This document shows positions 1 through 61,685 of a stretch of 61,685 nt of DNA, in pieces. The position numbers and the translations under genes are program-made. The DNA is from Pontibacterium sinense (lineage in GTDB: Bacteria; Pseudomonadota; Gammaproteobacteria; Pseudomonadales; Balneatricaceae): assembly GCF_015209595.1 (NCBI RefSeq), contig NZ_JADEYS010000026.1, forward strand, positions 1 to 61,685, written 5' to 3'. How positions within the stretch are numbered: the stretch's first letter is position 1; the number at the start of each line of letters is the position of its first letter. The notes under the pieces are model-generated. The model was not told the DNA's origin. It saw nothing but the letters and a program-made list of their open reading frames with translations, and searched no databases.

Positions 1-104
1 TCAGACGTTTATCGAGATAGGTAGTGTTGGGAATCTGCTTCGCTCGTCCCAACCTACAAAGGCTACGTGGATTAATGGTGATGAGCTGAAAGTCCGTAGC
101 GTAA

Positions 105-1436
105 TTACCTTAGCCCCATGCCTTGCAGCCAGTTGATCACAGCTGCACGTTGGGAGGGCGCAAGCGCTAAGTCACTTAAGCAAGATTCAAGTGCCTGCCT
201 TTCTTTTCTCTGTTTCACCGCAAGCACGACTGGGGCCAGCTCAATACCCCCCAGGTGCCAGATACCCAGCGGTTGATCAGGGGTGACCACAACGTCTGCC
301 GCAATAATCTCTCCTTCCTGAACCACCGGCATGGTTTTAACTTCAAACTCATCAAACGTGGTCGCAATATGCATCGGGATATCGTCGGGCCAATGGTGAC
401 GAGACTCCCAGAACGGGCGCTCATTCCATTGTGTTTCCATCTGGTAAAAGTCCCGCCCTATGCGGGCAAAACGGTAAAACAAGGCATTAACACGGGATTG
501 GTGAAAGGCTTTGGCTAATGCTATCCGCTCCGGATATTTCAGCAACGTATTGATGACCGCCGGGGCTTGTAGCGCCGAAGACATGGCCTGAAAAATACCG
601 TTACCTGAGAGTGGATCAACGGCCATTGCCGCATCGCCAACCCTAATCCAGCGATCGCCCACCGCTTCTTCGCAAAGAATCGGTGTACTGGTACGGGCAT
701 GCGGATCACCGATAGGTTCCGCGTTCGCCATAAACGGTGCGGCCTGCGGAATGGTTAACAATCGTTGCGTACAGAATTGAGCCAGCTCTGCTTTGGGGGG
801 TAAATTCGCGGTAGCAACATCAAAGGTGAGCTGAAGGTAACGTTTGCCCTCTTCAGTCATCGCCATCCATGCCCAGCCATCTTCAAAACTCACCGCCGCA
901 GATTGCGCCTCTGCTGCCGGACCTTGCCAATATTGCAGCAACGATACGGTTTCGGCACCTCGGAATCGCTTAAGACGTGCTGAGGGTGCCGCACGGCCAC
1001 GGGCTTCAACGAGAAACGCCCCTTGTATTGTCTGCGTGGTGTTTGGTGCCGTATCGGTCTGGTACGTGACGTTAAGGGTGGTGTCATCCTGTTCGACACC
1101 TGTTACCCGACCCTCAACACATTTCGCACCGGCATCCTGTAAATCCTGCCAGATGCCCGCATCTAACATACGACGGCTGATCAGACGTTCAGTATTCGCG
1201 CTATTACTTTCACCGTTCCAGGTGGCATTACGGGCTGAGGGCGTGCGAATCGCCGTTAACGCCCGATGAAAGCCTGCACCGCGGAGACCCTCCACGACTC
1301 GCTCTGAGATGCCTTCGACCGCATCAAAGGGTCGAGCTTGCCCAATTACGGTGACGGAATACCCTAAGCGAATCAAACCGAGTGCGACCGCACCGCCCGC
1401 TGGGCCAGCACCCAGAACAATGATGGGTTTATGCAT
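105..1436 (-). CDS. qhpG: QhpG-like FAD-dependent monooxygenase of QHNDH maturation
   Basis: A 443-residue flavoprotein. The N-terminus carries a dinucleotide-binding motif (GAGPAGG, about residues 8-14), and a second FAD motif, GDAAMAVDPLSGNG, lies near residue 270, as in the halogenase/monooxygenase group. In Paracoccus, QhpG hydroxylates the tryptophan of the gamma subunit precursor on the way to the cysteine tryptophylquinone cofactor. The position after qhpF and qhpE supports that role. I chose the ATG at 1436 because GAGGG lies 8 nt upstream. It overlaps the qhpE stop by 8 bp, which implies translational coupling. A longer reading from a TTG at 1490 has nothing to recommend it. A 7-bp hairpin (26-53) lies downstream but lacks a T-run. 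The function is inferred from family and context. Confidence 0.85.
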   Translation of the reverse strand: MHKPIIVLGAGPAGGAVALGLIRLGYSVTVIGQARPFDAVEGISERVVEGLRGAGFHRALTAIRTPSARNATWNGESNSANTERLISRRMLDAGIWQDLQDAGAKCVEGRVTGVEQDDTTLNVTYQTDTAPNTTQTIQGAFLVEARGRAAPSARLKRFRGAETVSLLQYWQGPAAEAQSAAVSFEDGWAWMAMTEEGKRYLQLTFDVATANLPPKAELAQFCTQRLLTIPQAAPFMANAEPIGDPHARTSTPILCEEAVGDRWIRVGDAAMAVDPLSGNGIFQAMSSALQAPAVINTLLKYPERIALAKAFHQSRVNALFYRFARIGRDFYQMETQWNERPFWESRHHWPDDIPMHIATTFDEFEVKTMPVVQEGEIIAADVVVTPDQPLGIWHLGGIELAPVVLAVKQRKERQALESCLSDLALAPSQRAAVINWLQGMGLR

Positions 1437-2136
1437 GGTGACTGCCCTCATCTGTCCAGACTTCGTCAGGTCCGCGACGTTCTGCACCAAAGTAACTGGC
1501 GTTATTTTTTAGGTAATGTCCGAGTTCTTTTCGACCAGCATGAGGATGATCAGACATAAACTTTGCGATATGTCCCGCCACATATGCCGTGCCAATACTA
1601 GCCCCGGAAATGCTACCTTCCAAACAGCGCACGTGCGCGCCAATATCTGCATATTGGGTATTCAGCATGGACCATTCATCCATCGTGCAGCGTGCATCTC
1701 CTGTAGTACGTAATACACCGGGATACGCTGATGGATATACCGGCTCACCTTTTGCCGGTGATGAGGCGCAGATCAGGATGCCAGCGGCGATAGCGTCAGC
1801 AACCGCTTCACGCAGTTGCAGGCGATCTGTCCGTAAGCCCAGGCTTAGATTAATCACGTCAACTTTTTGCTTCGTTAGCCAGCGGATCGCAGCTGAAACT
1901 TGTAACGCAGTGGTTGTAAAACGTTCCCTAAACACTTGAGCTAAAAGGATATTTGAACTGGGTGATATACGATGAATGACGTCACATATCTTAGTGCCAT
2001 GTGCCAACTGATCTTCAGTCGCCTGATCCTGCCACAACGAATCATCCTGCACGATAAAGGCCGCTGAGTCCTGAATATAGTGTGTCTGACGGGGCAAGAA
2101 GCCACTGTCAACGACCCCTACATTGATCGCGGCCAT
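1429..2136 (-). CDS. qhpE: QhpE-like subtilisin-family leader peptidase
   Basis: A 235-residue protease with the subtilisin triad: Asp in VGVVDSG close to the N-terminus, His in AHGTKI, and Ser in SGASIGTAYVAG. There is no signal peptide or propeptide, so it should be cytoplasmic and active without processing. In characterised QHNDH systems QhpE removes the leader of the gamma subunit QhpC after radical SAM crosslinking. The start at 2136 has a GGAGG 9 nt upstream and sits 1 nt after the qhpF stop; an upstream TTG extension at 2187 is rejected. It overlaps qhpG. It is the only such protease here, although there are two qhpC genes, so it may serve both. Confidence 0.87.
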   Translation of the reverse strand: MAAINVGVVDSGFLPRQTHYIQDSAAFIVQDDSLWQDQATEDQLAHGTKICDVIHRISPSSNILLAQVFRERFTTTALQVSAAIRWLTKQKVDVINLSLGLRTDRLQLREAVADAIAAGILICASSPAKGEPVYPSAYPGVLRTTGDARCTMDEWSMLNTQYADIGAHVRCLEGSISGASIGTAYVAGHIAKFMSDHPHAGRKELGHYLKNNASYFGAERRGPDEVWTDEGSHHA

Positions 2137-2137
2137 G

Positions 2138-3865
2138 TTATTGCGCCTCCAGTGTGACACTACGAAGCTGTCCTTCTGAGAGCTCAAACCGCTGGTCTAC
2201 ATCACGTAGTGTTGAAGCGCGATGACTGATCAGAATGCGCGTTCGGTCTGCAAAAAGTGTATCGACGGCACCAATGATCTCTCGCTCGGTCTCTTCATCG
2301 ACAGCAGAAGTCGCTTCGTCCAATACCAAGACCGTGGGCTGTTGCAACAACGCACGAGCGATTGCGATACGCTGACGTTGCCCACCAGAAAGCTGTTGTC
2401 CGCGCTCGCCCAATGGGGTATCCAGCCCCTGCGGCATCTGTTCAATCATGTCCCATAGCTGCGCTTGAATCACAGCGACCTTAACCTGCTCATCGGTAGC
2501 ATTAGGCGCGGCATAACGAATGTTGTCCGCCACACTGCCCCTAAACAGTACGATCTCCTGACTGACAACAGCAATACGACGACGTAGCTCACTTACTGGG
2601 CAGGTTTTAATATCAACTCCGTCGAGCGAGATAGAACCTGTATCAGGATCATAATGCCGCTGCAGTAGATCGATCAGGGTCGACTTGCCAGCACCCGACG
2701 GCCCGGTTAACGCCACCTTGCTTCCCGCTTCAATATCAACGGTCGCGCTATTCAGTACAGTGACACTGCGTTGACCGCTACCATGCGCGAAGGTCACACT
2801 GTCTAAATGCAGCGCGCCACCGCTTGAGGGGAAGTCAGCCTGCGTTTGAGTATTGGTCACCAGCACCGGCTCCCGACGCAATTCCATGACACGCCCCAAA
2901 CTCACGGTCATCCGCTGTATGGCGACGTATAAGCCCAACAAGCTTTGCACTGGCCCCACCGCCATCCCCAGATACGTCGAGAATGCGATCAGGGCGCCTA
3001 GCTGCCATTGGCCTTCGATGACCCAATAGCCGCCGATCAGAAACGCTCCTGCCCGCGACAATGAGGTTAAGGTGCCCGGAACTGCCTGTGTGAAGAACTC
3101 AGTAACCTGCAGTTTGAGCAGATCGCTCAGATAATGTTCGTTCAGCCCGCTCAGCCGATTGGCTTCTTTTTTCTCTTGCCCGACAGACTGGATGAACTTC
3201 ATGGCTGGCAAGGTTTCGACCAGAAATGATGATAGATCTGCGGAACGTTCACGCAGCCTGCGAGTGCGGACTTCGACTTTTCTGCGCATCCAGCGCAACC
3301 ACAGAATTTCCAAAGGGATCAGCAGCGCGACGATGAGCGATAGCTGCCATGACAGTGTCACCATCAGAACAATGGCACCGATCAGACCAATGATGCTGGA
3401 TACGGCCGAAAACAGGGAGTCCACGGCAAAACGTTGAATTTGAGCCACGTCACCGTCTAGTCGGGAGAGAATGTCTCCAATGCGTCGCTGCGCGAAAAAT
3501 GTCGGTGAGAGTTTCTGCAAGTGGCCATACACATCATCGCGCAGGCTAAACAAAATGCGGGCAGAGAGTTTGGTATGCAGGTAACGGTTTATCCCAGACA
3601 GTGCGGTACCAAAGATACCAACACCGATCATCGCGATAGCGACTTGTACCAGGGTGCCGTAGTCTTTTGCGATCAGACCATCGTCAATTAGCGTTTTAGT
3701 CAGCCACGGCTGCATCAACACCAGCATAGATGCCAGTAACGACAACCCCAATACCTGTGCAATCGCACGCCGTTGCGGACGAACAAAGCCAAACAACCAG
3801 CGAAACGCCTGTTCCAGGGCATTCGGGTCGGTGGTTTCAACTGCACGGGCCAGCCATTTAATCAT
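2138..3865 (-). CDS. qhpF: QhpF-like ABC exporter (fused membrane and ATPase domains)
   Basis: A 575-residue half-transporter. An ABC exporter membrane domain with about six hydrophobic segments spans residues 40-320. The nucleotide-binding domain follows, with Walker A GPSGAGKST, signature LSGGQRQR and Walker B VLVLDEATSAVD. In QHNDH systems QhpF is thought to carry the crosslinked gamma subunit to the periplasm. It is the first gene of a qhpF-qhpE-qhpG unit. The 120 bp upstream contains five TGTA-core heptads with 10-bp period on the same strand sense as those upstream of qhpA2 and the second porin. This suggests it is transcribed apart from the sigma54 activator gene that precedes it. Confidence 0.87.
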   Translation of the reverse strand: MIKWLARAVETTDPNALEQAFRWLFGFVRPQRRAIAQVLGLSLLASMLVLMQPWLTKTLIDDGLIAKDYGTLVQVAIAMIGVGIFGTALSGINRYLHTKLSARILFSLRDDVYGHLQKLSPTFFAQRRIGDILSRLDGDVAQIQRFAVDSLFSAVSSIIGLIGAIVLMVTLSWQLSLIVALLIPLEILWLRWMRRKVEVRTRRLRERSADLSSFLVETLPAMKFIQSVGQEKKEANRLSGLNEHYLSDLLKLQVTEFFTQAVPGTLTSLSRAGAFLIGGYWVIEGQWQLGALIAFSTYLGMAVGPVQSLLGLYVAIQRMTVSLGRVMELRREPVLVTNTQTQADFPSSGGALHLDSVTFAHGSGQRSVTVLNSATVDIEAGSKVALTGPSGAGKSTLIDLLQRHYDPDTGSISLDGVDIKTCPVSELRRRIAVVSQEIVLFRGSVADNIRYAAPNATDEQVKVAVIQAQLWDMIEQMPQGLDTPLGERGQQLSGGQRQRIAIARALLQQPTVLVLDEATSAVDEETEREIIGAVDTLFADRTRILISHRASTLRDVDQRFELSEGQLRSVTLEAQ

Positions 3866-3907
3866 AAGTCAGTAGTACTCAGTGTGATCAATACGAACAT
3901 CTCAAAT

Positions 3908-3971
3908 CACTGTAACGTGATGTAACAGCGGGCATTGGGTAAGTATGTGCAAAAATGTAACGGGTTGTAAC
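3908..3971. promoter_or_regulatory. Clustered 10-bp-period TGTA direct repeats upstream of qhpF
   Basis: On the + strand, TGTAAC occurs at 3911 and 3921. A second series has TGTGC at 3946 and TGTAAC at 3956 and 3966. The period is exactly 10 bp within each series. Tandem heptads at one-turn spacing are typical of OmpR-family response regulator sites. Similar arrays occur at 37342-37368 and 51248-51284, in the same orientation relative to the downstream gene. Binding by the regulator at 37522 is an inference. Confidence 0.55.
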
Positions 3972-3988
3972 AAGCAGGAGGGATTAAT

Positions 3989-5917
3989 TTATCCCTCCTG
4001 TTCTAGCTCCTGCAATCGGCGATAAAGTGTTGCCCTGCTGATCCCCAGGGCTTTAGCGGTCGCGCTGATATGGCCTCCGTGCTCATCCAGCGCTTTGCGG
4101 ATCGTTTGGTGCTCACTCTGCTTAAGAATACCGCCGCAGCCCTGCCCATCGGCCTCCAGTAATAGTTGGTCTAGAAAATCATCGGTCAGGTGCGCTTCGG
4201 TGATGAGGGTCTCGTCTTCATCCATAAATGCCAGTGAAGCACGCAGTACCGTTTCCATCTGACGGATGTTTCCGGGCCAGCTGTAGTGTGAAAATCGATC
4301 CATTAAGTTGCTGTCGATGGTGATCGTCGTATGTGTACCGATCATGTGGTTCTGCACAGACGCTAACAATTTGGTCAGAAACTCAGGAAGATCTGTGCGT
4401 TCACGCAGTGCTGGCAGTTTTACGCCTACACCGTTAAGACGGTAAAACAGGTCTTCACGGAAGCTCCCTTCCGCGACTAACGTGCGCATATCACGGTGGG
4501 TGGCACAGATCAGGCGAATATCCAACGAGACCTCTTCGCCACCGCCCAGCGGTGCCACTCGACGCTCCTGTAAGACTCGCAACAAGCGGGCTTGTAACGC
4601 CAGCGGCATATCACCGATTTCGTCAAGGAACAGCGTGCCGCCATCAGCTTGTTGGAAGCGTCCGACCATACCGCCGCGCCGGGAACCGGTAAACGCCCCC
4701 TCTCGGTAACCAAAGAGTTCAGACTCAATCAGGCCTTCCGGGATAGCTGCGCAATTGACTGCGATAAAGGGCTTGTTTGATCGGGCTCCCGCGTCATGTA
4801 GTGCGCGCGCCACCACCTCTTTACCGGTGCCTGTTTCGCCGTTCAGTAGTACCGGCAGATCGTGCGCCATGCCTTTTAATGCCATTTTTAAGCTACGGCT
4901 CAGGCGCGGATTGTTACCTGCGACTTCTGCTAGCCCGGGGCGTTTTTCTTCACCAAAGCGTTTAATGCGTTGTTCGGTGGCAAACGGCAGGCTGATACGG
5001 GGCTTAGGTAACTGGATTAAACAGCAATAAAGCGCGCCCATGCGTGTTTGTAGTGTGTAGGTTTTGCCTTGCATCAGCTGACCGAGTAATTGGCTGGCGC
5101 TGATGCCTAACATCTCATCCAGCGAATGCTTCTTAAGCATACCGTCCTGAATGTTCAATAACTGATGAGCTTGTTGATTGGCGCCTAACAGATCGCCATC
5201 AGGATCGACCGCAATCAACCCCTGCCATACCGAGCTGAGGTACTGCTGTCGGCTATGGATGGCAATAACGGCATGGTCTTTAAAACTGGCGGAAAATAAT
5301 CGATTCTCAATCGAACGTGCCGCCATCTGCACCACTTCAAGCGGTTGTTGAACACGACCACGTTCGCTGGTCAGATCCAATACACCAAGGGTGTTTCCGT
5401 TCGGGCCAAAGATGGGTGCAGAGGTGCAACTGAATTGAGTTAAGCGATCGAGAAAGTGTTCACTGCCTTCGATCTTAACGGCACGACCATCGACCAGTGC
5501 GGTGCCCAGCGCGTTGGTACCACGACTGCTCTCTGACCAGCACACGCCGGGGTTCAGTGCATGACGTGCAGCATTATCCAGGACATCGCTGTTGCCCTTT
5601 ACAGCCAATATGCGGGCATCACAGTCAGCCAGCATGACCAGGGCATTTTCTGCCGAGTATTGACGTGTGAGCAGCTCAACTTCAGGTGCGGCACAGTCAA
5701 GCAGTAGTTTGTTGCTTTCGTGCAAATCGCGCACATCTGATTGGCTGAAACTATCAGCCTCTAGTTGCGTCTGACAATCCAGACCTGCGTCCAGGCTGCG
5801 CAGCCAGGAAGCTTCTATCGATTCACGCAGCTGGCCGTGTGGCAAGCTGCGTTGAAGTAACAACTGCCGTGTTACGTCTGCACGTAACAGGTTATGGGGT
5901 TCGGTATTGATCGCCAT
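3989..5917 (-). CDS. AcoR-like sigma54-dependent transcriptional activator
   Basis: A 642-residue activator. The N-terminal region has the AcoR-type SWLRS motif and a GAF domain with GTNALGTAL (about residues 60-210), followed by a PAS-like stretch. The AAA+ domain has Walker A GETGTGKE and DEIGDMP, and the C-terminus is a Fis-type helix-turn-helix (ISATAKALGISRATLYRRL). The sigma54-contacting loop reads GAFTGS rather than the usual GAFTGA. The ATG at 5917 is preceded by GGTGGAG; a GTG at 5929 is less likely. It lies inside the amine locus, and three 17-bp sites with two sigma54 promoters sit between qhpA and the aldehyde dehydrogenase. It is therefore the likely activator of both, perhaps sensing an amine or aldehyde. 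Confidence 0.85.
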   Translation of the reverse strand: MAINTEPHNLLRADVTRQLLLQRSLPHGQLRESIEASWLRSLDAGLDCQTQLEADSFSQSDVRDLHESNKLLLDCAAPEVELLTRQYSAENALVMLADCDARILAVKGNSDVLDNAARHALNPGVCWSESSRGTNALGTALVDGRAVKIEGSEHFLDRLTQFSCTSAPIFGPNGNTLGVLDLTSERGRVQQPLEVVQMAARSIENRLFSASFKDHAVIAIHSRQQYLSSVWQGLIAVDPDGDLLGANQQAHQLLNIQDGMLKKHSLDEMLGISASQLLGQLMQGKTYTLQTRMGALYCCLIQLPKPRISLPFATEQRIKRFGEEKRPGLAEVAGNNPRLSRSLKMALKGMAHDLPVLLNGETGTGKEVVARALHDAGARSNKPFIAVNCAAIPEGLIESELFGYREGAFTGSRRGGMVGRFQQADGGTLFLDEIGDMPLALQARLLRVLQERRVAPLGGGEEVSLDIRLICATHRDMRTLVAEGSFREDLFYRLNGVGVKLPALRERTDLPEFLTKLLASVQNHMIGTHTTITIDSNLMDRFSHYSWPGNIRQMETVLRASLAFMDEDETLITEAHLTDDFLDQLLLEADGQGCGGILKQSEHQTIRKALDEHGGHISATAKALGISRATLYRRLQELEQEG

Positions 5918-6043
5918 TGCCCACTCCACCTTATTGTTATTGTCTGGAATTGTGGTTGATCAAAAATTCGTTCAAAAATACTAGCAGATAACCTAATCCG
6001 CATCTTCCAGCCCTATCAGCGCTTTTAGCGACCAGGGGGTGGA

Positions 6044-6074
6044 CGGTCTGACGCACAACCCGTCAATCAGACCG
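6044..6074 (-). terminator. Hairpin downstream of the first porin
   Basis: CGGTCTGA (6044-6051) pairs with TCAGACCG (6067-6074). It lies between the porin and the sigma54 activator gene. There is no clear U-tract on the minus strand, so it may be a rho-type or weak terminator. Nothing else is recognisable in 5918-6208. Confidence 0.35.
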
Positions 6075-6208
6075 CCCGTGCCATCCATGGCGAAGGGGTG
6101 TTGCTCGTTATGTTCATTCATCAGTTCACGAAGTCGACGATGCATTCGTCACCACGAGCCGTTGTAGCAACGAATTTTGTGAACCAGCGCTCCCTAATGA
6201 AAATGGTG

Positions 6209-7537
6209 TTAGAAGAAATACATCATCACTGCCTGCACATACAGGTTGTCGCTGTCATTTCCCTGAGCCGCTTTGTTGGCACTGCCTTTAGGCTCATAGA
6301 GTCCGACCATCGGGCTGAACACCCAGTTGTCGTTGATGCTCCACAATGCATACAGATCAATTTCCGTTGCGGCGTTATCGGCAGCATCATCAGTCTTATC
6401 AAAGTCCCAGTATTGCAATCCGATGGTCAGATCTTCACGTGGTGTCAACGTTAACTCCAAGCGATCCAGATCGTTTCCACTGTTAAAGGGGCCACCGTAG
6501 TTGGAAGCAACCTCTCCCTGGAACCACGTACCGAAGCCACGGGTAAATCCGAAGAACAGCGGATCAAAAGTTTCATCGTCCGCCGTGGAGCTATCGTCAC
6601 CCGAGAACTCTGCGTGGCGGTAGTTCAGGTTTGGTGTCCAAGGCAGATCAGCAAAGGTCCAGCCCCCTTCCACGTACCAGGCGTTCGCATCTTTTTCGAC
6701 CTGATCACCACCAGTTTCTGACACGTATTCGAAAGACAGGAACAGGTTTTCAACACCCATACTGCCCTGACCACGAACACTCACGATGTCCATACCATCA
6801 CGGTTATTGAACAACGCTAAGCCAGCGCCCACATCCACGTCGGTGGCTTTCATATAGGTCAGTCCGACGGTGCCCATCTCTTCATTGACATATTCCAGAT
6901 TCAGACCGGTCAGCTCAGTGTTCTGTTGATACTGGTTATCGGATTTCAGCCAGAACAGATCGCCGCGCAGTGGGCCTTCCGGGTCCACTTTCAGAACAGC
7001 GGTATTCGAAAAACTCTTACGGCCTGCGAGATAATACGCGCCACCGCGATCCAAACTGCCGTTGGAGAAGGAATCAAACCCCTCACCCGGGCTGATGGCA
7101 TCGCCCGCAATCAGAAAACCATCACCCAATGTGAACATCTGGCGACCCACGGAAAGATCAATGAGGTTATTGGCGGACTGCCAGCCGAGATAGGCGTTTT
7201 CGACATCAATCTCACTTTCATCACCGGTGGTCAAACCCAGGCCATCCCCATCTCCACGGGTACCCAGTGCGATAAGACCTAAACCGCCATACAGTGTGCT
7301 GCCGTTATCCAGCAAATTGGAGCCGACCAGATCGCCCTTTATGTAGCCTTCCTGCCACGTTTTCTTGCCGGGTGTTCCTGTGTAGTTCTCATCCAGCGAC
7401 ATGGCCGCTGCCATCGCTTCGACGTTAAAGGAAATCGTTTTACCGTTTTCTTCAGAAATGACTGCCGCCAACAAATTTTGCGCAAAGCATGCGGATAAAG
7501 CCACAGCAGTCAATGAGTTACGAAATGTTGTTATCAT
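6209..7537 (-). CDS. Outer membrane porin (alginate-export/OprD-like beta barrel)
   Basis: A 442-residue protein with a signal peptide (about residues 1-25), many alternating aromatic/hydrophobic beta strands and a terminal aromatic (YFF), all typical of a Gram-negative outer membrane barrel. It shares the blocks LSVGRQMFTLGDGFL-like, GGAYYLAGRKSF and WYVEGGWTFADLPW with the porin at 49813-51111, so the two are paralogues. The start has GGAGAG upstream. It follows qhpB after a hairpin with a T-run, which suggests reduced read-through expression or a separate promoter. The likely role is uptake of an aromatic or amine substrate into the periplasm, where QHNDH acts. Substrate assignment is inference. 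Confidence 0.8.
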   Translation of the reverse strand: MITTFRNSLTAVALSACFAQNLLAAVISEENGKTISFNVEAMAAAMSLDENYTGTPGKKTWQEGYIKGDLVGSNLLDNGSTLYGGLGLIALGTRGDGDGLGLTTGDESEIDVENAYLGWQSANNLIDLSVGRQMFTLGDGFLIAGDAISPGEGFDSFSNGSLDRGGAYYLAGRKSFSNTAVLKVDPEGPLRGDLFWLKSDNQYQQNTELTGLNLEYVNEEMGTVGLTYMKATDVDVGAGLALFNNRDGMDIVSVRGQGSMGVENLFLSFEYVSETGGDQVEKDANAWYVEGGWTFADLPWTPNLNYRHAEFSGDDSSTADDETFDPLFFGFTRGFGTWFQGEVASNYGGPFNSGNDLDRLELTLTPREDLTIGLQYWDFDKTDDAADNAATEIDLYALWSINDNWVFSPMVGLYEPKGSANKAAQGNDSDNLYVQAVMMYFF

Positions 7538-7590
7538 TATTTCTCTCCGTAAACGAACACTTTTTATAATTCTTTTGGCGTTTTTCGGGT

Positions 7591-7628
7591 AAAAAGAGCC
7601 CCCGGGGAAAGATTCCCCGTGAGGGCTT
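7591..7628 (-). terminator. Rho-independent terminator after qhpB1
   Basis: Read on the minus strand, a GC-rich hairpin (AGCCCTC.CGGGGAA / TTCCCCG..GGGCT) is followed by TTTTT. It ends the qhpA1-D1-C1-B1 unit or attenuates read-through into the porin, whose ATG is about 55 nt further on. The stretch from 7629 to 7849 holds no gene or motif I can support. Confidence 0.65.
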
Positions 7629-7849
7629 AAAGGCCGGTAACGGCTTGGGATTTGCTACCCGGAGACGTAACTACGGCAAAGCTATTGCGCTTGCCCGTGC
7701 TGCGTTAAGCTTCATCTCTCAATACTCACTTACTGGGTGTAAGCTCCGCTTGTTCGTTGAAGCTTGCCTTGCTCGGCCGTTGCTCATTACGCTTTGACGC
7801 AGTTACTTGATTCGCCAACAGATGACCGGAACCACCGGCCATCCAATGG

Positions 7850-9001
7850 TTAACGAATGAATACCTGCGACGTAGAGATCGCCATATCTCCACCCGGCAG
7901 TTTGATGTTGCCCAGTTTTTCCATTGAGTCAGCGTCATAGATCGCCACATCATCATAGGTGCCGCCGAGATAGACCTTACTGCCATCGTGATTCATCGCG
8001 ATGCAGTAATATGAGTGATCCAGTTCAGCCGCTTTGATCAGCTTCTTCTGCTTCACGTCGTACTTAGCCAGGCGGTTCAATACGCCAAAGACGAGGTTCG
8101 GGTCTTTGGGGGATCTCATACCTGTAAAGTAGATCTCTGTAATCGGGCCGAAATCAGTGGTTTCCGTTTCACCTGTTTCCAGATCAATGTTCAGGTAACC
8201 GTAGATCCAATCAGCGGTCGCAAGATCCTGCTTTTCATCCTGAAAGCGTGCGGTGGTATACAGAATGGTGAAGTCTTTACTTGGCGTCTGGATCGGCCAC
8301 GCATTCAATACATCGGGTTGAACGTACAACGGACGGTCCCAATTGCGACTTGGCAGTGCAACATCGTACTTGCCGGTGTTTACATCCATTTTGTAGATGT
8401 CCGCGCCCGCCATATATAAGCCGCCATCCTTGCCGGTGGCCATAACTGTGACCTGACGCGGTGCCGGAAACGTACGGACAGGTTTTGCACCTTTCCCATC
8501 TGCTGTGTTGTACACCGCCAGATAGGTGTCCTGAACACGATAGTGGTCTTTATTCATTTGGGTTGGATTGTGCATCACGTACAGCTCTTTGCCGTCCGGG
8601 CTCAAGGCCATAGAGAACAAGGATTTGGTACGCGTGTTCTGCTTCGAGAACGTTGTGTGGAATTGCACACTGCAGTCGTCCACGTTGATGCCATACACAT
8701 CTTCATAGTGATTGGTCAGCATGTAGACGGTTTTTTTGTCTGGTGCGACCTGCAGCACACCCGGACCATAGGCACCCGGCACCTTACAGGTTTTGAGAAG
8801 ACTGTCCGTCCGCAGGTCCAGAACATGGATCTGGTTGGGATAGTTCGCAACCACCATGTACTCCTGACCTTTTTTTAGTGCAGGACCCGACATATCGGCT
8901 TCGTTGGCAAATGTTGTGCTACCCATCATAGTGGTGCCCAGAATACCGGCACCGACCATCAGGTTACGCAGGGTTTTGCGCAGATTGTTTTTGTTATTCA
9001 T
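7850..9001 (-). CDS. qhpB: Quinohemoprotein amine dehydrogenase beta subunit
   Basis: A 383-residue periplasmic beta-propeller protein with a signal peptide ending near TTFANEA. The repeats are of YVTN type (LAVYNTADG, VYLGGTYDDVAIYDADS). In QHNDH the beta subunit is the seven-bladed propeller that packs against the cofactor-bearing gamma subunit and forms the active-site entrance. It is the last gene of qhpA-D-C-B, 18 nt after qhpC, and precedes a terminator. It is paralogous to 32604-33761; both carry YVMTNxxEDVYG and the C-terminal GGxxxDxxxxxxDxxEKxGxI pattern. Unlike the paralogue, its signal shows no lipobox. Confidence 0.92.
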   Translation of the reverse strand: MNNKNNLRKTLRNLMVGAGILGTTMMGSTTFANEADMSGPALKKGQEYMVVANYPNQIHVLDLRTDSLLKTCKVPGAYGPGVLQVAPDKKTVYMLTNHYEDVYGINVDDCSVQFHTTFSKQNTRTKSLFSMALSPDGKELYVMHNPTQMNKDHYRVQDTYLAVYNTADGKGAKPVRTFPAPRQVTVMATGKDGGLYMAGADIYKMDVNTGKYDVALPSRNWDRPLYVQPDVLNAWPIQTPSKDFTILYTTARFQDEKQDLATADWIYGYLNIDLETGETETTDFGPITEIYFTGMRSPKDPNLVFGVLNRLAKYDVKQKKLIKAAELDHSYYCIAMNHDGSKVYLGGTYDDVAIYDADSMEKLGNIKLPGGDMAISTSQVFIR

Positions 9002-9019
9002 CGCTCTATCCTGTGCTGG

Positions 9020-9346
9020 TTACTTCTTATCTGATGGGAATACGGTGCCCAGATTGCGCCAGCCTTCGCCGGAATCCTGCGCATCGTCGTTCCAGTTTTG
9101 ATGGGTGTTCATCATGTCCGGTACCTGAGCAGGCCACCAACATGGATCCGCACAACCGTACAGATCGGATTCCATTGGCTGACACAGTGAAGTGACAGAA
9201 CCAAAGGCATCAATCTCCCAACCCGGATCGGTGGTTGCCGCACAGCCCGCCAGTGACTGCATCGCAACGACCTCTTCCACCTGATCTTCTACAACGGCTT
9301 TGTCCAGCAGCTGTGCTTTGTTATTTATCGCTTTAAGATGTTTCAT
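9020..9346 (-). CDS. qhpC: QHNDH gamma subunit precursor (CTQ-bearing, crosslinked peptide)
   Basis: A 108-residue precursor. Residues 1-28 form a leader rich in Lys, Glu and Val. In mature numbering (residue 29 = 1) all residues of the known crosslinks are in place: Cys7-Glu16, Cys27-Asp33 and Cys41-Asp49 thioethers, and Cys37 with Trp43 for cysteine tryptophylquinone ([15 protein letters not shown]). QhpD installs the thioethers, QhpE removes the leader, QhpF exports and QhpG modifies the Trp, according to work on Paracoccus. The ATG at 9346 is 1 nt after the qhpD stop, implying coupling. This is in effect a ribosomally made, post-translationally modified peptide used as an enzyme subunit. 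Confidence 0.94.
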
Positions 9347-9347
9347 C

Positions 9348-10808
9348 TCAGCTTGCCCTCCGAGGCAAAATGTAGTGATCGATGAAGTCAGGATTCTCAG
9401 CCATGATGCGGGCGTACACATCGATGCCGAAATCCACCCAATCCTTCATCAGATCGCAATAGTGGTAGGTAGGACGGGTCGCATCACCGTAGCGGGCGTG
9501 GCTTTCGTGGTAACAACCGCCGGAGCAGAGGTTACGAATCCGACAGGACGCACAACCGGTATTGGTGCGGTCGAGCCGTTCGGATAGAAAGTCTCCCAAC
9601 TGGGCGTGATCCACTCCGTTCTTAACATCCCCGAAGGTCTGTAGATCGGAGCCGGTGAAGCGATGACAGAGGTTGAGTTCACCTTGATGATCCACCGCCA
9701 GCATCTTCAGGCCAGCACCACAAGGCAGCGCTTTTTTGTGGCCTTCGTGCAGGTCGGTAATCAGTTGATGTAGGTTGGAGAAGCCAATATTGCGGTGTTC
9801 CAGTGCTGCTTCCAGATACTGCTCACCCAGTGCCTTCATGTTGTCGAAGACCTGCTTAAGCTCATCCTCAGGCAGATTGAAGTGTGAAACGTCACCGGAT
9901 GTCACCGGCGCAAAGCCCACTTCAGCGAACCCCAGCTCATTGAACAAGTGATCCCAGATGCCAATCACATCCGTGGTACCGCGCGTCAGCGTGACACGGG
10001 CACCAATCGGGCGGCGAATGTAGCCCGAGAGCAACATTTTGGCCTTCTTGCTCACCACATCGTATGTGCCCTGCCCACCCACAGTGATACGGTTTTTGTC
10101 ATGTACCGCTTTGGGGCCATCCATACTCACCGAGAGGCCAAAGTTGTACTTGGCCAGCCAGGCAACGATCTCTTCATTCAACAAGGTGGCATTGGTAGTC
10201 ATGGTGTATTCCACCCGCTTACCCCGTGCCGGAAATTCACTTTCGCACCATGCCACTACTGATTTGATCAGTGGCAAGTTACTCAGGGGTTCTCCACCAA
10301 AAAACACGATGTTGTAAAGAGGTTCGTCCGGTGATTCATCCAGCATCATTTCGATGGATTGAATCGCCGTATCCAGCTCCATTTTCTTTCCCGCAGAGGG
10401 TTTATCCAGATCTTCCTTATAGCAGTAGCTGCAGCTCAGATTGCAGCCGGTGTTTACGTTCAGCACCAGCGTATTGAGTGGGAACTGATCGACTGTCTTA
10501 ACGGCGATCTCTTCGGTCAGGGGAGAACCGTCGCTGATTACCTCCAGCGCCATCAGTTCGTGCACGGTTTCTGCAATCTGTTCAGCATTAAAGCTACCAC
10601 TCAGATGCTGCATTAGTTCTGGGCGTGTCCAGCGTTCAGCACTGTTCTGTCCACCGCGCAGCGTATCGATCACTTCTGCGGTGATTCCGTCCAGCTCAAA
10701 CAGAGAACTGGTCGGAATATGGAACATCAAACGCCGATCACTGACCTGCACCAGATGCAGGTTCTGTTCTACAAGATTTATTGCAGCGGCCTGTACTTGG
10801 TTATTCAT
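9348..10808 (-). CDS. qhpD: Radical SAM/SPASM maturase forming QhpC thioether crosslinks
   Basis: A 486-residue radical SAM enzyme. The N-terminal 100 residues resemble a peptide-recognition region. The SAM cluster motif CNLSCSYC (CX3CX2C, near residue 121) and FFGGEPL follow. The C-terminus is a SPASM domain with many cysteines ([31 protein letters not shown]) for auxiliary FeS clusters. QhpD joins Cys sulfur to Asp/Glu methylene carbons in the gamma subunit. It sits directly before qhpC. The paralogue at 34098-35525 shares these motifs and most of the core. Start ATG, with GAGG upstream. Confidence 0.94.
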
Positions 10809-10861
10809 GGCAACCTCCTCGTCATACCTCGGTTAAACGTCAAATCATGAAGTCCTGCGCT

Positions 10862-12463
10862 TTATGGCAGCGGAGCATCATTCCAACGTTGAACCGTAAC
10901 GATCAGCTGGCCATCACCGGTCAGGGTCTGATCACCGTCTTGAACCTGAGCAACCACTTTCAGGTTGCCCGCATTATTGGTCGACATGCGGCGCTCAGGG
11001 TTAGGACCTGCATTACCCGGCGTGAATACACCGCTGGCTGCATTCATACGGCCGGCAAAGTGCACATCGTTATCGGCTTTAGCCGCTTCATCGAACGGCT
11101 CTACATGCCAGCTGGCAGGCAAATAACCGATACGGATATCATCTTCAGTTCCGGCTTTTCCATCAGCACCCGCACCCCAGGCCTCTGCCTCAAAACGTGC
11201 CTGCACTTTTGGTGTACTACCGCCGTTGCCACCGACACGCGCAATCGTAAAGGCTGGCATAACTTTGACCTGATCGACTTTGTCGTAGACCGCAAACTGA
11301 CCGCCATTCACAGCGCCTACAGAGACACCGTTAGCCGATGTTGTTGCGCCTTTTGCTGCTTTTGCCAGCACCGTCACACTGTTGTAGGTGCGGTTAAGCA
11401 CTTTCTCTACGCTGACACCTTTACCCAGCGAAACGCGTCCTTTCAGGCCACTGCCGACAATAGTGACTTCAGTTGATTCGCCGGCTTTCAGGTTTTGTGG
11501 ATACACCGCAATAATCTGGCTATTTCCGGTGGTTGCTTTTGCAGCGGAGAACTCCATACCACGTTCGTCATGTACCGTTTCAAAAACACGTCCACTCAGG
11601 TTCATACCATCTTTGCTCGCAGCCAGTACCTGACGCATCTGCACGCCGCCAAGATCAATCTGGGCGCGCCATTCAAAGCCGGTGTAGACGATGGCGGAAC
11701 CAAAACCTTTCAGGGGTGTTCCATCGGCCCACTGCCCCTCGACTGTCACGCTGTAACGATCAGCCTCCTGCTGCTCGACTTTCATCACACCCCTGCCATC
11801 ACCACGACCTGGCTGATGTACGGCAAAGCTCCATTCGCCAACGAAGTTTGGTTTTGTAGCTGCCTGCCACTGTTTCCAGTTGTCGTTGTCCATCGGGAAC
11901 ATCTTGGCGAGCTTAGGCACCATTTCATTCAGCGCTATCGGGAACCAATCGCGGTCACGTGCCAGCGCCTGATATTCAGTTGACGGCCACTGCCCCAGAT
12001 GGAAATGCACCAGATGCTCCCACTCCGCCGCCGGTCGACGTTGCAGGCCAACCCGTGCACCGGAATGACAGCGTGCACACATCTCCTCAAGCTGGCTGTC
12101 GTCAAAGACTTCCATGGTGTCTAACCGGCGCTCCATGGCGTAGCGGTAGTCCGTGGTTTCTTCCGGCGCCAAACCTTGACGGTCTGCCAGATATTTAACA
12201 ACGGCGGAACGCTCATCATCGCTGATCTGTAAACCGTGCATCATCTGCATACGCCCAATCGTCATCAACCACCCTTCCGGCGTTTTACGCTGATGACTGA
12301 TTCGGCTCCACTGAGGTGCTTTGCTGCTCTCCTCGGTGTGGCAAGCGAGACACTTGCTCTGCACGATCTTTACCGCTTCGTCTTGCGCAATCGCAGGTAA
12401 CGCAGTGGTCGTTAGGGCGGCGGTAATCGCCAACGCTAACGGGCTTTTTATTATTGTGTTCAA
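10862..12463 (-). CDS. qhpA: QHNDH alpha subunit (dihaem cytochrome c)
   Basis: A 533-residue periplasmic subunit with a signal peptide ending in LPAIA. Two haem c sites are visible, CLACH near residue 38 and CARCH near residue 133, then C-terminal Ig-like/beta domains typical of the family. It takes electrons from the tryptophylquinone in the gamma subunit and passes them to a periplasmic acceptor. The start codon is TTG: AGGAGG lies 7 nt upstream and no ATG is available, and the paralogue keeps the same arrangement. It is the first gene of the operon, with a sigma54-type promoter about 80 bp upstream (12542-12557, minus). Confidence 0.93.
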   Translation of the reverse strand: MNTIIKSPLALAITAALTTTALPAIAQDEAVKIVQSKCLACHTEESSKAPQWSRISHQRKTPEGWLMTIGRMQMMHGLQISDDERSAVVKYLADRQGLAPEETTDYRYAMERRLDTMEVFDDSQLEEMCARCHSGARVGLQRRPAAEWEHLVHFHLGQWPSTEYQALARDRDWFPIALNEMVPKLAKMFPMDNDNWKQWQAATKPNFVGEWSFAVHQPGRGDGRGVMKVEQQEADRYSVTVEGQWADGTPLKGFGSAIVYTGFEWRAQIDLGGVQMRQVLAASKDGMNLSGRVFETVHDERGMEFSAAKATTGNSQIIAVYPQNLKAGESTEVTIVGSGLKGRVSLGKGVSVEKVLNRTYNSVTVLAKAAKGATTSANGVSVGAVNGGQFAVYDKVDQVKVMPAFTIARVGGNGGSTPKVQARFEAEAWGAGADGKAGTEDDIRIGYLPASWHVEPFDEAAKADNDVHFAGRMNAASGVFTPGNAGPNPERRMSTNNAGNLKVVAQVQDGDQTLTGDGQLIVTVQRWNDAPLP

Positions 12464-12541
12464 GGCCAGACCTCCTTTTGTTTTTGTTGTCCGGTACCCA
12501 CATGGACGGGATAACGGTGTATCTAACCTGTCCTCTCACGT

Positions 12542-12557
12542 AGCGAAGCGCGTGCCA
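12542..12557 (-). promoter_or_regulatory. Sigma54 (-24/-12) promoter of qhpA1
   Basis: On the minus strand TGGCACGCGCTTCGCT matches the TGGCACG-N4-TTGC consensus apart from one base in the -12 block, with correct GG-to-GC spacing. The -12 element is about 80 nt upstream of the qhpA1 TTG. Sigma54 promoters need an activator; the AcoR-like gene at 3989-5917 fits. Confidence 0.75.
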
Positions 12558-12635
12558 AAAAATAAATGTCTTTTAATTACAATCAGTTACCCATAAAACA
12601 CGGGGTTTGGGGTATACCCGTATCGCACTGCACAC

Positions 12636-12750
12636 TGTTCCATAACGCGACACTCTGTCGAAAATTGAGACACTGCGGCGACACCTCGCCTGCACAGTGC
12701 TTAAACGTGGAATTGACTCGTTTTTTGACACCCTGTCTCAGAATGTGACA
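12636..12750. promoter_or_regulatory. Three 17-bp inverted-repeat activator sites (TGTY-N9-GACA)
   Basis: The sites are TGTTCCATAACGCGACA (12636-12652), TGTCGAAAATTGAGACA (12656-12672) and TGTCTCAGAATGTGACA (12734-12750). The first two are 20 bp apart start to start, so on one helix face. Sites 1-2 lie about 80-115 bp from the qhpA1 -24 element, and site 3 lies about 80 bp from the -24 element of the aldehyde dehydrogenase. That is the usual distance for enhancer-type sites of sigma54 activators. Assignment to the AcoR-like protein is inference. Confidence 0.65.
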
Positions 12751-12828
12751 CTTAAAATCAGACGCCACTGAATCTAAAAATCACAAAAAAACCAATAAAT
12801 ACAATGCGTTAAATATATTTTTACTAAA

Positions 12829-12844
12829 TGGCACACCGTTTGCG
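12829..12844 (+). promoter_or_regulatory. Sigma54 (-24/-12) promoter of the aldehyde dehydrogenase
   Basis: TGGCACACCGTTTGCG is a near-perfect -24/-12 element. The -12 GC is about 45 nt upstream of the ATG at 12889. It faces away from the sigma54 element of qhpA1, so the amine and aldehyde oxidation steps would be induced together. Confidence 0.82.
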
Positions 12845-12888
12845 CTATTGCTGAGACATTGCCAAAACAAAAACAAGAAGGTTTATCC

Positions 12889-14385
12889 ATGATTGAAACT
12901 GATGCAGCGATGGCAGAAACAACTGCTTTTATTTCACGGGATCACAAGCTGTTCATCGGCGCTGAGCGATCAGCAGCACGTTCGGGCCGCACCATTGATG
13001 TCTATAACCCTGCAACCGGGAAAGTGATTACACAGGTGCCATCCGGCGATAAAACGGATATTGATCTGGCGGTGGCAGCGGCACGTCAGGCATTTGATGA
13101 CTCTGACTGGAGTCGAATGAAACCCGGCGATCGCGAACGTCTGTTGTGGCGTCTGGCGGATCTGATTGAACAAAATTCAGAACTGCTCGGTGAAATTGAA
13201 TCTATCGATAACGGTAAAAGTAAGGCGATTGCTCAAGGCGTCGATATTCGTTTAGCGGTCGATTTCCTGCGGTATATGGCGGGTTGGGCGACGAAAATTG
13301 AAGGCCAGACCGTAACGCCGAGTCTGCCATTTATGCCCGGCGCTGAAGTATTTGCGTGCACCATGCGTGAAGCGGTGGGCGTGGTGGGGGCCATTGTCGC
13401 CTGGAACTTTCCACTCCTCTTGGCATGCTGGAAGCTGGGTCCGGCACTGGCAACCGGCTGTACGGTGGTACTGAAGCCCGCTGAAGAAACACCGTTGTCG
13501 GTACTGAAGTTGGGTGAACTGATTCAGGAAACAGGTTATCCGGCGGGTGTCGTGAACATCGTCACAGGTATCGGTCATGAAGCGGGCGCAGCGCTCTCCG
13601 CCCACCCTGACGTCGATAAGCTAACGTTCACCGGTTCTACCGAGGTCGGCAAGCTGATCGGTAAAGCCGCAATGGATTCCATGACCCGTGTAACGCTTGA
13701 ACTGGGTGGTAAGTCGCCAACGATTGTCATGCCTGATGCGGACCTGACCGTAGCTGCGCAAGGTGCGGCAAATGCGATCTTCTTTAACCACGGGCAGGTC
13801 TGCTGCGCAGGCTCCCGTCTATATGTTCACAAGAAACACTTTGATCGTGTTGTGGCGGATGTCAGCGACATCGCGGCCAGCCTGCCGTTAGGGCATGGTC
13901 TGGATGCAAACGCCCAAATGGGACCGATGGTCTCCGCACGCCAGCAACAACGGGTGCAGGGGTATATTGACCAGGGCATCGCCGCAGGTGCACGTGCCAC
14001 GGTTGGCGGCACCGCATACGACGGCGAAGGCTACTACGTAAAACCAACCGTTTTGGTCGATGTAGATCAGCAGTCTCTGGTGACACGAGAAGAAATATTT
14101 GGCCCGGTACTGGTAGCGATGCCGTTCGATGACATGGATGAAGCGATCCGTATCGCCAACGACAGCCAGTACGGTCTGGGGGCAAGTATCTGGTCCAACA
14201 ACCTGTCCGAAGTTCACCGTATGATCCCAAGGATCAAATCGGGATCGGTCTGGGTGAACTGCCATACGGCGCTGGACCCTTCCCTGCCATTTGGCGGATT
14301 TAAGCAATCCGGTCTTGGCCGTGAAATGGGGCGTGAAGTCATTGAGCATTACACTGAAATGAAGTCTGTCGTGATTAACCTCTAA
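12889..14385 (+). CDS. NAD-dependent phenylacetaldehyde-type aldehyde dehydrogenase
   Basis: A 498-residue aldehyde dehydrogenase of usual length. It has WNFPLLL, FTGSTEVG, the general-base LELGGKSP, the nucleophile region GQVCCAGSRLYV (Cys near 305) and the C-terminal PFGGFKQSGLGREMG. It would oxidise the aldehyde released by QHNDH to the acid. With paaK and paaABCDE 4-10 kb downstream, phenylacetaldehyde to phenylacetate is the most economical reading (compare FeaB/PeaE-type enzymes). The ATG at 12889 has AAGG upstream; an upstream TTG at 12859 would fall at the transcription start and is unlikely. A sigma54 promoter precedes it and a 12-bp hairpin follows. Confidence 0.88.
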   Translation: MIETDAAMAETTAFISRDHKLFIGAERSAARSGRTIDVYNPATGKVITQVPSGDKTDIDLAVAAARQAFDDSDWSRMKPGDRERLLWRLADLIEQNSELLGEIESIDNGKSKAIAQGVDIRLAVDFLRYMAGWATKIEGQTVTPSLPFMPGAEVFACTMREAVGVVGAIVAWNFPLLLACWKLGPALATGCTVVLKPAEETPLSVLKLGELIQETGYPAGVVNIVTGIGHEAGAALSAHPDVDKLTFTGSTEVGKLIGKAAMDSMTRVTLELGGKSPTIVMPDADLTVAAQGAANAIFFNHGQVCCAGSRLYVHKKHFDRVVADVSDIAASLPLGHGLDANAQMGPMVSARQQQRVQGYIDQGIAAGARATVGGTAYDGEGYYVKPTVLVDVDQQSLVTREEIFGPVLVAMPFDDMDEAIRIANDSQYGLGASIWSNNLSEVHRMIPRIKSGSVWVNCHTALDPSLPFGGFKQSGLGREMGREVIEHYTEMKSVVINL

Positions 14386-14411
14386 TTCTTTCCCCATAGT
14401 TACGCCCCGCC

Positions 14412-14447
14412 GGAGACTGCTGACATCAATAGCGATCAGCAGTCTCC
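14412..14447 (+). terminator. Strong hairpin after the aldehyde dehydrogenase
   Basis: GGAGACTGCTGA (14412-14423) pairs perfectly with TCAGCAGTCTCC (14436-14447), with a 12-nt loop. The downstream tract TCTCAC is poor in U, so termination is likely but not certain. Confidence 0.5.
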
Positions 14448-14519
14448 TCTCACAGCATGCTCCCCATCCCTTCACCAAATTTACGTCTAAGCTGCAATCA
14501 AGAGCAGAGGGAGCACATA

Positions 14520-15977
14520 ATGAAACGTCGCACACTGGTCACCGGTCTACTATCCACGCCCTTCTGGGCCTGTTTTCCCAACGTAAGCGCCACATCACAG
14601 CAGGCAGATCTGGTTTCTGCGTTGATACATACGCCGCGTAGTACGTTAACGGCAGATGTTGTGCAGCAGATTCGTAATGGAAGTATCCGTAAACCAGCGT
14701 TGATCAAAGCACTGCTCAGTGCTGGTGTATCTCATATCGAGCCTCGCCCGGTTGGCTTTAAATACCATGCTGTGCTGATGGTAGATGCCGCACGACGTTT
14801 ATCGTTGCAAGCCGAGGGGATCGCCAGCTGGATACCTATCCTTTGGAACGTCGATTATTTCAAACACAGTCAGGCACGTAGTTTGCGGATATCTGGCTGG
14901 ACACTGGAAGACGCCAACGCACAACTCCCCCTCATTGGACAGGCCCCAGACCTTTTTACGCGATCAATGCAGACGAAACAGTGGCAGCAAGCCGATCAGG
15001 CCATTACACGCATGGCGCGCTCCGGCAGTATGTACGCCGCGTTTGAGCTGATGCTGGAATGGGCTGTTAAGGATTTTCACTCCATCGGCCACAAAGCCAT
15101 ATTGCTGAGCGGTGTAGTACGCTGTTTGGAATACAGTGGTTGGGATGGCAGTGAAACGATTTTGCGCGGTGTAACGTATGCCTTGCTCGCTGATGGCAAT
15201 GTAACAGCCGATAAGGAAAAAGGCTGGTGGGAAAAGGATTACCCTGAAAACTTGCGTTTAGCCCATAAAATTCCCGGCTCGGCCTTTTTACCTCTCGCTC
15301 CAGAAAAAGATACCCAACGTTTGCTGAAAAAAGTGCGTCAGCTGGATGCAAGATCCAGCAGCGAGCTAGCGGCTGAACGGTTGCAGCAAGGGCTACCGAT
15401 GCAATGCGTCTGGGACGCCGTATTCCTTGCCGCAGCAGACGCCGTTATGAATCGCCCGAATATACCGATGCTGCACTGTATCACTGTGTCGCATGCTCTT
15501 TATAGCTTATGGCAGCGGACCACCAACACAACCATGAGACGGGTAATTCCGTTGCAGGCCCTTAGCTATGTCGTGCAAATGAAGCAGCAGCGGCCGGGCA
15601 GCGCATGGAATAATTTTGATATTCTGGACCTCAAAGCAGCGCCACCCAATTCCGCATCATTAGCAAATCAGCTGGATCAATTAGGTAACGCTATAGGGAC
15701 TGATCATATTGAAGCACGGGACCTGTTGCGGCGATATCCACTCAATGATGGCTGGTGGACGCTAAAGCAGCAACTGAACAGCTGGCTGCTCTCTAAATCC
15801 AACAAAGCCCATGACTTCAAATATGGTGCCGCCGTACTGGAAACGGTTGAATGGATATCACCCCAATGGCGAACACCCTATCTCGCGGCGTGTTCGCGAC
15901 TATTGATGGGCGAGAATATGCCAGACAGTAACGAAGGCCAGAACATCAACGAATGGATGGGTGGTGCATTTAGCTAA
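14520..15977 (+). CDS. Uncharacterised Tat-exported all-helical protein
   Basis: A 485-residue protein. The N-terminus KRRTLVTGLL followed by a hydrophobic stretch and ANVSA-like cleavage region (about residues 2-24) looks like a twin-arginine signal. The rest is helical, with conserved-looking blocks KYHAVLMVDAARR, WIPILWNVDYFK and DFHSIGHKAI. I recall hypothetical Tat proteins with these blocks but know of no assigned function. Tat export suggests a folded or cofactor-bearing periplasmic protein. The ATG at 14520 has GAGGGAG upstream; a longer reading from 14457 would destroy the signal. It lies 130 bp after the aldehyde dehydrogenase on the same strand, but a hairpin separates them. Confidence 0.7.
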   Translation: MKRRTLVTGLLSTPFWACFPNVSATSQQADLVSALIHTPRSTLTADVVQQIRNGSIRKPALIKALLSAGVSHIEPRPVGFKYHAVLMVDAARRLSLQAEGIASWIPILWNVDYFKHSQARSLRISGWTLEDANAQLPLIGQAPDLFTRSMQTKQWQQADQAITRMARSGSMYAAFELMLEWAVKDFHSIGHKAILLSGVVRCLEYSGWDGSETILRGVTYALLADGNVTADKEKGWWEKDYPENLRLAHKIPGSAFLPLAPEKDTQRLLKKVRQLDARSSSELAAERLQQGLPMQCVWDAVFLAAADAVMNRPNIPMLHCITVSHALYSLWQRTTNTTMRRVIPLQALSYVVQMKQQRPGSAWNNFDILDLKAAPPNSASLANQLDQLGNAIGTDHIEARDLLRRYPLNDGWWTLKQQLNSWLLSKSNKAHDFKYGAAVLETVEWISPQWRTPYLAACSRLLMGENMPDSNEGQNINEWMGGAFS

Positions 15978-15986
15978 TCGCTCTGT

Positions 15987-16523
15987 TTATTGATCAGACA
16001 TCTTTTCTAGAAGAGCACGAAAAATTCTTAGATGATCTTCAAGAGAGAATGCCGCGTCCTCGCAATGTAATTGCCCACCGGAACGATCAATCGCGCCGAT
16101 CATCATCAGATTATCGGCCATCTCGAACTGTTCTACCTGATCCCCCTGAGCATCTTGGCCTTTCTGTATCTGATCAACCCTGTCGCTATAGAGACGGCCA
16201 TCCAGCGTGTATCCCCAAACGGGTTTCTTTTGGGCGGTCATATAACCGATCTCAAATGCTGTACCGACATCCATACTGGGACCACGGAACGGTGTCATAT
16301 TCGCGACGATCAGGTCGGCGTTATCCATTAACCCTATATTGGCGCGATAAATTGCCAGCCCGGCTTCATAGGGTGCTAGATCAGTAAGATCCAGTTCGGT
16401 ATCCAATGGGAAATGCCCGTTAAATCCATACGCCTCACAGAGTGCAACTTTAGCGGCACCCGCCTCTTTGGCGTTTGGCCAAAAAACGTCAGGCCCTGCT
16501 AGATAGATGTTTTTACGTGTCAT
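15987..16523 (-). CDS. Nucleoside 2-deoxyribosyltransferase family protein
   Basis: A 178-residue protein of the usual family size. It begins with IYLAGPDVFWP, has NADLIVANMTPFRGPSMDVGTAFEIGY with the catalytic-type Glu in GTAFEIGY, and ends without a signal. The family transfers deoxyribose between nucleobases or hydrolyses nucleotide N-glycosidic bonds. It is convergent with the Tat gene (9 bp between stops). It shows no obvious link to amine catabolism. Confidence 0.85.
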   Translation of the reverse strand: MTRKNIYLAGPDVFWPNAKEAGAAKVALCEAYGFNGHFPLDTELDLTDLAPYEAGLAIYRANIGLMDNADLIVANMTPFRGPSMDVGTAFEIGYMTAQKKPVWGYTLDGRLYSDRVDQIQKGQDAQGDQVEQFEMADNLMMIGAIDRSGGQLHCEDAAFSLEDHLRIFRALLEKMSDQ

Positions 16524-16597
16524 ACGATTACCTGCATTTCCAATCGAATTTTCCGTTCATGAGGCGGTAACGGGCCCATATGTGGATGCCCTCTAAG

Positions 16598-17239
16598 CTA
16601 TCGATTAAATCTACCATGGATCAGGAATTCGATAACCTGATTGATAACGTTAGGATTAATCATCATAAACGGGTGTGTCACAGGCAGCACGATATGATCT
16701 TTCATTCCTTCTACTTTGGTATTTTCCACTGATACTTTGCCATCGTTCTGACCAGATATCAGCGTTGAAAGGAACAAATTAATCGTGCGCGTTCCCGCTA
16801 TGACTCCACATTCGAAGTCAACCTGACCTAATTGAACGGGCACACTGCTTTTATCCGTGCCCAGCTGCAGACCTGCGGGACCATTGATCAACGCAAACCC
16901 CGGCATCCTGCCAAGAACATCTACGATCTCACTGCCCTGATTCGGCGGACCGAGCATCACCACCCGCCCAAGATTGGGTAACCCGTGAGACTTGAGATAG
17001 TGACGCACCAAAATCCCTCCCATGGAATGGGTGACAAAATGTATACGGGTATTATCCGGGCAATGGGCTAACGCAGAATTGATCGCACGGTTTGCCAGTT
17101 GCTCGATTGGATAGGAGGTTGAGGCATAGCTTTGATTGGTGACTCCAAAACCAGCACTAATTAACGCCGACTCCAATGTTCGCATGGAGCGGCTGGTACG
17201 GGCTAAGCCATGGAGCAAAATCACACACTCTTTCGGCAT
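16598..17239 (-). CDS. Alpha/beta hydrolase, lipase/acyltransferase type
   Basis: A 213-residue cytosolic hydrolase. The oxyanion region [11 protein letters not shown] is near the N-terminus, the nucleophile elbow is THSMGGI (about residue 75), GPPNQGSE follows, and a likely catalytic His lies in LPVTHPFM. It resembles small lipases/PGAP1-like esterases. The ATG at 17239 has AGGGA 8 nt upstream; the longer frame from 17278 adds 13 basic residues without support. The substrate is unknown. Confidence 0.78.
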
Positions 17240-17330
17240 AATAGGTCCCTTTATCCTGCCTCTGATATTGGTAGACAATGAATCTGCCTACTGATCAACT
17301 GATTTTTATATTCGCCTGAGATGATGCTCT

Positions 17331-17699
17331 TTACGTACGTTGGTGCAGAAAGGCCAGAGCGGCCGGTTTCTCATGCTGATCAAAGCTCTTCATTTGAATA
17401 CCGCGGAAGATCCTGTCTTCGATATCGACCACCGTATGAACCCATCGTTTGTCGGATACGATTGCTATTTTGCGGATGTTAGAAAAACCTGTTTCCCACA
17501 AAAAAGAGAGCTTCTCAAGCATCGCACGAAATTCCAGCCCTCCAATACTTTCTATTTCTTCGTATAGAAAGAGGTGTGAGTGCTGTTCGCCCTTCTCTTT
17601 TACTGCGCTGAGCACAAGCGACATATCCTCTTTGGTGATTTTTCCGTCAATGCTAAATCCTACGGTGTTCTCTATACCGGTATCGATCAGCTTTAACAT
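17331..17699 (-). CDS. SpoIIAA/STAS-like domain protein
   Basis: A 122-residue single-domain protein resembling the SpoIIAA-like (STAS) group. It has an early beta strand (GFSIDGKITKEDM), then LFLYEEIESIGGLEFRAM, a central helix, and KIAIVSDKRWV. The second Met at 17699 is preferred because GGGG then lies 7 nt upstream; a Met at 17705 would abut the ribosome site. No anti-sigma partner is adjacent, so its role is unknown. It lies divergent to the paa genes. Confidence 0.72.
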   Translation of the reverse strand: MLKLIDTGIENTVGFSIDGKITKEDMSLVLSAVKEKGEQHSHLFLYEEIESIGGLEFRAMLEKLSFLWETGFSNIRKIAIVSDKRWVHTVVDIEDRIFRGIQMKSFDQHEKPAALAFLHQRT

Positions 17700-17998
17700 G
17701 GTCATCCCCCTATGATAGGTGCGGCTAGCTTTTAGTATGGCGGATTTATCACCGGAAACTGAAAAAATCGATGCAGATGCGTTGCCATAATTTTCGTTGA
17801 TTTTTGTTGTTTTCCGGCACCTTGCTGGTCAGATCGTCGTATCGCCCTCACATTAAATTTACCGCACCTATGACAGAAAACGCGTGGAGGCTTAAGGACA
17901 AATAAATAATTTCTCGCTTTAAAACAAAAGGTTAGTTTTTATTTATGTTGGATATGCCCATTAGTTGTGCACTCAATTAACCGGAAAAAAGACGAATT

Positions 17999-18050
17999 TA
18001 TTGTGATACAAAATATTGATCATGATCACGAATAGTGTAATATTTCACAA
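17999..18050. promoter_or_regulatory. Control region of the paa thiolase: FNR/ANR-like box and shared 12-mer
   Basis: The 550-bp gap 17706-18256 has no gene. TTGATCATGATCAC (18016-18029) matches the FNR/ANR consensus TTGAT-N4-ATCAA at all but the last base. TATTGTGATACA (17999-18010) recurs exactly at 21013-21024 ahead of paaA. TTGTGA (18001-18006) and TCACAA (18045-18050) also form the arms of a wider inverted repeat around the box. Because PaaABCDE uses O2, oxygen-linked control is plausible but unproven. Confidence 0.5.
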
Positions 18051-18256
18051 AGTTAAGGATCGAAGTGCCTATATGTGTATCGCTTTCTAGTGTGAGCAGC
18101 GCGTTACATGGATGGACTTAACGTTTTCAGACTCTAGTTGATAGCCATCGTTTTCAGGGATCGGTTGTAGGGCTGAAACACTTCGTTGGTGAATTCCTGA
18201 GCATATAAATGGAATGCACCACTCTTACATCTAATTAATGAGGAGAGGTAACTACA

Positions 18257-19465
18257 ATGACAGATGCCTATATCTGCGATGCGATCCGCACCCCTTTCGG
18301 TCGTTATGGCGGCGGTCTAGCCCCGGTACGTCCTGATGATCTGGGCGCCGTGCCCCTGAAAGCACTGATGGATCGTAACCCGAATGTCGATTGGTCTTCC
18401 GTAGACGATGTGATCTACGGCAACGCCAACCAGGCGGGTGAAGACAACCGTAACGTTGCGCGTATGTCTACGCTGTTGGCCGGTCTGCCTACCTCTGTTC
18501 CTGGGACAACCATTAACCGTTTGTGTGGCTCCGGTATGGATGCGATCGGCATGGCCGCACGTGCCATCAAGTCCGGTGAAACCGACCTGATGATCGCCGG
18601 TGGCTGTGAATCCATGTCCCGTGCCCCGTTTGTCATGGGTAAAGCGGAATCCGCGTTTAGCCGAAATCCAAACGGTCTCTACGACACCACCATCGGCTGG
18701 CGTTTCATCAACAAAAAGATGAAAGCGGAATTCGGCGTGGATTCCATGCCGGAAACGGCTGAGAACGTGGCTGAAGATTTCAATATCTCCCGTGAAGATC
18801 AGGACCTGTTCGCCTTCCGCAGCCAGCAGAAAACCGCAGCAGCAATGGAAGCAGGCCTGTTCAACGAAGAGATCTGCCCGGTGGTGATTCCTCAGCGTAA
18901 AGGCGATGACGTTATCGTTGATACCGATGAGCACCCTCGCGCTTCTACGACATTAGAAGGTTTGGGCAAGCTGCGTGCTCCGTTCCGTGAAGGCGGTTCT
19001 GTGACTGCGGGTAACGCGTCCGGTGTTAACGACGGTGCCTGCGCCCTGCTGATCGCGTCTAAAGAAGCAGCAGAGAAAAATGGCCTGACCCCGAAAGCCC
19101 GTGTGGTGGCAATGGCCACTGCCGGCCTTGAACCACGCATCATGGGCTTTGGTCCTGCGCCTGCATCCAAGAAAGTGCTGGAGAAAGCCGGTCTGACACT
19201 GGATCAGATGGATGTCATCGAACTGAACGAAGCCTTTGCTTCTCAGGGTTTGGCGGTCATGCGTGATCTGGGTTTGCCGGATGATGCGGAAAACGTGAAC
19301 CCGAATGGCGGTGCAATCTCTCTGGGCCACCCACTGGGTGCCAGTGGCGCACGTCTGGTCACAACCGCGATGTATCAGCTACATCGTACCGGTGGTCGTT
19401 ATGCCCTGTGCACCATGTGTATTGGTGTCGGCCAGGGTATCGCGATCATCATCGAGCGCGTTTAA
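18257..19465 (+). CDS. paaJ: 3-oxoadipyl-CoA/3-oxo-5,6-dehydrosuberyl-CoA thiolase
   Basis: A 402-residue thiolase of full length. The acylating Cys is in [12 protein letters not shown] (about residue 90), with [23 protein letters not shown] and the general-base Cys in [10 protein letters not shown] near the C-terminus. It matches the PcaF/PaaJ class, which performs the final thiolytic steps of phenylacetate and beta-ketoadipate catabolism. GAGGAG precedes the ATG. A rho-independent terminator separates it from paaK, so it may be a single-gene unit or be partly read through. A generic acetyl-CoA acetyltransferase is the alternative, but linkage favours PaaJ. Confidence 0.88.
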
Positions 19466-19497
19466 GCAGTTTTATAAGGCGTTATCTAATGCCTTCC

Positions 19498-19526
19498 GGG
19501 GGTGTCCCGAAACATCCCCTTTTTTT
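19498..19526 (+). terminator. Rho-independent terminator after the thiolase
   Basis: GGGGGTGT (19498-19505) pairs with ACATCCCC (19512-19519) with one G-U, followed by seven T. Confidence 0.75.
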
Positions 19527-19603
19527 AACTGCCCAAGTAGAGGCAGTTGTTCTGAAAAACGCTCTGACATAACAACGGTCAATTAGACAGGACAATAATA
19601 ATT

Positions 19604-20902
19604 ATGCAATACGATCAACCATTACGCGGCGCGCTCGACCCGATTGAAACCGCTAGCATCGATGAGCTGCGCGATCTGCAGCTGGGACGTATGCAGTGGA
19701 GTATCGCTCACGCTTATAACAACGTACCGGCCTACAAACGCCTGTGCGACGATAAAGGCGTCCACCCGTTTGACCTGAAAACACTGGACGACCTGAAGCT
19801 GTTCCCGTTTACCACCAAAGCGTACCTGCGCGACGCGTATCCGTTCGATTCATTTGCAGTGCCGATGAACGAAGTGGTACGTGTCCACGCCTCTTCCGGC
19901 ACCACCGGTAAACCAACGGTTGTGGGTTACACCCAAAATGATATTGATACCTGGGCTGATGTCGTGGCGCGCTCTATCCGTGCGGCAGGCGGTCACTACG
20001 GCGATAAAGTTCACATCTCTTACGGTTACGGTCTGTTTACCGGTGGTATGGGTGCGCACTACGGTGCTGAGCGTCTGGGTTGTACGGTTATTCCGATGTC
20101 TGGCGGTCAGACCGAGAAACAGGTTCAGCTGATGCGTGATTTCGATCCGGACATCATCATGGTGACCCCGTCATACATGCTGAACCTGATCGATGAGATG
20201 GAGCGTCAGGGTCTGGATCCGCGTGATACCGCACTACGTCTGGGCATCTTTGGTGCAGAGCCTTGGACCGATGAGATGCGTAAGAACATCGAAACCCGTC
20301 TGGGCATTGATGCAGTCGACATCTACGGTCTGTCTGAAGTGATGGGTCCGGGTGTGGCGATGGAATGCATCGAAACTAAAGATGGCCCAACTATTTGGGA
20401 AGATCACTTCTACCCTGAAATTATCGATCCAAATACTGGCGAAGTGCTGCCAGACGGCGAATACGGCGAGCTGGTGTTCACCTCTCTGACCAAAGAAGCG
20501 CTGCCGATCATCCGTTACCGCACCCGAGACCTGACCCGCCTGTTGCCGGGTACCGCACGTCCGATGCGTCGTATCGATAAGATCACCGGCCGTTCCGATG
20601 ACATGATGATCATCCGTGGTGTAAACGTCTTCCCAACGCAGATCGAAGAACAGATTCTGAAGATCGCTGCACTGGCTCCGCACTACGAGATCGTGGTGAC
20701 CAAAGACGGCAACCTGGACAAAGTACAGGTGAAGGTGGAGCTAGCTCCGGAAGCACAGTCAGCGAATCAGGATCAGGCGATCAAAGAGCTGCAGCATCAC
20801 ATCAAATCTGTGGTGGGTATCAGCACACGCGTGGACATTGTACCTCTCGGTTCAATTCCTCGCTCTGAAGGTAAAGCAAAGCGCGTATTTGATAACCGCT
20901 AA
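19604..20902 (+). CDS. paaK: Phenylacetate-CoA ligase
   Basis: A 432-residue adenylate-forming enzyme of typical PaaK length. The P-loop-like motif is SSGTTGKPTVVGYT (about residue 98). YGLSEVMGPGVAMEC and YRTRDLTRL follow, and the C-terminal lid has RSDDMMIIRGVNVFP. It activates phenylacetate with ATP and CoA, the committed step before ring epoxidation. It sits between terminators, upstream of paaABCDE. Codon use resembles the paa neighbours (highly regular CTG/GGT), consistent with strong expression. Confidence 0.96.
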   Translation: MQYDQPLRGALDPIETASIDELRDLQLGRMQWSIAHAYNNVPAYKRLCDDKGVHPFDLKTLDDLKLFPFTTKAYLRDAYPFDSFAVPMNEVVRVHASSGTTGKPTVVGYTQNDIDTWADVVARSIRAAGGHYGDKVHISYGYGLFTGGMGAHYGAERLGCTVIPMSGGQTEKQVQLMRDFDPDIIMVTPSYMLNLIDEMERQGLDPRDTALRLGIFGAEPWTDEMRKNIETRLGIDAVDIYGLSEVMGPGVAMECIETKDGPTIWEDHFYPEIIDPNTGEVLPDGEYGELVFTSLTKEALPIIRYRTRDLTRLLPGTARPMRRIDKITGRSDDMMIIRGVNVFPTQIEEQILKIAALAPHYEIVVTKDGNLDKVQVKVELAPEAQSANQDQAIKELQHHIKSVVGISTRVDIVPLGSIPRSEGKAKRVFDNR

Positions 20903-20919
20903 GCTGCTGTCAGACAGGT

Positions 20920-20946
20920 GCCCGCCCTTTTAAGGCGGGGCCTTTG
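20920..20946 (+). terminator. Terminator after paaK
   Basis: CCCGCC (20921-20926) pairs with GGCGGG (20934-20939), with a 7-nt loop and only a short U-stretch (CCTTTGT). Confidence 0.5.
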
Positions 20947-21012
20947 TAATAAGTTGTACAGATCCGCAAAACAGACGCGAACAAAGGCGATCTGATTGTG
21001 GTCTGATCAAGA

Positions 21013-21024
21013 TATTGTGATACA
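21013..21024 (+). promoter_or_regulatory. Shared 12-mer upstream of paaA
   Basis: TATTGTGATACA is identical to 17999-18010 upstream of the thiolase and lies 93 bp before the paaA ATG. It may be an operator half-site for a phenylacetate regulator. The TGATACATT part could instead be an extended -10 element. No PaaX-type TGATTC/GAATCA pair was seen. Confidence 0.4.
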
Positions 21025-21116
21025 TTATAAGAAAGAACTGAGCGACCATTTGTGTCACTAAGTTTTAACTCATAATAATTAATCGCGCGCCATATAACAT
21101 CGTGGAGGCCATTTAG

Positions 21117-22058
21117 ATGACACCTCAAGAACAAAACTTCATGCGCAAGATCGAGGCTGAAGAGAAGATCGAGCCGAAAGATTGGATGCCTGCAGCGTAC
21201 CGCAAGAATCTGATTCGCCAGATGTCTCAGCACGCTCACTCTGAAGTGATCGGCATGCAGCCAGAAGGTAACTGGATCACGCGAGCGCCTTCTTTGCGTC
21301 GTAAAGCAGTACTGCTGTCCAAAGTACAGGATGAAGCAGGTCATGGCCTGTACCTGTATAGCGCAACTGAAACGTTGGGCATCACCCGTGCGGAGCTGAT
21401 CGAAGCCCTGCAGACCGGTGAAGCTAAATACGCATCTATCTTCAACTACCCTACTTTGACTTGGGGTGATGTAGGTGCAATCGGTTGGTTGGTTGATGGT
21501 GCAGCAATCTGTAACCAGGTTTCTCTGCAGCGTACATCTTACGGCCCGTATTCACGCGGCATGATCCGTATCTGTAAAGAAGAGAGCTTCCACCAGCGTC
21601 AGGGCTACGAAGCACTGCTGGCACTGGCGAAAGGTACGCCGGAACAGAAGCAGATGGCACAGGACTCTCTGGACCGTTTCTACTGGCCTGCTCTGATGAT
21701 GTTTGGCCCGCACGATTCTGAATCTGCACACTCTGCTAAATCCATGGAGTGGAAGATTAAGCGTGAAACCAACGATGATCTGCGTCAGAAATTCATCGAC
21801 CAGACCGTTCCTCAGATTGAATTCCTGGGTCTTGAGCACCCGGATAAAGAGATCAAGTGGAACGAAGAACGTGGTCACTACGATCACGGCGAGATCGACT
21901 GGGATGAGTTCTACAGCGTAATCAATGGTAATGGTCACTGTAACCGTCAGCGTGTGGAACACCACATCGACGTGCACGAAGAAGGTGCATGGGTACGTGA
22001 TGCAATCACTGCTTACAATGAAAAAAAGAATGCTAAAAAAGCACAAGACGTGGCGTAA
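21117..22058 (+). CDS. paaA: Phenylacetyl-CoA 1,2-epoxidase catalytic subunit A
   Basis: A 313-residue ferritin-like di-iron subunit. Metal-binding pairs are visible as DEAGH and EESFH (ExxH motifs) in an all-helical fold. It forms the active site for O2-dependent epoxidation of phenylacetyl-CoA within the PaaABCE complex. GGAGG lies 8 nt upstream of the ATG. It is first of a tight five-gene unit, with paaB 12 bp downstream. Confidence 0.97.
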
Positions 22059-22070
22059 GGGGTAACTGAA

Positions 22071-22358
22071 ATGACAACTGAAAAATTAGAATTGTTTGAA
22101 GTATTTGTGCGTTCCAAGCGCGGTCTGGACCACAAGCACATCGGTAGCCTGCACGCCGAAGACCATGCACAAGCACTGGAATATGCACGTGATTGCTACA
22201 CCCGTCGTAGCGAAGGCGTAAGCATCTGGGTTGTTAAGTCTGATGACATCTGCGCGTCTCAGGAAGATGATGCAGAAAGCTTCTACGATCCAAGCGATGA
22301 CAAGCCTTACCGTCACGCAACTTACTACGTTCTGCCTGACCCAGTTAACAACATGTGA
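22071..22358 (+). CDS. paaB: Phenylacetyl-CoA 1,2-epoxidase subunit B
   Basis: A 95-residue protein of the usual PaaB size with FEVFVRSKRGLDHKHIGSLHA near its start. PaaB bridges the PaaAC heterodimers in the epoxidase. It is translated between paaA and paaC with short gaps, and many Asp/Glu occur at its C-terminal half. Confidence 0.96.
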   Translation: MTTEKLELFEVFVRSKRGLDHKHIGSLHAEDHAQALEYARDCYTRRSEGVSIWVVKSDDICASQEDDAESFYDPSDDKPYRHATYYVLPDPVNNM

Positions 22359-22374
22359 TTGGGGGAGAATTAGA

Positions 22375-23139
22375 ATGAGTGATGCAATCAAAAACGCAAC
22401 CCTGGAATACGCAACCCGCCTCGGTGATGACTCCGTTGTACTGGGCCACCGTATCTCTGAGTGGGTCAGCTACGGTCCATTCCTTGAAGAAGACATCGCA
22501 TACGGTAACGTAGCGCTGGATTACATCGGCCGTGCCCGCATGTTTTACACCTATGCGGCAGATCTGGCTGACGATGGCCGTACCGAAGACGATTTCGCTT
22601 ACATGCGCAGCGACCGTGATTACCGCAACCTGCTGTTGATGGAGATGCCTCGCGGTGACTTCGCCTACTCTCAGGTTCGCCAGCTTCTTGCCGATGCGTA
22701 TTACACCGTGCTACTGCCTGAACTGGTTCAGTCTAAGGACGAGACACTGGCCGCAATCGCTGCAAAAGCGATCAAAGAAACCAAATATCACCTGCGTCGC
22801 AGCCGTGATTGGGTTCTGCGTCTGGGTGATGGTACTGAAGAAAGCCAGAAACGCACTCAGAAAGCCGTTGATCAGCTCTGGGGTTACACCCACGAGTTGT
22901 TTGATATGGATGAAACTGAGCAGCTGCTGGCCGACAACGGTATCGGTGTTGATGTATCCAAACTGCGCGATGCATGGTTCAAGCTGGTCAGCGAAATTCT
23001 GACCGAAGCGACCATCACTGTCCCAGAAGACAGCTGGGCTGTACGCGGTGGCCGTACCGGTTATCACACCGAGAATCTGGGTCACATGCTGACCGAGATG
23101 CAGATCGTACACCGCTCCTACCCAGGTTGTGAGTGGTAA
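22375..23139 (+). CDS. paaC: Phenylacetyl-CoA 1,2-epoxidase structural subunit C
   Basis: A 254-residue ferritin-like subunit that pairs with PaaA but lacks the active metal site in characterised complexes. It has the segment VLGHRISEWVSYGPFLEED near the N-terminus and RSRDWVLRLGDGTEES in the middle. The ATG at 22375 has GGGGGAG upstream; a longer frame that overlaps paaB is rejected. It lies 16 bp after paaB. Confidence 0.96.
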   Translation: MSDAIKNATLEYATRLGDDSVVLGHRISEWVSYGPFLEEDIAYGNVALDYIGRARMFYTYAADLADDGRTEDDFAYMRSDRDYRNLLLMEMPRGDFAYSQVRQLLADAYYTVLLPELVQSKDETLAAIAAKAIKETKYHLRRSRDWVLRLGDGTEESQKRTQKAVDQLWGYTHELFDMDETEQLLADNGIGVDVSKLRDAWFKLVSEILTEATITVPEDSWAVRGGRTGYHTENLGHMLTEMQIVHRSYPGCEW

Positions 23140-23162
23140 GCAGTAGAAGCAAGGTAAAGGTT

Positions 23163-23702
23163 ATGAATGAAATCTCACTGATGCCGGAAGAGCAGTACCA
23201 GCGATTGCAGCAGCGTAATGCTGCTGACGTAAAGGAACTATGGGATCTGCTCGATGAAGTAAAAGATCCTGAAGTACCGGTGCTGACGATTTGGGATCTG
23301 GGGATCTTGCGTGATATTGAGCGTGAAGGTGAACGCATTGTGATCACCATCACGCCAACCTACTCCGGTTGCCCGGCGATGGACAATATCAGCACGGATG
23401 TCACCAAAGCTCTGAACGATGCCGGTTACAGCGATGTGAAAGTAAAAATGTCGCTCTCACCCGCCTGGAGTTCAGAGTGGATGTCTACCGATGGCCGCAA
23501 AAAACTCCGCGAATATGGCATTGCGCCACCGGAAGATGCGGAATTGGATGAAGACGGTCTGACCCCTGATGCCCATGCGCTATGTCCGCACTGCAGCTCG
23601 CGTAACACGCGCCGGGTGAGTGAGTTTGGTTCAACAGCCTGCAAAGCCCTGTTTCAGTGCAACGACTGCAACGAGCCATTTGACTATTTTAAGAAGATAT
23701 AG
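23163..23702 (+). CDS. paaD: Epoxidase FeS-assembly-type accessory protein PaaD
   Basis: A 179-residue protein. The N-terminal MIP18/DUF59 domain has DPEVPVLTIWDLGI. The C-terminal zinc-ribbon-like part has CPHC and CNDC. PaaD is needed for a working epoxidase and is thought to help FeS maturation of PaaE. It lies 23 bp after paaC and 7 bp before paaE. Confidence 0.95.
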   Translation: MNEISLMPEEQYQRLQQRNAADVKELWDLLDEVKDPEVPVLTIWDLGILRDIEREGERIVITITPTYSGCPAMDNISTDVTKALNDAGYSDVKVKMSLSPAWSSEWMSTDGRKKLREYGIAPPEDAELDEDGLTPDAHALCPHCSSRNTRRVSEFGSTACKALFQCNDCNEPFDYFKKI

Positions 23703-23709
23703 GTGAAGC

Positions 23710-24807
23710 ATGTCTGACACCAATTTCTACACATTGAAGATCGCTGATGTTCAGCCGGAAACGGAAACTGCTATCTGCGTCAGCTTCGATGTACCAGAAG
23801 AACTGAAAGAAAAGTTTAAATTTATTCAGGGTCAGTTCCTGACACTGCGTGCAATGATTGAAGGCGAAGACGTACGTCGCTCCTACTCCATCTGCTCCGG
23901 TGTAAATGATGGTCACATGCGTGTGGGCATTAAACGCGTTATGAACGGTCGCTTCTCTAACTTTGCGAACGATAACTTCAAGCCCGGTATGGAAATTGAA
24001 GTCATGCCTCCTCAGGGCAGCTTCTACACCGAGCTGAATGCAGACAAGCCAAAGAACTACATGTGCATCGCTGCAGGTTCTGGTATCACGCCAATGATTT
24101 CCATCATGAAATCTGTGCTGGATACGGAGCCGGGTTCCAACGTTACACTGATCTACGGCAACCGTCGCAGCAACTCTGTCATGTTTAAAGACGAACTGAA
24201 CTTCGTGAAAAACCGTTATATGGATCGCTTCCACTGGATCAACGTAATGGACTACGAAGATCAGGGTGCAGACCTGCTGAACGGTCGCATCGACAACGCT
24301 AAGGGTTACGCCCTGCAGAAAGCGGGTCTGATCGACATCAAGTCTGTGGATGAAGCATTCATCTGTGGCCCTGAAGCGATGATGTCTGAAGTATCTCGCG
24401 GCTTCCGTATGGAAGGCCTGAGCGACGAACAGATCCATTACGAACTGTTTGCTAACTCCTCCGCTGACTCTAAAGAGATGCTGGAGAAAGCTGCGAAACG
24501 TAAAGAAGAGTTCGGCGAAGAGAAAACGTCTAAAGTCACAGTCGTTGCTGATGGTCGTTCCATCATGTTTGATCTGGCGACTGTGGGCGAGAACATTCTC
24601 GACGCAGGCATGCACAACGGTATGGAACTGCCTTACTCCTGCAAAGCAGGCGTATGTTCGACCTGTAAGTGTAAGCTGGTTAAAGGTGAAGTCGACATGG
24701 ACATCACCCACGGTCTGGAACAGCACGAAATCGACGCAGGCTATGTGTTGAGCTGTCAGGCACACCCTATCTCCGATGAAGTCGTTGTCGACTTCGACGC
24801 GCGATAA
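23710..24807 (+). CDS. paaE: Epoxidase reductase subunit PaaE
   Basis: A 365-residue reductase. An FAD domain with RRSYSICS (about residue 57) comes first, then an NAD(P) domain with AAGSGITPMISI, then a plant-type 2Fe-2S domain with CKAGVCSTCKC and a fourth Cys in SCQAHP. It passes electrons from NADPH to the di-iron centre of PaaA. It is the last gene of paaABCDE and is followed by a strong hairpin. Confidence 0.96.
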   Translation: MSDTNFYTLKIADVQPETETAICVSFDVPEELKEKFKFIQGQFLTLRAMIEGEDVRRSYSICSGVNDGHMRVGIKRVMNGRFSNFANDNFKPGMEIEVMPPQGSFYTELNADKPKNYMCIAAGSGITPMISIMKSVLDTEPGSNVTLIYGNRRSNSVMFKDELNFVKNRYMDRFHWINVMDYEDQGADLLNGRIDNAKGYALQKAGLIDIKSVDEAFICGPEAMMSEVSRGFRMEGLSDEQIHYELFANSSADSKEMLEKAAKRKEEFGEEKTSKVTVVADGRSIMFDLATVGENILDAGMHNGMELPYSCKAGVCSTCKCKLVKGEVDMDITHGLEQHEIDAGYVLSCQAHPISDEVVVDFDAR

Positions 24808-24815
24808 TCGTTGCT

Positions 24816-24844
24816 GTTACCCGGTGGTTTAACCGCCGGGTAAC
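24816..24844 (+). terminator. Hairpin ending the paaABCDE unit
   Basis: Arms 24816-24827 and 24833-24844 pair over 12 bp with one G-T mismatch or wobble; the tail is only moderately U-rich. Confidence 0.6.
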
Positions 24845-24976
24845 GCCTTATTCCCCGCTTTTTATTCCATAGACCCTCTTTATAAAACGCATTAGCGTTT
24901 GTGGGATGACTACGTCTGTATTCTGGAATGGGGATTACAACAATTACTGATGTGCTGATTGACAGCTACGGCCCCC

Positions 24977-25633
24977 ATGGAAAAGCCGCATAAAATCCTC
25001 ATTGCTGATCGTTACCCTTTACACCGTGAAGGGATCAAACTCGCTATCACCAGCGGTCCGGAGTACGTCCTTTATGCCGCGCATTGTGTGAGCAGTATCG
25101 ACGAGCTCCAGTCCCAGGTGAAAAACAACAGCGGTTATCATCTGCTGATTATCGATCAAACGCTGATTGAACAGCATTCAGAATGGTCGCTGAAACACTT
25201 AGTGAGCAATACCTGCATCACTACCCTATTGATGTGCGATCAACTCACCGATTCGCTAATTAATGAAGCCCGTCATGCCGGGATACGTGGTGTCGTTGAA
25301 CGTAGTGCATCGATGGAACGGATCAACAAGGTCACACACCGATTGTTAAAGGGTGGCTCTTATTGGCCGGTGATTGATAAAAATTCCCGTACGACCCCTG
25401 TGGCACCTGATCATTGTGTCTCTTTGGATGACTTCACCGAGCAGCAACTACAGATTATTCGGTTGATCATCGATGGAAAGCTGAATAAACAGATCAGCTA
25501 TCAACTGGGCATTCACGAAAGTACGGTGAAGTATCATCTCACCAATATCTATCGCAAGTTCCAGGTACGGAGTCGGACTCAGTTGGTCGTAAGTGCACGA
25601 CACTCCGGAGTGACCGATCAGATAAGACTTTGA
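24977..25633 (+). CDS. LuxR/NarL-type response regulator
   Basis: A 218-residue two-domain regulator. The receiver begins ILIADRYPLHREGI, with one Asp of the usual acidic pair and the phospho-acceptor Asp in LLIIDQ. The C-terminal HTH (FTEQQLQIIRLIIDGKLNKQISYQLGI, continuing to YRKF) is typical of LuxR. No sensor kinase is adjacent. Placement behind paaE could mean control of phenylacetate genes or of neighbours. The start is uncertain: the ATG at 24977 and a TTG at 24959 both lack a clear ribosome site. Confidence 0.85.
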   Translation: MEKPHKILIADRYPLHREGIKLAITSGPEYVLYAAHCVSSIDELQSQVKNNSGYHLLIIDQTLIEQHSEWSLKHLVSNTCITTLLMCDQLTDSLINEARHAGIRGVVERSASMERINKVTHRLLKGGSYWPVIDKNSRTTPVAPDHCVSLDDFTEQQLQIIRLIIDGKLNKQISYQLGIHESTVKYHLTNIYRKFQVRSRTQLVVSARHSGVTDQIRL

Positions 25634-25697
25634 ATTGTGCTGCATGGCTTAACCATAGACGTTATGCCTGCCACGGCTAATGAGTATCTGAAAACAG

Positions 25698-25722
25698 CCC
25701 CTGCTTTTTGCCTAAACAGGGG
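25698..25722. terminator. Bidirectional hairpin between convergent genes
   Basis: CCCCTG (25698-25703) pairs with CAGGGG (25717-25722). On the minus strand it is followed by CTGTTTTC. Confidence 0.35.
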
Positions 25723-25747
25723 TCACTGCATTACATGACCTAATCAC

Positions 25748-26395
25748 CTAATCACCTCCGCATCCCCCGCTGCAACCTGAATCAGAGTCTCCCCCTTCCC
25801 CGGCGCTGCTACCCGAGCTACAACCAATATGGGACGCACAGTATGGGTGGCCGGATGACTGATCGGTACGTTTGCAGTTAAGCGCATAAGTGAAACCATC
25901 AGGAATGCCAAGCTCAGCATCCAGTGCAAACAACAAAGGCAGACGGGTTGGATTTTTTGGCGGCACTTGCTCCCGTGCACATGACAGTCGCCATGCGGTC
26001 TTAATCCCCTTCTGTGCCATCGTTGGGGTACTCATCGCTTCGGCCGGTGTATGGTGCAGGAAGCGGCCGAGTGCCTGATTGCAGAACTGATCGTATTTCT
26101 TGGTAAACAAAATGAATTCATGCCAGGCAACATCAACAACCTGCGACGGCATTGAGACCATCTTGTTACCTGCGGTGTTGCAGATATGGAAATACTCACG
26201 TAACCCCTGAATGACCTTAGCAATCTCCCGTTCGCTTAGGTGAGGATAGGTTTCAGCGATCTTTTCACGAAGCTTGACTGGAAACTGATATGCATCGATC
26301 AAATCAGCGCGCTTTCGAGCACGCGACTTTCGCGTCATCCGGAAAAGAATAAACGCGACGAAGATGGCAAAAATAACAGGAACAATGGTATCCAT
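25748..26395 (-). CDS. Membrane-anchored glycine-rich-domain-like protein
   Basis: A 215-residue protein. The N-terminus is a transmembrane segment (residues 4-20) followed by a very basic stretch (RKSRARKR). The core has VVDVAWHEFILFTKKYDQFC and FLHHTPAEAM, resembling bacterial members of the glycine-rich domain protein-like family. The C-terminus is Cys/Gly/Ser-rich and ends GGD. The function is not known to me. It has no close operon partner. Confidence 0.7.
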   Translation of the reverse strand: MDTIVPVIFAIFVAFILFRMTRKSRARKRADLIDAYQFPVKLREKIAETYPHLSEREIAKVIQGLREYFHICNTAGNKMVSMPSQVVDVAWHEFILFTKKYDQFCNQALGRFLHHTPAEAMSTPTMAQKGIKTAWRLSCAREQVPPKNPTRLPLLFALDAELGIPDGFTYALNCKRTDQSSGHPYCASHIGCSSGSSAGEGGDSDSGCSGGCGGD

Positions 26396-26453
26396 GTAGT
26401 GTCCTTTTTCTTTTCGTCAGGCGAGTCCCACGTGTTGTAGGTATGCAGTTGCC

Positions 26454-27338
26454 TTATGATTCGGTGGTAGGCGTTAAGTAATTCAGGAGACGTCGGGCGT
26501 TATTGTTGATTGATGCATTCCCGGGCCAAACCGCATAGATCGGGACACCTTCAACGTGCCACTCCGATAACAGCTGAACCAAGCGACCATCAGCGATCGC
26601 ATCTTCAACCAAAAAGCGCGGTGGCGTCGAGATCCCAAGACCCAGTATAGAAAATTGAGCCATCGCATCCACGCTGTCGACGACAATCTGGCTGGCGTAA
26701 TGTATCGGTATACGTTGATTAGCCGGACCAATCAACGTCCTCTGTGTCGGTAACATAGCCAGACGTATCCAATTCCACTCAGCCAGATCTTCAGGCACCG
26801 AAGGTGCATCATGCTGCTCAGCATAAGACGCAGAACAAACCAACACACGTTCAATGGTGCCAATGGATTTTGATTTTAACGCACTGTCTTCGAGCTCCCC
26901 TGCCCGCACGGCCAGATCAATCCCGTTGGCGATCAGGTCCTGTCGAATGTCGGTATAAAGAAGGTTGAGCTCAATTTTTGGATACTGTTTGGCAAACTCA
27001 GCGATACGCTGATTAATAGGCGCTCTTGTCAGAGCTGAAGGCAGAGTAATGGTCAGTTTGCCCTGAGGTTCATCATCATGGGACACAACCTCGTTTAAGC
27101 CTTGCTGAGCGGCATCTAACATTGTTCGTGCATGCTGATAGAGCACCTGCCCTTCGTGGGTCAGGGATAGCTTCCGGGTAGAACGATAAATTAGCGCGGT
27201 ACCCACTCGTTTTTCTAATTGGCTGACATGGTAACTTACCACTGAGGGAGATAGTCCCAGAGCATCAGCAGCCGCCCTAAACGACCCCTGACGCGCCATC
27301 TCCGCAAACACTGCTATCGCTTTCAGGTCATCAATCAT
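26454..27338 (-). CDS. LysR-family transcriptional regulator
   Basis: A 294-residue LysR regulator. The winged HTH is at residues 1-60 (FRAAADALGLSPSVVSYHVSQLEKR) and the co-inducer domain follows. It is divergent from a LysE-type exporter with 98 bp between them. This is the common arrangement in which the regulator senses the exported amino acid or metabolite and activates the exporter. Confidence 0.92.
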   Translation of the reverse strand: MIDDLKAIAVFAEMARQGSFRAAADALGLSPSVVSYHVSQLEKRVGTALIYRSTRKLSLTHEGQVLYQHARTMLDAAQQGLNEVVSHDDEPQGKLTITLPSALTRAPINQRIAEFAKQYPKIELNLLYTDIRQDLIANGIDLAVRAGELEDSALKSKSIGTIERVLVCSASYAEQHDAPSVPEDLAEWNWIRLAMLPTQRTLIGPANQRIPIHYASQIVVDSVDAMAQFSILGLGISTPPRFLVEDAIADGRLVQLLSEWHVEGVPIYAVWPGNASINNNARRLLNYLTPTTES

Positions 27339-27436
27339 TACATCAACCGTTCGAACAATGAAATCTAATTACAGCATCTAATCATATTATCTACACCGTA
27401 ATAGACTGCTTAGCATTACTTGGGAGTGATTGTGTT

Positions 27437-28033
27437 ATGTCTGTCATTTTAGCTATGTGTTTGTTTTCCCTATCCATGTCGATATCCCCCGGCCCGGTCA
27501 ACCTGATTACGCTGTCAACCGGCGTAAACCATGGCTTTCGGAACGCAATACCGTTTGTCAGCGGTGCAACGGTGGGATTTACCCTGCTGTTGTTGATGGT
27601 TGGCCTGGGTATAGGTCGTATCGCGGCTCAGAATCAGGAGCTGATGATCATGTTAGGTTATCTCGGTGCCGGCTTTATCTGCTACATGGGCTATAAAGTC
27701 GCTACAGCTAATCCGGATATCGAGATCGCCAACGATACACGTCCCACTTTCCTTCAGGGGATAATGCTGCAATGGCTCAACCCAAAAGCCTGGATCGCCT
27801 GTCTATCAGGTGTCACAGCGTTCAATCTGGCAGATGCTTCGAGCTTGCTCTACGTATTTGTAGGACTGTATTTTGTGATCTGCTACCTGTGTGTGAGCAG
27901 CTGGGCGCTTGTGGGAGACCGGATCAGTTCGCTGCTGACTGAACGCTCAAGTCTGCGTGTATTCAACAGAGTCATGGGGAGCACTTTGATAGTCGTTGCA
28001 ATCTATCTTCTGTATTTGCAACACTCTGGTTGA
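27437..28033 (+). CDS. LysE-family amino acid/metabolite exporter
   Basis: A 198-residue inner membrane protein with about six hydrophobic segments. It has the LysE/RhtB signature near the N-terminus (SPGPVNLITLSTGVNHG) and a central LQWLNPKAW. It likely exports an amino acid or toxic metabolite. It is divergent from its probable LysR regulator. Confidence 0.9.
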   Translation: MSVILAMCLFSLSMSISPGPVNLITLSTGVNHGFRNAIPFVSGATVGFTLLLLMVGLGIGRIAAQNQELMIMLGYLGAGFICYMGYKVATANPDIEIANDTRPTFLQGIMLQWLNPKAWIACLSGVTAFNLADASSLLYVFVGLYFVICYLCVSSWALVGDRISSLLTERSSLRVFNRVMGSTLIVVAIYLLYLQHSG

Positions 28034-28061
28034 GAGTCGGTGTAAGTTAATGCACATCATA

Positions 28062-28577
28062 TTATGACGGGTGACGATATATGTGCCATAACCCACCCCG
28101 GAAATTCACTTCCTTTTCAAACACCGCACCAATGGCTTTTGCCAGCTGAATAGATGCATGGTTCTCCGAATGGATGAAGCTAATAAGCCTCATATCAGGC
28201 ATGCATTCACGCCCTGCTTGCTGGACTCCCCGGGCGGCTTCACTGGCATAACCTTGTCCCCAGTATTCGGGGGCTAATGCCCACTTGATCTCTGGCTCAG
28301 GCCAATCATTCGGATACCAGAACCCTGCCGTGCCCAATACCTTCCCCGTCTCTTTGTGCTCAATTGCGTACGGTCCGTATCCTCTAAATTGCCAGTGGCC
28401 CACCATGCTACACAGGGTGCGCCAGGTTTCACCTTCGCTAAAGGCACGGCCAACCGTAAACTGCGTCGCAGTTTCTGAGGAGTAATAGAGATGGAGGTCC
28501 TGCCAGTCACTTTCTCTAAACTGTCGCAAAATCAGGCGTGAGGTTTCCAGTGACTCGGGTACACACAGCATCATCAT
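28062..28577 (-). CDS. GNAT N-acetyltransferase
   Basis: A 171-residue acetyltransferase of the RimJ/RimL type. It has TSRLILRQFRESDWQDL, GTAGFWYPN and the acetyl-CoA site EYWGQGYASEAARG. Three consecutive Met codons start at 28577 with AGG about 7 nt upstream; a longer frame from 28700 is not supported. It is convergent with the exporter. The substrate is unknown. Confidence 0.85.
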   Translation of the reverse strand: MMMLCVPESLETSRLILRQFRESDWQDLHLYYSSETATQFTVGRAFSEGETWRTLCSMVGHWQFRGYGPYAIEHKETGKVLGTAGFWYPNDWPEPEIKWALAPEYWGQGYASEAARGVQQAGRECMPDMRLISFIHSENHASIQLAKAIGAVFEKEVNFRGGLWHIYRHPS

Positions 28578-28777
28578 TACAAAGCCTATTTGACAAATAT
28601 TAGCGTCCTTGTACTCATGTAAGTCAACACTGCTATTGATCTGAGTTGACATATAGGGTATATCGGATAGGATTACGCGCTGGAGAGAATTCTCCAACAC
28701 ATTCCTTCGCTATTACGTTTATTGACAAGTAAGTAGTACTTTTTAAGTCGGCATCGGATGCCAGACAAGGAAATAAC

Positions 28778-29446
28778 ATGGTTAAAAATCTTCTTATGCT
28801 TGGTACATGCGCAGGCCTTCTATCTGGCTGCTATCAAGCAAATACGTCTCAAACCCCAACTCCTACCGCTTACTCAACATCCGAGCAACAGAAAATGCAA
28901 GCTGCACACCACTGGGATGTTCTGGCTGCGCACGAAGCTCGGTTAATTACAACAACATTACAAAAGCATAATGTACCACTGCATGTTAGTGGCGGAGATG
29001 CGGATACTCCTTTCTATAATGGTTATAAAAATCTACTGACCAGTCAGTTAGTAACAAATGGTGCCATAGTAAGGTCAACAGGATCAGGGTCAGCTCAAGT
29101 GTCATTTGACGTAAATGTCATTGAGCATAAAGATCGTGATAGCCGTCGCAAACCAGCAGGTTCATGGACATTACTGGCAACAGGAGTAGTTGTCGCTGCG
29201 CATGCCGTGGAACATTGGAGTACACCTGCAAAATTACTCTTTCCAGCAGCAATTGGCGCTGATATTTATAGTGGTAATTGGATAAAAGATACCGATTTTG
29301 AGGTCATAATCACCACCACAGTAATTGATAAAAATCAGATTATTCACTCTTCTTCGAATATTTACTACATCAACGGTGGTGATGCACAACATTACGCCCC
29401 GCAGGAAAACAGCACGTCTAAGATTCGAGTTACCGATCGGGGATAA
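28778..29446 (+). CDS. Uncharacterised lipoprotein
   Basis: A 222-residue lipoprotein with lipobox LLSGC (Cys at residue 18). A hydrophobic glycine/alanine-rich segment lies near residues 130-165 (LLATGVVVAAHAV). I do not recognise a family. It is 6 bp upstream of a FlgO-like lipoprotein and probably cotranscribed; the pair could be an envelope complex. The base composition is more AT-rich than upstream genes. Confidence 0.7.
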   Translation: MVKNLLMLGTCAGLLSGCYQANTSQTPTPTAYSTSEQQKMQAAHHWDVLAAHEARLITTTLQKHNVPLHVSGGDADTPFYNGYKNLLTSQLVTNGAIVRSTGSGSAQVSFDVNVIEHKDRDSRRKPAGSWTLLATGVVVAAHAVEHWSTPAKLLFPAAIGADIYSGNWIKDTDFEVIITTTVIDKNQIIHSSSNIYYINGGDAQHYAPQENSTSKIRVTDRG

Positions 29447-29452
29447 AATATT

Positions 29453-30004
29453 ATGAAAACAATTCTTTGCGCCTTAATCATCGGCATCACGATACTAACG
29501 GCTGGATGTGCAAACAAGCAGGCAAATACACGGTCACGCGATGCTCAAGTCGATGTGGTAAGCGAATTAACAAAGGCTCGCAAGCCTCTCTTTGATAAGC
29601 TTGTTTCTCCGTTGTCTAAAGATAAACCGATTATTTCTGCCAGCTTTGCAAATATTGACGATCTAACTACATCTTCAACATTCGGACGAATGGCATCAGA
29701 AGTGATCTCATCGGGTATGACTGCACGCGGGTACCGTGTTATAGAAGTGAAGATGCGCGACAGCCTGTTTATCAAACAGCGTGCAGGAGAGTTTATGTTG
29801 TCACGAAACCTACAAAACATCTCAGAAGAGCATGACGCCCAAGCAGTTATGCTAGGTACGTACGCTATCGGCGGTAATAGCCTATATGTTAACGCACGCC
29901 TAGTTCGGACGATTGATAACATTATCATAGGATCACATGACTTTATGTTACCTCTGAATAACGATCTGCAGCATCTATTAGGAATTGGTCGAACTAGAAG
30001 GTAG
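29453..30004 (+). CDS. FlgO-like outer membrane lipoprotein
   Basis: A 183-residue lipoprotein (lipobox LTAGC). It has the FlgO-domain pattern IISASFANIDDLTTSSTFGRMASEVISSGM, then YRVIEVKMRDS and HDAQAVMLGTYAIGGNSLYVNARLVR. In Vibrio, FlgO helps flagellar outer membrane function, but the domain is also found outside flagellar loci. No flagellar genes are nearby, so the role here is open. Confidence 0.8.
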   Translation: MKTILCALIIGITILTAGCANKQANTRSRDAQVDVVSELTKARKPLFDKLVSPLSKDKPIISASFANIDDLTTSSTFGRMASEVISSGMTARGYRVIEVKMRDSLFIKQRAGEFMLSRNLQNISEEHDAQAVMLGTYAIGGNSLYVNARLVRTIDNIIIGSHDFMLPLNNDLQHLLGIGRTRR

Positions 30005-30087
30005 ACCATCCTATTAAGTTTAGTAATTCGGACCTGATCTGACAGTTACCGAACAATCTGTAATGTGACTGTCAGGTCAAAATCACT

Positions 30088-30538
30088 TCAGCTTCTTCTC
30101 CAGACCGACTTCCCATCAAGTAATGTTTCCTGTGACGTTCTGCCATTGCACATTTTGCCCTGATTCGTACGTTCAGTGTTGTAATAATCGATCCATATAT
30201 CCAGATCTTTCTGGAGTTCTTCGATGCTTCCATACGGCTTTCTTACGAACAGTCACCTGATAAAACTCCTGCATCGTCGTCTTATGGAAGCGCTCACAGA
30301 TACCATTAGTTTGGGGTGACTTCACCTTGGTCTTGGTGTAATCAATATCATTAATCGCCAGATAAAGCTGATAGTCATGCTGCTTGGCATTACCACAATA
30401 CTCCTTAACTCGGTCGGTCAAGATGCATAAGAGAGGAAGCCCATTGGCCTCAAACAAGGCAAGCACCTTGTTGGTTTTACCCCATTTAAAGCAATGGTGA
30501 TTAGCATTATCGATAAAGGGGAAGCGCACCACGACCAC
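30088..30538 (-). pseudogene. IS481-type transposase remnant, frameshifted and 5'-truncated
   Basis: The first frame reads LTDRVKEYCGN, KVKSPQTNGICERFHKT and TMQEFYQV, typical of the DDE integrase core of IS481-like transposases. At a run of A/G near 30240 the frame shifts: the alternate frame continues as YGSIEELQKDLDIWIDYYNTE and ends at a stop at 30088. The N-terminal half is absent. A partial terminal repeat may remain near 30033-30078 (ACCTGA...TGACTGTCAGGT). It is an inactive relic and marks past insertion beside the two lipoproteins. Confidence 0.82.
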
Positions 30539-30666
30539 CAGATCCTTAAGGATTATTAAGGCTTGTATTCGCTGCCAACTGTCAACAAATTAGGAATTTT
30601 TCCTATATCGTTATGCGATAAACGAATGTACATTTATTGAGCAGATATAAACTATGGGTTAGGACG

Positions 30667-30867
30667 ATGAATAATAATAAGTGTTGCGACCATTGCGAAT
30701 ATCAGCAGATTCAAGATGTACCTCATGAATACATGAAGGAAATCTGCAAGTTAGAATTAGGAACAATCTACCGTTGTGATGTGTGTAGTTCATCGTGGAT
30801 GAAGAGTGCTAGTCGAGGCTGGCTGATGCTACGCGTTGGCCATTCGCATTTCAAAACAGCGGTATAA
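30667..30867 (+). CDS. Small CxxC protein
   Basis: A 66-residue ORF whose N-terminal CDHC and later CDVC could bind one zinc ion. The ATG at 30667 has AGGA upstream. The family is not recognised. Low-GC surroundings and proximity to an IS remnant suggest acquired DNA. Between it and the riboswitch at 31231 (30868-31230) I see nothing but pyrimidine-rich sequence. Confidence 0.5.
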   Translation: MNNNKCCDHCEYQQIQDVPHEYMKEICKLELGTIYRCDVCSSSWMKSASRGWLMLRVGHSHFKTAV

Positions 30868-31230
30868 CGTCAGTCATTAAGATATCTTTGTTTGCGCCGT
30901 TTATAGGATAACTTCCGGTCATCTGTTTGGTCACTTGGCGCTTCGGGTGCGGATTGGACGCTACACCCTTCTCTTTAATTTCTCTACTCTTTACCTCAGT
31001 ATTGCTTTCAAATCAGCAAGCTCCCTTCTGTACCAACCTTGGGTTACTCCCTAGTTTTTCCATTCATTCCTGGAATACCTTTCGCGGATTTTCACTACCC
31101 TGAGGTTATATGTCATTCGGGTATATAGATCGATTTATTATTACAGATCTGTATAAATATTGAGCACGCAACAGTGCTATCATGCGAACAAACATAAGTA
31201 TCAAACGTTAGTTTGATTGTTTAAAGCACA

Positions 31231-31350
31231 AGATCCTCTCTCGACACGGCAAAGCCTGAGCAATCAGGTGACGCAAAGTCACGGGTCCCTCTGGGATAGC
31301 CGGACCACCGAAGGAGAGCCTCATTCACGGACAATCTATTGTGAGGATCT
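31231..31350 (+). ncRNA. Cyclic di-GMP-I (GEMM) riboswitch 1
   Basis: The leader contains the GEMM-I core: GGCAAAGCC, then GACGCAAAGTCACGGGTCC, then GATAGCCGGACCACCG. P1 can form between CTCTC (31236-31240) and GAGAG. A competing helix is possible between AGATCCTC (31231-31238) and GAGGATCT (31343-31350), which overlaps P1, a plausible expression platform. It ends about 25 nt before the ATG of the small secreted protein at 31376, suggesting control of translation. Confidence 0.9.
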
Positions 31351-31375
31351 TAGCTGATGTACTGCAGAGGTCGTC

Positions 31376-31678
31376 ATGAAATGTTCGTCGTTTGTCGCCA
31401 ACATCAATCTAGTTGGCTTATTGATCATTGGCACTATTAGTCCCGCTTACGCAGAACCTGACGAAACAGGCTTCTCTCCCACTGTAAAAGCCATTCAGTT
31501 CGATCACATCTATAGCGAGAGTGGCGCACCGTATCCATTGTATGCAATATCCTCTCCCGACCGTGCAAACGAGCCGTATGTTGAGAGCGCTATTGAACCG
31601 AAGAAGAAAAACGCGCATAAAAAGCGTAACTTGCGACGCTTCTATATCGGGCTTCTTACGGTGATGAGTCCGAAGTAA
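31376..31678 (+). CDS. Small secreted protein under a c-di-GMP riboswitch
   Basis: A 100-residue protein with a signal peptide ending SPAYA (about residue 27), leaving a mature chain of about 73 residues. The tail is basic (PKKKNAHKKRNLRRFYIGLL). No family is recognised. The ATG is preceded by AGAGG. It resembles the 101-residue secreted protein at 45051 in size, signal and a C-terminal R-x-FY-x2-LL motif. A surface or biofilm role is inferred only from the riboswitch. Confidence 0.7.
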   Translation: MKCSSFVANINLVGLLIIGTISPAYAEPDETGFSPTVKAIQFDHIYSESGAPYPLYAISSPDRANEPYVESAIEPKKKNAHKKRNLRRFYIGLLTVMSPK

Positions 31679-31733
31679 TTCTTTTCCGGACATTCAGCAC
31701 TGGGAGAAAGATGCCGCAGATTGCGGCAGCATT

Positions 31734-32423
31734 TCATATCCCTTTTTTGCTCATTGCCTTTTCCAACGCACTGAAATTCTGATTCAGATCTTTCGATAGA
31801 TTTTCCAGCATCTCTTTGGCGTGCTCCTGCTTCAATTTCTCCGAATCGTTTTCCAGAGGTTGTGTGTTGGCGTGACGCACACCACTCATCATTATTTGCC
31901 CAGTGGTGGAATCAACCAGTTCGTATTCAAACAGGAACGTTACGTCTTTATCACGTAACCCTAGTGCCAATTCAGCGCCGGACAACACCAAGCGAATCGG
32001 GATAGCCTCGGTGATTTTCATATCCTGTAGCGATAAGTTAACGGACGTGATCGCCGGACGGAGTGTTAACACGCCCGCACCTGATGACGCGCTTATCGGA
32101 ATCCCGCTTGCAGAAGCCTGCTGACTCAATGTGCTATTAATCTTATGCCGTATTTCGTTGAGGACTTTGAGACTAACCTGGTCATTGGGTGTTGGTTGAG
32201 GTGCAAAAACAACAGGCATCAGCTTCAACGCATGATAATTGGCAGGCCTGAACTCAGGTGAACGCCAACGCCACACCTGCGTTTCAGATACGACCTCTAC
32301 AGGACTTAACTGTTCATAGTTTTCCAAAAATCCGGTGGCTTGGGTCGGCTTAGTCGTAACCCCACCGCACGCGGCGAGCAGCGATGTGACCATCAGTGTC
32401 GTTGCCAATCTGAATACGCGCAT
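31734..32423 (-). CDS. DUF3313-like lipoprotein
   Basis: A 229-residue lipoprotein (lipobox LLAAC). It has YEQLSPV near the start and the pattern LRPAITSVNLS with a later EYELVDSTTGQIMMSGV, as in DUF3313-type envelope proteins. It ends with a Lys/Glu-rich helix. It lies downstream of the qhp2 operon but after a strong terminator. Its upstream region contains a run of ten G/C pairs. Confidence 0.7.
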   Translation of the reverse strand: MRVFRLATTLMVTSLLAACGGVTTKPTQATGFLENYEQLSPVEVVSETQVWRWRSPEFRPANYHALKLMPVVFAPQPTPNDQVSLKVLNEIRHKINSTLSQQASASGIPISASSGAGVLTLRPAITSVNLSLQDMKITEAIPIRLVLSGAELALGLRDKDVTFLFEYELVDSTTGQIMMSGVRHANTQPLENDSEKLKQEHAKEMLENLSKDLNQNFSALEKAMSKKGI

Positions 32424-32527
32424 AGACCGTAAATTCCTAGAGTGCGAGTTGGGTATCAGTGTAGCAGCGTCATTAACCCATGCGTGTTAAGAATTGCTAA
32501 GAAGTGTATCGAGAAAAGGTTTGCCAT

Positions 32528-32537
32528 GGGGGGGGGG
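32528..32537. repeat. Ten-base poly-G tract
   Basis: Ten consecutive G on the + strand, about 105 bp upstream of the start of the lipoprotein at 32423 and just beyond the qhpB2 terminator. Such tracts can slip in replication. Confidence 0.9.
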
Positions 32538-32538
32538 C

Positions 32539-32569
32539 GAAAAAGAAAAGGCCACCCCGGAGGGTGGCC
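32539..32569 (-). terminator. Rho-independent terminator after qhpB2
   Basis: GGCCACCC (32550-32557) pairs with GGGTGGCC (32562-32569) around a CGGA loop. On the minus strand it is followed by TTTTCTTTTT. Confidence 0.88.
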
Positions 32570-32603
32570 CAAATGAGGTCGACAGAGATCAACCTGCTTC
32601 AGA

Positions 32604-33761
32604 TTACTTCAGACGAGCAAGGCGCAGGTCTGAAGTGGACATGTCGCCGGTCAGCTGAATGCTGCCGATTTTTTCCAATGTATCCGAACGGTGCACGGAG
32701 ATGTCACTGGACGTACCGCCGATGTACAACGTTTTACCATCGTTGGCCATGTTGATGTTGTAGTAGGTGTGGTCCATCGCCTGTACGTTGATGGTCTCAC
32801 CCGTTTTCACATTGTGCTTCGACAGCTGATTGAATGATCCGTACATAACGTCTTTGTCATGCGGATCAGTGATCCAGTTAAAGACGATGAATTCGAAGGG
32901 CACTTTCTCAATGCTTTCAACTTCACCTGTCTTCATATCAATACGTACATGGCCCCACAGGAAATCGGCTTTGGACTCGTCGCCCGGTGCACCATTCCAG
33001 CGGATAGTGAAGTACGGCATGATGAACTCACCCACGTGTTCACCTAAGGAGTGCATAGCAAATGCATCAGGCGGAACCCATTTATCAGGTGCCCGATCCC
33101 AGTTTTGCAACGCCTTGATCATGCGGGTTTTGCCATTCTGCGGATCAATGGCTTTCAGGTCACCACCACCCAGAATCACTTCGCCGTTATGCATCGCACC
33201 GATCTTAGTGATACGACGATCAACCGGGAAGGTACGTACAGGCTTCGCGTTCAGGCCATCATTCGTGTTGAATACCGCCAGACGCGGCTCCATGGTTTCG
33301 AAACGATCCGGCAGTTTACGTACCGGATTCTGAACGGTGTAAAGCTCTTTACCATCGGCACTAACGGCCATAGAGGTAATGCTTTTCACTTGTACATTAT
33401 CGTAGGACTGCTTAACGGAGAATTTGATATCACAGTTGGTAATATCAAAGCCGTATACGTCTTCCCACTTATTAGTCATCACATACGCAATGCGGCCATC
33501 CGGTGACATCGCGATACCACCATTGCCGAACACACCCGGTACATCACAGGTACGAATCAACTTGTTGGTTTCTGTATCAACAATATGCAGCTCGTTTGGA
33601 CGCGTTACGGTCAGAATGTATTCGTGACCACCCGCTTTCATTCCGTTAATCGTCGCTGGTGCTTCTGCAACGGTGTTGGCGTTGTTACACCCCGTCAGCA
33701 GTACAGATGCGCCAATGGCAGTGACAATCGCCGCCTGCTTAAACATCTTTGTCAGTTTCAT
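32604..33761 (-). CDS. qhpB: QHNDH beta subunit, second copy, with lipobox
   Basis: A 385-residue beta-propeller paralogous to the protein at 7850-9001 (shared VMTNKWEDVYGFDI-type and ADGKELY blocks). Unlike that copy its signal ends SVLLTGC, a lipobox, so it may be lipid-anchored. In QHNDH the propeller shapes the active site opening to the quinone cofactor. It is last in qhpA2-D2-C2-B2, 15 bp after qhpC2, and followed by a terminator. Confidence 0.9.
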   Translation of the reverse strand: MKLTKMFKQAAIVTAIGASVLLTGCNNANTVAEAPATINGMKAGGHEYILTVTRPNELHIVDTETNKLIRTCDVPGVFGNGGIAMSPDGRIAYVMTNKWEDVYGFDITNCDIKFSVKQSYDNVQVKSITSMAVSADGKELYTVQNPVRKLPDRFETMEPRLAVFNTNDGLNAKPVRTFPVDRRITKIGAMHNGEVILGGGDLKAIDPQNGKTRMIKALQNWDRAPDKWVPPDAFAMHSLGEHVGEFIMPYFTIRWNGAPGDESKADFLWGHVRIDMKTGEVESIEKVPFEFIVFNWITDPHDKDVMYGSFNQLSKHNVKTGETINVQAMDHTYYNINMANDGKTLYIGGTSSDISVHRSDTLEKIGSIQLTGDMSTSDLRLARLK

Positions 33762-33776
33762 CTGGCTATGCCTCCA

Positions 33777-34097
33777 TCAGTCTTCAGGGAAGATGCTGTC
33801 AATTTTGCGCCAGTCTTCATTGGCCTTCGCAACATCCTGAGACCAGTCAGGGTGGCTGCTCATGGTGTCAGGCACTTGTGCTGGCCACCAGCACGCGTCC
33901 GCACAACCGTACAGATCTGATTCCATCGGCTGACAGAGGGAACCCAGTCCACCGAACGGGTCAACTTCCCAACCGGGATCGTTAACTGAGGTACAGCCCA
34001 CCACGGACTGCATCGCAACAACCTCTTCCACCTCACCCTGAGATGTCGCCTGGTCGAGCATTTTGGCTTTTTTGTTGAACGATTTAAGGTGTTTCAT
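33777..34097 (-). CDS. qhpC: QHNDH gamma subunit precursor, second copy
   Basis: A 106-residue precursor with the same 28-residue leader length (MKHLK...EEVVA). All crosslink residues are kept in mature numbering: Cys7/Glu16, Cys27/Asp33, Cys41/Asp49 and Cys37/Trp43. It differs from copy 1 mainly in the C-terminal third ([21 protein letters not shown]) and by ADACWW for ADPCWW at the cofactor. The start codon directly abuts the qhpD2 stop. No second QhpE, F or G is nearby, so processing must use the copy-1 set or genes elsewhere. Confidence 0.93.
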
Positions 34098-35525
34098 TCA
34101 AGAACTCCTTCTAGGAGATACGTAAGCATCGAAGAACGCCGGGTTCTCGAGCATGATCCGCGAGTACGCCTCTACGCCGAAATCAACCCAGTCTCTGAGC
34201 AGATCGCAGTAATGGTAGGAAGGCGTCGCAGCATCGCCGTACTTCGCATAACTTTCGTGGTAACAACCACCGGAACAGATATTTCGGATGCGACAGGTTT
34301 CACAGCCCGTGTTGCTTCGATCCAGGCGCTGTTCGACAAACTCACCCAAGCGAGTTTTATCGATGCCCTGATCCACATCACCAAAGGTGGGTAACTCAGA
34401 TCCAGTAAAGCGGTGACACAAGTTAACGCCACCCTGAGTATCAACCGCCAACAAGCCCACACCCGCACCACATGGCAACTGTTTCTTATTGCCTTCGTGC
34501 AGATCTGTCATTAGCTGGTGCATGTTGCCGTAGCCCATGATGCGGTGCTCCAGCGCAGCGTCCAGATACTCTTTACCAAGACGTTTCATCCCTGCGAACA
34601 CTTCCACCATCTCCTCAGAGGTGAGGTTGAATGATGTAATATCGCCGGATGTCACGGGGCCAAAGCCTACTTCTGCGAAACCGAGTCCACTGAGATGATC
34701 AAAAATCGCTTCAACATCGGTGATACCCCGCGTCAGAGTTACACGGCAGCCCACCGGGCGCGCTGTGTAGCGGGATAACAGCATGTCGACTTTCTTTTTG
34801 ACGACATCATAGGTTCCCTGACCGCCCACCGTAATACGGTTTTTATCGTGCATCGCTTTTGGCCCATCCATCGAGACGGTGATGCCAAAGCGGTGTTCGT
34901 TAAACCAGTCCACCAGTTCTTCATTCAGCATGGTGGCGTTGGTGGTCATGGTGAAGCTCACCTCTGACTCAAGTGCAGCAAAACGCTCTTCACAATAGGC
35001 CACGACCTTACGGATCAAGGGCATATTGGTGAGTGGTTCACCACCAAAGAAGACGATGTTGTACTGACGCTGATTCGGAGATTCCTCCAGTAGCATCTCT
35101 ACTGACTGAACCGCCGTCTCATAGGACATCTTGTCGCCCTCGGACGGGGTCGTCAGATCTTCCTTGTAGCAGTAGGTGCAACTCAGGTTGCAGCCGGTAT
35201 TGGTGTTCAGAACAATCGTCGTCAACGGAAAGTTTTTCACTTTCTGTGGTTCGTGATTGATCTGCACAACACCACCGTCTGACAGTACACGCAGAGACTT
35301 CAGCTCCTCGATAGTGTCCATCACGTCGTGCGGCTGATAGCGACCATTAAAGCGATCACGGATCATCTGAGCGGTCACCCGTTCCTGCTCAGTAAACAGA
35401 TCGATCAGCTCGCGGCTTAGACCGTCCAACTCAAATAGACTGCTGGTCGGCACGTGGAACATCATCTTGCGCGTATCTACGTCAACCAGATGCATGTTTG
35501 GCTTCACCAGGGATAAAGAACCCAT
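34098..35525 (-). CDS. qhpD: Radical SAM/SPASM maturase, second copy
   Basis: A 475-residue paralogue of 9348-10808. The SAM motif is CNLSCTYC, FFGGEPLTN is kept, and the SPASM cysteines are [26 protein letters not shown] and YHYCD. It should crosslink QhpC2. Having its own maturase while lacking a protease and exporter suggests co-evolution of QhpD with its own precursor. Start ATG with GAGGT upstream. Confidence 0.93.
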   Translation of the reverse strand: MGSLSLVKPNMHLVDVDTRKMMFHVPTSSLFELDGLSRELIDLFTEQERVTAQMIRDRFNGRYQPHDVMDTIEELKSLRVLSDGGVVQINHEPQKVKNFPLTTIVLNTNTGCNLSCTYCYKEDLTTPSEGDKMSYETAVQSVEMLLEESPNQRQYNIVFFGGEPLTNMPLIRKVVAYCEERFAALESEVSFTMTTNATMLNEELVDWFNEHRFGITVSMDGPKAMHDKNRITVGGQGTYDVVKKKVDMLLSRYTARPVGCRVTLTRGITDVEAIFDHLSGLGFAEVGFGPVTSGDITSFNLTSEEMVEVFAGMKRLGKEYLDAALEHRIMGYGNMHQLMTDLHEGNKKQLPCGAGVGLLAVDTQGGVNLCHRFTGSELPTFGDVDQGIDKTRLGEFVEQRLDRSNTGCETCRIRNICSGGCYHESYAKYGDAATPSYHYCDLLRDWVDFGVEAYSRIMLENPAFFDAYVSPRRSS

Positions 35526-35588
35526 ATCTACCTCACCTGTTATTCTTATGTCGCTTGTCGCGAATTTGTCCGGAGGTTTACTGACCGA

Positions 35589-37178
35589 TTACTGAAGAAC
35601 CGGTTTTACAAAGGTCTGCACAGTGACCAGCAGGTGCGCTTCACCCTGTACGTTGTTGTTACCGTCATTAACGGTACCGACAACAGACAGATTGCCCACG
35701 TTGTTGGTCGACATTCTACGTTCAGGGTTCAGACCCGCATCACCCGGTGTAAAAACACCGTCGCGGCTGATCGTACCTGCGTATTTAATGTCATTGTCGT
35801 GCTGAGCGATCTCATCAAATGGCTTCAGAGACCAGGCGGCAGGCATGTAACCCAGACGCAGATCATCCTCGGTACCCGGTTTGCCATCAGCGCCCGCAGC
35901 GTAACCCACCGCGCGGTATGCAGACTTCAGCTTGGGAATCGGACCGCCGGCGCCACCGATACGTGCAATCGATTCAGACGGTGTGATTTCCACACGTGCA
36001 ACCTGATCGTAAACCGCCAGTGCAGTTTTTGCGGACGTACGGCCAACCTTGACGTTGATCGCACCGACCTTCGCGGTCTTAGAGGCCTCTGCCAGAACCA
36101 CAACGCGATTTGCATTACGAGACACTACGTTCAGCATTTTCACGCCGTTGCCCAGCTGCACATTGCCTTTGAGGTTGTTGCCGGAGATAGTGACCAGCTT
36201 GCGCTCGCCCTGTTTGATATACGACGGAGTGACCGCAGTAATAACGTTACCTTTGACGGCTTTAACGCTGCCACCAATGATCTCATCATCGCGCTCAAAC
36301 ATACGGCCTTCCAGCGCGGAACCATCGGCGGATGCCGCCAGAACCTGACGTACTTTAACGCCATCAATGGTCAGGCTCGCGCGCCACTCATAACCGGCAT
36401 AAACAATCGCACGCCCTTCACCACTCAGCGGTGTGCCATCGGCATACTGGCCTTCAAGCGCAACGGTGTAATTATCCGCTGCGGTTTTGCTGACCCGCAG
36501 TGATGCGTCAAAGGTGCCTTTACCCGGCATATAACCGGTCATGGCCCAAGTACCGTTCAGTGACTTTTTGTTTACTTTCTGCCAGTTATTCCAGGCATCA
36601 CTGTTGAACGGGTAATCTTTCGCTAGCTTAGGTGCCACATTGGTCAGCGCAATATCGAACCATGCGCGATCTCGTGCTCCGGCATGGAATTCAGCGGTTG
36701 GCTGCTGTCCCATATGGAAATGGATCAGGTGCTTCCATTCATCTTCTGTACGACGCTGCAGTGCGACACGTGCACCGGAATGACAACGAACACAGGTTTC
36801 CTGTACCAGTTGATCAAAAGACTCAACGACGTTCGGTTCCTTCTCCAGTAGGTATCGCACACCGTCTGTTTCTGACGGTGCCAGACCCTGTGTATCCGCC
36901 AGATGTTTCACCAGCGTGCGCTTCTCTTCCGGAGAGATCACCAAGCCGCGTTGCTGTTGCATGCGGCTAATAGTCATCATCCAGCCTTCAGGTGTTTTAC
37001 GCTGTTCGCTGATACGTGAGAACGGGGTTGCCGATTCTCCCGTTTCGGTATGACACGACAAACAGCGATCGCGAATGATGCTCTCTGCATCTGCAGCCTG
37101 AGCTGGCATCGTCACTAAACCCGCAAGGGCCAGTGCACCAGTTCCCAGAAGTGCGCGCGTTGTCTTGTTATTATTCAA
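35589..37178 (-). CDS. qhpA: QHNDH alpha subunit (dihaem), second copy
   Basis: A 529-residue paralogue of 10862-12463 with signal peptide ending PAQA, haem sites CLSCH and CVRCH, and the same C-terminal beta domains (GNNLKGNVQLGNGV, RMSTNNVGNLSV). Start codons GTG (37187), ATG (37184) and TTG (37178) are all in frame. AGGAG lies only 2 nt from the ATG but 8 nt from the TTG, and copy 1 also starts at TTG in the same context, so I chose TTG. It is divergent from a response regulator, with 10-bp-period repeats between them. Confidence 0.92.
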   Translation of the reverse strand: MNNNKTTRALLGTGALALAGLVTMPAQAADAESIIRDRCLSCHTETGESATPFSRISEQRKTPEGWMMTISRMQQQRGLVISPEEKRTLVKHLADTQGLAPSETDGVRYLLEKEPNVVESFDQLVQETCVRCHSGARVALQRRTEDEWKHLIHFHMGQQPTAEFHAGARDRAWFDIALTNVAPKLAKDYPFNSDAWNNWQKVNKKSLNGTWAMTGYMPGKGTFDASLRVSKTAADNYTVALEGQYADGTPLSGEGRAIVYAGYEWRASLTIDGVKVRQVLAASADGSALEGRMFERDDEIIGGSVKAVKGNVITAVTPSYIKQGERKLVTISGNNLKGNVQLGNGVKMLNVVSRNANRVVVLAEASKTAKVGAINVKVGRTSAKTALAVYDQVARVEITPSESIARIGGAGGPIPKLKSAYRAVGYAAGADGKPGTEDDLRLGYMPAAWSLKPFDEIAQHDNDIKYAGTISRDGVFTPGDAGLNPERRMSTNNVGNLSVVGTVNDGNNNVQGEAHLLVTVQTFVKPVLQ

Positions 37179-37341
37179 GGCCATCACTCCTTAATAGTTC
37201 GTGATTCTAGATTCGCACCGGTAACCGCCACAGCACAGTACTGAAAGCGATATGTTGAGCCTGACCCGCTGATGCAGGCCCAACTGGTGTGCTATCCAAA
37301 GTAACCGCATGGTGTAAATAAAATTCCGCGCTTTTGTTCGA

Positions 37342-37368
37342 AGATGTAGGCAGATGTATCAAGATGTA
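37342..37368. promoter_or_regulatory. Three AGATGTA heptads at 10-bp period upstream of qhpA2
   Basis: AGATGTA occurs at 37342, 37352 and 37362 on the + strand. They lie 165-190 bp upstream of qhpA2 and about 150 bp upstream of the response regulator gene. The same pattern lies ahead of qhpF and the second porin. No sigma54 element is evident for qhpA2. The rest of 37188-37521 shows no gene; a single TATGTAAC lies near 37489. Confidence 0.65.
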
Positions 37369-37521
37369 ACAGGCAATCAAAATTGTAAAATAAGCCATTG
37401 TTTTGTTTGATATTCTGGAAACCACGGAGTAAATATAAGTACTGATAGCGGGCATCTTAGACAGAAATCGGGTGTTTCGCTCAGGTTTATGTAACGCTTA
37501 TTCAATTTTGGATCAGTCACT

Positions 37522-38253
37522 ATGGTTCCAGACAGCCCAACCAACGCCCACATCTTAATTGTTGAAGATGACTTTGCCTCCCGCTCCCTCCTTGTCAGCT
37601 ACTTTGAACGTGAGGGTTACCGGATCAGTGAGACAGAACAAGCTGACGACCTCGTCAAACGGGTAGAAGACGACAATGTAGATCTGGTGTTGCTGGATAT
37701 TAATCTACCCGGTAAAGACGGTCTGACGCTGACACGGGAGCTGCGGGCTGCGTCTCGCGTGGGCATTATTCTGGTCACCAGTAAGGGCGATGAAATTGAC
37801 CGCATCGTGGGATTAGAGCTGGGTGCTGACGATTACGTCACAAAACCCTTCAATCCACGTGAGCTGTTGGTGCGCGCAAAGAATTTGCTGTGGCGTGTAC
37901 GCAGTCAGGATAAAGACCCACGGGAAAATGCCCGCCAGGTCGCAGTATGGAACTTCGAAGGCTGGTCACTGGATGGCAGCAAACGTCTGCTGACAGCATC
38001 TGATGAAACCAGTGAACGTTTGCCTGAAGGCGAGTTTAAGCTACTCCATGCATTGATCGCCCACCCTGGACAGGTCTTGTCACGGGATCAACTGATGGAT
38101 GCTATACACGACCGTGAATGGACACCCAATGACCGCTCGGTTGATGTCCTGGTCGGCCGCTTGCGAAGAAAGCTACGTGATAACCCCGCCGACCCGCACT
38201 TTATACTCACCGCCCATGGGGCGGGTTATATGTTTGCCGGTGAGCTGGAGTAA
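37522..38253 (+). CDS. OmpR/PhoB-type response regulator
   Basis: A 243-residue regulator. The receiver has the acidic pair in IVEDDFASR, phospho-Asp in LVLLDINLPGKDG, the Thr/Ser in LVTSKG and Lys in VTKPFNP. The C-terminal winged helix ends VDVLVGRLRRKLRDNPADPHFILTAHGAGYMF. It lies 6 bp before the giant hybrid kinase, its probable partner. It is divergent from qhpA2, and direct repeats suited to OmpR-type binding lie between. It probably controls amine dehydrogenase copy 2 and possibly qhpFEG and the second porin. Confidence 0.92.
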   Translation: MVPDSPTNAHILIVEDDFASRSLLVSYFEREGYRISETEQADDLVKRVEDDNVDLVLLDINLPGKDGLTLTRELRAASRVGIILVTSKGDEIDRIVGLELGADDYVTKPFNPRELLVRAKNLLWRVRSQDKDPRENARQVAVWNFEGWSLDGSKRLLTASDETSERLPEGEFKLLHALIAHPGQVLSRDQLMDAIHDREWTPNDRSVDVLVGRLRRKLRDNPADPHFILTAHGAGYMFAGELE

Positions 38254-38259
38254 CTTTTG

Positions 38260-41200
38260 ATGTCGACCCTGCCCGGCTACCGCATTACCAAGCATCTACA
38301 TAAAGGCCGGCGCAGTAACGTCAGTCGAGCAATTCGTACGCAAGATGACACCTCGGTGGTGATCAAACAGCTGAATGCCTCGCAGGCAACGGGTGAAGAG
38401 ATCGGCCTGTTCCAGCATGAGTATGAGCTGCTCTCTACGCTGGATATTCCTGGCGTCATACGACCCCTGACACAAATTCATACCGAGCAGAGTATCGCGA
38501 CCGTTTTTGATGATCTCGGTGGCAGTTCGTTGCGTCAGGCACTTAACCGTGGTGACCACCCTTGGTATGGCTGGTTACCATTCGCGGTCAGCCTGGCAGA
38601 ACTGATCGGCCGCATCCACAAAGCCCAGATTATTCATAAGCAGATCTCACCGGACAATATCATTATCGATGAAGCAGATCCGGCGAACGGGCTGCAGATC
38701 ATCGACTTCACGCAGGCAACCCATCTTCAGCGCGAACAGGCCACCTGGAACTACAACCAGCTAGCGGAAGACACCCTGCCCTACATCGCGCCCGAGCAGA
38801 CAGGACGCATCAACCGCGCCATCGACTACCGCACGGATTTTTATGGCTTAGGTGTCACCCTCTATGAATTAATGACGGGCCGACCGCCTTTTCGTGATGA
38901 AGACCGTATGGCACTCGTGCACAGTCATATAGCCAAACAACCTGATCCACCGCATCTGATCAATCGCGAGTTACCCGAAGTGGTCTCTCAGATCATCATA
39001 AAGTTACTGGCAAAGGATGCGTCCGAACGATACCAATCGATCTTTGGATTGATTCAGGACCTGAAAACCTGCGAAGAGGAGTGGCAGCGGAATAAGCGAA
39101 TCGAAAGCTTTAGCATCGCTTCAGAAGATCGCTCAGAACGCTTCGAAATACCCCAACGACTCTATGGCCGCGCCGACATCATAAAACGGTTGCTGAGCAG
39201 TTATGACCGCACAACCCGCGGGCACCAGTCGCTGGTCATGATTTCGGGATATGCTGGCATCGGCAAATCCAGCCTCGTGCATGAGATCCGTCAGTATGTG
39301 AATGCCAAAGGCGGTAGCTTTGTCAGTGGCAAGTTCGATCAGTTTCGCCGCAACAGGCCCTATGCAGCGATCACCTTCGCCCTGCAAAGCCTGATCCGTC
39401 AGCTACTGACAGAATCGGAAAACAGCATTGCTCTGTGGCGTGCAAAGCTACTGGAAGCACTTGGCGACAACGCACAGGTGTTTATCCGTCTGATTCCTGA
39501 GCTGGAGTTGATTGTCGGAAAGCAACCCAACGCACCTAAGCTGGCGCTGACAGAGGAACAAAACCGCTTCTCCCGCTTATTTATGCGTCTGATTCAGACG
39601 CTGGCATCAGGAGAACGTCCATTAGTCCTGTTTCTGGACGATCTTCACTGGGCAGATCTGGCATCGATAAGCCTGATCGAAACTATCGCACAACAGCAGT
39701 TATCACACTTGATGTTGGTGGGCAGTTTTCGAGACCAGGAGGTAAAATCCACCCATGCGCTTGCCACGGCACTCCAGCGTATCCGCAACGCCCGGACGGA
39801 GCTCACAGAATACCGCTTAGAACCTCTGACACTGTCGCAAGTGAATCAACTGATCGCAGATACGCTGCAATACAACCCGGATCGTTGTGCGTCTCTCGCG
39901 CGAATCAGTATTGAAAAAACGCAGGGTAATCCGTTTTTCCTCAACCAGTTCCTCACCACCCTCTATGAAGAGGGCCTGATCAGCTTTAATCGCGGGCACT
40001 GGGTCTGGAATGAAGAGAGTATTCGCCAACAGGAGATGACAGATAACGTTGTTGATCTGATGGTCAACAAGATTCAGAAGTTGTCTCCGAACACACAAAA
40101 AATGTTACAGCTTGCCTCCTGTCTGGGTAGCCCATTCAGTCTGCGTATTTTATCCATCGTACACCAACGTTCACCGCAAGAGACCGCCGCAGATCTGTGG
40201 CAAGCGATGGCTGAGCGGCTGATCTTGCCACTCGATAACTACCACCTGCCCCGCCAGCCAAGTGCTGACAGCACCCGGTATCGATTTATTCATGACCGCG
40301 TACAACAAGCTGCCTACAGCCTGATATCAGATGCCGCGCGTTTACCGGTACATCTTAAGATTGGTCAGCTGGCGTTGGATAATTTCGATTCAGAGGAGTT
40401 CGAGAGCCGGATTTTTGAGGTAACAAACCATCTCAACATCGCACGTGACCTGCTCAAGGAAACAGACGAACGCTTAAACCTGGCGGAGCTGAACTTAAAA
40501 GCGGGTATTGGCGCACGTGATGCAGCCGCTTTTGAAACAGCCTATGACTATTTCAATACAGGATTAGAACTACTGCCCTCCAACCGATGGCAAGACCATT
40601 ACGATTTGACCTTGTTGTTGCATACCAACGCGGCTGAAACGGCTTATATCCGTAATGACTTTGAACAGCTACAACGGCTCATTGAGCACGTTCTGACCAA
40701 TGCACAGAGTCTGCTGGAAAAAGTACGGATGTACGAAATCCTGATTCAGGCGCACATCTCCCGCAATGCTTTCGACTCGGCATTGGATACAGCACTGAAG
40801 GTATTGGATCTGCTGGGGATTACAATTCCAAAGCACCCGAGCAATACCTATAGCTGGGCCAACAAGTTAAAGACTCAGTGGATGCTGAAGCAAACTCCGC
40901 CAGAATCTGTGCTTAAGATGCCCGCAATGACATCGGATGCCGTCCTCGCCGCCCTGCCAATCATGGCCAGTATGTTTGGTGCGGTTAAATTCTCCAGTTC
41001 CGAGCTGCGCCCGCTGATTATGGCGAAGCAGGTTGAACTGACGCTGAAACACGGTTTAGGCCCGTCTTCAGCACTGGCATTCGCCGGTTACGGTGGCGTA
41101 TTGTGCGGGCGATACAATGCCATTGTTCAGGGATATCGTCTGGGAAAAACGGCACTGGCCATTGACGAACGCCTGCCTTCCCGGCTCACGCACCATAAAA

Positions 41201-44200
41201 CCTTATCGTTGTTTAATAGCTATATCCGCCACTGGAAGGAGCCTCTGAGCAATACACTTGAGTCCTTACAGAAAGGCTATCATCTCGCACTGGATTGTGG
41301 GGACGTAGAATGGGGCACCTATTGTATTGCGGCATACATCCAGTATGCGTTTACGCTTATCAAAGATATGGAAGGCATTCAGCCTCAGCTGGAGCAGTAC
41401 ATGCTTCGCATGCAGGCAACCGGGCAAAAACAATCTGAACAATATTCTAGATTAGCCCTACAAAGCATTGATAATATTAGAGGTATTAGCGATTCTCCAA
41501 CGCGTCTGGATGGCCGCTACTACTCTGAGGACAGTGCCCTTTCAGACTACAAAGAGAACAACCATCGTACGGCTATCTGCCTGCAACACATGTATAAAGC
41601 ACTGCTCTTTTACATGTTCGGCGAGTACGACCAGGCCGCATTTCATGGCCGACAGGGTGAAAGTTACATCTCGTCCATTCACGGCACGTATGCTCAACCG
41701 TGGCTGCACTATATCAGCGCGATGGCCCAGCTGGCGTTGATTCCCAACACGAATCTCTTGCACCAGCCGGTACGTCTACGCCATATAAAACGAATCCAGA
41801 AGATGACTCAGGGCTGGGCGAAGCACTGCCCAACCAACCATCTTCACCACTACAAACTGCTGACGGCCGAACTGGCGCGCGTGCAGAAACGTTATACCAC
41901 TGCGATGGATCTGTTCGATGAAGCGATCGCTGCCTGCCGCGAAAGTGAAATCATGCTGGATCTGGCGCAGGCCCATGAGCTAGCAGCCCGCTTATATCTC
42001 GACTGGAATAAACCCAAGATAGCGGGTTCGTACTTGAATGACTCCGTGAAACTCTATCAGTCGATGGGCGCAAACGCGAAAGTAGAACAGATGTTTCGGG
42101 TTTACAGTGAGCTACTGGATCCTCGCGAAACACCGAACACCAACGGCCGAACAATTATTGGCGATAATCATGCCCCGTCAGTATTAAGCAATCAGGCCAT
42201 TGATATTGCGTCGGTCATCAAAGCATCCCACGTGATTGCAGACGAAATCGTCCTGGAAAAGCTGCTGGGTCGATTGATGACACTGGCACAAGAGAATGCA
42301 GGCGCGCAGCGCGCTATTCTCGCACTTAAACGTGGCCCTGCATTATATATCGAAGCCGAGGCGGGTCTGGATCGCGATCCGACATTCTTCAGCAGCATGG
42401 CCGTTGAGGATGGCAGCGATAAGTTACCGGTTAATGTTGTGCACTATGTTGCCCGCACCAAAGAAACGGTGGTACTGGGTAACGCTCTGGAGCACGAAAT
42501 GTTTATGCACGACAGCTATATTCGTACGCATAATCCACGCTCCCTGTTGTGCATGCCAATCTTGTACCACGGTGATCTGACAGCAGTACTGTATCTGGAG
42601 AACAATGAGAGTTCAGACGTATTTACACGCGAACGTCTGGAAACCCTACAGATTTTGTCCGCTCAAGCGGCAATCTCCATAGAAAACGCCAAACTTTACT
42701 CGAGCCTTGAACAATCAGAAGTGGAATTCCGGTCCCTCTTCGAAAACGCCGTAGAGGGTATTTTCCGAGCATCTTCTGACGGCTCTTTTCTTTCAGCAAA
42801 CCCGGCACTGGCGCACATTCTGGGCTACGAATCACCCCAGGCATTTTTGGATACGATTACCGATGTCGCGAGCCAGTGCTTCGAAAACCAGGATGCGCTG
42901 GATCAGTTCATGGTTCGGCTATCCAGCGAGAATCAGGTGCAGAGCTTCGAAACCCGCTGGCTAAATGCTTGCCAACAGCCACTGGATGTCTCCATCTCAG
43001 CCCGGCGAGTACTGGACGATAAGCAGCAAGTACTCTATTACGAGGGCTCGCTCACCGACATTAGCGAACGTAAAAGCCGGGAAGTAGCTGAGCATGAGCG
43101 CCTCGCTGCTGTGGTCGCACGAGAAAAAGCGGAAGCCGCAAGTGATGCTAAATCACAATTCCTCGCCACCATGAGTCATGAAATACGCACACCGATGAAC
43201 GGTATTTTGGGTATGGCGCAACTCCTGCAGCGGGGAGACCTGAGTGCCGAACAAGTACATCAGGTTAAAGCCATCTACAACTCTGGCCAGTCGTTGCTAT
43301 CCATCCTTAACGATGTCCTCGATTTCACCAAGGTGGAAGCCGGACAGGTTGATCTGGAACATCGAGACTTCTCGTTACAGCAGTTATTGGAGGAACTTCA
43401 GGCCATATTGCGCCCCACTGCTGATGAAAAATCGTTGGACCTGATTGTTCGATATGATCACGATCTGCCCGAATGGGTAAACGGAGATCGCCGTGTCATT
43501 AATCAGGTTTTGATGAACCTTTGCGGGAACGCACTGAAGTTCACTCAGCAAGGCTTGGTCGCAATCCGCATCAAGCTACTACACAAAGATACGCCGCAAT
43601 TTCAGGTACGTTTTGAGGTAGAAGACAGCGGTATCGGTATTCCGGTTGAAGCCCATGAAAAGATCTTCCAGCACTTTAGTCAGGCGGATAGCTCCATTAC
43701 CCGTCGATTCGGTGGTACCGGCCTTGGGTTATCGATCTGTAAACGACTGGTTGAAGCACAACAAGGTCAAATTGGCTGTAACAGCACCCCTGAAAAAGGC
43801 AGCCTGTTCTGGTTTGAGATTCCACTTAAGGCTGCGACTGAGACCCATCCTGCCCCAACACACGCGGTTGATATTGGCATTCAGGCGCCCCTGAATATTC
43901 TGTTGGTGGAAGATACTGAAATCAATCAGCAAGTCACCGCAGGTTTGCTGGAGAGTGACGGACACACGGTTACAATTGCCGACGATGGATTCACCGCCCT
44001 ATCGCTACATAGCGATAATGACTACGATCTGATCCTGATGGACATCCATCTACCTGATATGGATGGTATGGAGACGACCCGGCGCATGCGTCAGCATCCA
44101 AATGCAAACAAAGCGGCCGCTAAGATTATTGCATTTACTGCGTCAGTAACGGATGCAGAGATCCAGTATTACTATGCTGCGGGTGTGAATGCCGTCCTTT

Positions 44201-44634
44201 CCAAGCCTCTGCAATTTGCTGAACTAAAACAACTGCTAGCAGAACAAACACCGATGAATCCAAAAACCATGACGGATCACAGCAGCCATACACGGTTAAA
44301 TCTAGCCCTGTTACAACAACATCGTGAAATGCTGGGTGACGAACAGCTTAGCGTGTTGCTTCAGCGTTTTGTGCAGCAATCAGACGAGCTCTTCCAACAG
44401 TTACAAACTTCGTCACAAAGTAGCGAATGGCATAACGTGCAGCAACTCGCACACAAACTGGCAGGCGCCAGCTCCAACTTTGGCCTCGATGAGCTGAGCC
44501 TCTTATGTAAAGGAATTGAAACAGGTGATACGCATAATCATGAATCTGTAAGAAAACAGGTAGAACACGCGTATCACATTTATTTGCAAAGCCTCGAAGA
44601 TCTACGCGGCTTTCGAGTCGTTCAAAGCGAATAG
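38260..44634 (+). CDS. Giant hybrid: protein kinase-like/AAA/GAF/PAS/histidine kinase/REC/Hpt
   Basis: A 2124-residue sensor. Residues 1-270 resemble a Ser/Thr kinase, but the catalytic loop reads IHKQISPDN (no HRD Asp) and DFG is DFT, so it may be inactive. An AAA-type ATPase follows with GYAGIGKSS (about residue 330) and FLDDLHWAD, then a long helical TPR-like region (730-1300). GAF (1317-1473), PAS (1487-1603), HisKA with phospho-His in [11 protein letters not shown] (about 1639), HATPase (1740-1857), receiver with Asp in [11 protein letters not shown] (about 1927) and C-terminal Hpt (AHKLAGASS, about 2064) complete it. It is probably cytosolic; no transmembrane segment is evident. The phosphorelay likely ends in the adjacent OmpR-type regulator. 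Confidence 0.9.
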
Positions 44635-45050
44635 ACCGCTTTTGTAAACCAAATCATCCATAGGTGTATCAATTAACTTGCATGATTTTCATCCAGTTAA
44701 CAACCTCGCTCTAGCCCCCGTTATGCCTGCTATCAAGCGGCTTCAGAGCAATACATTAAATTGAATTGAGTTTGTTTCGGACAATTCAGTATTCACAGCC
44801 CTTCCTTTAATCTGTTGAATTAAAAGACATTTCATAAACACACATAAATTTGAGGTCATGCGTTTATCTATGCGCAAGCTGCTGTAACTGAATATTGATC
44901 CGCTCCCAACCGCTTTGGCATCACTAGACTAATAATGACGAGATAAATAACCGCAGAACACTAGTCTTTATCAAGCTACATTCTGTATTTTCACACTCCA
45001 ATTGAACTGTAAATGCGACGTTACACAGCGGCTGGGTTCGGGAGGACTTT
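44635..45050. other. Intergenic region without recognised features
   Basis: A 416-bp AT-rich stretch between the hybrid kinase and a small secreted protein. I see no GEMM core, tRNA or gene. It must hold the promoter of the gene at 45051, but no convincing -35/-10 pair stands out. Confidence 0.5.
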
Positions 45051-45356
45051 ATGAAACGTTCAATATCTATGTGGAGAATATTGACGTTAACACTGATTAC
45101 AGTGCTTAGCAGCACACAGTCTTATGCCCTATCTATTCAGCCAGAACGACCATACTACGGGCCCTTCAGCGTGATATCTCAGTTATCCGTACAGAATGAG
45201 TTTCAACTACCATCGGACACGCCTACCGACGTAGATATTAAACCAGCCCATGACGAACTTAACGCCGAACAACGAGACGCACAGAAATCACGTAAGGCCT
45301 TAGATATGAGGGATTTTTATCTGAAGCTTCTTATATTGAAAGGACGCGGAAACTGA
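45051..45356 (+). CDS. Small secreted protein
   Basis: A 101-residue protein with a signal peptide ending QSYA (about residue 25). The mature chain is about 76 residues and ends KALDMRDFYLKLLILKGRGN. GGGAGGA precedes the ATG. No family is recognised. Its size, signal and the C-terminal FY-x2-LL motif recall the riboswitch-controlled protein at 31376. It lies 160 bp upstream of the Flp-type fusion and may be cotranscribed. Confidence 0.65.
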   Translation: MKRSISMWRILTLTLITVLSSTQSYALSIQPERPYYGPFSVISQLSVQNEFQLPSDTPTDVDIKPAHDELNAEQRDAQKSRKALDMRDFYLKLLILKGRGN

Positions 45357-45514
45357 CATGACCGTGTCATCCATAAAAAATGTAAAGCGTGCTTAACGGA
45401 TGAAAACTACTCAAGCCCGTTTGTTCGCGATGCCGACATCGCTTCACTAAACTGAATATACACTGAACACCCGCCCTGACACGTACAACCCCATTTTTAG
45501 AAGGTGGATCAGGT

Positions 45515-46702
45515 ATGAATACCTTGCGGAGAAAACAAAAAGGTTTAGCAACCATTGAATATGCGCTTGCCGGCGTACTGGTTGCAGCCGTTGTCGTCGT
45601 TAGTTTCCAATCCCTCGGAAATACGGTTACAGGCAATATTGATAATCTTTCGATTGCAATGAACAGCGGTGCCCCGATCACTCCTAATGGAGGTGGCGGC
45701 GATACATCGACAACTACGAGCTCGTCTACTAGTTCAAGCAGCAGCTCGCCAGATAGCGGTGACAGCAGTTCAGGCAACTCCAGTGATACAGCATCCAACA
45801 ATGCTGGCGGCAGCACAGGTGACACTGGAGGGTTCTCAGGCGGCAGCGACGGATCAACAAATAGCTCTGGTGGGTCCGCAGATGGTAATGGTAGCTCTAC
45901 AAATGGCACCGGCGGGTTCGCAGGGGGTAACGGTGGCTCTACAAGCGGTACCGGTGGGTCCGCAGGTGGTAACGGCGGCTCTACAAGCGGCACCGGCGGG
46001 TTCGCGGGGGGTAATGGTGGTTCTACAAACGGCACCGGCGGGTTCACAGATGGTAATGGTGGCTCTACAAGCGGTACCGGTACCGGCGGGTTCGCAGATG
46101 GTAACGGTGGCTCTACAAGCGGTACCGGTGGGTCCGCAGGTGGTAACGGTGGCTCTACAAGCGGTACCGTTGGGTCCGCAGGTGGTAACGGTGGCTCTAC
46201 AAGCGGTACTGGCGGGTTCGCAGATGGTAACGGTGGTTCCACAAACGGTACCGGCGGGTTCGCAGACGGTAATGGAGCTTCTACAAGCGGCACCAGCGGG
46301 TTTGCGGGGGGTAACGGTGGCTCCGCAAGTGATACAGGCGGCGTCACAGGTGGCAATAGTGGCGGTATAGCAAGCACCGGCGATTTGGGTTCTACCGCAG
46401 CGGGTATTGAAGGCGAAAGTGGCTCCAGTAATGTTTCCGCCAAGAGCCCTTTAGCTGACTCCAATTCCAATGCAGCGGCTTCATCGGGTAGCGCTTTGTC
46501 TTTGGCCTCCAATAGTTCGGGCTCTACAACGCACAAGGCCGCTAAATCAGCGTCTCTGGGGCCTGACTCAGAAGGAGAGTTGGGTACGACGTTCTGGCTC
46601 CTATTATTTGGACTATTCCCGTTTTTTTGGTGGATTCTATCCAAACTCATTCGTAACGATGATCGACAACAACCACGTAGCCGACGTCATATTGCAGCTT
46701 AG
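45515..46702 (+). CDS. Flp-type prepilin head fused to Gly/Ser/Thr repeat domain and C-terminal anchor
   Basis: A 395-residue protein of unusual design. The N-terminus QKGLATIEYALAGVLV is a class III (Flp/Tad) prepilin signal with cleavage after Gly and Glu5 in place, giving a 50-60 residue pilin-like helix. Residues 58-290 are Gly/Ser/Thr/Asn-rich, with about eleven 14-residue units of the GGNGGSTSGTGGFA type. The C-terminus has a hydrophobic segment (TFWLLLFGLFPFFWWILSKLI) and a basic tail (RSRRHIAA), like a sorting or stop-transfer signal. Normal Flp pilins are about 60-80 residues. No tad machinery is in the window. An ORF antisense to the repeats is a shadow. A terminator follows. Confidence 0.8.
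   Translation: MNTLRRKQKGLATIEYALAGVLVAAVVVVSFQSLGNTVTGNIDNLSIAMNSGAPITPNGGGGDTSTTTSSSTSSSSSSPDSGDSSSGNSSDTASNNAGGSTGDTGGFSGGSDGSTNSSGGSADGNGSSTNGTGGFAGGNGGSTSGTGGSAGGNGGSTSGTGGFAGGNGGSTNGTGGFTDGNGGSTSGTGTGGFADGNGGSTSGTGGSAGGNGGSTSGTVGSAGGNGGSTSGTGGFADGNGGSTNGTGGFADGNGASTSGTSGFAGGNGGSASDTGGVTGGNSGGIASTGDLGSTAAGIEGESGSSNVSAKSPLADSNSNAAASSGSALSLASNSSGSTTHKAAKSASLGPDSEGELGTTFWLLLFGLFPFFWWILSKLIRNDDRQQPRSRRHIAA
45881..46345. repeat. 42-bp tandem repeats inside the Flp-type fusion gene
   Basis: About eleven imperfect copies of a 42-bp unit coding for 14 residues (GGNGGSTSGTGGSA/FA). One copy has two extra residues (GT). Copies differ mostly by single bases, as expected for recombination-driven length change. 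Confidence 0.85.
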
Positions 46703-46738
46703 ACTTGTATTCAGTCCCCAGCTGATAAAAACTTCTTG

Positions 46739-46775
46739 AACCTCTGTTCGAAACGCCTCCGAACAGAGGTTTTCC
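46739..46775 (+). terminator. Terminator after the Flp-type fusion
   Basis: AACCTCTGTTCG (46739-46750) pairs perfectly with CGAACAGAGGTT (46760-46771), followed by TTCCCGTTT. Confidence 0.7.
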
Positions 46776-46801
46776 CGTTTAATTGGACAGAGAATTCATT
46801 G

Positions 46802-47728
46802 ATGAAGCGCTTCTTCAGTATATTGTTTGCCACACTAATCGCCCTCCATGCGCATGCTGATTTGGAGTGGATATCCCCACTGAGCACCGACCATCCTAAT
46901 GTTGGTAAAGTTTACGATTTACGGACACAAGAAGCCGTTGAACCTCAATCATTACTGGCTGCATTGAAGAATCATGATGTTATCTTAATCGGTGAAAAGC
47001 ATGACAACCCTGATCACCATCGCCTGGAACAGATCATATTGGGGACATTAATAAATGCTTCTGACAAACCTTCGGTCATTCTTGAAATGCTTGATGAGAG
47101 CCAATCTAATGCCACAACCATAATCCAGGCTTCGGATTCTGACGACGAGCTTAAAAAAACACTTAACTGGAACGAAAAAGGTTGGCCTTGGGAGTACTAT
47201 GGACCTATCGTTCGCCAAATCCTCTCTGAAGACGCAACGCTCTTAGTGGGTAACATATCGCGCAGCAAAGTTAGAAGCATCTACAAAGACGGCACAGAAG
47301 CTTTAATCACTGATTCGCGGTTTAAGACAGTGCTTGAAATGAGCAATACAATCCGATCATCTCTTCTGGACGAAATTTACGAGCAGCACTGTGAAATGAT
47401 GCCCCGAGAGCGTTTATCACCCATGGTAAATATCCAATTGGCACGAGATGCATATATGGCTGCAGCAATTGATGGCGTGAAATCGTCACAGACGATCCTC
47501 ATTGCGGGTGGGTACCATGTCCGCAAAGATACGGCCGTTCCGCTGCATCTGCGTCTGAGAAAAAGTAACAAACACCCCTTGGTAATCATGTTGCAAGAAG
47601 TTGATCCAACGTTACAAAACAATCAAGATACTCTCCGGGAGATGCAACGTCAGGCTGACTATGTTTGGTTTACTCCTCGCTTCACTGATCGTGACTACTG
47701 CAAAGACCTCAAAACAAGTCAGAAATAA
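46802..47728 (+). CDS. ChaN-family haem-uptake-like protein
   Basis: A 308-residue protein with a signal peptide (FFSILFATLIALHAHA, about residues 3-18) but no lipobox Cys. It has VILIGEKHDNPDHHRLEQ, SVILEMLDESQ, WPWEYYGPIV and ILIAGGYHVRKDTAVPLHL, the pattern of ChaN-like proteins (haem-binding, iron regulated). The ATG at 46802 gives the signal sequence. It lies after a terminator, so probably is a separate unit. Confidence 0.82.
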   Translation: MKRFFSILFATLIALHAHADLEWISPLSTDHPNVGKVYDLRTQEAVEPQSLLAALKNHDVILIGEKHDNPDHHRLEQIILGTLINASDKPSVILEMLDESQSNATTIIQASDSDDELKKTLNWNEKGWPWEYYGPIVRQILSEDATLLVGNISRSKVRSIYKDGTEALITDSRFKTVLEMSNTIRSSLLDEIYEQHCEMMPRERLSPMVNIQLARDAYMAAAIDGVKSSQTILIAGGYHVRKDTAVPLHLRLRKSNKHPLVIMLQEVDPTLQNNQDTLREMQRQADYVWFTPRFTDRDYCKDLKTSQK

Positions 47729-47859
47729 ATATCCGTTACAGAGTGCTTTATTTTGGCTGGCCGAACAAATGCTTTTAAACATAGAAATATCAGACCAAGA
47801 CAACAAATTACGAAATACTTCGTATTGCCCTGATACTACTTTAGGTCCTTAATTAACCT

Positions 47860-48080
47860 TAACTGTTACGGCTTTTCCAGCGAAAGAGCCGACAACAGGC
47901 GGGCTTCCTGATCAAAGCCGAAAATCAGGAAATCCGGAGAGCAAGGATGCTCCAGAGCTCTATATGAGCAGATACTGAATACATATTACGATTTTCTACA
48001 GTGAAGAGTTGTTCAAAGCCGAAAGACAATTCCTTACTGTCTCGATCCTAAGGGCACGTTATTCGTGCCCTTTCTTATTT
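47860..48080 (+). ncRNA. Candidate structured RNA with two hairpins sharing an 11-nt loop
   Basis: Hairpin A: TTCCTGAT (47905-47912) and ATCAGGAA (47924-47931) enclose CAAAGCCGAAA. Hairpin B: GAGTTGTT (48006-48013) and GACAATTC (48025-48032) enclose exactly the same loop. The stems are unrelated in sequence, yet both are 8 bp, which suggests structural conservation. An earlier hairpin (about 47869-47891, CGGCTTTT...AAAGAGCCG) and GAGCA-AGGA-TGCTC (47938-47951) also fold; the AGGA loop resembles a CsrA/RsmA site. A perfect terminator follows at 48050. No ORF of note lies within. The 5' end is a guess. Confidence 0.55.
48050..48080 (+). terminator. Rho-independent terminator of the candidate RNA
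   Basis: AAGGGCACG (48050-48058) pairs perfectly with CGTGCCCTT (48064-48072), followed by TTCTTATTT. It is 320 bp beyond the ChaN-like gene, too far to be a simple gene-end signal. Confidence 0.85.
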
Positions 48081-48182
48081 CTGCCCTCCTCTTACTACTT
48101 TTTTTAGAAGTACTGACCAACTATCAGGTAATACTTCTGCCATACCTGTATGTGTTTTTTATTTGTCATTTCAAACACGCAT

Positions 48183-48210
48183 AAAAAACACAGGAACCCG
48201 AAGGTTCCTG
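48183..48210 (-). terminator. Rho-independent terminator of the aldehyde dehydrogenase
   Basis: CAGGAACC (48191-48198) pairs with GGTTCCTG (48203-48210) around CGAA. On the minus strand it is followed by TGTGTTTTTT. Confidence 0.85.
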
Positions 48211-48313
48211 CGAACTCCAGCATGAGAAATCGCTAGACAGCCAAGGTGACAAGAAAAAGAGGGCTGCTACCAGCATGATGGCCGGCAGCAGCGAGGGGGA
48301 AAACGGGAAAGGA

Positions 48314-49726
48314 TTACTTGTTGATATTAAGGGTCTGAGGCACTGTATATTCCAGCAGCCCTTCCTGTCCGAACTCCACACCAAAGCCAGACATTTTACA
48401 GCCACCAAACGGAGCATGTGGCAGCACTTCAGCGTGACCGTTAATCCATGCAGTTCCGCACTCCAGGCGTTGAGCGATCTTCTGAGCGCCTTCAATGTCA
48501 GAAGACCAAACAGAACCACCCAGACCCACATCGCAGCTATTCGCCCGCTCTACCGCATCATCTACGTCACTATAACGAATGACAGGCAGTGTTGGACCAA
48601 ACTGTTCCTCAGTCACAATACGCATATCATCGGTAACGTTGGCGACAATAGTAGGTGGATAGAAGAAACCTTTGCCTTCTAACGGCTGACCGCCGCATAG
48701 AACAGAGGCTCCATTTTCTCTGGCATCATCAACCAGGTCTTTAACCAAATCGAACTGGTCCTTGTTTTGTACAGGGCCGAAGGTCGTACCTTCTGCCATA
48801 CCGTCACCCACAGATTGAGCGTTGGCGAGTTCAACCAACTTGTCACACACTTGGTCATATTGGGTTTCATGAACATACAGGCGCTTCAGTGCTGCACAGG
48901 TCTGCCCCATGTTCAGGAATGCAGTCTGGAAAATACCTTCGGCAATCGCGTTTACATCAGCATCCGGCAGGATAATACCTGCGTCGTTACCACCCAGCTC
49001 CAGTGTCAGACGCTTCAGGTTACCGGCGGCGTTACGCATAATGGCCTGACCGGTTGGCGTGGAGCCCGTAAATACAATCTTACGAATTTTTTCGTGACCG
49101 GTGATCGCACTACCAATACCGCTTTCGCCAGTCACGAGGTTCATGACACCTGCAGGTACTTCTTTACTGATAATTTCAGCCAGCATGATGGTGTTCAGGG
49201 GTGTCAGGCCGGATGGCTTACAGACAACCGTATTACCCGTACGTAGCGCTGGCATGATATGCCACACTGCAATCATGAGCGGCCAGTTCCATGGGGTAAT
49301 GGAGCCCACTACGCCCAATGGCTTGCGGTGAAGTTCAATGCGCTTGTTATCGCTGTCTTCCAGTACCTCTACAGGAATCTCCAAATCCGCGGTGTAACGC
49401 GTCCAGGCAACAGCTCCACCAACTTCGGCCTGAGCCAGGAACATTGGCTTGCCCTGCTCTTTTACAATGATTTCAGCCAGCTCAGCCGCATTCGCTTCGA
49501 TACCGTCGGCGATACGGTGTAACGCTTGTTTACGCTCTGCATCACTACTGTACTGCCAGGTTTTAAATGCCTCATCTGCCGCATCTACGGCATCATTCAA
49601 CTGCTCAACGGTTGCGTATGGACACGCTGATACAACCTCTTCGGTTGCCGGGTTGATTACATCAAAAGTTCCCCGGCCACCCGCAACTTGTTCGCCATTA
49701 ATAATTAAACTGTATTCTCTCTGCAT
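48314..49726 (-). CDS. Aldehyde dehydrogenase family protein
   Basis: A 470-residue aldehyde dehydrogenase with TPWNWPLMIAVW, FTGSTPTG, LELGGNDAGI, the nucleophile region NMGQTCAALKRLYVH and C-terminal PFGGCKMSGFG. It is a different subgroup from 12889-14385. It lies downstream of the second porin on the same strand (86 bp between them) and probably shares its promoter. It could oxidise aldehydes made by QHNDH copy 2; this is inference from the shared upstream repeats. Start ATG at 49726 with GGAGG-like sequence not evident but AAAGGACC nearby. Confidence 0.87.
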   Translation of the reverse strand: MQREYSLIINGEQVAGGRGTFDVINPATEEVVSACPYATVEQLNDAVDAADEAFKTWQYSSDAERKQALHRIADGIEANAAELAEIIVKEQGKPMFLAQAEVGGAVAWTRYTADLEIPVEVLEDSDNKRIELHRKPLGVVGSITPWNWPLMIAVWHIMPALRTGNTVVCKPSGLTPLNTIMLAEIISKEVPAGVMNLVTGESGIGSAITGHEKIRKIVFTGSTPTGQAIMRNAAGNLKRLTLELGGNDAGIILPDADVNAIAEGIFQTAFLNMGQTCAALKRLYVHETQYDQVCDKLVELANAQSVGDGMAEGTTFGPVQNKDQFDLVKDLVDDARENGASVLCGGQPLEGKGFFYPPTIVANVTDDMRIVTEEQFGPTLPVIRYSDVDDAVERANSCDVGLGGSVWSSDIEGAQKIAQRLECGTAWINGHAEVLPHAPFGGCKMSGFGVEFGQEGLLEYTVPQTLNINK

Positions 49727-49812
49727 GGAGGTTGGTCCTTTATTGTCTTCTTATAGCCATTAAAACCGGACTCATTGCTGAGTCCGGCGAATAACGTGTC
49801 CGTCCGCTGTGA

Positions 49813-51111
49813 TTAGAACGGTACGATAGCCAGTACCTGGAAGTAGGTATTGGTGTCAGTGTTACCTTGTGTGCTGCTTGCAGAATCAGGTTTAAAGAAA
49901 CCCAGCAATGGACTAACGATCAAGTGATCATTAACAACCCATTCCGCATATAGATTTAACTCTTGAGCGTCAGAACGTGCAGCCAGACCACTGGTGTCTT
50001 CGAAGTCGAAGTACAACGCACCGACCGTCAACAGCTCCGTTGGGTGAGCCTTCACACCAATGTGATGAACATCAACACCGGTATTGCCAGGACCCGCTGC
50101 CGCATAATTGGCCCATACTTCACCTTGGAACCACGTACCGTAGCCACGGTTAAAACCGGTAAAGAGCTGATCATAACCTTTGTCAAAAGTGCTATATCGG
50201 TAGTTCACACTTGGTGACCACGCGACGTCTGCAAATGTCCAGCCGCCTTCCACGTACCAAGCACTCGCGTCTGGTGCACTATTCCCCTGAGTCTGATCAA
50301 CGTATTCAGCAGACAAGAATAGGTTTTCTACCCCCGCATTACCTTGATAGCGAAGGCTGATGTTTTTCTGACCATCTCGCTGAAGATTATCAAAAGCACC
50401 ACCCGCGATACCGGTTGGATTAACATCCATTCCTTTCAGATACATCAGTCCAAAAGTACCCATCTCACTGTTGTGCTCGATGTTGATACCCGCCATTTCT
50501 GGACGACCCTGAGCCTTATTGTCAGACTCGAACCAAAATAAGTCGGACCTCAGGCCTTCGTCTCCACCGACTTTAAGCCATGCAGTCTTGTCGAATGCTT
50601 TACGACCTGCCAGCCAATATGCGCCGCCGCGGCTTAACTCTGAATCAATTGCTTCGCCAAAGTTAAGAGAGTCACCATTCATTAGAAAACCATCACCAAG
50701 CGTGATGTTCTGACGACCCACCGAGAAATCCACTAAGCCTGTGCGCGCACCTATATAGATATCTTCTAGTTTGGTCTGACGTTCATTACCATTGGTCGTA
50801 CCAGATGCTTCACCATCACCCCATGCACCGCTCGTAAGTGCATTTATAGCCCCATATACGGCAACATCGTTTGCAACGACTTTATTTCCAGAGAAACCGT
50901 ATTTTGCATAGGCTTCCCCCCAGCTTGGCTTGCTCGCTGAGTTGCCGTAAGTTTCCTGACTGCTGAAATAACCTGCAATCACTTCCAAATCAAAGTTCAG
51001 CTCAGTACCGTCTTCATTAACCAGGTTGTACGCAGACGCTGTACCTGATGCAGCAGCAATTGCCGCCCCCAGCAAAACACCGGAAAGCCGGCGCTTCATC
51101 TTTGAGTTCAT
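49813..51111 (-). CDS. Second outer membrane porin, paralogue of 6209-7537
   Basis: A 432-residue barrel protein with signal peptide ending GTASA and a C-terminal Phe. Shared blocks with the first porin include FSVGRQNITLGDGFLMNGD, GGAYWLAGRKAFDKTA, DLFWFESDN and WYVEGGWTFADVAW. It probably admits the substrate of QHNDH copy 2. Four 10-bp-period TGTA-core heptads lie 137-173 bp upstream, as for qhpA2. It is the first gene of a porin-aldehyde dehydrogenase pair. Confidence 0.82.
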   Translation of the reverse strand: MNSKMKRRLSGVLLGAAIAAASGTASAYNLVNEDGTELNFDLEVIAGYFSSQETYGNSASKPSWGEAYAKYGFSGNKVVANDVAVYGAINALTSGAWGDGEASGTTNGNERQTKLEDIYIGARTGLVDFSVGRQNITLGDGFLMNGDSLNFGEAIDSELSRGGAYWLAGRKAFDKTAWLKVGGDEGLRSDLFWFESDNKAQGRPEMAGINIEHNSEMGTFGLMYLKGMDVNPTGIAGGAFDNLQRDGQKNISLRYQGNAGVENLFLSAEYVDQTQGNSAPDASAWYVEGGWTFADVAWSPSVNYRYSTFDKGYDQLFTGFNRGYGTWFQGEVWANYAAAGPGNTGVDVHHIGVKAHPTELLTVGALYFDFEDTSGLAARSDAQELNLYAEWVVNDHLIVSPLLGFFKPDSASSTQGNTDTNTYFQVLAIVPF

Positions 51112-51247
51112 TGTGTTCGTCCTCCGCAGTAGCGCATTTTTTATTTGTTTTTATTCAAGAACTTCACTTCAGCAGGAAGGGGGGCTGCTGGTATGCAAAA
51201 GTTCGATATGGCTAGAGTACCTACACGCTGTAAACAGGATTTGCGGC

Positions 51248-51284
51248 GGATGTAGTGAGTTGTGCAGAGATGTAACGACTTGTA
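51248..51284. promoter_or_regulatory. Four 10-bp-period heptads upstream of the second porin
   Basis: On the + strand GGATGTA (51248), AGTTGTG (51258), AGATGTA (51268) and ACTTGTA (51278). The orientation relative to the gene matches the arrays at 3908-3971 and 37342-37368. Confidence 0.6.
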
Positions 51285-51298
51285 ATAGATAAAGGAAC

Positions 51299-51538
51299 AT
51301 GACAGTTTCAGATCACATCGATTGGAATCACAACATTCGACGCAGCAAAACAGACCGATCGGTTAATCAACGATTCTTAAAGCCCGTAGAATACAAAACA
51401 GGTTTAACCACCCTATTCGTCGCCTGGGTTTATCTCATCAGGATCAAATCATGTGCACACAGGTATTTTGATGAGGATGTCAGGATTGAATACGCTTGGG
51501 ATAGAAAGGTCAGCTTTCGAGTGATCAGCGAGCGTTGA
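51299..51538 (+). CDS. Doubtful small ORF
   Basis: A 79-residue ORF with AAAGGA just before the ATG and an overlap of its 3' end with the convergent gspB stop. It has a short hydrophobic stretch (LTTLFVAWVYLI) and no recognised family. It might be real, but coding signal is weak. Confidence 0.25.
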   Translation: MTVSDHIDWNHNIRRSKTDRSVNQRFLKPVEYKTGLTTLFVAWVYLIRIKSCAHRYFDEDVRIEYAWDRKVSFRVISER

Positions 51539-52334
51539 TCCAAAACTGCCTGTTTTTATAGCTAAGAATCACACCGTCCTGGGTAATCTGCTTAAGGGTC
51601 AAGCCCGCGGCAATTGAATCACCTTCACGTAAGCGCTGACCGTTAATCTTGACCATTCTTGATGCCGCTTTGGACGAGAATATGTGAACGCTGAACGTGA
51701 AATCTGGCAACGACTTTTGGAACGCTGCAGGCAACTGTTTCTGATGTGGTATACCTGCGTAGGGGTCAGGCATGGAAGGAGTGATCTTCGTAACAGGCGG
51801 TGTCAATGACGCAACGGGAACGGGTGACGGAACGACCTTAGCGATCGTTTTGGCCACTGGTTTTGGAATGGATTGTGGCTTTTTCGTTAATGATGCAGCC
51901 TTCTGTGCCTTAAGGTTATCCGCATACCGTGTTGGGGCAACCGACATATCACTTGCGCGTGCGCTGGCCGTGCGAATTTTGACGTTCTCTACATCGGACA
52001 GCACCTCGGCCGATAGCAACCAATCATCATTTCTTAACGGAGGATCTTTAGCATCAATGGGAAGCTTCACTGTCACCGTATTGTTGTCATTGGGATCTAC
52101 TACCGATGCAGGTGCAACCTGTTGAGCCGAAGATGCCGAAAACGGTGATAACAGAACGGTACCACCTATTAGCGCAATCACAATTCCGAGGAAAACAGCG
52201 CCCGCCCATAGATAGGAGGTCGTCTTGTTGCTCGGTGTTTCAGGTAATGGAAGTGTTTGAGTTTGAATATCGGGAATACGTCCGCGATTTCGATCGTGAT
52301 CTGAGTGCTTAAGTGCATCAAGGATATAGGACAT
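51525..52334 (-). CDS. gspB: GspB-like type II secretion accessory protein
   Basis: A 269-residue inner membrane protein starting MSYILDALKHSD, the hallmark of GspB. It has one transmembrane segment (about residues 43-63), a Pro/Lys-rich linker, and a C-terminal periplasmic domain (FTFSVHIFSSKAASRMVKINGQRLREGDSI) like GspB/GspC HR domains. GspA and GspB help insert the secretin through peptidoglycan. It starts 1 nt after the gspA stop. Core gsp genes are not in the window. Confidence 0.88.
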   Translation of the reverse strand: MSYILDALKHSDHDRNRGRIPDIQTQTLPLPETPSNKTTSYLWAGAVFLGIVIALIGGTVLLSPFSASSAQQVAPASVVDPNDNNTVTVKLPIDAKDPPLRNDDWLLSAEVLSDVENVKIRTASARASDMSVAPTRYADNLKAQKAASLTKKPQSIPKPVAKTIAKVVPSPVPVASLTPPVTKITPSMPDPYAGIPHQKQLPAAFQKSLPDFTFSVHIFSSKAASRMVKINGQRLREGDSIAAGLTLKQITQDGVILSYKNRQFWINAR

Positions 52335-52335
52335 T

Positions 52336-54027
52336 TCACACACCTCCCTCTTTTGCTTCAAGCATTGGATCATCTTTCTGAGTAACAGAATTCAGAAGAA
52401 TGGCTGTATGAGGTCCGACAACTCCGTCCGGTACTAACCCATGACTTTCCTGAAAACGTTTAACCTGTCTGACCAGCCCGTTATCGTACTTTTGAAAACG
52501 GAAATAACGTGGAGCCCGACTTTGAGCAAATGCGAGTTGACGATCCAACCAGATCACCTCCGGCCCCTCGGTGCCAGGATGAATAGGCGCTTTGTAATGT
52601 TGAGGGACGCGCCATACAACAGTGTATTTTCCCTCAACCCACAGTTTAAGATCCTCTATACCCACCAAGCGAACTTCACCTGCAATAAACACCTTGGCCA
52701 CGCCGTTATGTACACCTAATAACGTCGCATAGAAGCTTTGCCCTTTGGCGTTAAACAGGCTGATCACTGCTGGATGGTTCAGGTTAATCAGCTCATCTAA
52801 ACTACCGATTTTGAAGAGACATCTGAGACCATTGGCTTCAGCAAACCGACAGACGGCCGGCTGCTTCCTGGGCTCATACGTAAGGCCCCATTGCTGCATC
52901 AATGTTTTATATGCCTGAACTTCAGTGCGACGCGTGTCGGTTCCGGTTGGCCACTGCCAATTCGCTGGATTAGACAGTTCCTTTCCGCCGACTACCGTTT
53001 CATCACTCTGCTCGGTAAGCTCCATTTCTGACAATGTCGAAGTGCTTTCATCGTGACGTAATGGGTCGCTTATCTGATGCGTCACCGCCTGTAAGCTCTC
53101 AAACAGGTTATTGTCCGGCATGTTCTTAATCAGAACCAAACTCAAGGTAACAATCGCAACTAATGACCCTATCATCACAATCGGTCTTGAGTACCACGCC
53201 GCGGTTGATCGGCCATCTGGTGTTTCACCAAATACCTCATTGGCAGCTTTGCCCAACGTGCCCGCTTCCACCCGACTCTCCCTCTGCACATAAGCCCCCA
53301 ATAACGCCCTGTCACAGATGATATTTACTAACCTTGGAATGCCTTTTGTCAGCCGGTAAAGACGTTTGATGGAGGAAGGAGGAAATAGCTGCCCATCAAC
53401 ACCCGCTACAGACAGGCGGTGAGCTACATACGCAGGTAATTCGTTTTGTGATAGCGCCCGCAGATGATAGCGCGCAGTAATTCGCTGATTGACTTGTCTT
53501 AGCTCTGGTTTTGACAGTTTCTCGGTCAGTTCAGGTTGTCCAATCAGAATAATTTGCAACAGTTTCTGCGTGTTTGTCTCAAGATTGGTCAACAAACGAA
53601 TGGTTTCGAGTACGTCTGCGGATAAGTTCTGAGCTTCATCGATAATCAGAACCGTGTGTTTGTCATTGCGGTGATTATCTAAAAGATGCTGATTGATCGA
53701 ATCAACATAATCTTTCAACTCACTGTTTTTGGCACAGAAAATCCGGAGATCGTCGCAGATAGCGGCAAGCAGCTCTATTGCGCTGTATTGAGGGTTAAGA
53801 ACAAAGGCTACTTCTGTATTTTCCGGTAGCTGCTCCAGTAAACAGCGAGATACTGTCGTTTTACCGGTGCCAACTTCGCCCGTCAGCAGCACAAACCCAC
53901 CGTTGCTGTTTATACCGTAAAGTAAATGTGCCAGTGCCTCGCGATGCTGTTCACTCATAAATAGGAAACGAGGGTCTGGTGCTATCGCAAATGGCGGTTC
54001 GGATAATCCAAAGTAGTTACTGTACAT
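52336..54027 (-). CDS. gspA: GspA/ExeA-like AAA ATPase with peptidoglycan-binding domain
   Basis: A 563-residue protein starting MYSNYFGLSEPPFAIAPDPRFLFMS, typical of ExeA. Walker A is GEVGTGKTT (near residue 50) and Walker B is LIIDEAQNLS. A transmembrane segment follows at about 288-306 (IVMIGSLVAIVTLSLVLI), then a periplasmic part ending in a peptidoglycan-binding domain (RQVKRFQESHGLVPDGVVGPHTAILLNSV). It is divergent from the VpsR-like gene. Confidence 0.9.
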   Translation of the reverse strand: MYSNYFGLSEPPFAIAPDPRFLFMSEQHREALAHLLYGINSNGGFVLLTGEVGTGKTTVSRCLLEQLPENTEVAFVLNPQYSAIELLAAICDDLRIFCAKNSELKDYVDSINQHLLDNHRNDKHTVLIIDEAQNLSADVLETIRLLTNLETNTQKLLQIILIGQPELTEKLSKPELRQVNQRITARYHLRALSQNELPAYVAHRLSVAGVDGQLFPPSSIKRLYRLTKGIPRLVNIICDRALLGAYVQRESRVEAGTLGKAANEVFGETPDGRSTAAWYSRPIVMIGSLVAIVTLSLVLIKNMPDNNLFESLQAVTHQISDPLRHDESTSTLSEMELTEQSDETVVGGKELSNPANWQWPTGTDTRRTEVQAYKTLMQQWGLTYEPRKQPAVCRFAEANGLRCLFKIGSLDELINLNHPAVISLFNAKGQSFYATLLGVHNGVAKVFIAGEVRLVGIEDLKLWVEGKYTVVWRVPQHYKAPIHPGTEGPEVIWLDRQLAFAQSRAPRYFRFQKYDNGLVRQVKRFQESHGLVPDGVVGPHTAILLNSVTQKDDPMLEAKEGGV

Positions 54028-54284
54028 GGTAAGTATCCCTTGGTTACACATACCAATATAGAACCCTTAGGCGCCAAATGCTCAATATTCGTACAGCTGC
54101 TATTACACCCCCTCTCCCATTGCGTTCAAATAGCTGACAAACGCTACTTAAATGGAACGCATGTTGAACACCGATGTATTGCATTGTTTTCACAACATGT
54201 TGCGTACCACGGGCTAAACTTAAACCACCTAGTGACTGGATGTTTTGTACACACTTGTTCACTTTAATAGACAAGGTCTTTACC

Positions 54285-55676
54285 ATGAACCCCAACACTC
54301 AACTCACACAACGAGACGATGGGGGTATACGGAAGGCACTATATGTAGATTTAGCCGAGTATCACCCCAGTAATATTGATAACTTTCAATTCTCTGATTG
54401 GGCACTTGACCGCGTTACGAGTCCACCAAGAGCCAAAGCCTGTATTCACGCACACCACTATTTGGTCGGCTTGGTGTATTTAAGCCACTTATCCGATATT
54501 CAACGCCAACAGGCGATGGAGATTGTGGGTCGTGAATACAACACCATATGGATTGCTCTGGTTGAGCATAACGATCTGTTGGATGCGAACTTCCAGCGGA
54601 TGATTTGTGCCAATTTCTATGATTACTTCACGTTGCCGCTGGACAATAGCTTGGACTATCTGAAAGCAACGTTAGGCCATGCTTACGGAATCGCTCTTTT
54701 ACGTTCCCTCGAAAGCCAGGGGATAAATGAGTATGAGCAAACGGAGATGGTCGGTGCCAGTGAACATATGCGCCGTGTATTTAACGAGATTCGTAAAGTC
54801 GCGAATGTTAATGCACCGGTGATGATAGGAGGAGACACCGGTACCGGCAAGGAGATGGTCGCACGCGCTATCCATCAGCGCTCAAACCGTAACGACGGAC
54901 CGTTCATTGCGGTGAACTGCGGTGCACTGCCAGATACGTTGATCCACGCAGAGCTGTTCGGATATGAAAAAGGTGCTTTCACCGGTGCGTATAAACGAAA
55001 GATTGGGCGCATCGAAGCTGCCCAGAACGGTACGATTTTCCTCGATGAGATCGGTGACCTGCCCTTGGAGTTACAGGTCTATCTGCTGCGTTTTTTGGAA
55101 CAGCGAACGATCGAGCGACTTGGCGGGAATGAAAGCCATCGTGTTAATGCGCGCGTTATTGCCGCTACGCATATCGATTTGGAGAAAGCGGTTGAAGAAG
55201 GACGCTTTCGGGAAGATCTTTACTATCGCTTAAATGTACTCAATATTGACATGCCTACACTCGCCGAGCGCTATGAGGATATCGAGCTACTTGCCCGCTA
55301 TTTCTTCAAAAAGTTCTCCCACGAATACGAAACGCAGGTAAAAGGCTTCTCTAGCCAGGCGATTGAAGCGATGAACAAACACAGCTGGCCAGGCAATATC
55401 CGCGAGATGATCAACCGTATCCGGCGTGCGATGGTCATGGGCGAGAACCGAATGATAACGCCATCGGATCTCGGACTGTCCTCTTCCCCTGTTCAGTTGC
55501 AAGTGATGTCGCTGGACGAGGCGCGTAATCATGCAGAAGAACTCGCAGTAAAAAGTGGATTGCATTATTCCCACCATAACATTACAAAAACTGCAAAAAT
55601 TCTAGGGGTCTCTCGGGTAACGCTATACCGCCTGATTGATAAGTATGATTTAAAGAAAAATGTATCAGCACCTTAA
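54285..55676 (+). CDS. VpsR-like sigma54-type regulator
   Basis: A 463-residue regulator. The N-terminal 150 residues are receiver-like without a clear phospho-site. The AAA+ domain has GDTGTGKE, GYEKGAFTGAYKRK and FLDEIGDLP, and a Fis-type HTH ends it (ITKTAKILGVSRVTLYRLIDKY). In Vibrio, VpsR binds cyclic di-GMP and activates biofilm and type II secretion genes. Its position between gspA and a cyclic di-GMP riboswitch-controlled protease fits such a role. The ATG at 54285 is chosen; an upstream extension to 54174 runs into the gspA promoter. Confidence 0.8.
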   Translation: MNPNTQLTQRDDGGIRKALYVDLAEYHPSNIDNFQFSDWALDRVTSPPRAKACIHAHHYLVGLVYLSHLSDIQRQQAMEIVGREYNTIWIALVEHNDLLDANFQRMICANFYDYFTLPLDNSLDYLKATLGHAYGIALLRSLESQGINEYEQTEMVGASEHMRRVFNEIRKVANVNAPVMIGGDTGTGKEMVARAIHQRSNRNDGPFIAVNCGALPDTLIHAELFGYEKGAFTGAYKRKIGRIEAAQNGTIFLDEIGDLPLELQVYLLRFLEQRTIERLGGNESHRVNARVIAATHIDLEKAVEEGRFREDLYYRLNVLNIDMPTLAERYEDIELLARYFFKKFSHEYETQVKGFSSQAIEAMNKHSWPGNIREMINRIRRAMVMGENRMITPSDLGLSSSPVQLQVMSLDEARNHAEELAVKSGLHYSHHNITKTAKILGVSRVTLYRLIDKYDLKKNVSAP

Positions 55677-55785
55677 CAGTTTTGCTTACCTGTTTTTAGC
55701 GCAGGCGCTTTAACTTATTGTAAATAAACGAATTAAATTAGTGGCGCGAAGGTTGCTTATTTCCTTACAGGGGATGGAGATAAGT

Positions 55786-56085
55786 ATGCGACATAGCCTA
55801 GACACTAAAAAATATCATCGCGACAATGATGCCGGTTCAGGTTCAAATAACCAGATGCCGGCCCCTTCATCCGCATCCTCAAATCATACGCTGCCTACGT
55901 CAGCGCCTCATCTGGTTCCCTCCTTTCGCAGCCGCTCCCGCCGCCTGCTACACCAACGCGTTCATTACAGTTCTGGCCCCATTATCCTGTTATGGGATGA
56001 AATTGACGAGAACGTCCCTTCAACTGACGACAGTAACGTTTACGAAAACGACCTATCCAATCACGACGAGGATGGGAATCCATAA
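55786..56085 (+). CDS. Hypothetical 99-residue protein
   Basis: The ATG at 55786 has GGAG 6 nt upstream. The sequence is hydrophilic, with Ser/Pro/Asn in the first half, an Arg-rich centre (SFRSRSRRLLHQR) and an acidic C-terminus. No signal peptide or family was recognised. It follows the VpsR-like gene by 110 bp on the same strand. Between its end and the riboswitch (56086-56528) nothing else is recognisable. Confidence 0.45.
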   Translation: MRHSLDTKKYHRDNDAGSGSNNQMPAPSSASSNHTLPTSAPHLVPSFRSRSRRLLHQRVHYSSGPIILLWDEIDENVPSTDDSNVYENDLSNHDEDGNP

Positions 56086-56528
56086 GGTGTATAAGCAACT
56101 GTTAAAAAGTTCCTGAACATTTGATCACTATTTATTCAGGCAAACGTATGTTTTATTCCACAACTGTATAAGACACGACCAGTTGTAAATGCTAGGATGC
56201 GCTCCGTTACAACAGTTTACAGCGTGTAAAGCAAACGATATGACGTTGGCAATACGTTGTGGGGAACAACTGTTTCGTCTGACTGGCTGAATTTTGGTAG
56301 GGAAATTCGGTAAGTACAGACACGCTTCATGCGTCTTCTTGTTACCCGCATTCGTATTCGTACGCCTTTCATATCTTATGTCCGCTTTACCACCCGAATG
56401 GCTTAACGCATCCACTTTGGACAAGGACGGTCAACGGGAACATTGATGTTGCTGGATATACGGTCTCACTGACGAGAATCAGCCATAAGGGTCTGTCCGC
56501 GGGAAAACAGTACCGCGGTTATATATTT

Positions 56529-56670
56529 GAAAGATCCTCTCTGGATAAAGGCACAACCTGGGAAACCAGGTGTCGCAAAGTCACGGGTCCCATCTTTGTT
56601 GTGGGGACGGCCGCACTGCCGATGGAGAGTATACCCTCGCGCGTGAATACGTAGCTGTTGAGGATCTTTC
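56529..56670 (+). ncRNA. Cyclic di-GMP-I (GEMM) riboswitch 2
   Basis: The leader has the GEMM-I core: GGCACAACC, GTCGCAAAGTCACGGGTCC and GACGGCCGCACTGCCGATGG. P1 is CTCTC/GAGAG. GAAAGATCCTC (56529-56539) is perfectly complementary to GAGGATCTTTC (56660-56670), competing with P1, as in riboswitch 1. A further hairpin CGCAAA/TTTGCG (56670-56686) runs into the ribosome site GGAG (56686-56689) just before the ATG at 56696, so translational control is likely. Confidence 0.87.
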
Positions 56671-56695
56671 GCAAACCCAATTTGCGGAGATTCTC

Positions 56696-59581
56696 ATGAC
56701 GCTTAAAGCGCCAACGCCTACACACATACTTGCATCACTGGGCCTTACATCTGCCCTGCTATTCACATCGGGCCTCGCAATATCTGGTCCTCAGCATGAT
56801 CACGCAGCCACTGCCGCGTATTCTACGCCAGCGGCTGCTCGTAAAGCGTCATCCGACACCACATCAGACTTTATCACCGCACATAAACAATGGGCCCAGG
56901 CACGAGGTGCATCTAACAAAGCACAAGCGCTGAGCAACCTGATTGCCAAGGCAGAAGCGCGTCGGGAGATGCTGGCTAAGTTAATCAAAACCAATCCTGC
57001 CGAAGCGCTGCGCGTTGCTATACCTGAAGATAAGCAAGCGGGTCTGCCCCAGAAAACGCTAGAGTTGCTAGAGCAACACGTCGAAGTTGAGGGCACGCTG
57101 GAAGTGCTTTACGAAGATTATGATGATGGCAGCCATAAACTACGTCGTTTTCTAAAAACCGAATTTAACGAGCGTTTCGAGCTGCATTTTGCGGGCAAGA
57201 ACAAACACCTGGAAAATGGCGCCAACGTCAGTATTAACGGTTTGTTGCTTTCAAGTAACGACGAATACGCGAGCATTGACGGTGATGTTGCCCTGAGCGC
57301 AGATGAAGGTAGCGTACTGACACTTGCAGCAGATGGCGGCAGTACCGGTGGGAGCAATGGTGGTTCCGCAGCCAGTACAGCTACATCGGGTGAGCAGGCA
57401 ACCATGGTTATTATGGTGAATTTTCAGGATAACCCAACAACGCCATGGACCCAAAACGATGTCTCTAATACCGTGTTCGGTACCGCAAATGACTTCATCA
57501 TGGAAAACTCGTTCCAAAAAACTTGGTTAAGTGGTGATGTCACAGGCTGGTATACGCTTCCGCTGAGCAGCACAAGTTGTGATTCAGCAGCGATTGTTGC
57601 TGCGGCCCGCCAGGCGGCCGAGTCAAATGGCGTTAACCTTTCCGCCTATAAACGATTTATCTACGCCTTCCCTTATACCAGTGCTTGCCCATTTTCCGGC
57701 GTTGCTTCAGTGGGGGGGGAAACCTCGTCCATGCTTATCAACGGTTCAATGAAATGGCACACCGTCGCACACGAAATGGGACACAATCTGGGACTATTCC
57801 ACTCCCATGCACTGGATTGCGGTTCTAGCGTGATCGGTTCTAGCTGCACCCATGATGAATATGGTGATGGTGTAGATGTAATGGGTCGTGTTCTGGGACA
57901 CTTCAATGCGTTTCAGAAAGAGCGCCTCGGTTGGTTGAACAGTTCAAATATCACCACTGTCTTGAGTGGTGGCGCTTACCAGCTGGAGACATTTTCGACC
58001 CCTCAGGGCAGCAAAGCCAAAGCCCTAAAAATTGCTAAAGGAATAGATCCTGCCAGCGGTGAACAGTCATGGTACTACGTTGAATTCAGGCAGGCCGTTG
58101 GATTTGATAGCGTCTTTGCGGGTAACAACAATGTACTGAACGGTGTAGTCGTACATCAGGGAATCGATGGCAACGCTGACAGTAGCTATCTACTTGATAT
58201 GACACCTAATAGTTATTCCTCAAGCTATGCCGATCCAAAAGATCCGGCACTTGTGTCAGGAACAAGTTTTATTGATGCTGATGCCGATGTAACGATTACA
58301 ACCGATTGGGCTGGCAGCACAGGTGCGCAGGTCAGCATCGACATGAATGCCCAACAGAGCTGTATTTTTGCTAACCCAAGCCTTAACGTCACACCGAATC
58401 AGAGTCAGTGGGTCTCTGCCGGAACTCAGGTCGCGTACAGTGTTACTCTGTCCAACAATGACAGCAGTAACTGTAATAGCCGCACGTTCAATCTGTCCAA
58501 CAGCCTGCCATCTGGCTGGTCGTCTTATTTCACCCAGAGCAGTATTAATCTGGCACCAGGTGCCAGTGTTTCTACAACACTGTACGTCTCATCAGCGGTG
58601 GCGGCTACCGATGGATTCTACAACATCAATATCACAGGTGGTAACGGCAACCACAGCGCGATCGGAACAGTCACTTATGTGGTTGATAATCCGACGCAAG
58701 CCAACAACGTACCAAATGCTTATAGCGATAGCGCCAGCACCAGTCAGAGCACACCGGTCACCATCAATGTACTGGCAAATGATAACGATCCAGATGGCGA
58801 TACGCTCACGATCAGCTCACTGAGCGGCGTTTACGGCAACGCGACTATCAACAGCAACGGAACAGTTACGTTCACTCCAGCAAACGGATTCAGCGGCACG
58901 GAAGTGTTCAGCTACAGCATCTCGGATGGAAATGGGGGTTCTGCCAGTGCGAATGTAACGGTAAGTGTCAGCAGTATTAACAGTGCGCCCAGCGCATCCA
59001 GCGATAGCGCTAGTACCACTGAAAATACGCCTGTCACCATTAACTTACTCGCCAATGATAGTGACCCGGATGGTGATACGCTGACTATTAGCGCCCTGAC
59101 TGGGGTATATGGCAACGCTTCTATCAATAGCAATGGTACGGTTACTTTTACCCCTGCTAGTGGCTTTGTTGGCACAGAGGTATTCAGCTATAGCATCACG
59201 GATGGTAATGGGGGCTCTTCCAGCGCGAATGTATCCGTTAACGTCACCGCAAGCACTAGCACCAACAGTGCGCCAGTTGCGGTAAATGACAGTGTCACGC
59301 TGAGTAGCACCGATTCGGTTGTCATTGAGGTACTGAACAATGACTACGATCCCGAGAACGATACATTACGAGTGACTTCAGTGAGCCAAGGCGCTAAAGG
59401 AAGTGTGCGTATCAACAGCAACGGTACGATTACCTATACGCCCGCACGTAGCTTTAAGAGCAATGATAGCTTCACTTACACCATTTTTGATGGCAGTAAG
59501 TCCGATACAGCAACCGTATCACTCAGCCTTCAGAGCAGCGGCGGCAACCCTGGCGGTAAAGGCAACGGCAAAAAGAAATAA
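56696..59581 (+). CDS. Large secreted metalloprotease (M11/gametolysin-like) with cadherin-like repeats
   Basis: A 961-residue exoprotein with signal peptide (about 1-31). The catalytic zinc motif HEMGHNLGLFH (near residue 358) is of metzincin type, followed by a DVMGR Met-turn. A NEW3-like domain (about 551-660) precedes three cadherin/VCBS-like repeats with DNDPDGDTL, DSDPDGDTL and DYDPENDTL (668-950). The end is Gly/Lys-rich. The ATG at 56696 has GGAG 6 nt upstream. The type II pathway (GspA/B nearby) may export it. A run of eight G at 57712-57719 inside the protease domain could shift the frame. It is controlled by a cyclic di-GMP riboswitch. Confidence 0.88.
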   Translation: MTLKAPTPTHILASLGLTSALLFTSGLAISGPQHDHAATAAYSTPAAARKASSDTTSDFITAHKQWAQARGASNKAQALSNLIAKAEARREMLAKLIKTNPAEALRVAIPEDKQAGLPQKTLELLEQHVEVEGTLEVLYEDYDDGSHKLRRFLKTEFNERFELHFAGKNKHLENGANVSINGLLLSSNDEYASIDGDVALSADEGSVLTLAADGGSTGGSNGGSAASTATSGEQATMVIMVNFQDNPTTPWTQNDVSNTVFGTANDFIMENSFQKTWLSGDVTGWYTLPLSSTSCDSAAIVAAARQAAESNGVNLSAYKRFIYAFPYTSACPFSGVASVGGETSSMLINGSMKWHTVAHEMGHNLGLFHSHALDCGSSVIGSSCTHDEYGDGVDVMGRVLGHFNAFQKERLGWLNSSNITTVLSGGAYQLETFSTPQGSKAKALKIAKGIDPASGEQSWYYVEFRQAVGFDSVFAGNNNVLNGVVVHQGIDGNADSSYLLDMTPNSYSSSYADPKDPALVSGTSFIDADADVTITTDWAGSTGAQVSIDMNAQQSCIFANPSLNVTPNQSQWVSAGTQVAYSVTLSNNDSSNCNSRTFNLSNSLPSGWSSYFTQSSINLAPGASVSTTLYVSSAVAATDGFYNINITGGNGNHSAIGTVTYVVDNPTQANNVPNAYSDSASTSQSTPVTINVLANDNDPDGDTLTISSLSGVYGNATINSNGTVTFTPANGFSGTEVFSYSISDGNGGSASANVTVSVSSINSAPSASSDSASTTENTPVTINLLANDSDPDGDTLTISALTGVYGNASINSNGTVTFTPASGFVGTEVFSYSITDGNGGSSSANVSVNVTASTSTNSAPVAVNDSVTLSSTDSVVIEVLNNDYDPENDTLRVTSVSQGAKGSVRINSNGTITYTPARSFKSNDSFTYTIFDGSKSDTATVSLSLQSSGGNPGGKGNGKKK

Positions 59582-59602
59582 TTTCAACGTCGAGCACAAC
59601 GA

Positions 59603-59637
59603 GAGAAAGGCGAGGGTTTCCCCTCGCCTTTCTCTTT
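59603..59637. terminator. Bidirectional terminator between convergent genes
   Basis: GAGAAAGGCGAGGG (59603-59616) pairs perfectly over 14 bp with CCCTCGCCTTTCTC (59621-59634) around TTTC, followed by TTTATA. Confidence 0.88.
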
Positions 59638-59681
59638 ATAACTCCTGTGTTGGTTCAGTTGAGTCCCATCTTTTCAACCAC

Positions 59682-61685
59682 TTAGTTAAGTGGGCAGTCC
59701 CCTGGGCCATTATTGGCATTGTCCAGATCAGTTGCGAGGCCGAGCATATCGCTACGGCTACCAGTCAACGCGTCGTTCACGCTGCTAACCACGCCACTGA
59801 GGGAATATGCAACATCGCTGTTCGCCTCATTAAGCAGTGCGGCTACCGCAGCACGCAACAGAATCCGCGCAGCACCGAGGTCACCTCGACCACCTTTAAA
59901 GCGCAGTGCATCGACAAGGCTCACATTATCCAACCCGAACTTATCCGGTACATTGAACACAGACTCGAGTGACTGGCCTGTAGAGTAAACCTGCCATGAG
60001 TCGTGATGCTGAGGTACTTTCCAATAACCTGGAGTACAACCTTCGTTGCCTGCCAGCATGTTATTGAATACGCATACCACAGTCTCACCTGACGCTAAGT
60101 TAATAGCAGAAGGATCACTACCATCATCACAGCTAGCACCTACCAGCGTCCAACCAGCTGGCAATGGCATATCCTCAGCAACTGAGTAAATGCCCGGTAC
60201 CAGACCGCCAGAGTCATTGGTCTGTCCATCCATTAGACTGAACTCCTGACCGTAGTTTGACGTAAAGTTAAACGACTGCACCGCACCATCTGGCTCTGTC
60301 TGTTTTTCGACAATGATATGGCCACGTTTGGTGTTGGTGAAGGTACAAACAACATGTTCACCGTCATCAATGCTGATGGTTGCTGTACGCGCACCCAGAT
60401 TCCATGTAGTAGTACCAGTCACACCGTCTCTTTCATCAGTGCAAGACAGCGAGGTCAGGTCGTAATCGATCGCATTAGGATCGTTCTCGGTCACTACATA
60501 TATAGCCGGTGGCAGATTCACGAAGTTCTCGGAATCAGAAACCGGAACACCTTCCGTAATGGTGGTGATACTGAACGGACCCAGATCGCCGCCATAGCCA
60601 AAGGTATCAACTCCACCATGACTGATCTTCCTGATCTCGATACTACCTGGCGCAGCCAGTTTGGTGTTGGTGAATACGCATTCGACTGTTTCACCCGGCT
60701 CTACATTGATCGTCGCGCGACGATACGTAGGACTGATTGGATTGTCATCTCCGACACTATTAGCATCACTGCACGTAATATCTGTCAGGGAGAAGAGCTG
60801 CAATGCAGGGTCATCTTCGCTAACCAGATACTGCCCAGGCAACACATCGGTGATGGTTTGAGAGCCAGTCGGAACGGCATCAGTTGTCACCAAGTTTCTC
60901 AGCAACAGATCAGGGCTACTGCTATAGGAGAACGTACCTCCCAGATCCAGCAGTGCATTACCTGTAGTCACTTTAGTGATGATGATCTGACCACGGTCGA
61001 GACGGTTGTAGAACGTACATTTCACGGTTTCGCCCGGATCCAGTTTAATGGCATTCGGATGGCTACCGTCGTCACAGGTGGCTTTGCTTAGCTGCCAACC
61101 CGCAGGTACGTTTTCGCTGACACTGTAGGTACCTGGCAACAAGTCGCCGGAACCTTTGGTCTGATTATCACTCAGGCCGAACGGTGAGCCGTAGTCGGAG
61201 GTGAAATTAAACACCTGACTATGACCATCGGGATCGGTCTGTTTCTCAACGATGATCTGACCACGGTCGAGACGGTTGTAGAACGTACATTTCACGGTTT
61301 CGCCCGGATCCAGTTTAATGGTATTCGGATGAGAACCGTCGTCACAGGTGGCTTTACTTAACTGCCAACCCGCTGGAACGTTTTCGCTGACACTGTAGGT
61401 ACCTGGCAACAAGTCACCGGAACCTTTGGTCTGATTATCACTCAGGCCGAACGGTGAGCCGTAGTCGGAGGTGAAGTTAAACACCTGACTATGACCATCA
61501 GGATCGGTCTGTTTCTCAACGATGATCTGACCACGGTCAAGACGGTTGTAGAACGTACATTTCACGGTTTCGCCCGGATCCAGTTTAATGGTATTCGGAT
61601 GAGAACCGTCGTCACAGGTGGCTTTACTTAACTGCCAACCCGCTGGAACGTTTTCGCTGACACTGTAGGTACCTGGCAACAAGTC
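59682..61685 (-). CDS. Repeat-rich surface protein with SpaA/prealbumin-like domains (5' end beyond the window)
   Basis: At least 667 residues are visible; the reading frame is open at the right edge and the N-terminus is missing. It has repeated 90-residue SpaA/Cna-B-like (prealbumin-like) domains with GQIIVEKQTDPDG, LPGTYSVSE and GETVKCTFYN, then diverged copies. The C-terminus starts with CTPGYWK and has an Ala/Leu-rich helical part ending DCPLN. Each domain holds a pair of Cys. No sortase signal is visible. It is probably a secreted or cell-surface stalk or adhesin. Confidence 0.8.
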   Translation of the reverse strand, partial: DLLPGTYSVSENVPAGWQLSKATCDDGSHPNTIKLDPGETVKCTFYNRLDRGQIIVEKQTDPDGHSQVFNFTSDYGSPFGLSDNQTKGSGDLLPGTYSVSENVPAGWQLSKATCDDGSHPNTIKLDPGETVKCTFYNRLDRGQIIVEKQTDPDGHSQVFNFTSDYGSPFGLSDNQTKGSGDLLPGTYSVSENVPAGWQLSKATCDDGSHPNAIKLDPGETVKCTFYNRLDRGQIIITKVTTGNALLDLGGTFSYSSSPDLLLRNLVTTDAVPTGSQTITDVLPGQYLVSEDDPALQLFSLTDITCSDANSVGDDNPISPTYRRATINVEPGETVECVFTNTKLAAPGSIEIRKISHGGVDTFGYGGDLGPFSITTITEGVPVSDSENFVNLPPAIYVVTENDPNAIDYDLTSLSCTDERDGVTGTTTWNLGARTATISIDDGEHVVCTFTNTKRGHIIVEKQTEPDGAVQSFNFTSNYGQEFSLMDGQTNDSGGLVPGIYSVAEDMPLPAGWTLVGASCDDGSDPSAINLASGETVVCVFNNMLAGNEGCTPGYWKVPQHHDSWQVYSTGQSLESVFNVPDKFGLDNVSLVDALRFKGGRGDLGAARILLRAAVAALLNEANSDVAYSLSGVVSSVNDALTGSRSDMLGLATDLDNANNGPGDCPLN
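60991..61685. repeat. 270-bp near-identical tandem repeats
   Basis: The same sequence restarts at 60991, 61261 and 61531, exactly 270 bp (90 codons) apart, with only a few base changes (for example CGAGA versus CAAGA). The array continues past the window edge. Older, diverged copies occur at 60000-60990. Confidence 0.92.

Follow-up and report, generated by a model that had tools for sequence, protein, structure and literature searches.

A Candidate Small RNA of Pontibacterium Presenting the Same Loop Sequence on Unrelated Stems

Results

The window analysed here is a whole contig of 61,685 bases from a Pontibacterium genome of 4.6 Mb (G000). A ChaN-family gene ends at position 47728 and is followed, about 130 nt further on and on the same strand, by a locus that most likely specifies a stand-alone RNA of about 220 nt, extending on the + strand from roughly 47861 to 48082 and framed by an inverted repeat and an intrinsic terminator. 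On the downstream side an aldehyde dehydrogenase gene is oriented convergently to the RNA. Upstream of these features the window contains a repetitive glycine/serine/threonine-rich open reading frame of 395 aa without a Pfam match (45515–46702, + strand), and opposite to it a proline-rich frame of 427 aa is open on the – strand (45367–46650).

Judging from the sequence, the fold and the alignment, the RNA would start near 47861 and begin with hairpin 1 (47863–47898), which includes the conserved UCCAGCGAA. This is followed by hairpin A (47900–47936), the segment of a hairpin with an AGGA loop (47937–47952, GAGAGCA-AGGA-UGCUC), hairpin B (47998–48040) and the terminator (48050–48082). The sequence CAAAGCCGAAA is found at 47913–47923 and again at 48014–48024, i.e., 101 nt apart, with no further match on either strand of the 61,685 bases; 0.01 matches were expected, and two copies occurred in none of 100 shuffles. 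In the minimum-energy fold as well as in the centroid both copies form 11-nt loops, in hairpin A and hairpin B, respectively, on 8-bp stems that are unrelated in sequence (UUCCUGAU/AUCAGGAA as opposed to GAGUUGUU/GACAAUUC), and each stem is extended by an outer one. Positions and folds thus agree with the initial annotation, in which an identical 11-nt loop was described on two unrelated 8-bp stems. The window was also scanned for pairs of hairpins with an 8-bp stem (G-U allowed), a common loop of 9–12 nt and a spacing of 30–300 nt; the present pair and one other, near 61.2–61.4 kb, were recovered, and none of 60 shuffled windows contained any. The second pair is trivial, as its source is a stretch (61100–61520) that is duplicated at 270-nt spacing. 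The fold energy of the element is –73.9, compared to –52.9 ± 4.5 for shuffled sequences (z = –4.7), and none of 200 shuffles folded as well. The AGGA loop that had been noted alongside the two hairpins is found in the fold on a hairpin at 47939–47952. The terminator had been called perfect, and this is true of its 9-bp stem (48050–48072) but not of its tail, UUUCUUAUUUCU, which is an interrupted U-tract.

The element is located at the same place in four of the five genomes of the genus, namely the window's own and G002, G003 and G004, which by inference are Pontibacterium granulatum A-1, the uncultured Marinobacterium sp. N1E34-Z and an Oceanospirillaceae MAG, respectively. In each of the latter three an open reading frame that is ChaN-like by the look of its translation precedes the element and a dehydrogenase follows it, and G003 has a 127-aa open reading frame on the other strand between the ChaN-like frame and the RNA. 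The fifth genome, G001, has no RNA and no close ortholog of the dehydrogenase (best identity 35%). A DNA search of 57 genomes at E ≤ 0.001 matched five: the match covered the whole query in the window's own genome, G004 (96%) and G002 (78%), positions 73–246 (174 of the 246 in the query) in G003, and the terminator only in a genome of another genus. A covariance search in relatives, proposed initially as a check, gave nine of 116 family genomes at E ≤ 1, the four carriers at E 8e-48 or better and all at full length; the repeated motif is absent from the five weak matches (E 0.02–0.51), which contain at most one AAAGCCGA per locus. When the model was run on 390 genomes of the order (E ≤ 0.01), three matches were obtained. 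The window's own genome accounted for one, and the other two scored 24.8 and 25.8 bits and have no AAAGCC in their central 300-odd bases. The two-copy motif pattern was found in 85 stretches of a collection of 84,980 species, from which records of the genome analysed here may be missing. Of these stretches, 78 lay in stop-free frames at least 97 codons long, and the remaining seven were three genus loci, the sole clear cases among the 85, two Symploca repeat records, one locus of Neisseria wadsworthii and one of another bacterium. The element is restricted to one genus at the search sensitivity used, where the covariance model was built on four sequences and a diverged relative could be missed. 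Both the DNA search and the model found one strong match per genome, and the element therefore does not belong to a repeat family.

Two partial resemblances were seen further afield. In a genome of another genus of the same family (G009, L005, 1501–1532) a similar terminator, AAGGGCAC...GTGCCCTTTCTTGTTTCTG, is followed by repeats of its tail, and the remainder of the RNA is absent. In Symploca sp. SIO2E6 (L170 and L124) a dispersed repeat outside long open frames carries TCAAAGCCGA at a spacing of about 100 nt, the remaining sequence being different from that of the Pontibacterium RNA.

Differences between the orthologs are unevenly distributed. Compared to the window, the most distant ortholog, that of G003, differs at none of the 20 positions of the two 10-nt motifs, none of the 16 positions of the AGGA hairpin and one of the 18 positions of the terminator stem, and at 86 of 189 positions elsewhere, a count that is somewhat overstated because gaps in the MAFFT alignment were taken as differences and the diverged hairpin A stem of G003 was placed imperfectly. 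The corresponding numbers for G002 are 1/20, 0/16, 0/18 and 56/189, and the close ortholog of G004 differs at 8/189 positions elsewhere and at none in the motifs, the AGGA hairpin and the terminator stem. With motifs and AGGA hairpin pooled and compared to the rest, Fisher's test gave p = 6e-9 for G003 and p = 2e-4 for G002. That loops and AGGA hairpin are fixed while the remainder diverges bears out the early proposal of a selected RNA structure; a lack of conserved loops and stems in close relatives had been named as evidence against it, and in the relatives examined the element is conserved.

The probability that AAAGCC is unpaired is 0.93–1.00 in hairpins A and B of all four orthologs, the window included. 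Of the 15 pairs of hairpin B, 13 remain standard throughout the four sequences, their changes affecting one side only, and two are broken in one or two sequences; in the terminator stem eight of nine pairs are invariant in the four sequences and one is broken in G003. RNAalifold predicted 60 pairs, among which five show a two-sided change, each in a single sequence, with a small covariation term (–1.06), and three pairs with two-sided change, again in one sequence each, are seen in the alignment of hairpin 1. The minimum-energy folds of the whole RNA of G002 and G003 differ from that of the window around hairpin 1, and that of G002 also differs around the AGGA hairpin. As far as can be judged from the aligned sequences, the loop hairpins A and B are backed by stems that persist under divergence, with no strong covariation. 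A pseudoknot between the loops and CGGCUUU of hairpin 1 fits the window and was rejected on the orthologs, in which this arm reads CGGUUUU, UGGCUUC and CGGUAUC.

A third copy of TCAAAGCCGA is present in G003, where the alignment shows it as 10 nt inserted between hairpins 1 and A, and is less exposed than the loop copies (unpaired probability 0.61 as compared to 0.93–1.00). As this copy is located in a linker, the functional unit would be the linear word, which we read as a sign against a sensor fold and for single-strand recognition by RNA or protein. The two-lobed sensor suggested in the initial annotation loses ground for this reason, and also because no same-strand open reading frame of at least 60 aa begins between element and terminator.

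None of 4227 Rfam families reached its threshold on the element, in keeping with the earlier statement that it fits no known RNA class. DapZ (22.6 bits, gathering score 56) matched mainly at the terminator, and Magnesium-II (15.5) and RUF20 (10.5) were below threshold and on the other strand; all three were dismissed. Two c-di-GMP-I aptamers (RF01051) are located on the + strand of the window, at 31238–31312 and 56540–56623 (56.2 and 58.5 bits); they are the two matches of this model in the window, and the element is not matched. The heptamer CAAAGCC is found 25 times in the window with 9.2 expected, a number reached by none of 100 shuffles, perhaps as a result of codon-usage bias. It is also a word of one of the two aptamers, and its likeness to a riboswitch segment was treated as a coincidence given its frequency and the lack of a model match. 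No open reading frame of at least 60 aa was found within the element on the + strand. The longest start-to-stop frame inside the RNA has 33 codons in G002 and 24 in each of the other three orthologs. In G000, G004 and G002 it follows one common frame, which passes through motif copy 2 in hairpin B and on through the terminator; the longest one of G003 is located elsewhere, and there the common frame is, by reading, stopped soon after the motif. It is unlikely, from these frames, that a small protein is encoded.

Upstream of the RNA, a near-invariant block in all four orthologs contains the inverted repeat TACGAA-N4-TTCGTA (TACGAA-ATAC-TTCGTA at 47809–47824 in the window), a probable transcription factor site that is matched exactly there in the four genomes. 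A consensus scan found no sigma-70-like site before the RNA. By eye, from sequence and alignment, two core promoters may be proposed on the + strand, TTGCCC-N18-TTAATT (47825–47854) and, alternatively, TTACGA-N17-TGATAC (47808–47836); both are weak candidates of poor likeness to the consensus. If the former is the promoter, the RNA would start beside hairpin 1 and the inverted repeat would have its centre at about –45, as expected of an activator site. With the latter, the repeat would overlap the promoter, as for a repressor. Two exact matches are found elsewhere, both at unrelated places: that of G000 falls within a long open frame, and that of G002 is flanked by genes read as fbp and mpl. 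When at most one mismatch was tolerated, the repeat and its backward control were matched 15/6, 13/11, 8/5 and 7/3 times in four of the five genomes and 7/12 times, i.e., below the control, in G001. Inspection of the exact sites over the five genomes revealed no regulon for the inverted repeat.

The sequence of the AGGA hairpin, GAGAGCAAGGATGCTC, is unchanged at all 16 positions in each of the three other orthologs, and AGGA is unpaired with a probability of 0.82–1.00. The SELEX consensus for CsrA is RUACARGGAUGU, in which ACA was invariant among the ligands and GGA is usually located in a hairpin loop (PMC7652899). In a hand alignment the hairpin agrees with this consensus at nine of 12 positions and contains the core CARGGAUG. 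CsrA is encoded in four of the five genus genomes, the one without a match being 86% complete. CsrA had been listed among possible partners, and the AGGA loop in an invariant hairpin together with the presence of csrA makes this plausible, but ACA is replaced by GCA. Each ortholog has three to four GGA, of which that in AAGGAUG is the sole one conserved in a loop; multiple conserved GGA loop sites of the CsrB/RsmZ type were not found in the four orthologs compared. A sponge of the CsrB type is therefore unlikely, whereas one CsrA contact of the kind made by base-pairing sRNAs like McaS would be plausible. No Csr/Rsm family of Rfam matched the element at threshold, and none was among the three matches obtained up to E 10 at 47700–48320. 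RsmZ, the one Csr/Rsm model run on the genus genomes, gave 33 matches at E ≤ 1 in all five genomes and none over the 44-bit threshold, the best having 35.1 bits (E 3e-6, G000:C23:92239). Four of the 33, the best included, were folded and read as terminators after coding sequence.

Candidate mRNA targets were searched with antisense words of decreasing length. The 10-mer TCGGCTTTGA revealed no translation-start site common to the genomes, where matches were classified by open frames only (20/20 non-self matches in G000, 25/25 in G002, 15/15 in G003, 8/10 in G004, the other two having been removed by a position filter, and 6/27 in G001) and eight were read closely. Searches with the 9-mers before ATG gave 106 and 93 matches; from each set 30 with loci were classified, and the single one flagged is located inside the start of a gene and in G000 only. 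The invariant 8-mer was combined with a Shine-Dalgarno/start pattern, and 37 of 48 and all of 11 matches were examined. The excess over a backward-pattern control (48 vs. 8 and 11 vs. 0) is an unfair test, since GGC-TTT-GA is a common in-frame codon string. Two genes stand out, cheW and a band-7/SPFH gene, identified as CheW and Band_7, beside single-genome candidates such as G002 L324.

In G000 and G004, GGCUUUGAUU is located directly before the Shine-Dalgarno sequence of cheW, between this gene and an upstream gene that we read as cheA. Pairing with hairpin A in G000 could comprise 11 pairs, one of them G-U; seven are within the loop and the others need an opened stem (duplex energies, for G000 only, –16.4 and –13.5 kcal/mol). 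The band-7/SPFH gene starts with AUGUUUGGCUUUGAA in G000, G002 and G004, and loop B could form 12 pairs, one of them G-U, with codons 2–5 (–16.1 to –18.8 kcal/mol in the three genomes). Of the four genomes searched, the cheW site was matched in two, which are close sisters, and the band-7 site in three; neither was matched in G003. Between G000 and G002, 58 of 918 14-nt stretches of the band-7 gene are identical. As the seed is short, several chance matches near start codons are expected per genome. The short seed makes cheW and band-7 weak candidates, as do their post hoc selection, the closeness of G000 to G004, and coding constraint as a possible explanation of the band-7 site.

Discussion

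It is very probable, from the comparisons above, that the locus contains a real RNA element that is under selection and undescribed. With regard to mechanism we favour, with confidence and doubt about evenly balanced, a trans-acting base-pairing sRNA with redundant CAAAGCC seeds and one CsrA-type hairpin. Its expression would be set by a regulator at the inverted repeat, and the RNA would act in trans. The loops would expose CAAAGCC two or three times, and any one copy could initiate a duplex with GGCUUUG(A) close to a translation start, the best candidates being cheW, where pairing would occur upstream of the Shine-Dalgarno sequence, and the band-7/SPFH gene, where it would involve codons 2–5. 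The AGGA hairpin may bind CsrA and thereby bring the RNA into the Csr network, a connection reported for McaS.

The initial annotation had envisaged a sponge for a protein or sRNA, which would rank below base pairing with mRNAs. A protein sponge is the main rival. Here UCAAAGCCRA would be recognised by a single-strand RNA-binding protein that is titrated by the multiple copies, in the way that CsrB titrates CsrA with GGA. This is unlikely but deserves to be taken seriously, since the motif is found two to three times in loops, and in the linker of one relative, no convincing antisense target is common to the genomes, and the adjacent CsrA-type hairpin makes contact with protein plausible. Two to three copies are, however, few for a sponge, and the single-genus range would require a protein or a specificity confined to the genus. 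We know of no protein with the motif UCAAAGCCRA.

It is improbable that the RNA is a CsrA antagonist of the CsrB/RsmZ kind in which the CAAAGCC loops are incidental. Its intergenic location, repeated loop motif and GGA hairpin are shared with CsrB/RsmZ, the AGGA hairpin is invariant in genomes of a genus in which four of five encode CsrA, and no RsmZ-model match exceeded the threshold in these five. On the other hand, CsrB has 22 GGA motifs (PMC10729762), as opposed to the one GGA that is conserved in a loop among the three to four of each Pontibacterium ortholog, and the lack of any change at the 20 motif positions would be left unexplained. Similarly improbable is a sponge for another sRNA with a seed containing GGCUUUGA, which would be in agreement with the well exposed loops and with an antisense complement that is one short repeated word. 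Least probable of all is a cis element in the chaN 3'UTR, a gene for a small protein, or sequence conservation that does not reflect an RNA function: chaN does end some 130 nt upstream on the same strand, and three of the four orthologs have an open short frame that yields FKAE across copy 2, but in G003 this frame is by reading stopped and an opposite-strand open reading frame separates the chaN-like gene from the RNA, the upstream inverted repeat is conserved separately, and the single strong match per genome shows that this is no repeat family.

Returning to base pairing in trans, it is tempting to speculate, although we doubt that every part will hold, that Pontibacterium has an sRNA family that unites a CsrA hairpin with a repeated seed other than an anti-Shine-Dalgarno sequence (UCAAAGCC), that the number of seeds in this family is still evolving by motif insertion, and that the family links CsrA to chemotaxis and membrane-domain mRNAs. 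If true, this would be a new sRNA family in a little-studied marine lineage. It would also offer a natural experiment on the reasons for seed duplication in sRNAs, with orthologs carrying two or three copies on scaffolds that otherwise diverge, to which the one seed copy that is located in a linker and not in a loop would add. Finally, it would extend the idea of CsrA sites inside base-pairing sRNAs.

In the parts of the literature available to us on Pontibacterium small RNAs, on identical loops and on RsmA/GacA sRNAs of Oceanospirillales and Hahella, nothing was found on the present RNA. The closest known systems are architectural ones. In Listeria, LhrC carries redundant short motifs, three in number, of which two lie in loops and one in a single-stranded stretch, and any of them can contact the target (PMC4132741), and the likeness is that of one sRNA with a redundant short motif in several loops. 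In contrast to CAAAGCC, the LhrC motif (UCCC) is rich in C and U and pairs with Shine-Dalgarno regions, and LhrC has five homologs (PMC4132741), whereas the covariance model finds one copy of the Pontibacterium RNA per genome. SmelA075 and SmelA099 of the Rhizobiales have three or four hairpins with similar loops and variable stems; unlike the Pontibacterium RNA, they present an anti-Shine-Dalgarno loop, CCUCCUCCC, and are found in several copies per genome, and no AGGA hairpin of the kind seen here is mentioned in the accessible part of that report (PMC3927594). What the Pontibacterium RNA shares with LhrC and SmelA075 is the repetition of one motif in several loops whose stems diverge. Its motif is not complementary to the Shine-Dalgarno sequence, the complement being GGCUUUG, and the likeness to these two is therefore one of architecture. 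To our knowledge McaS has no repeated identical seed loop. It is a base-pairing sRNA with CsrA-binding GGA sites, two of its four GGA motifs being proven CsrA sites (PMC10729762, PMC7652899). The likeness to McaS would lie in base pairing together with a CsrA-type GGA site, pairing and CsrA binding both being predicted for the Pontibacterium RNA.
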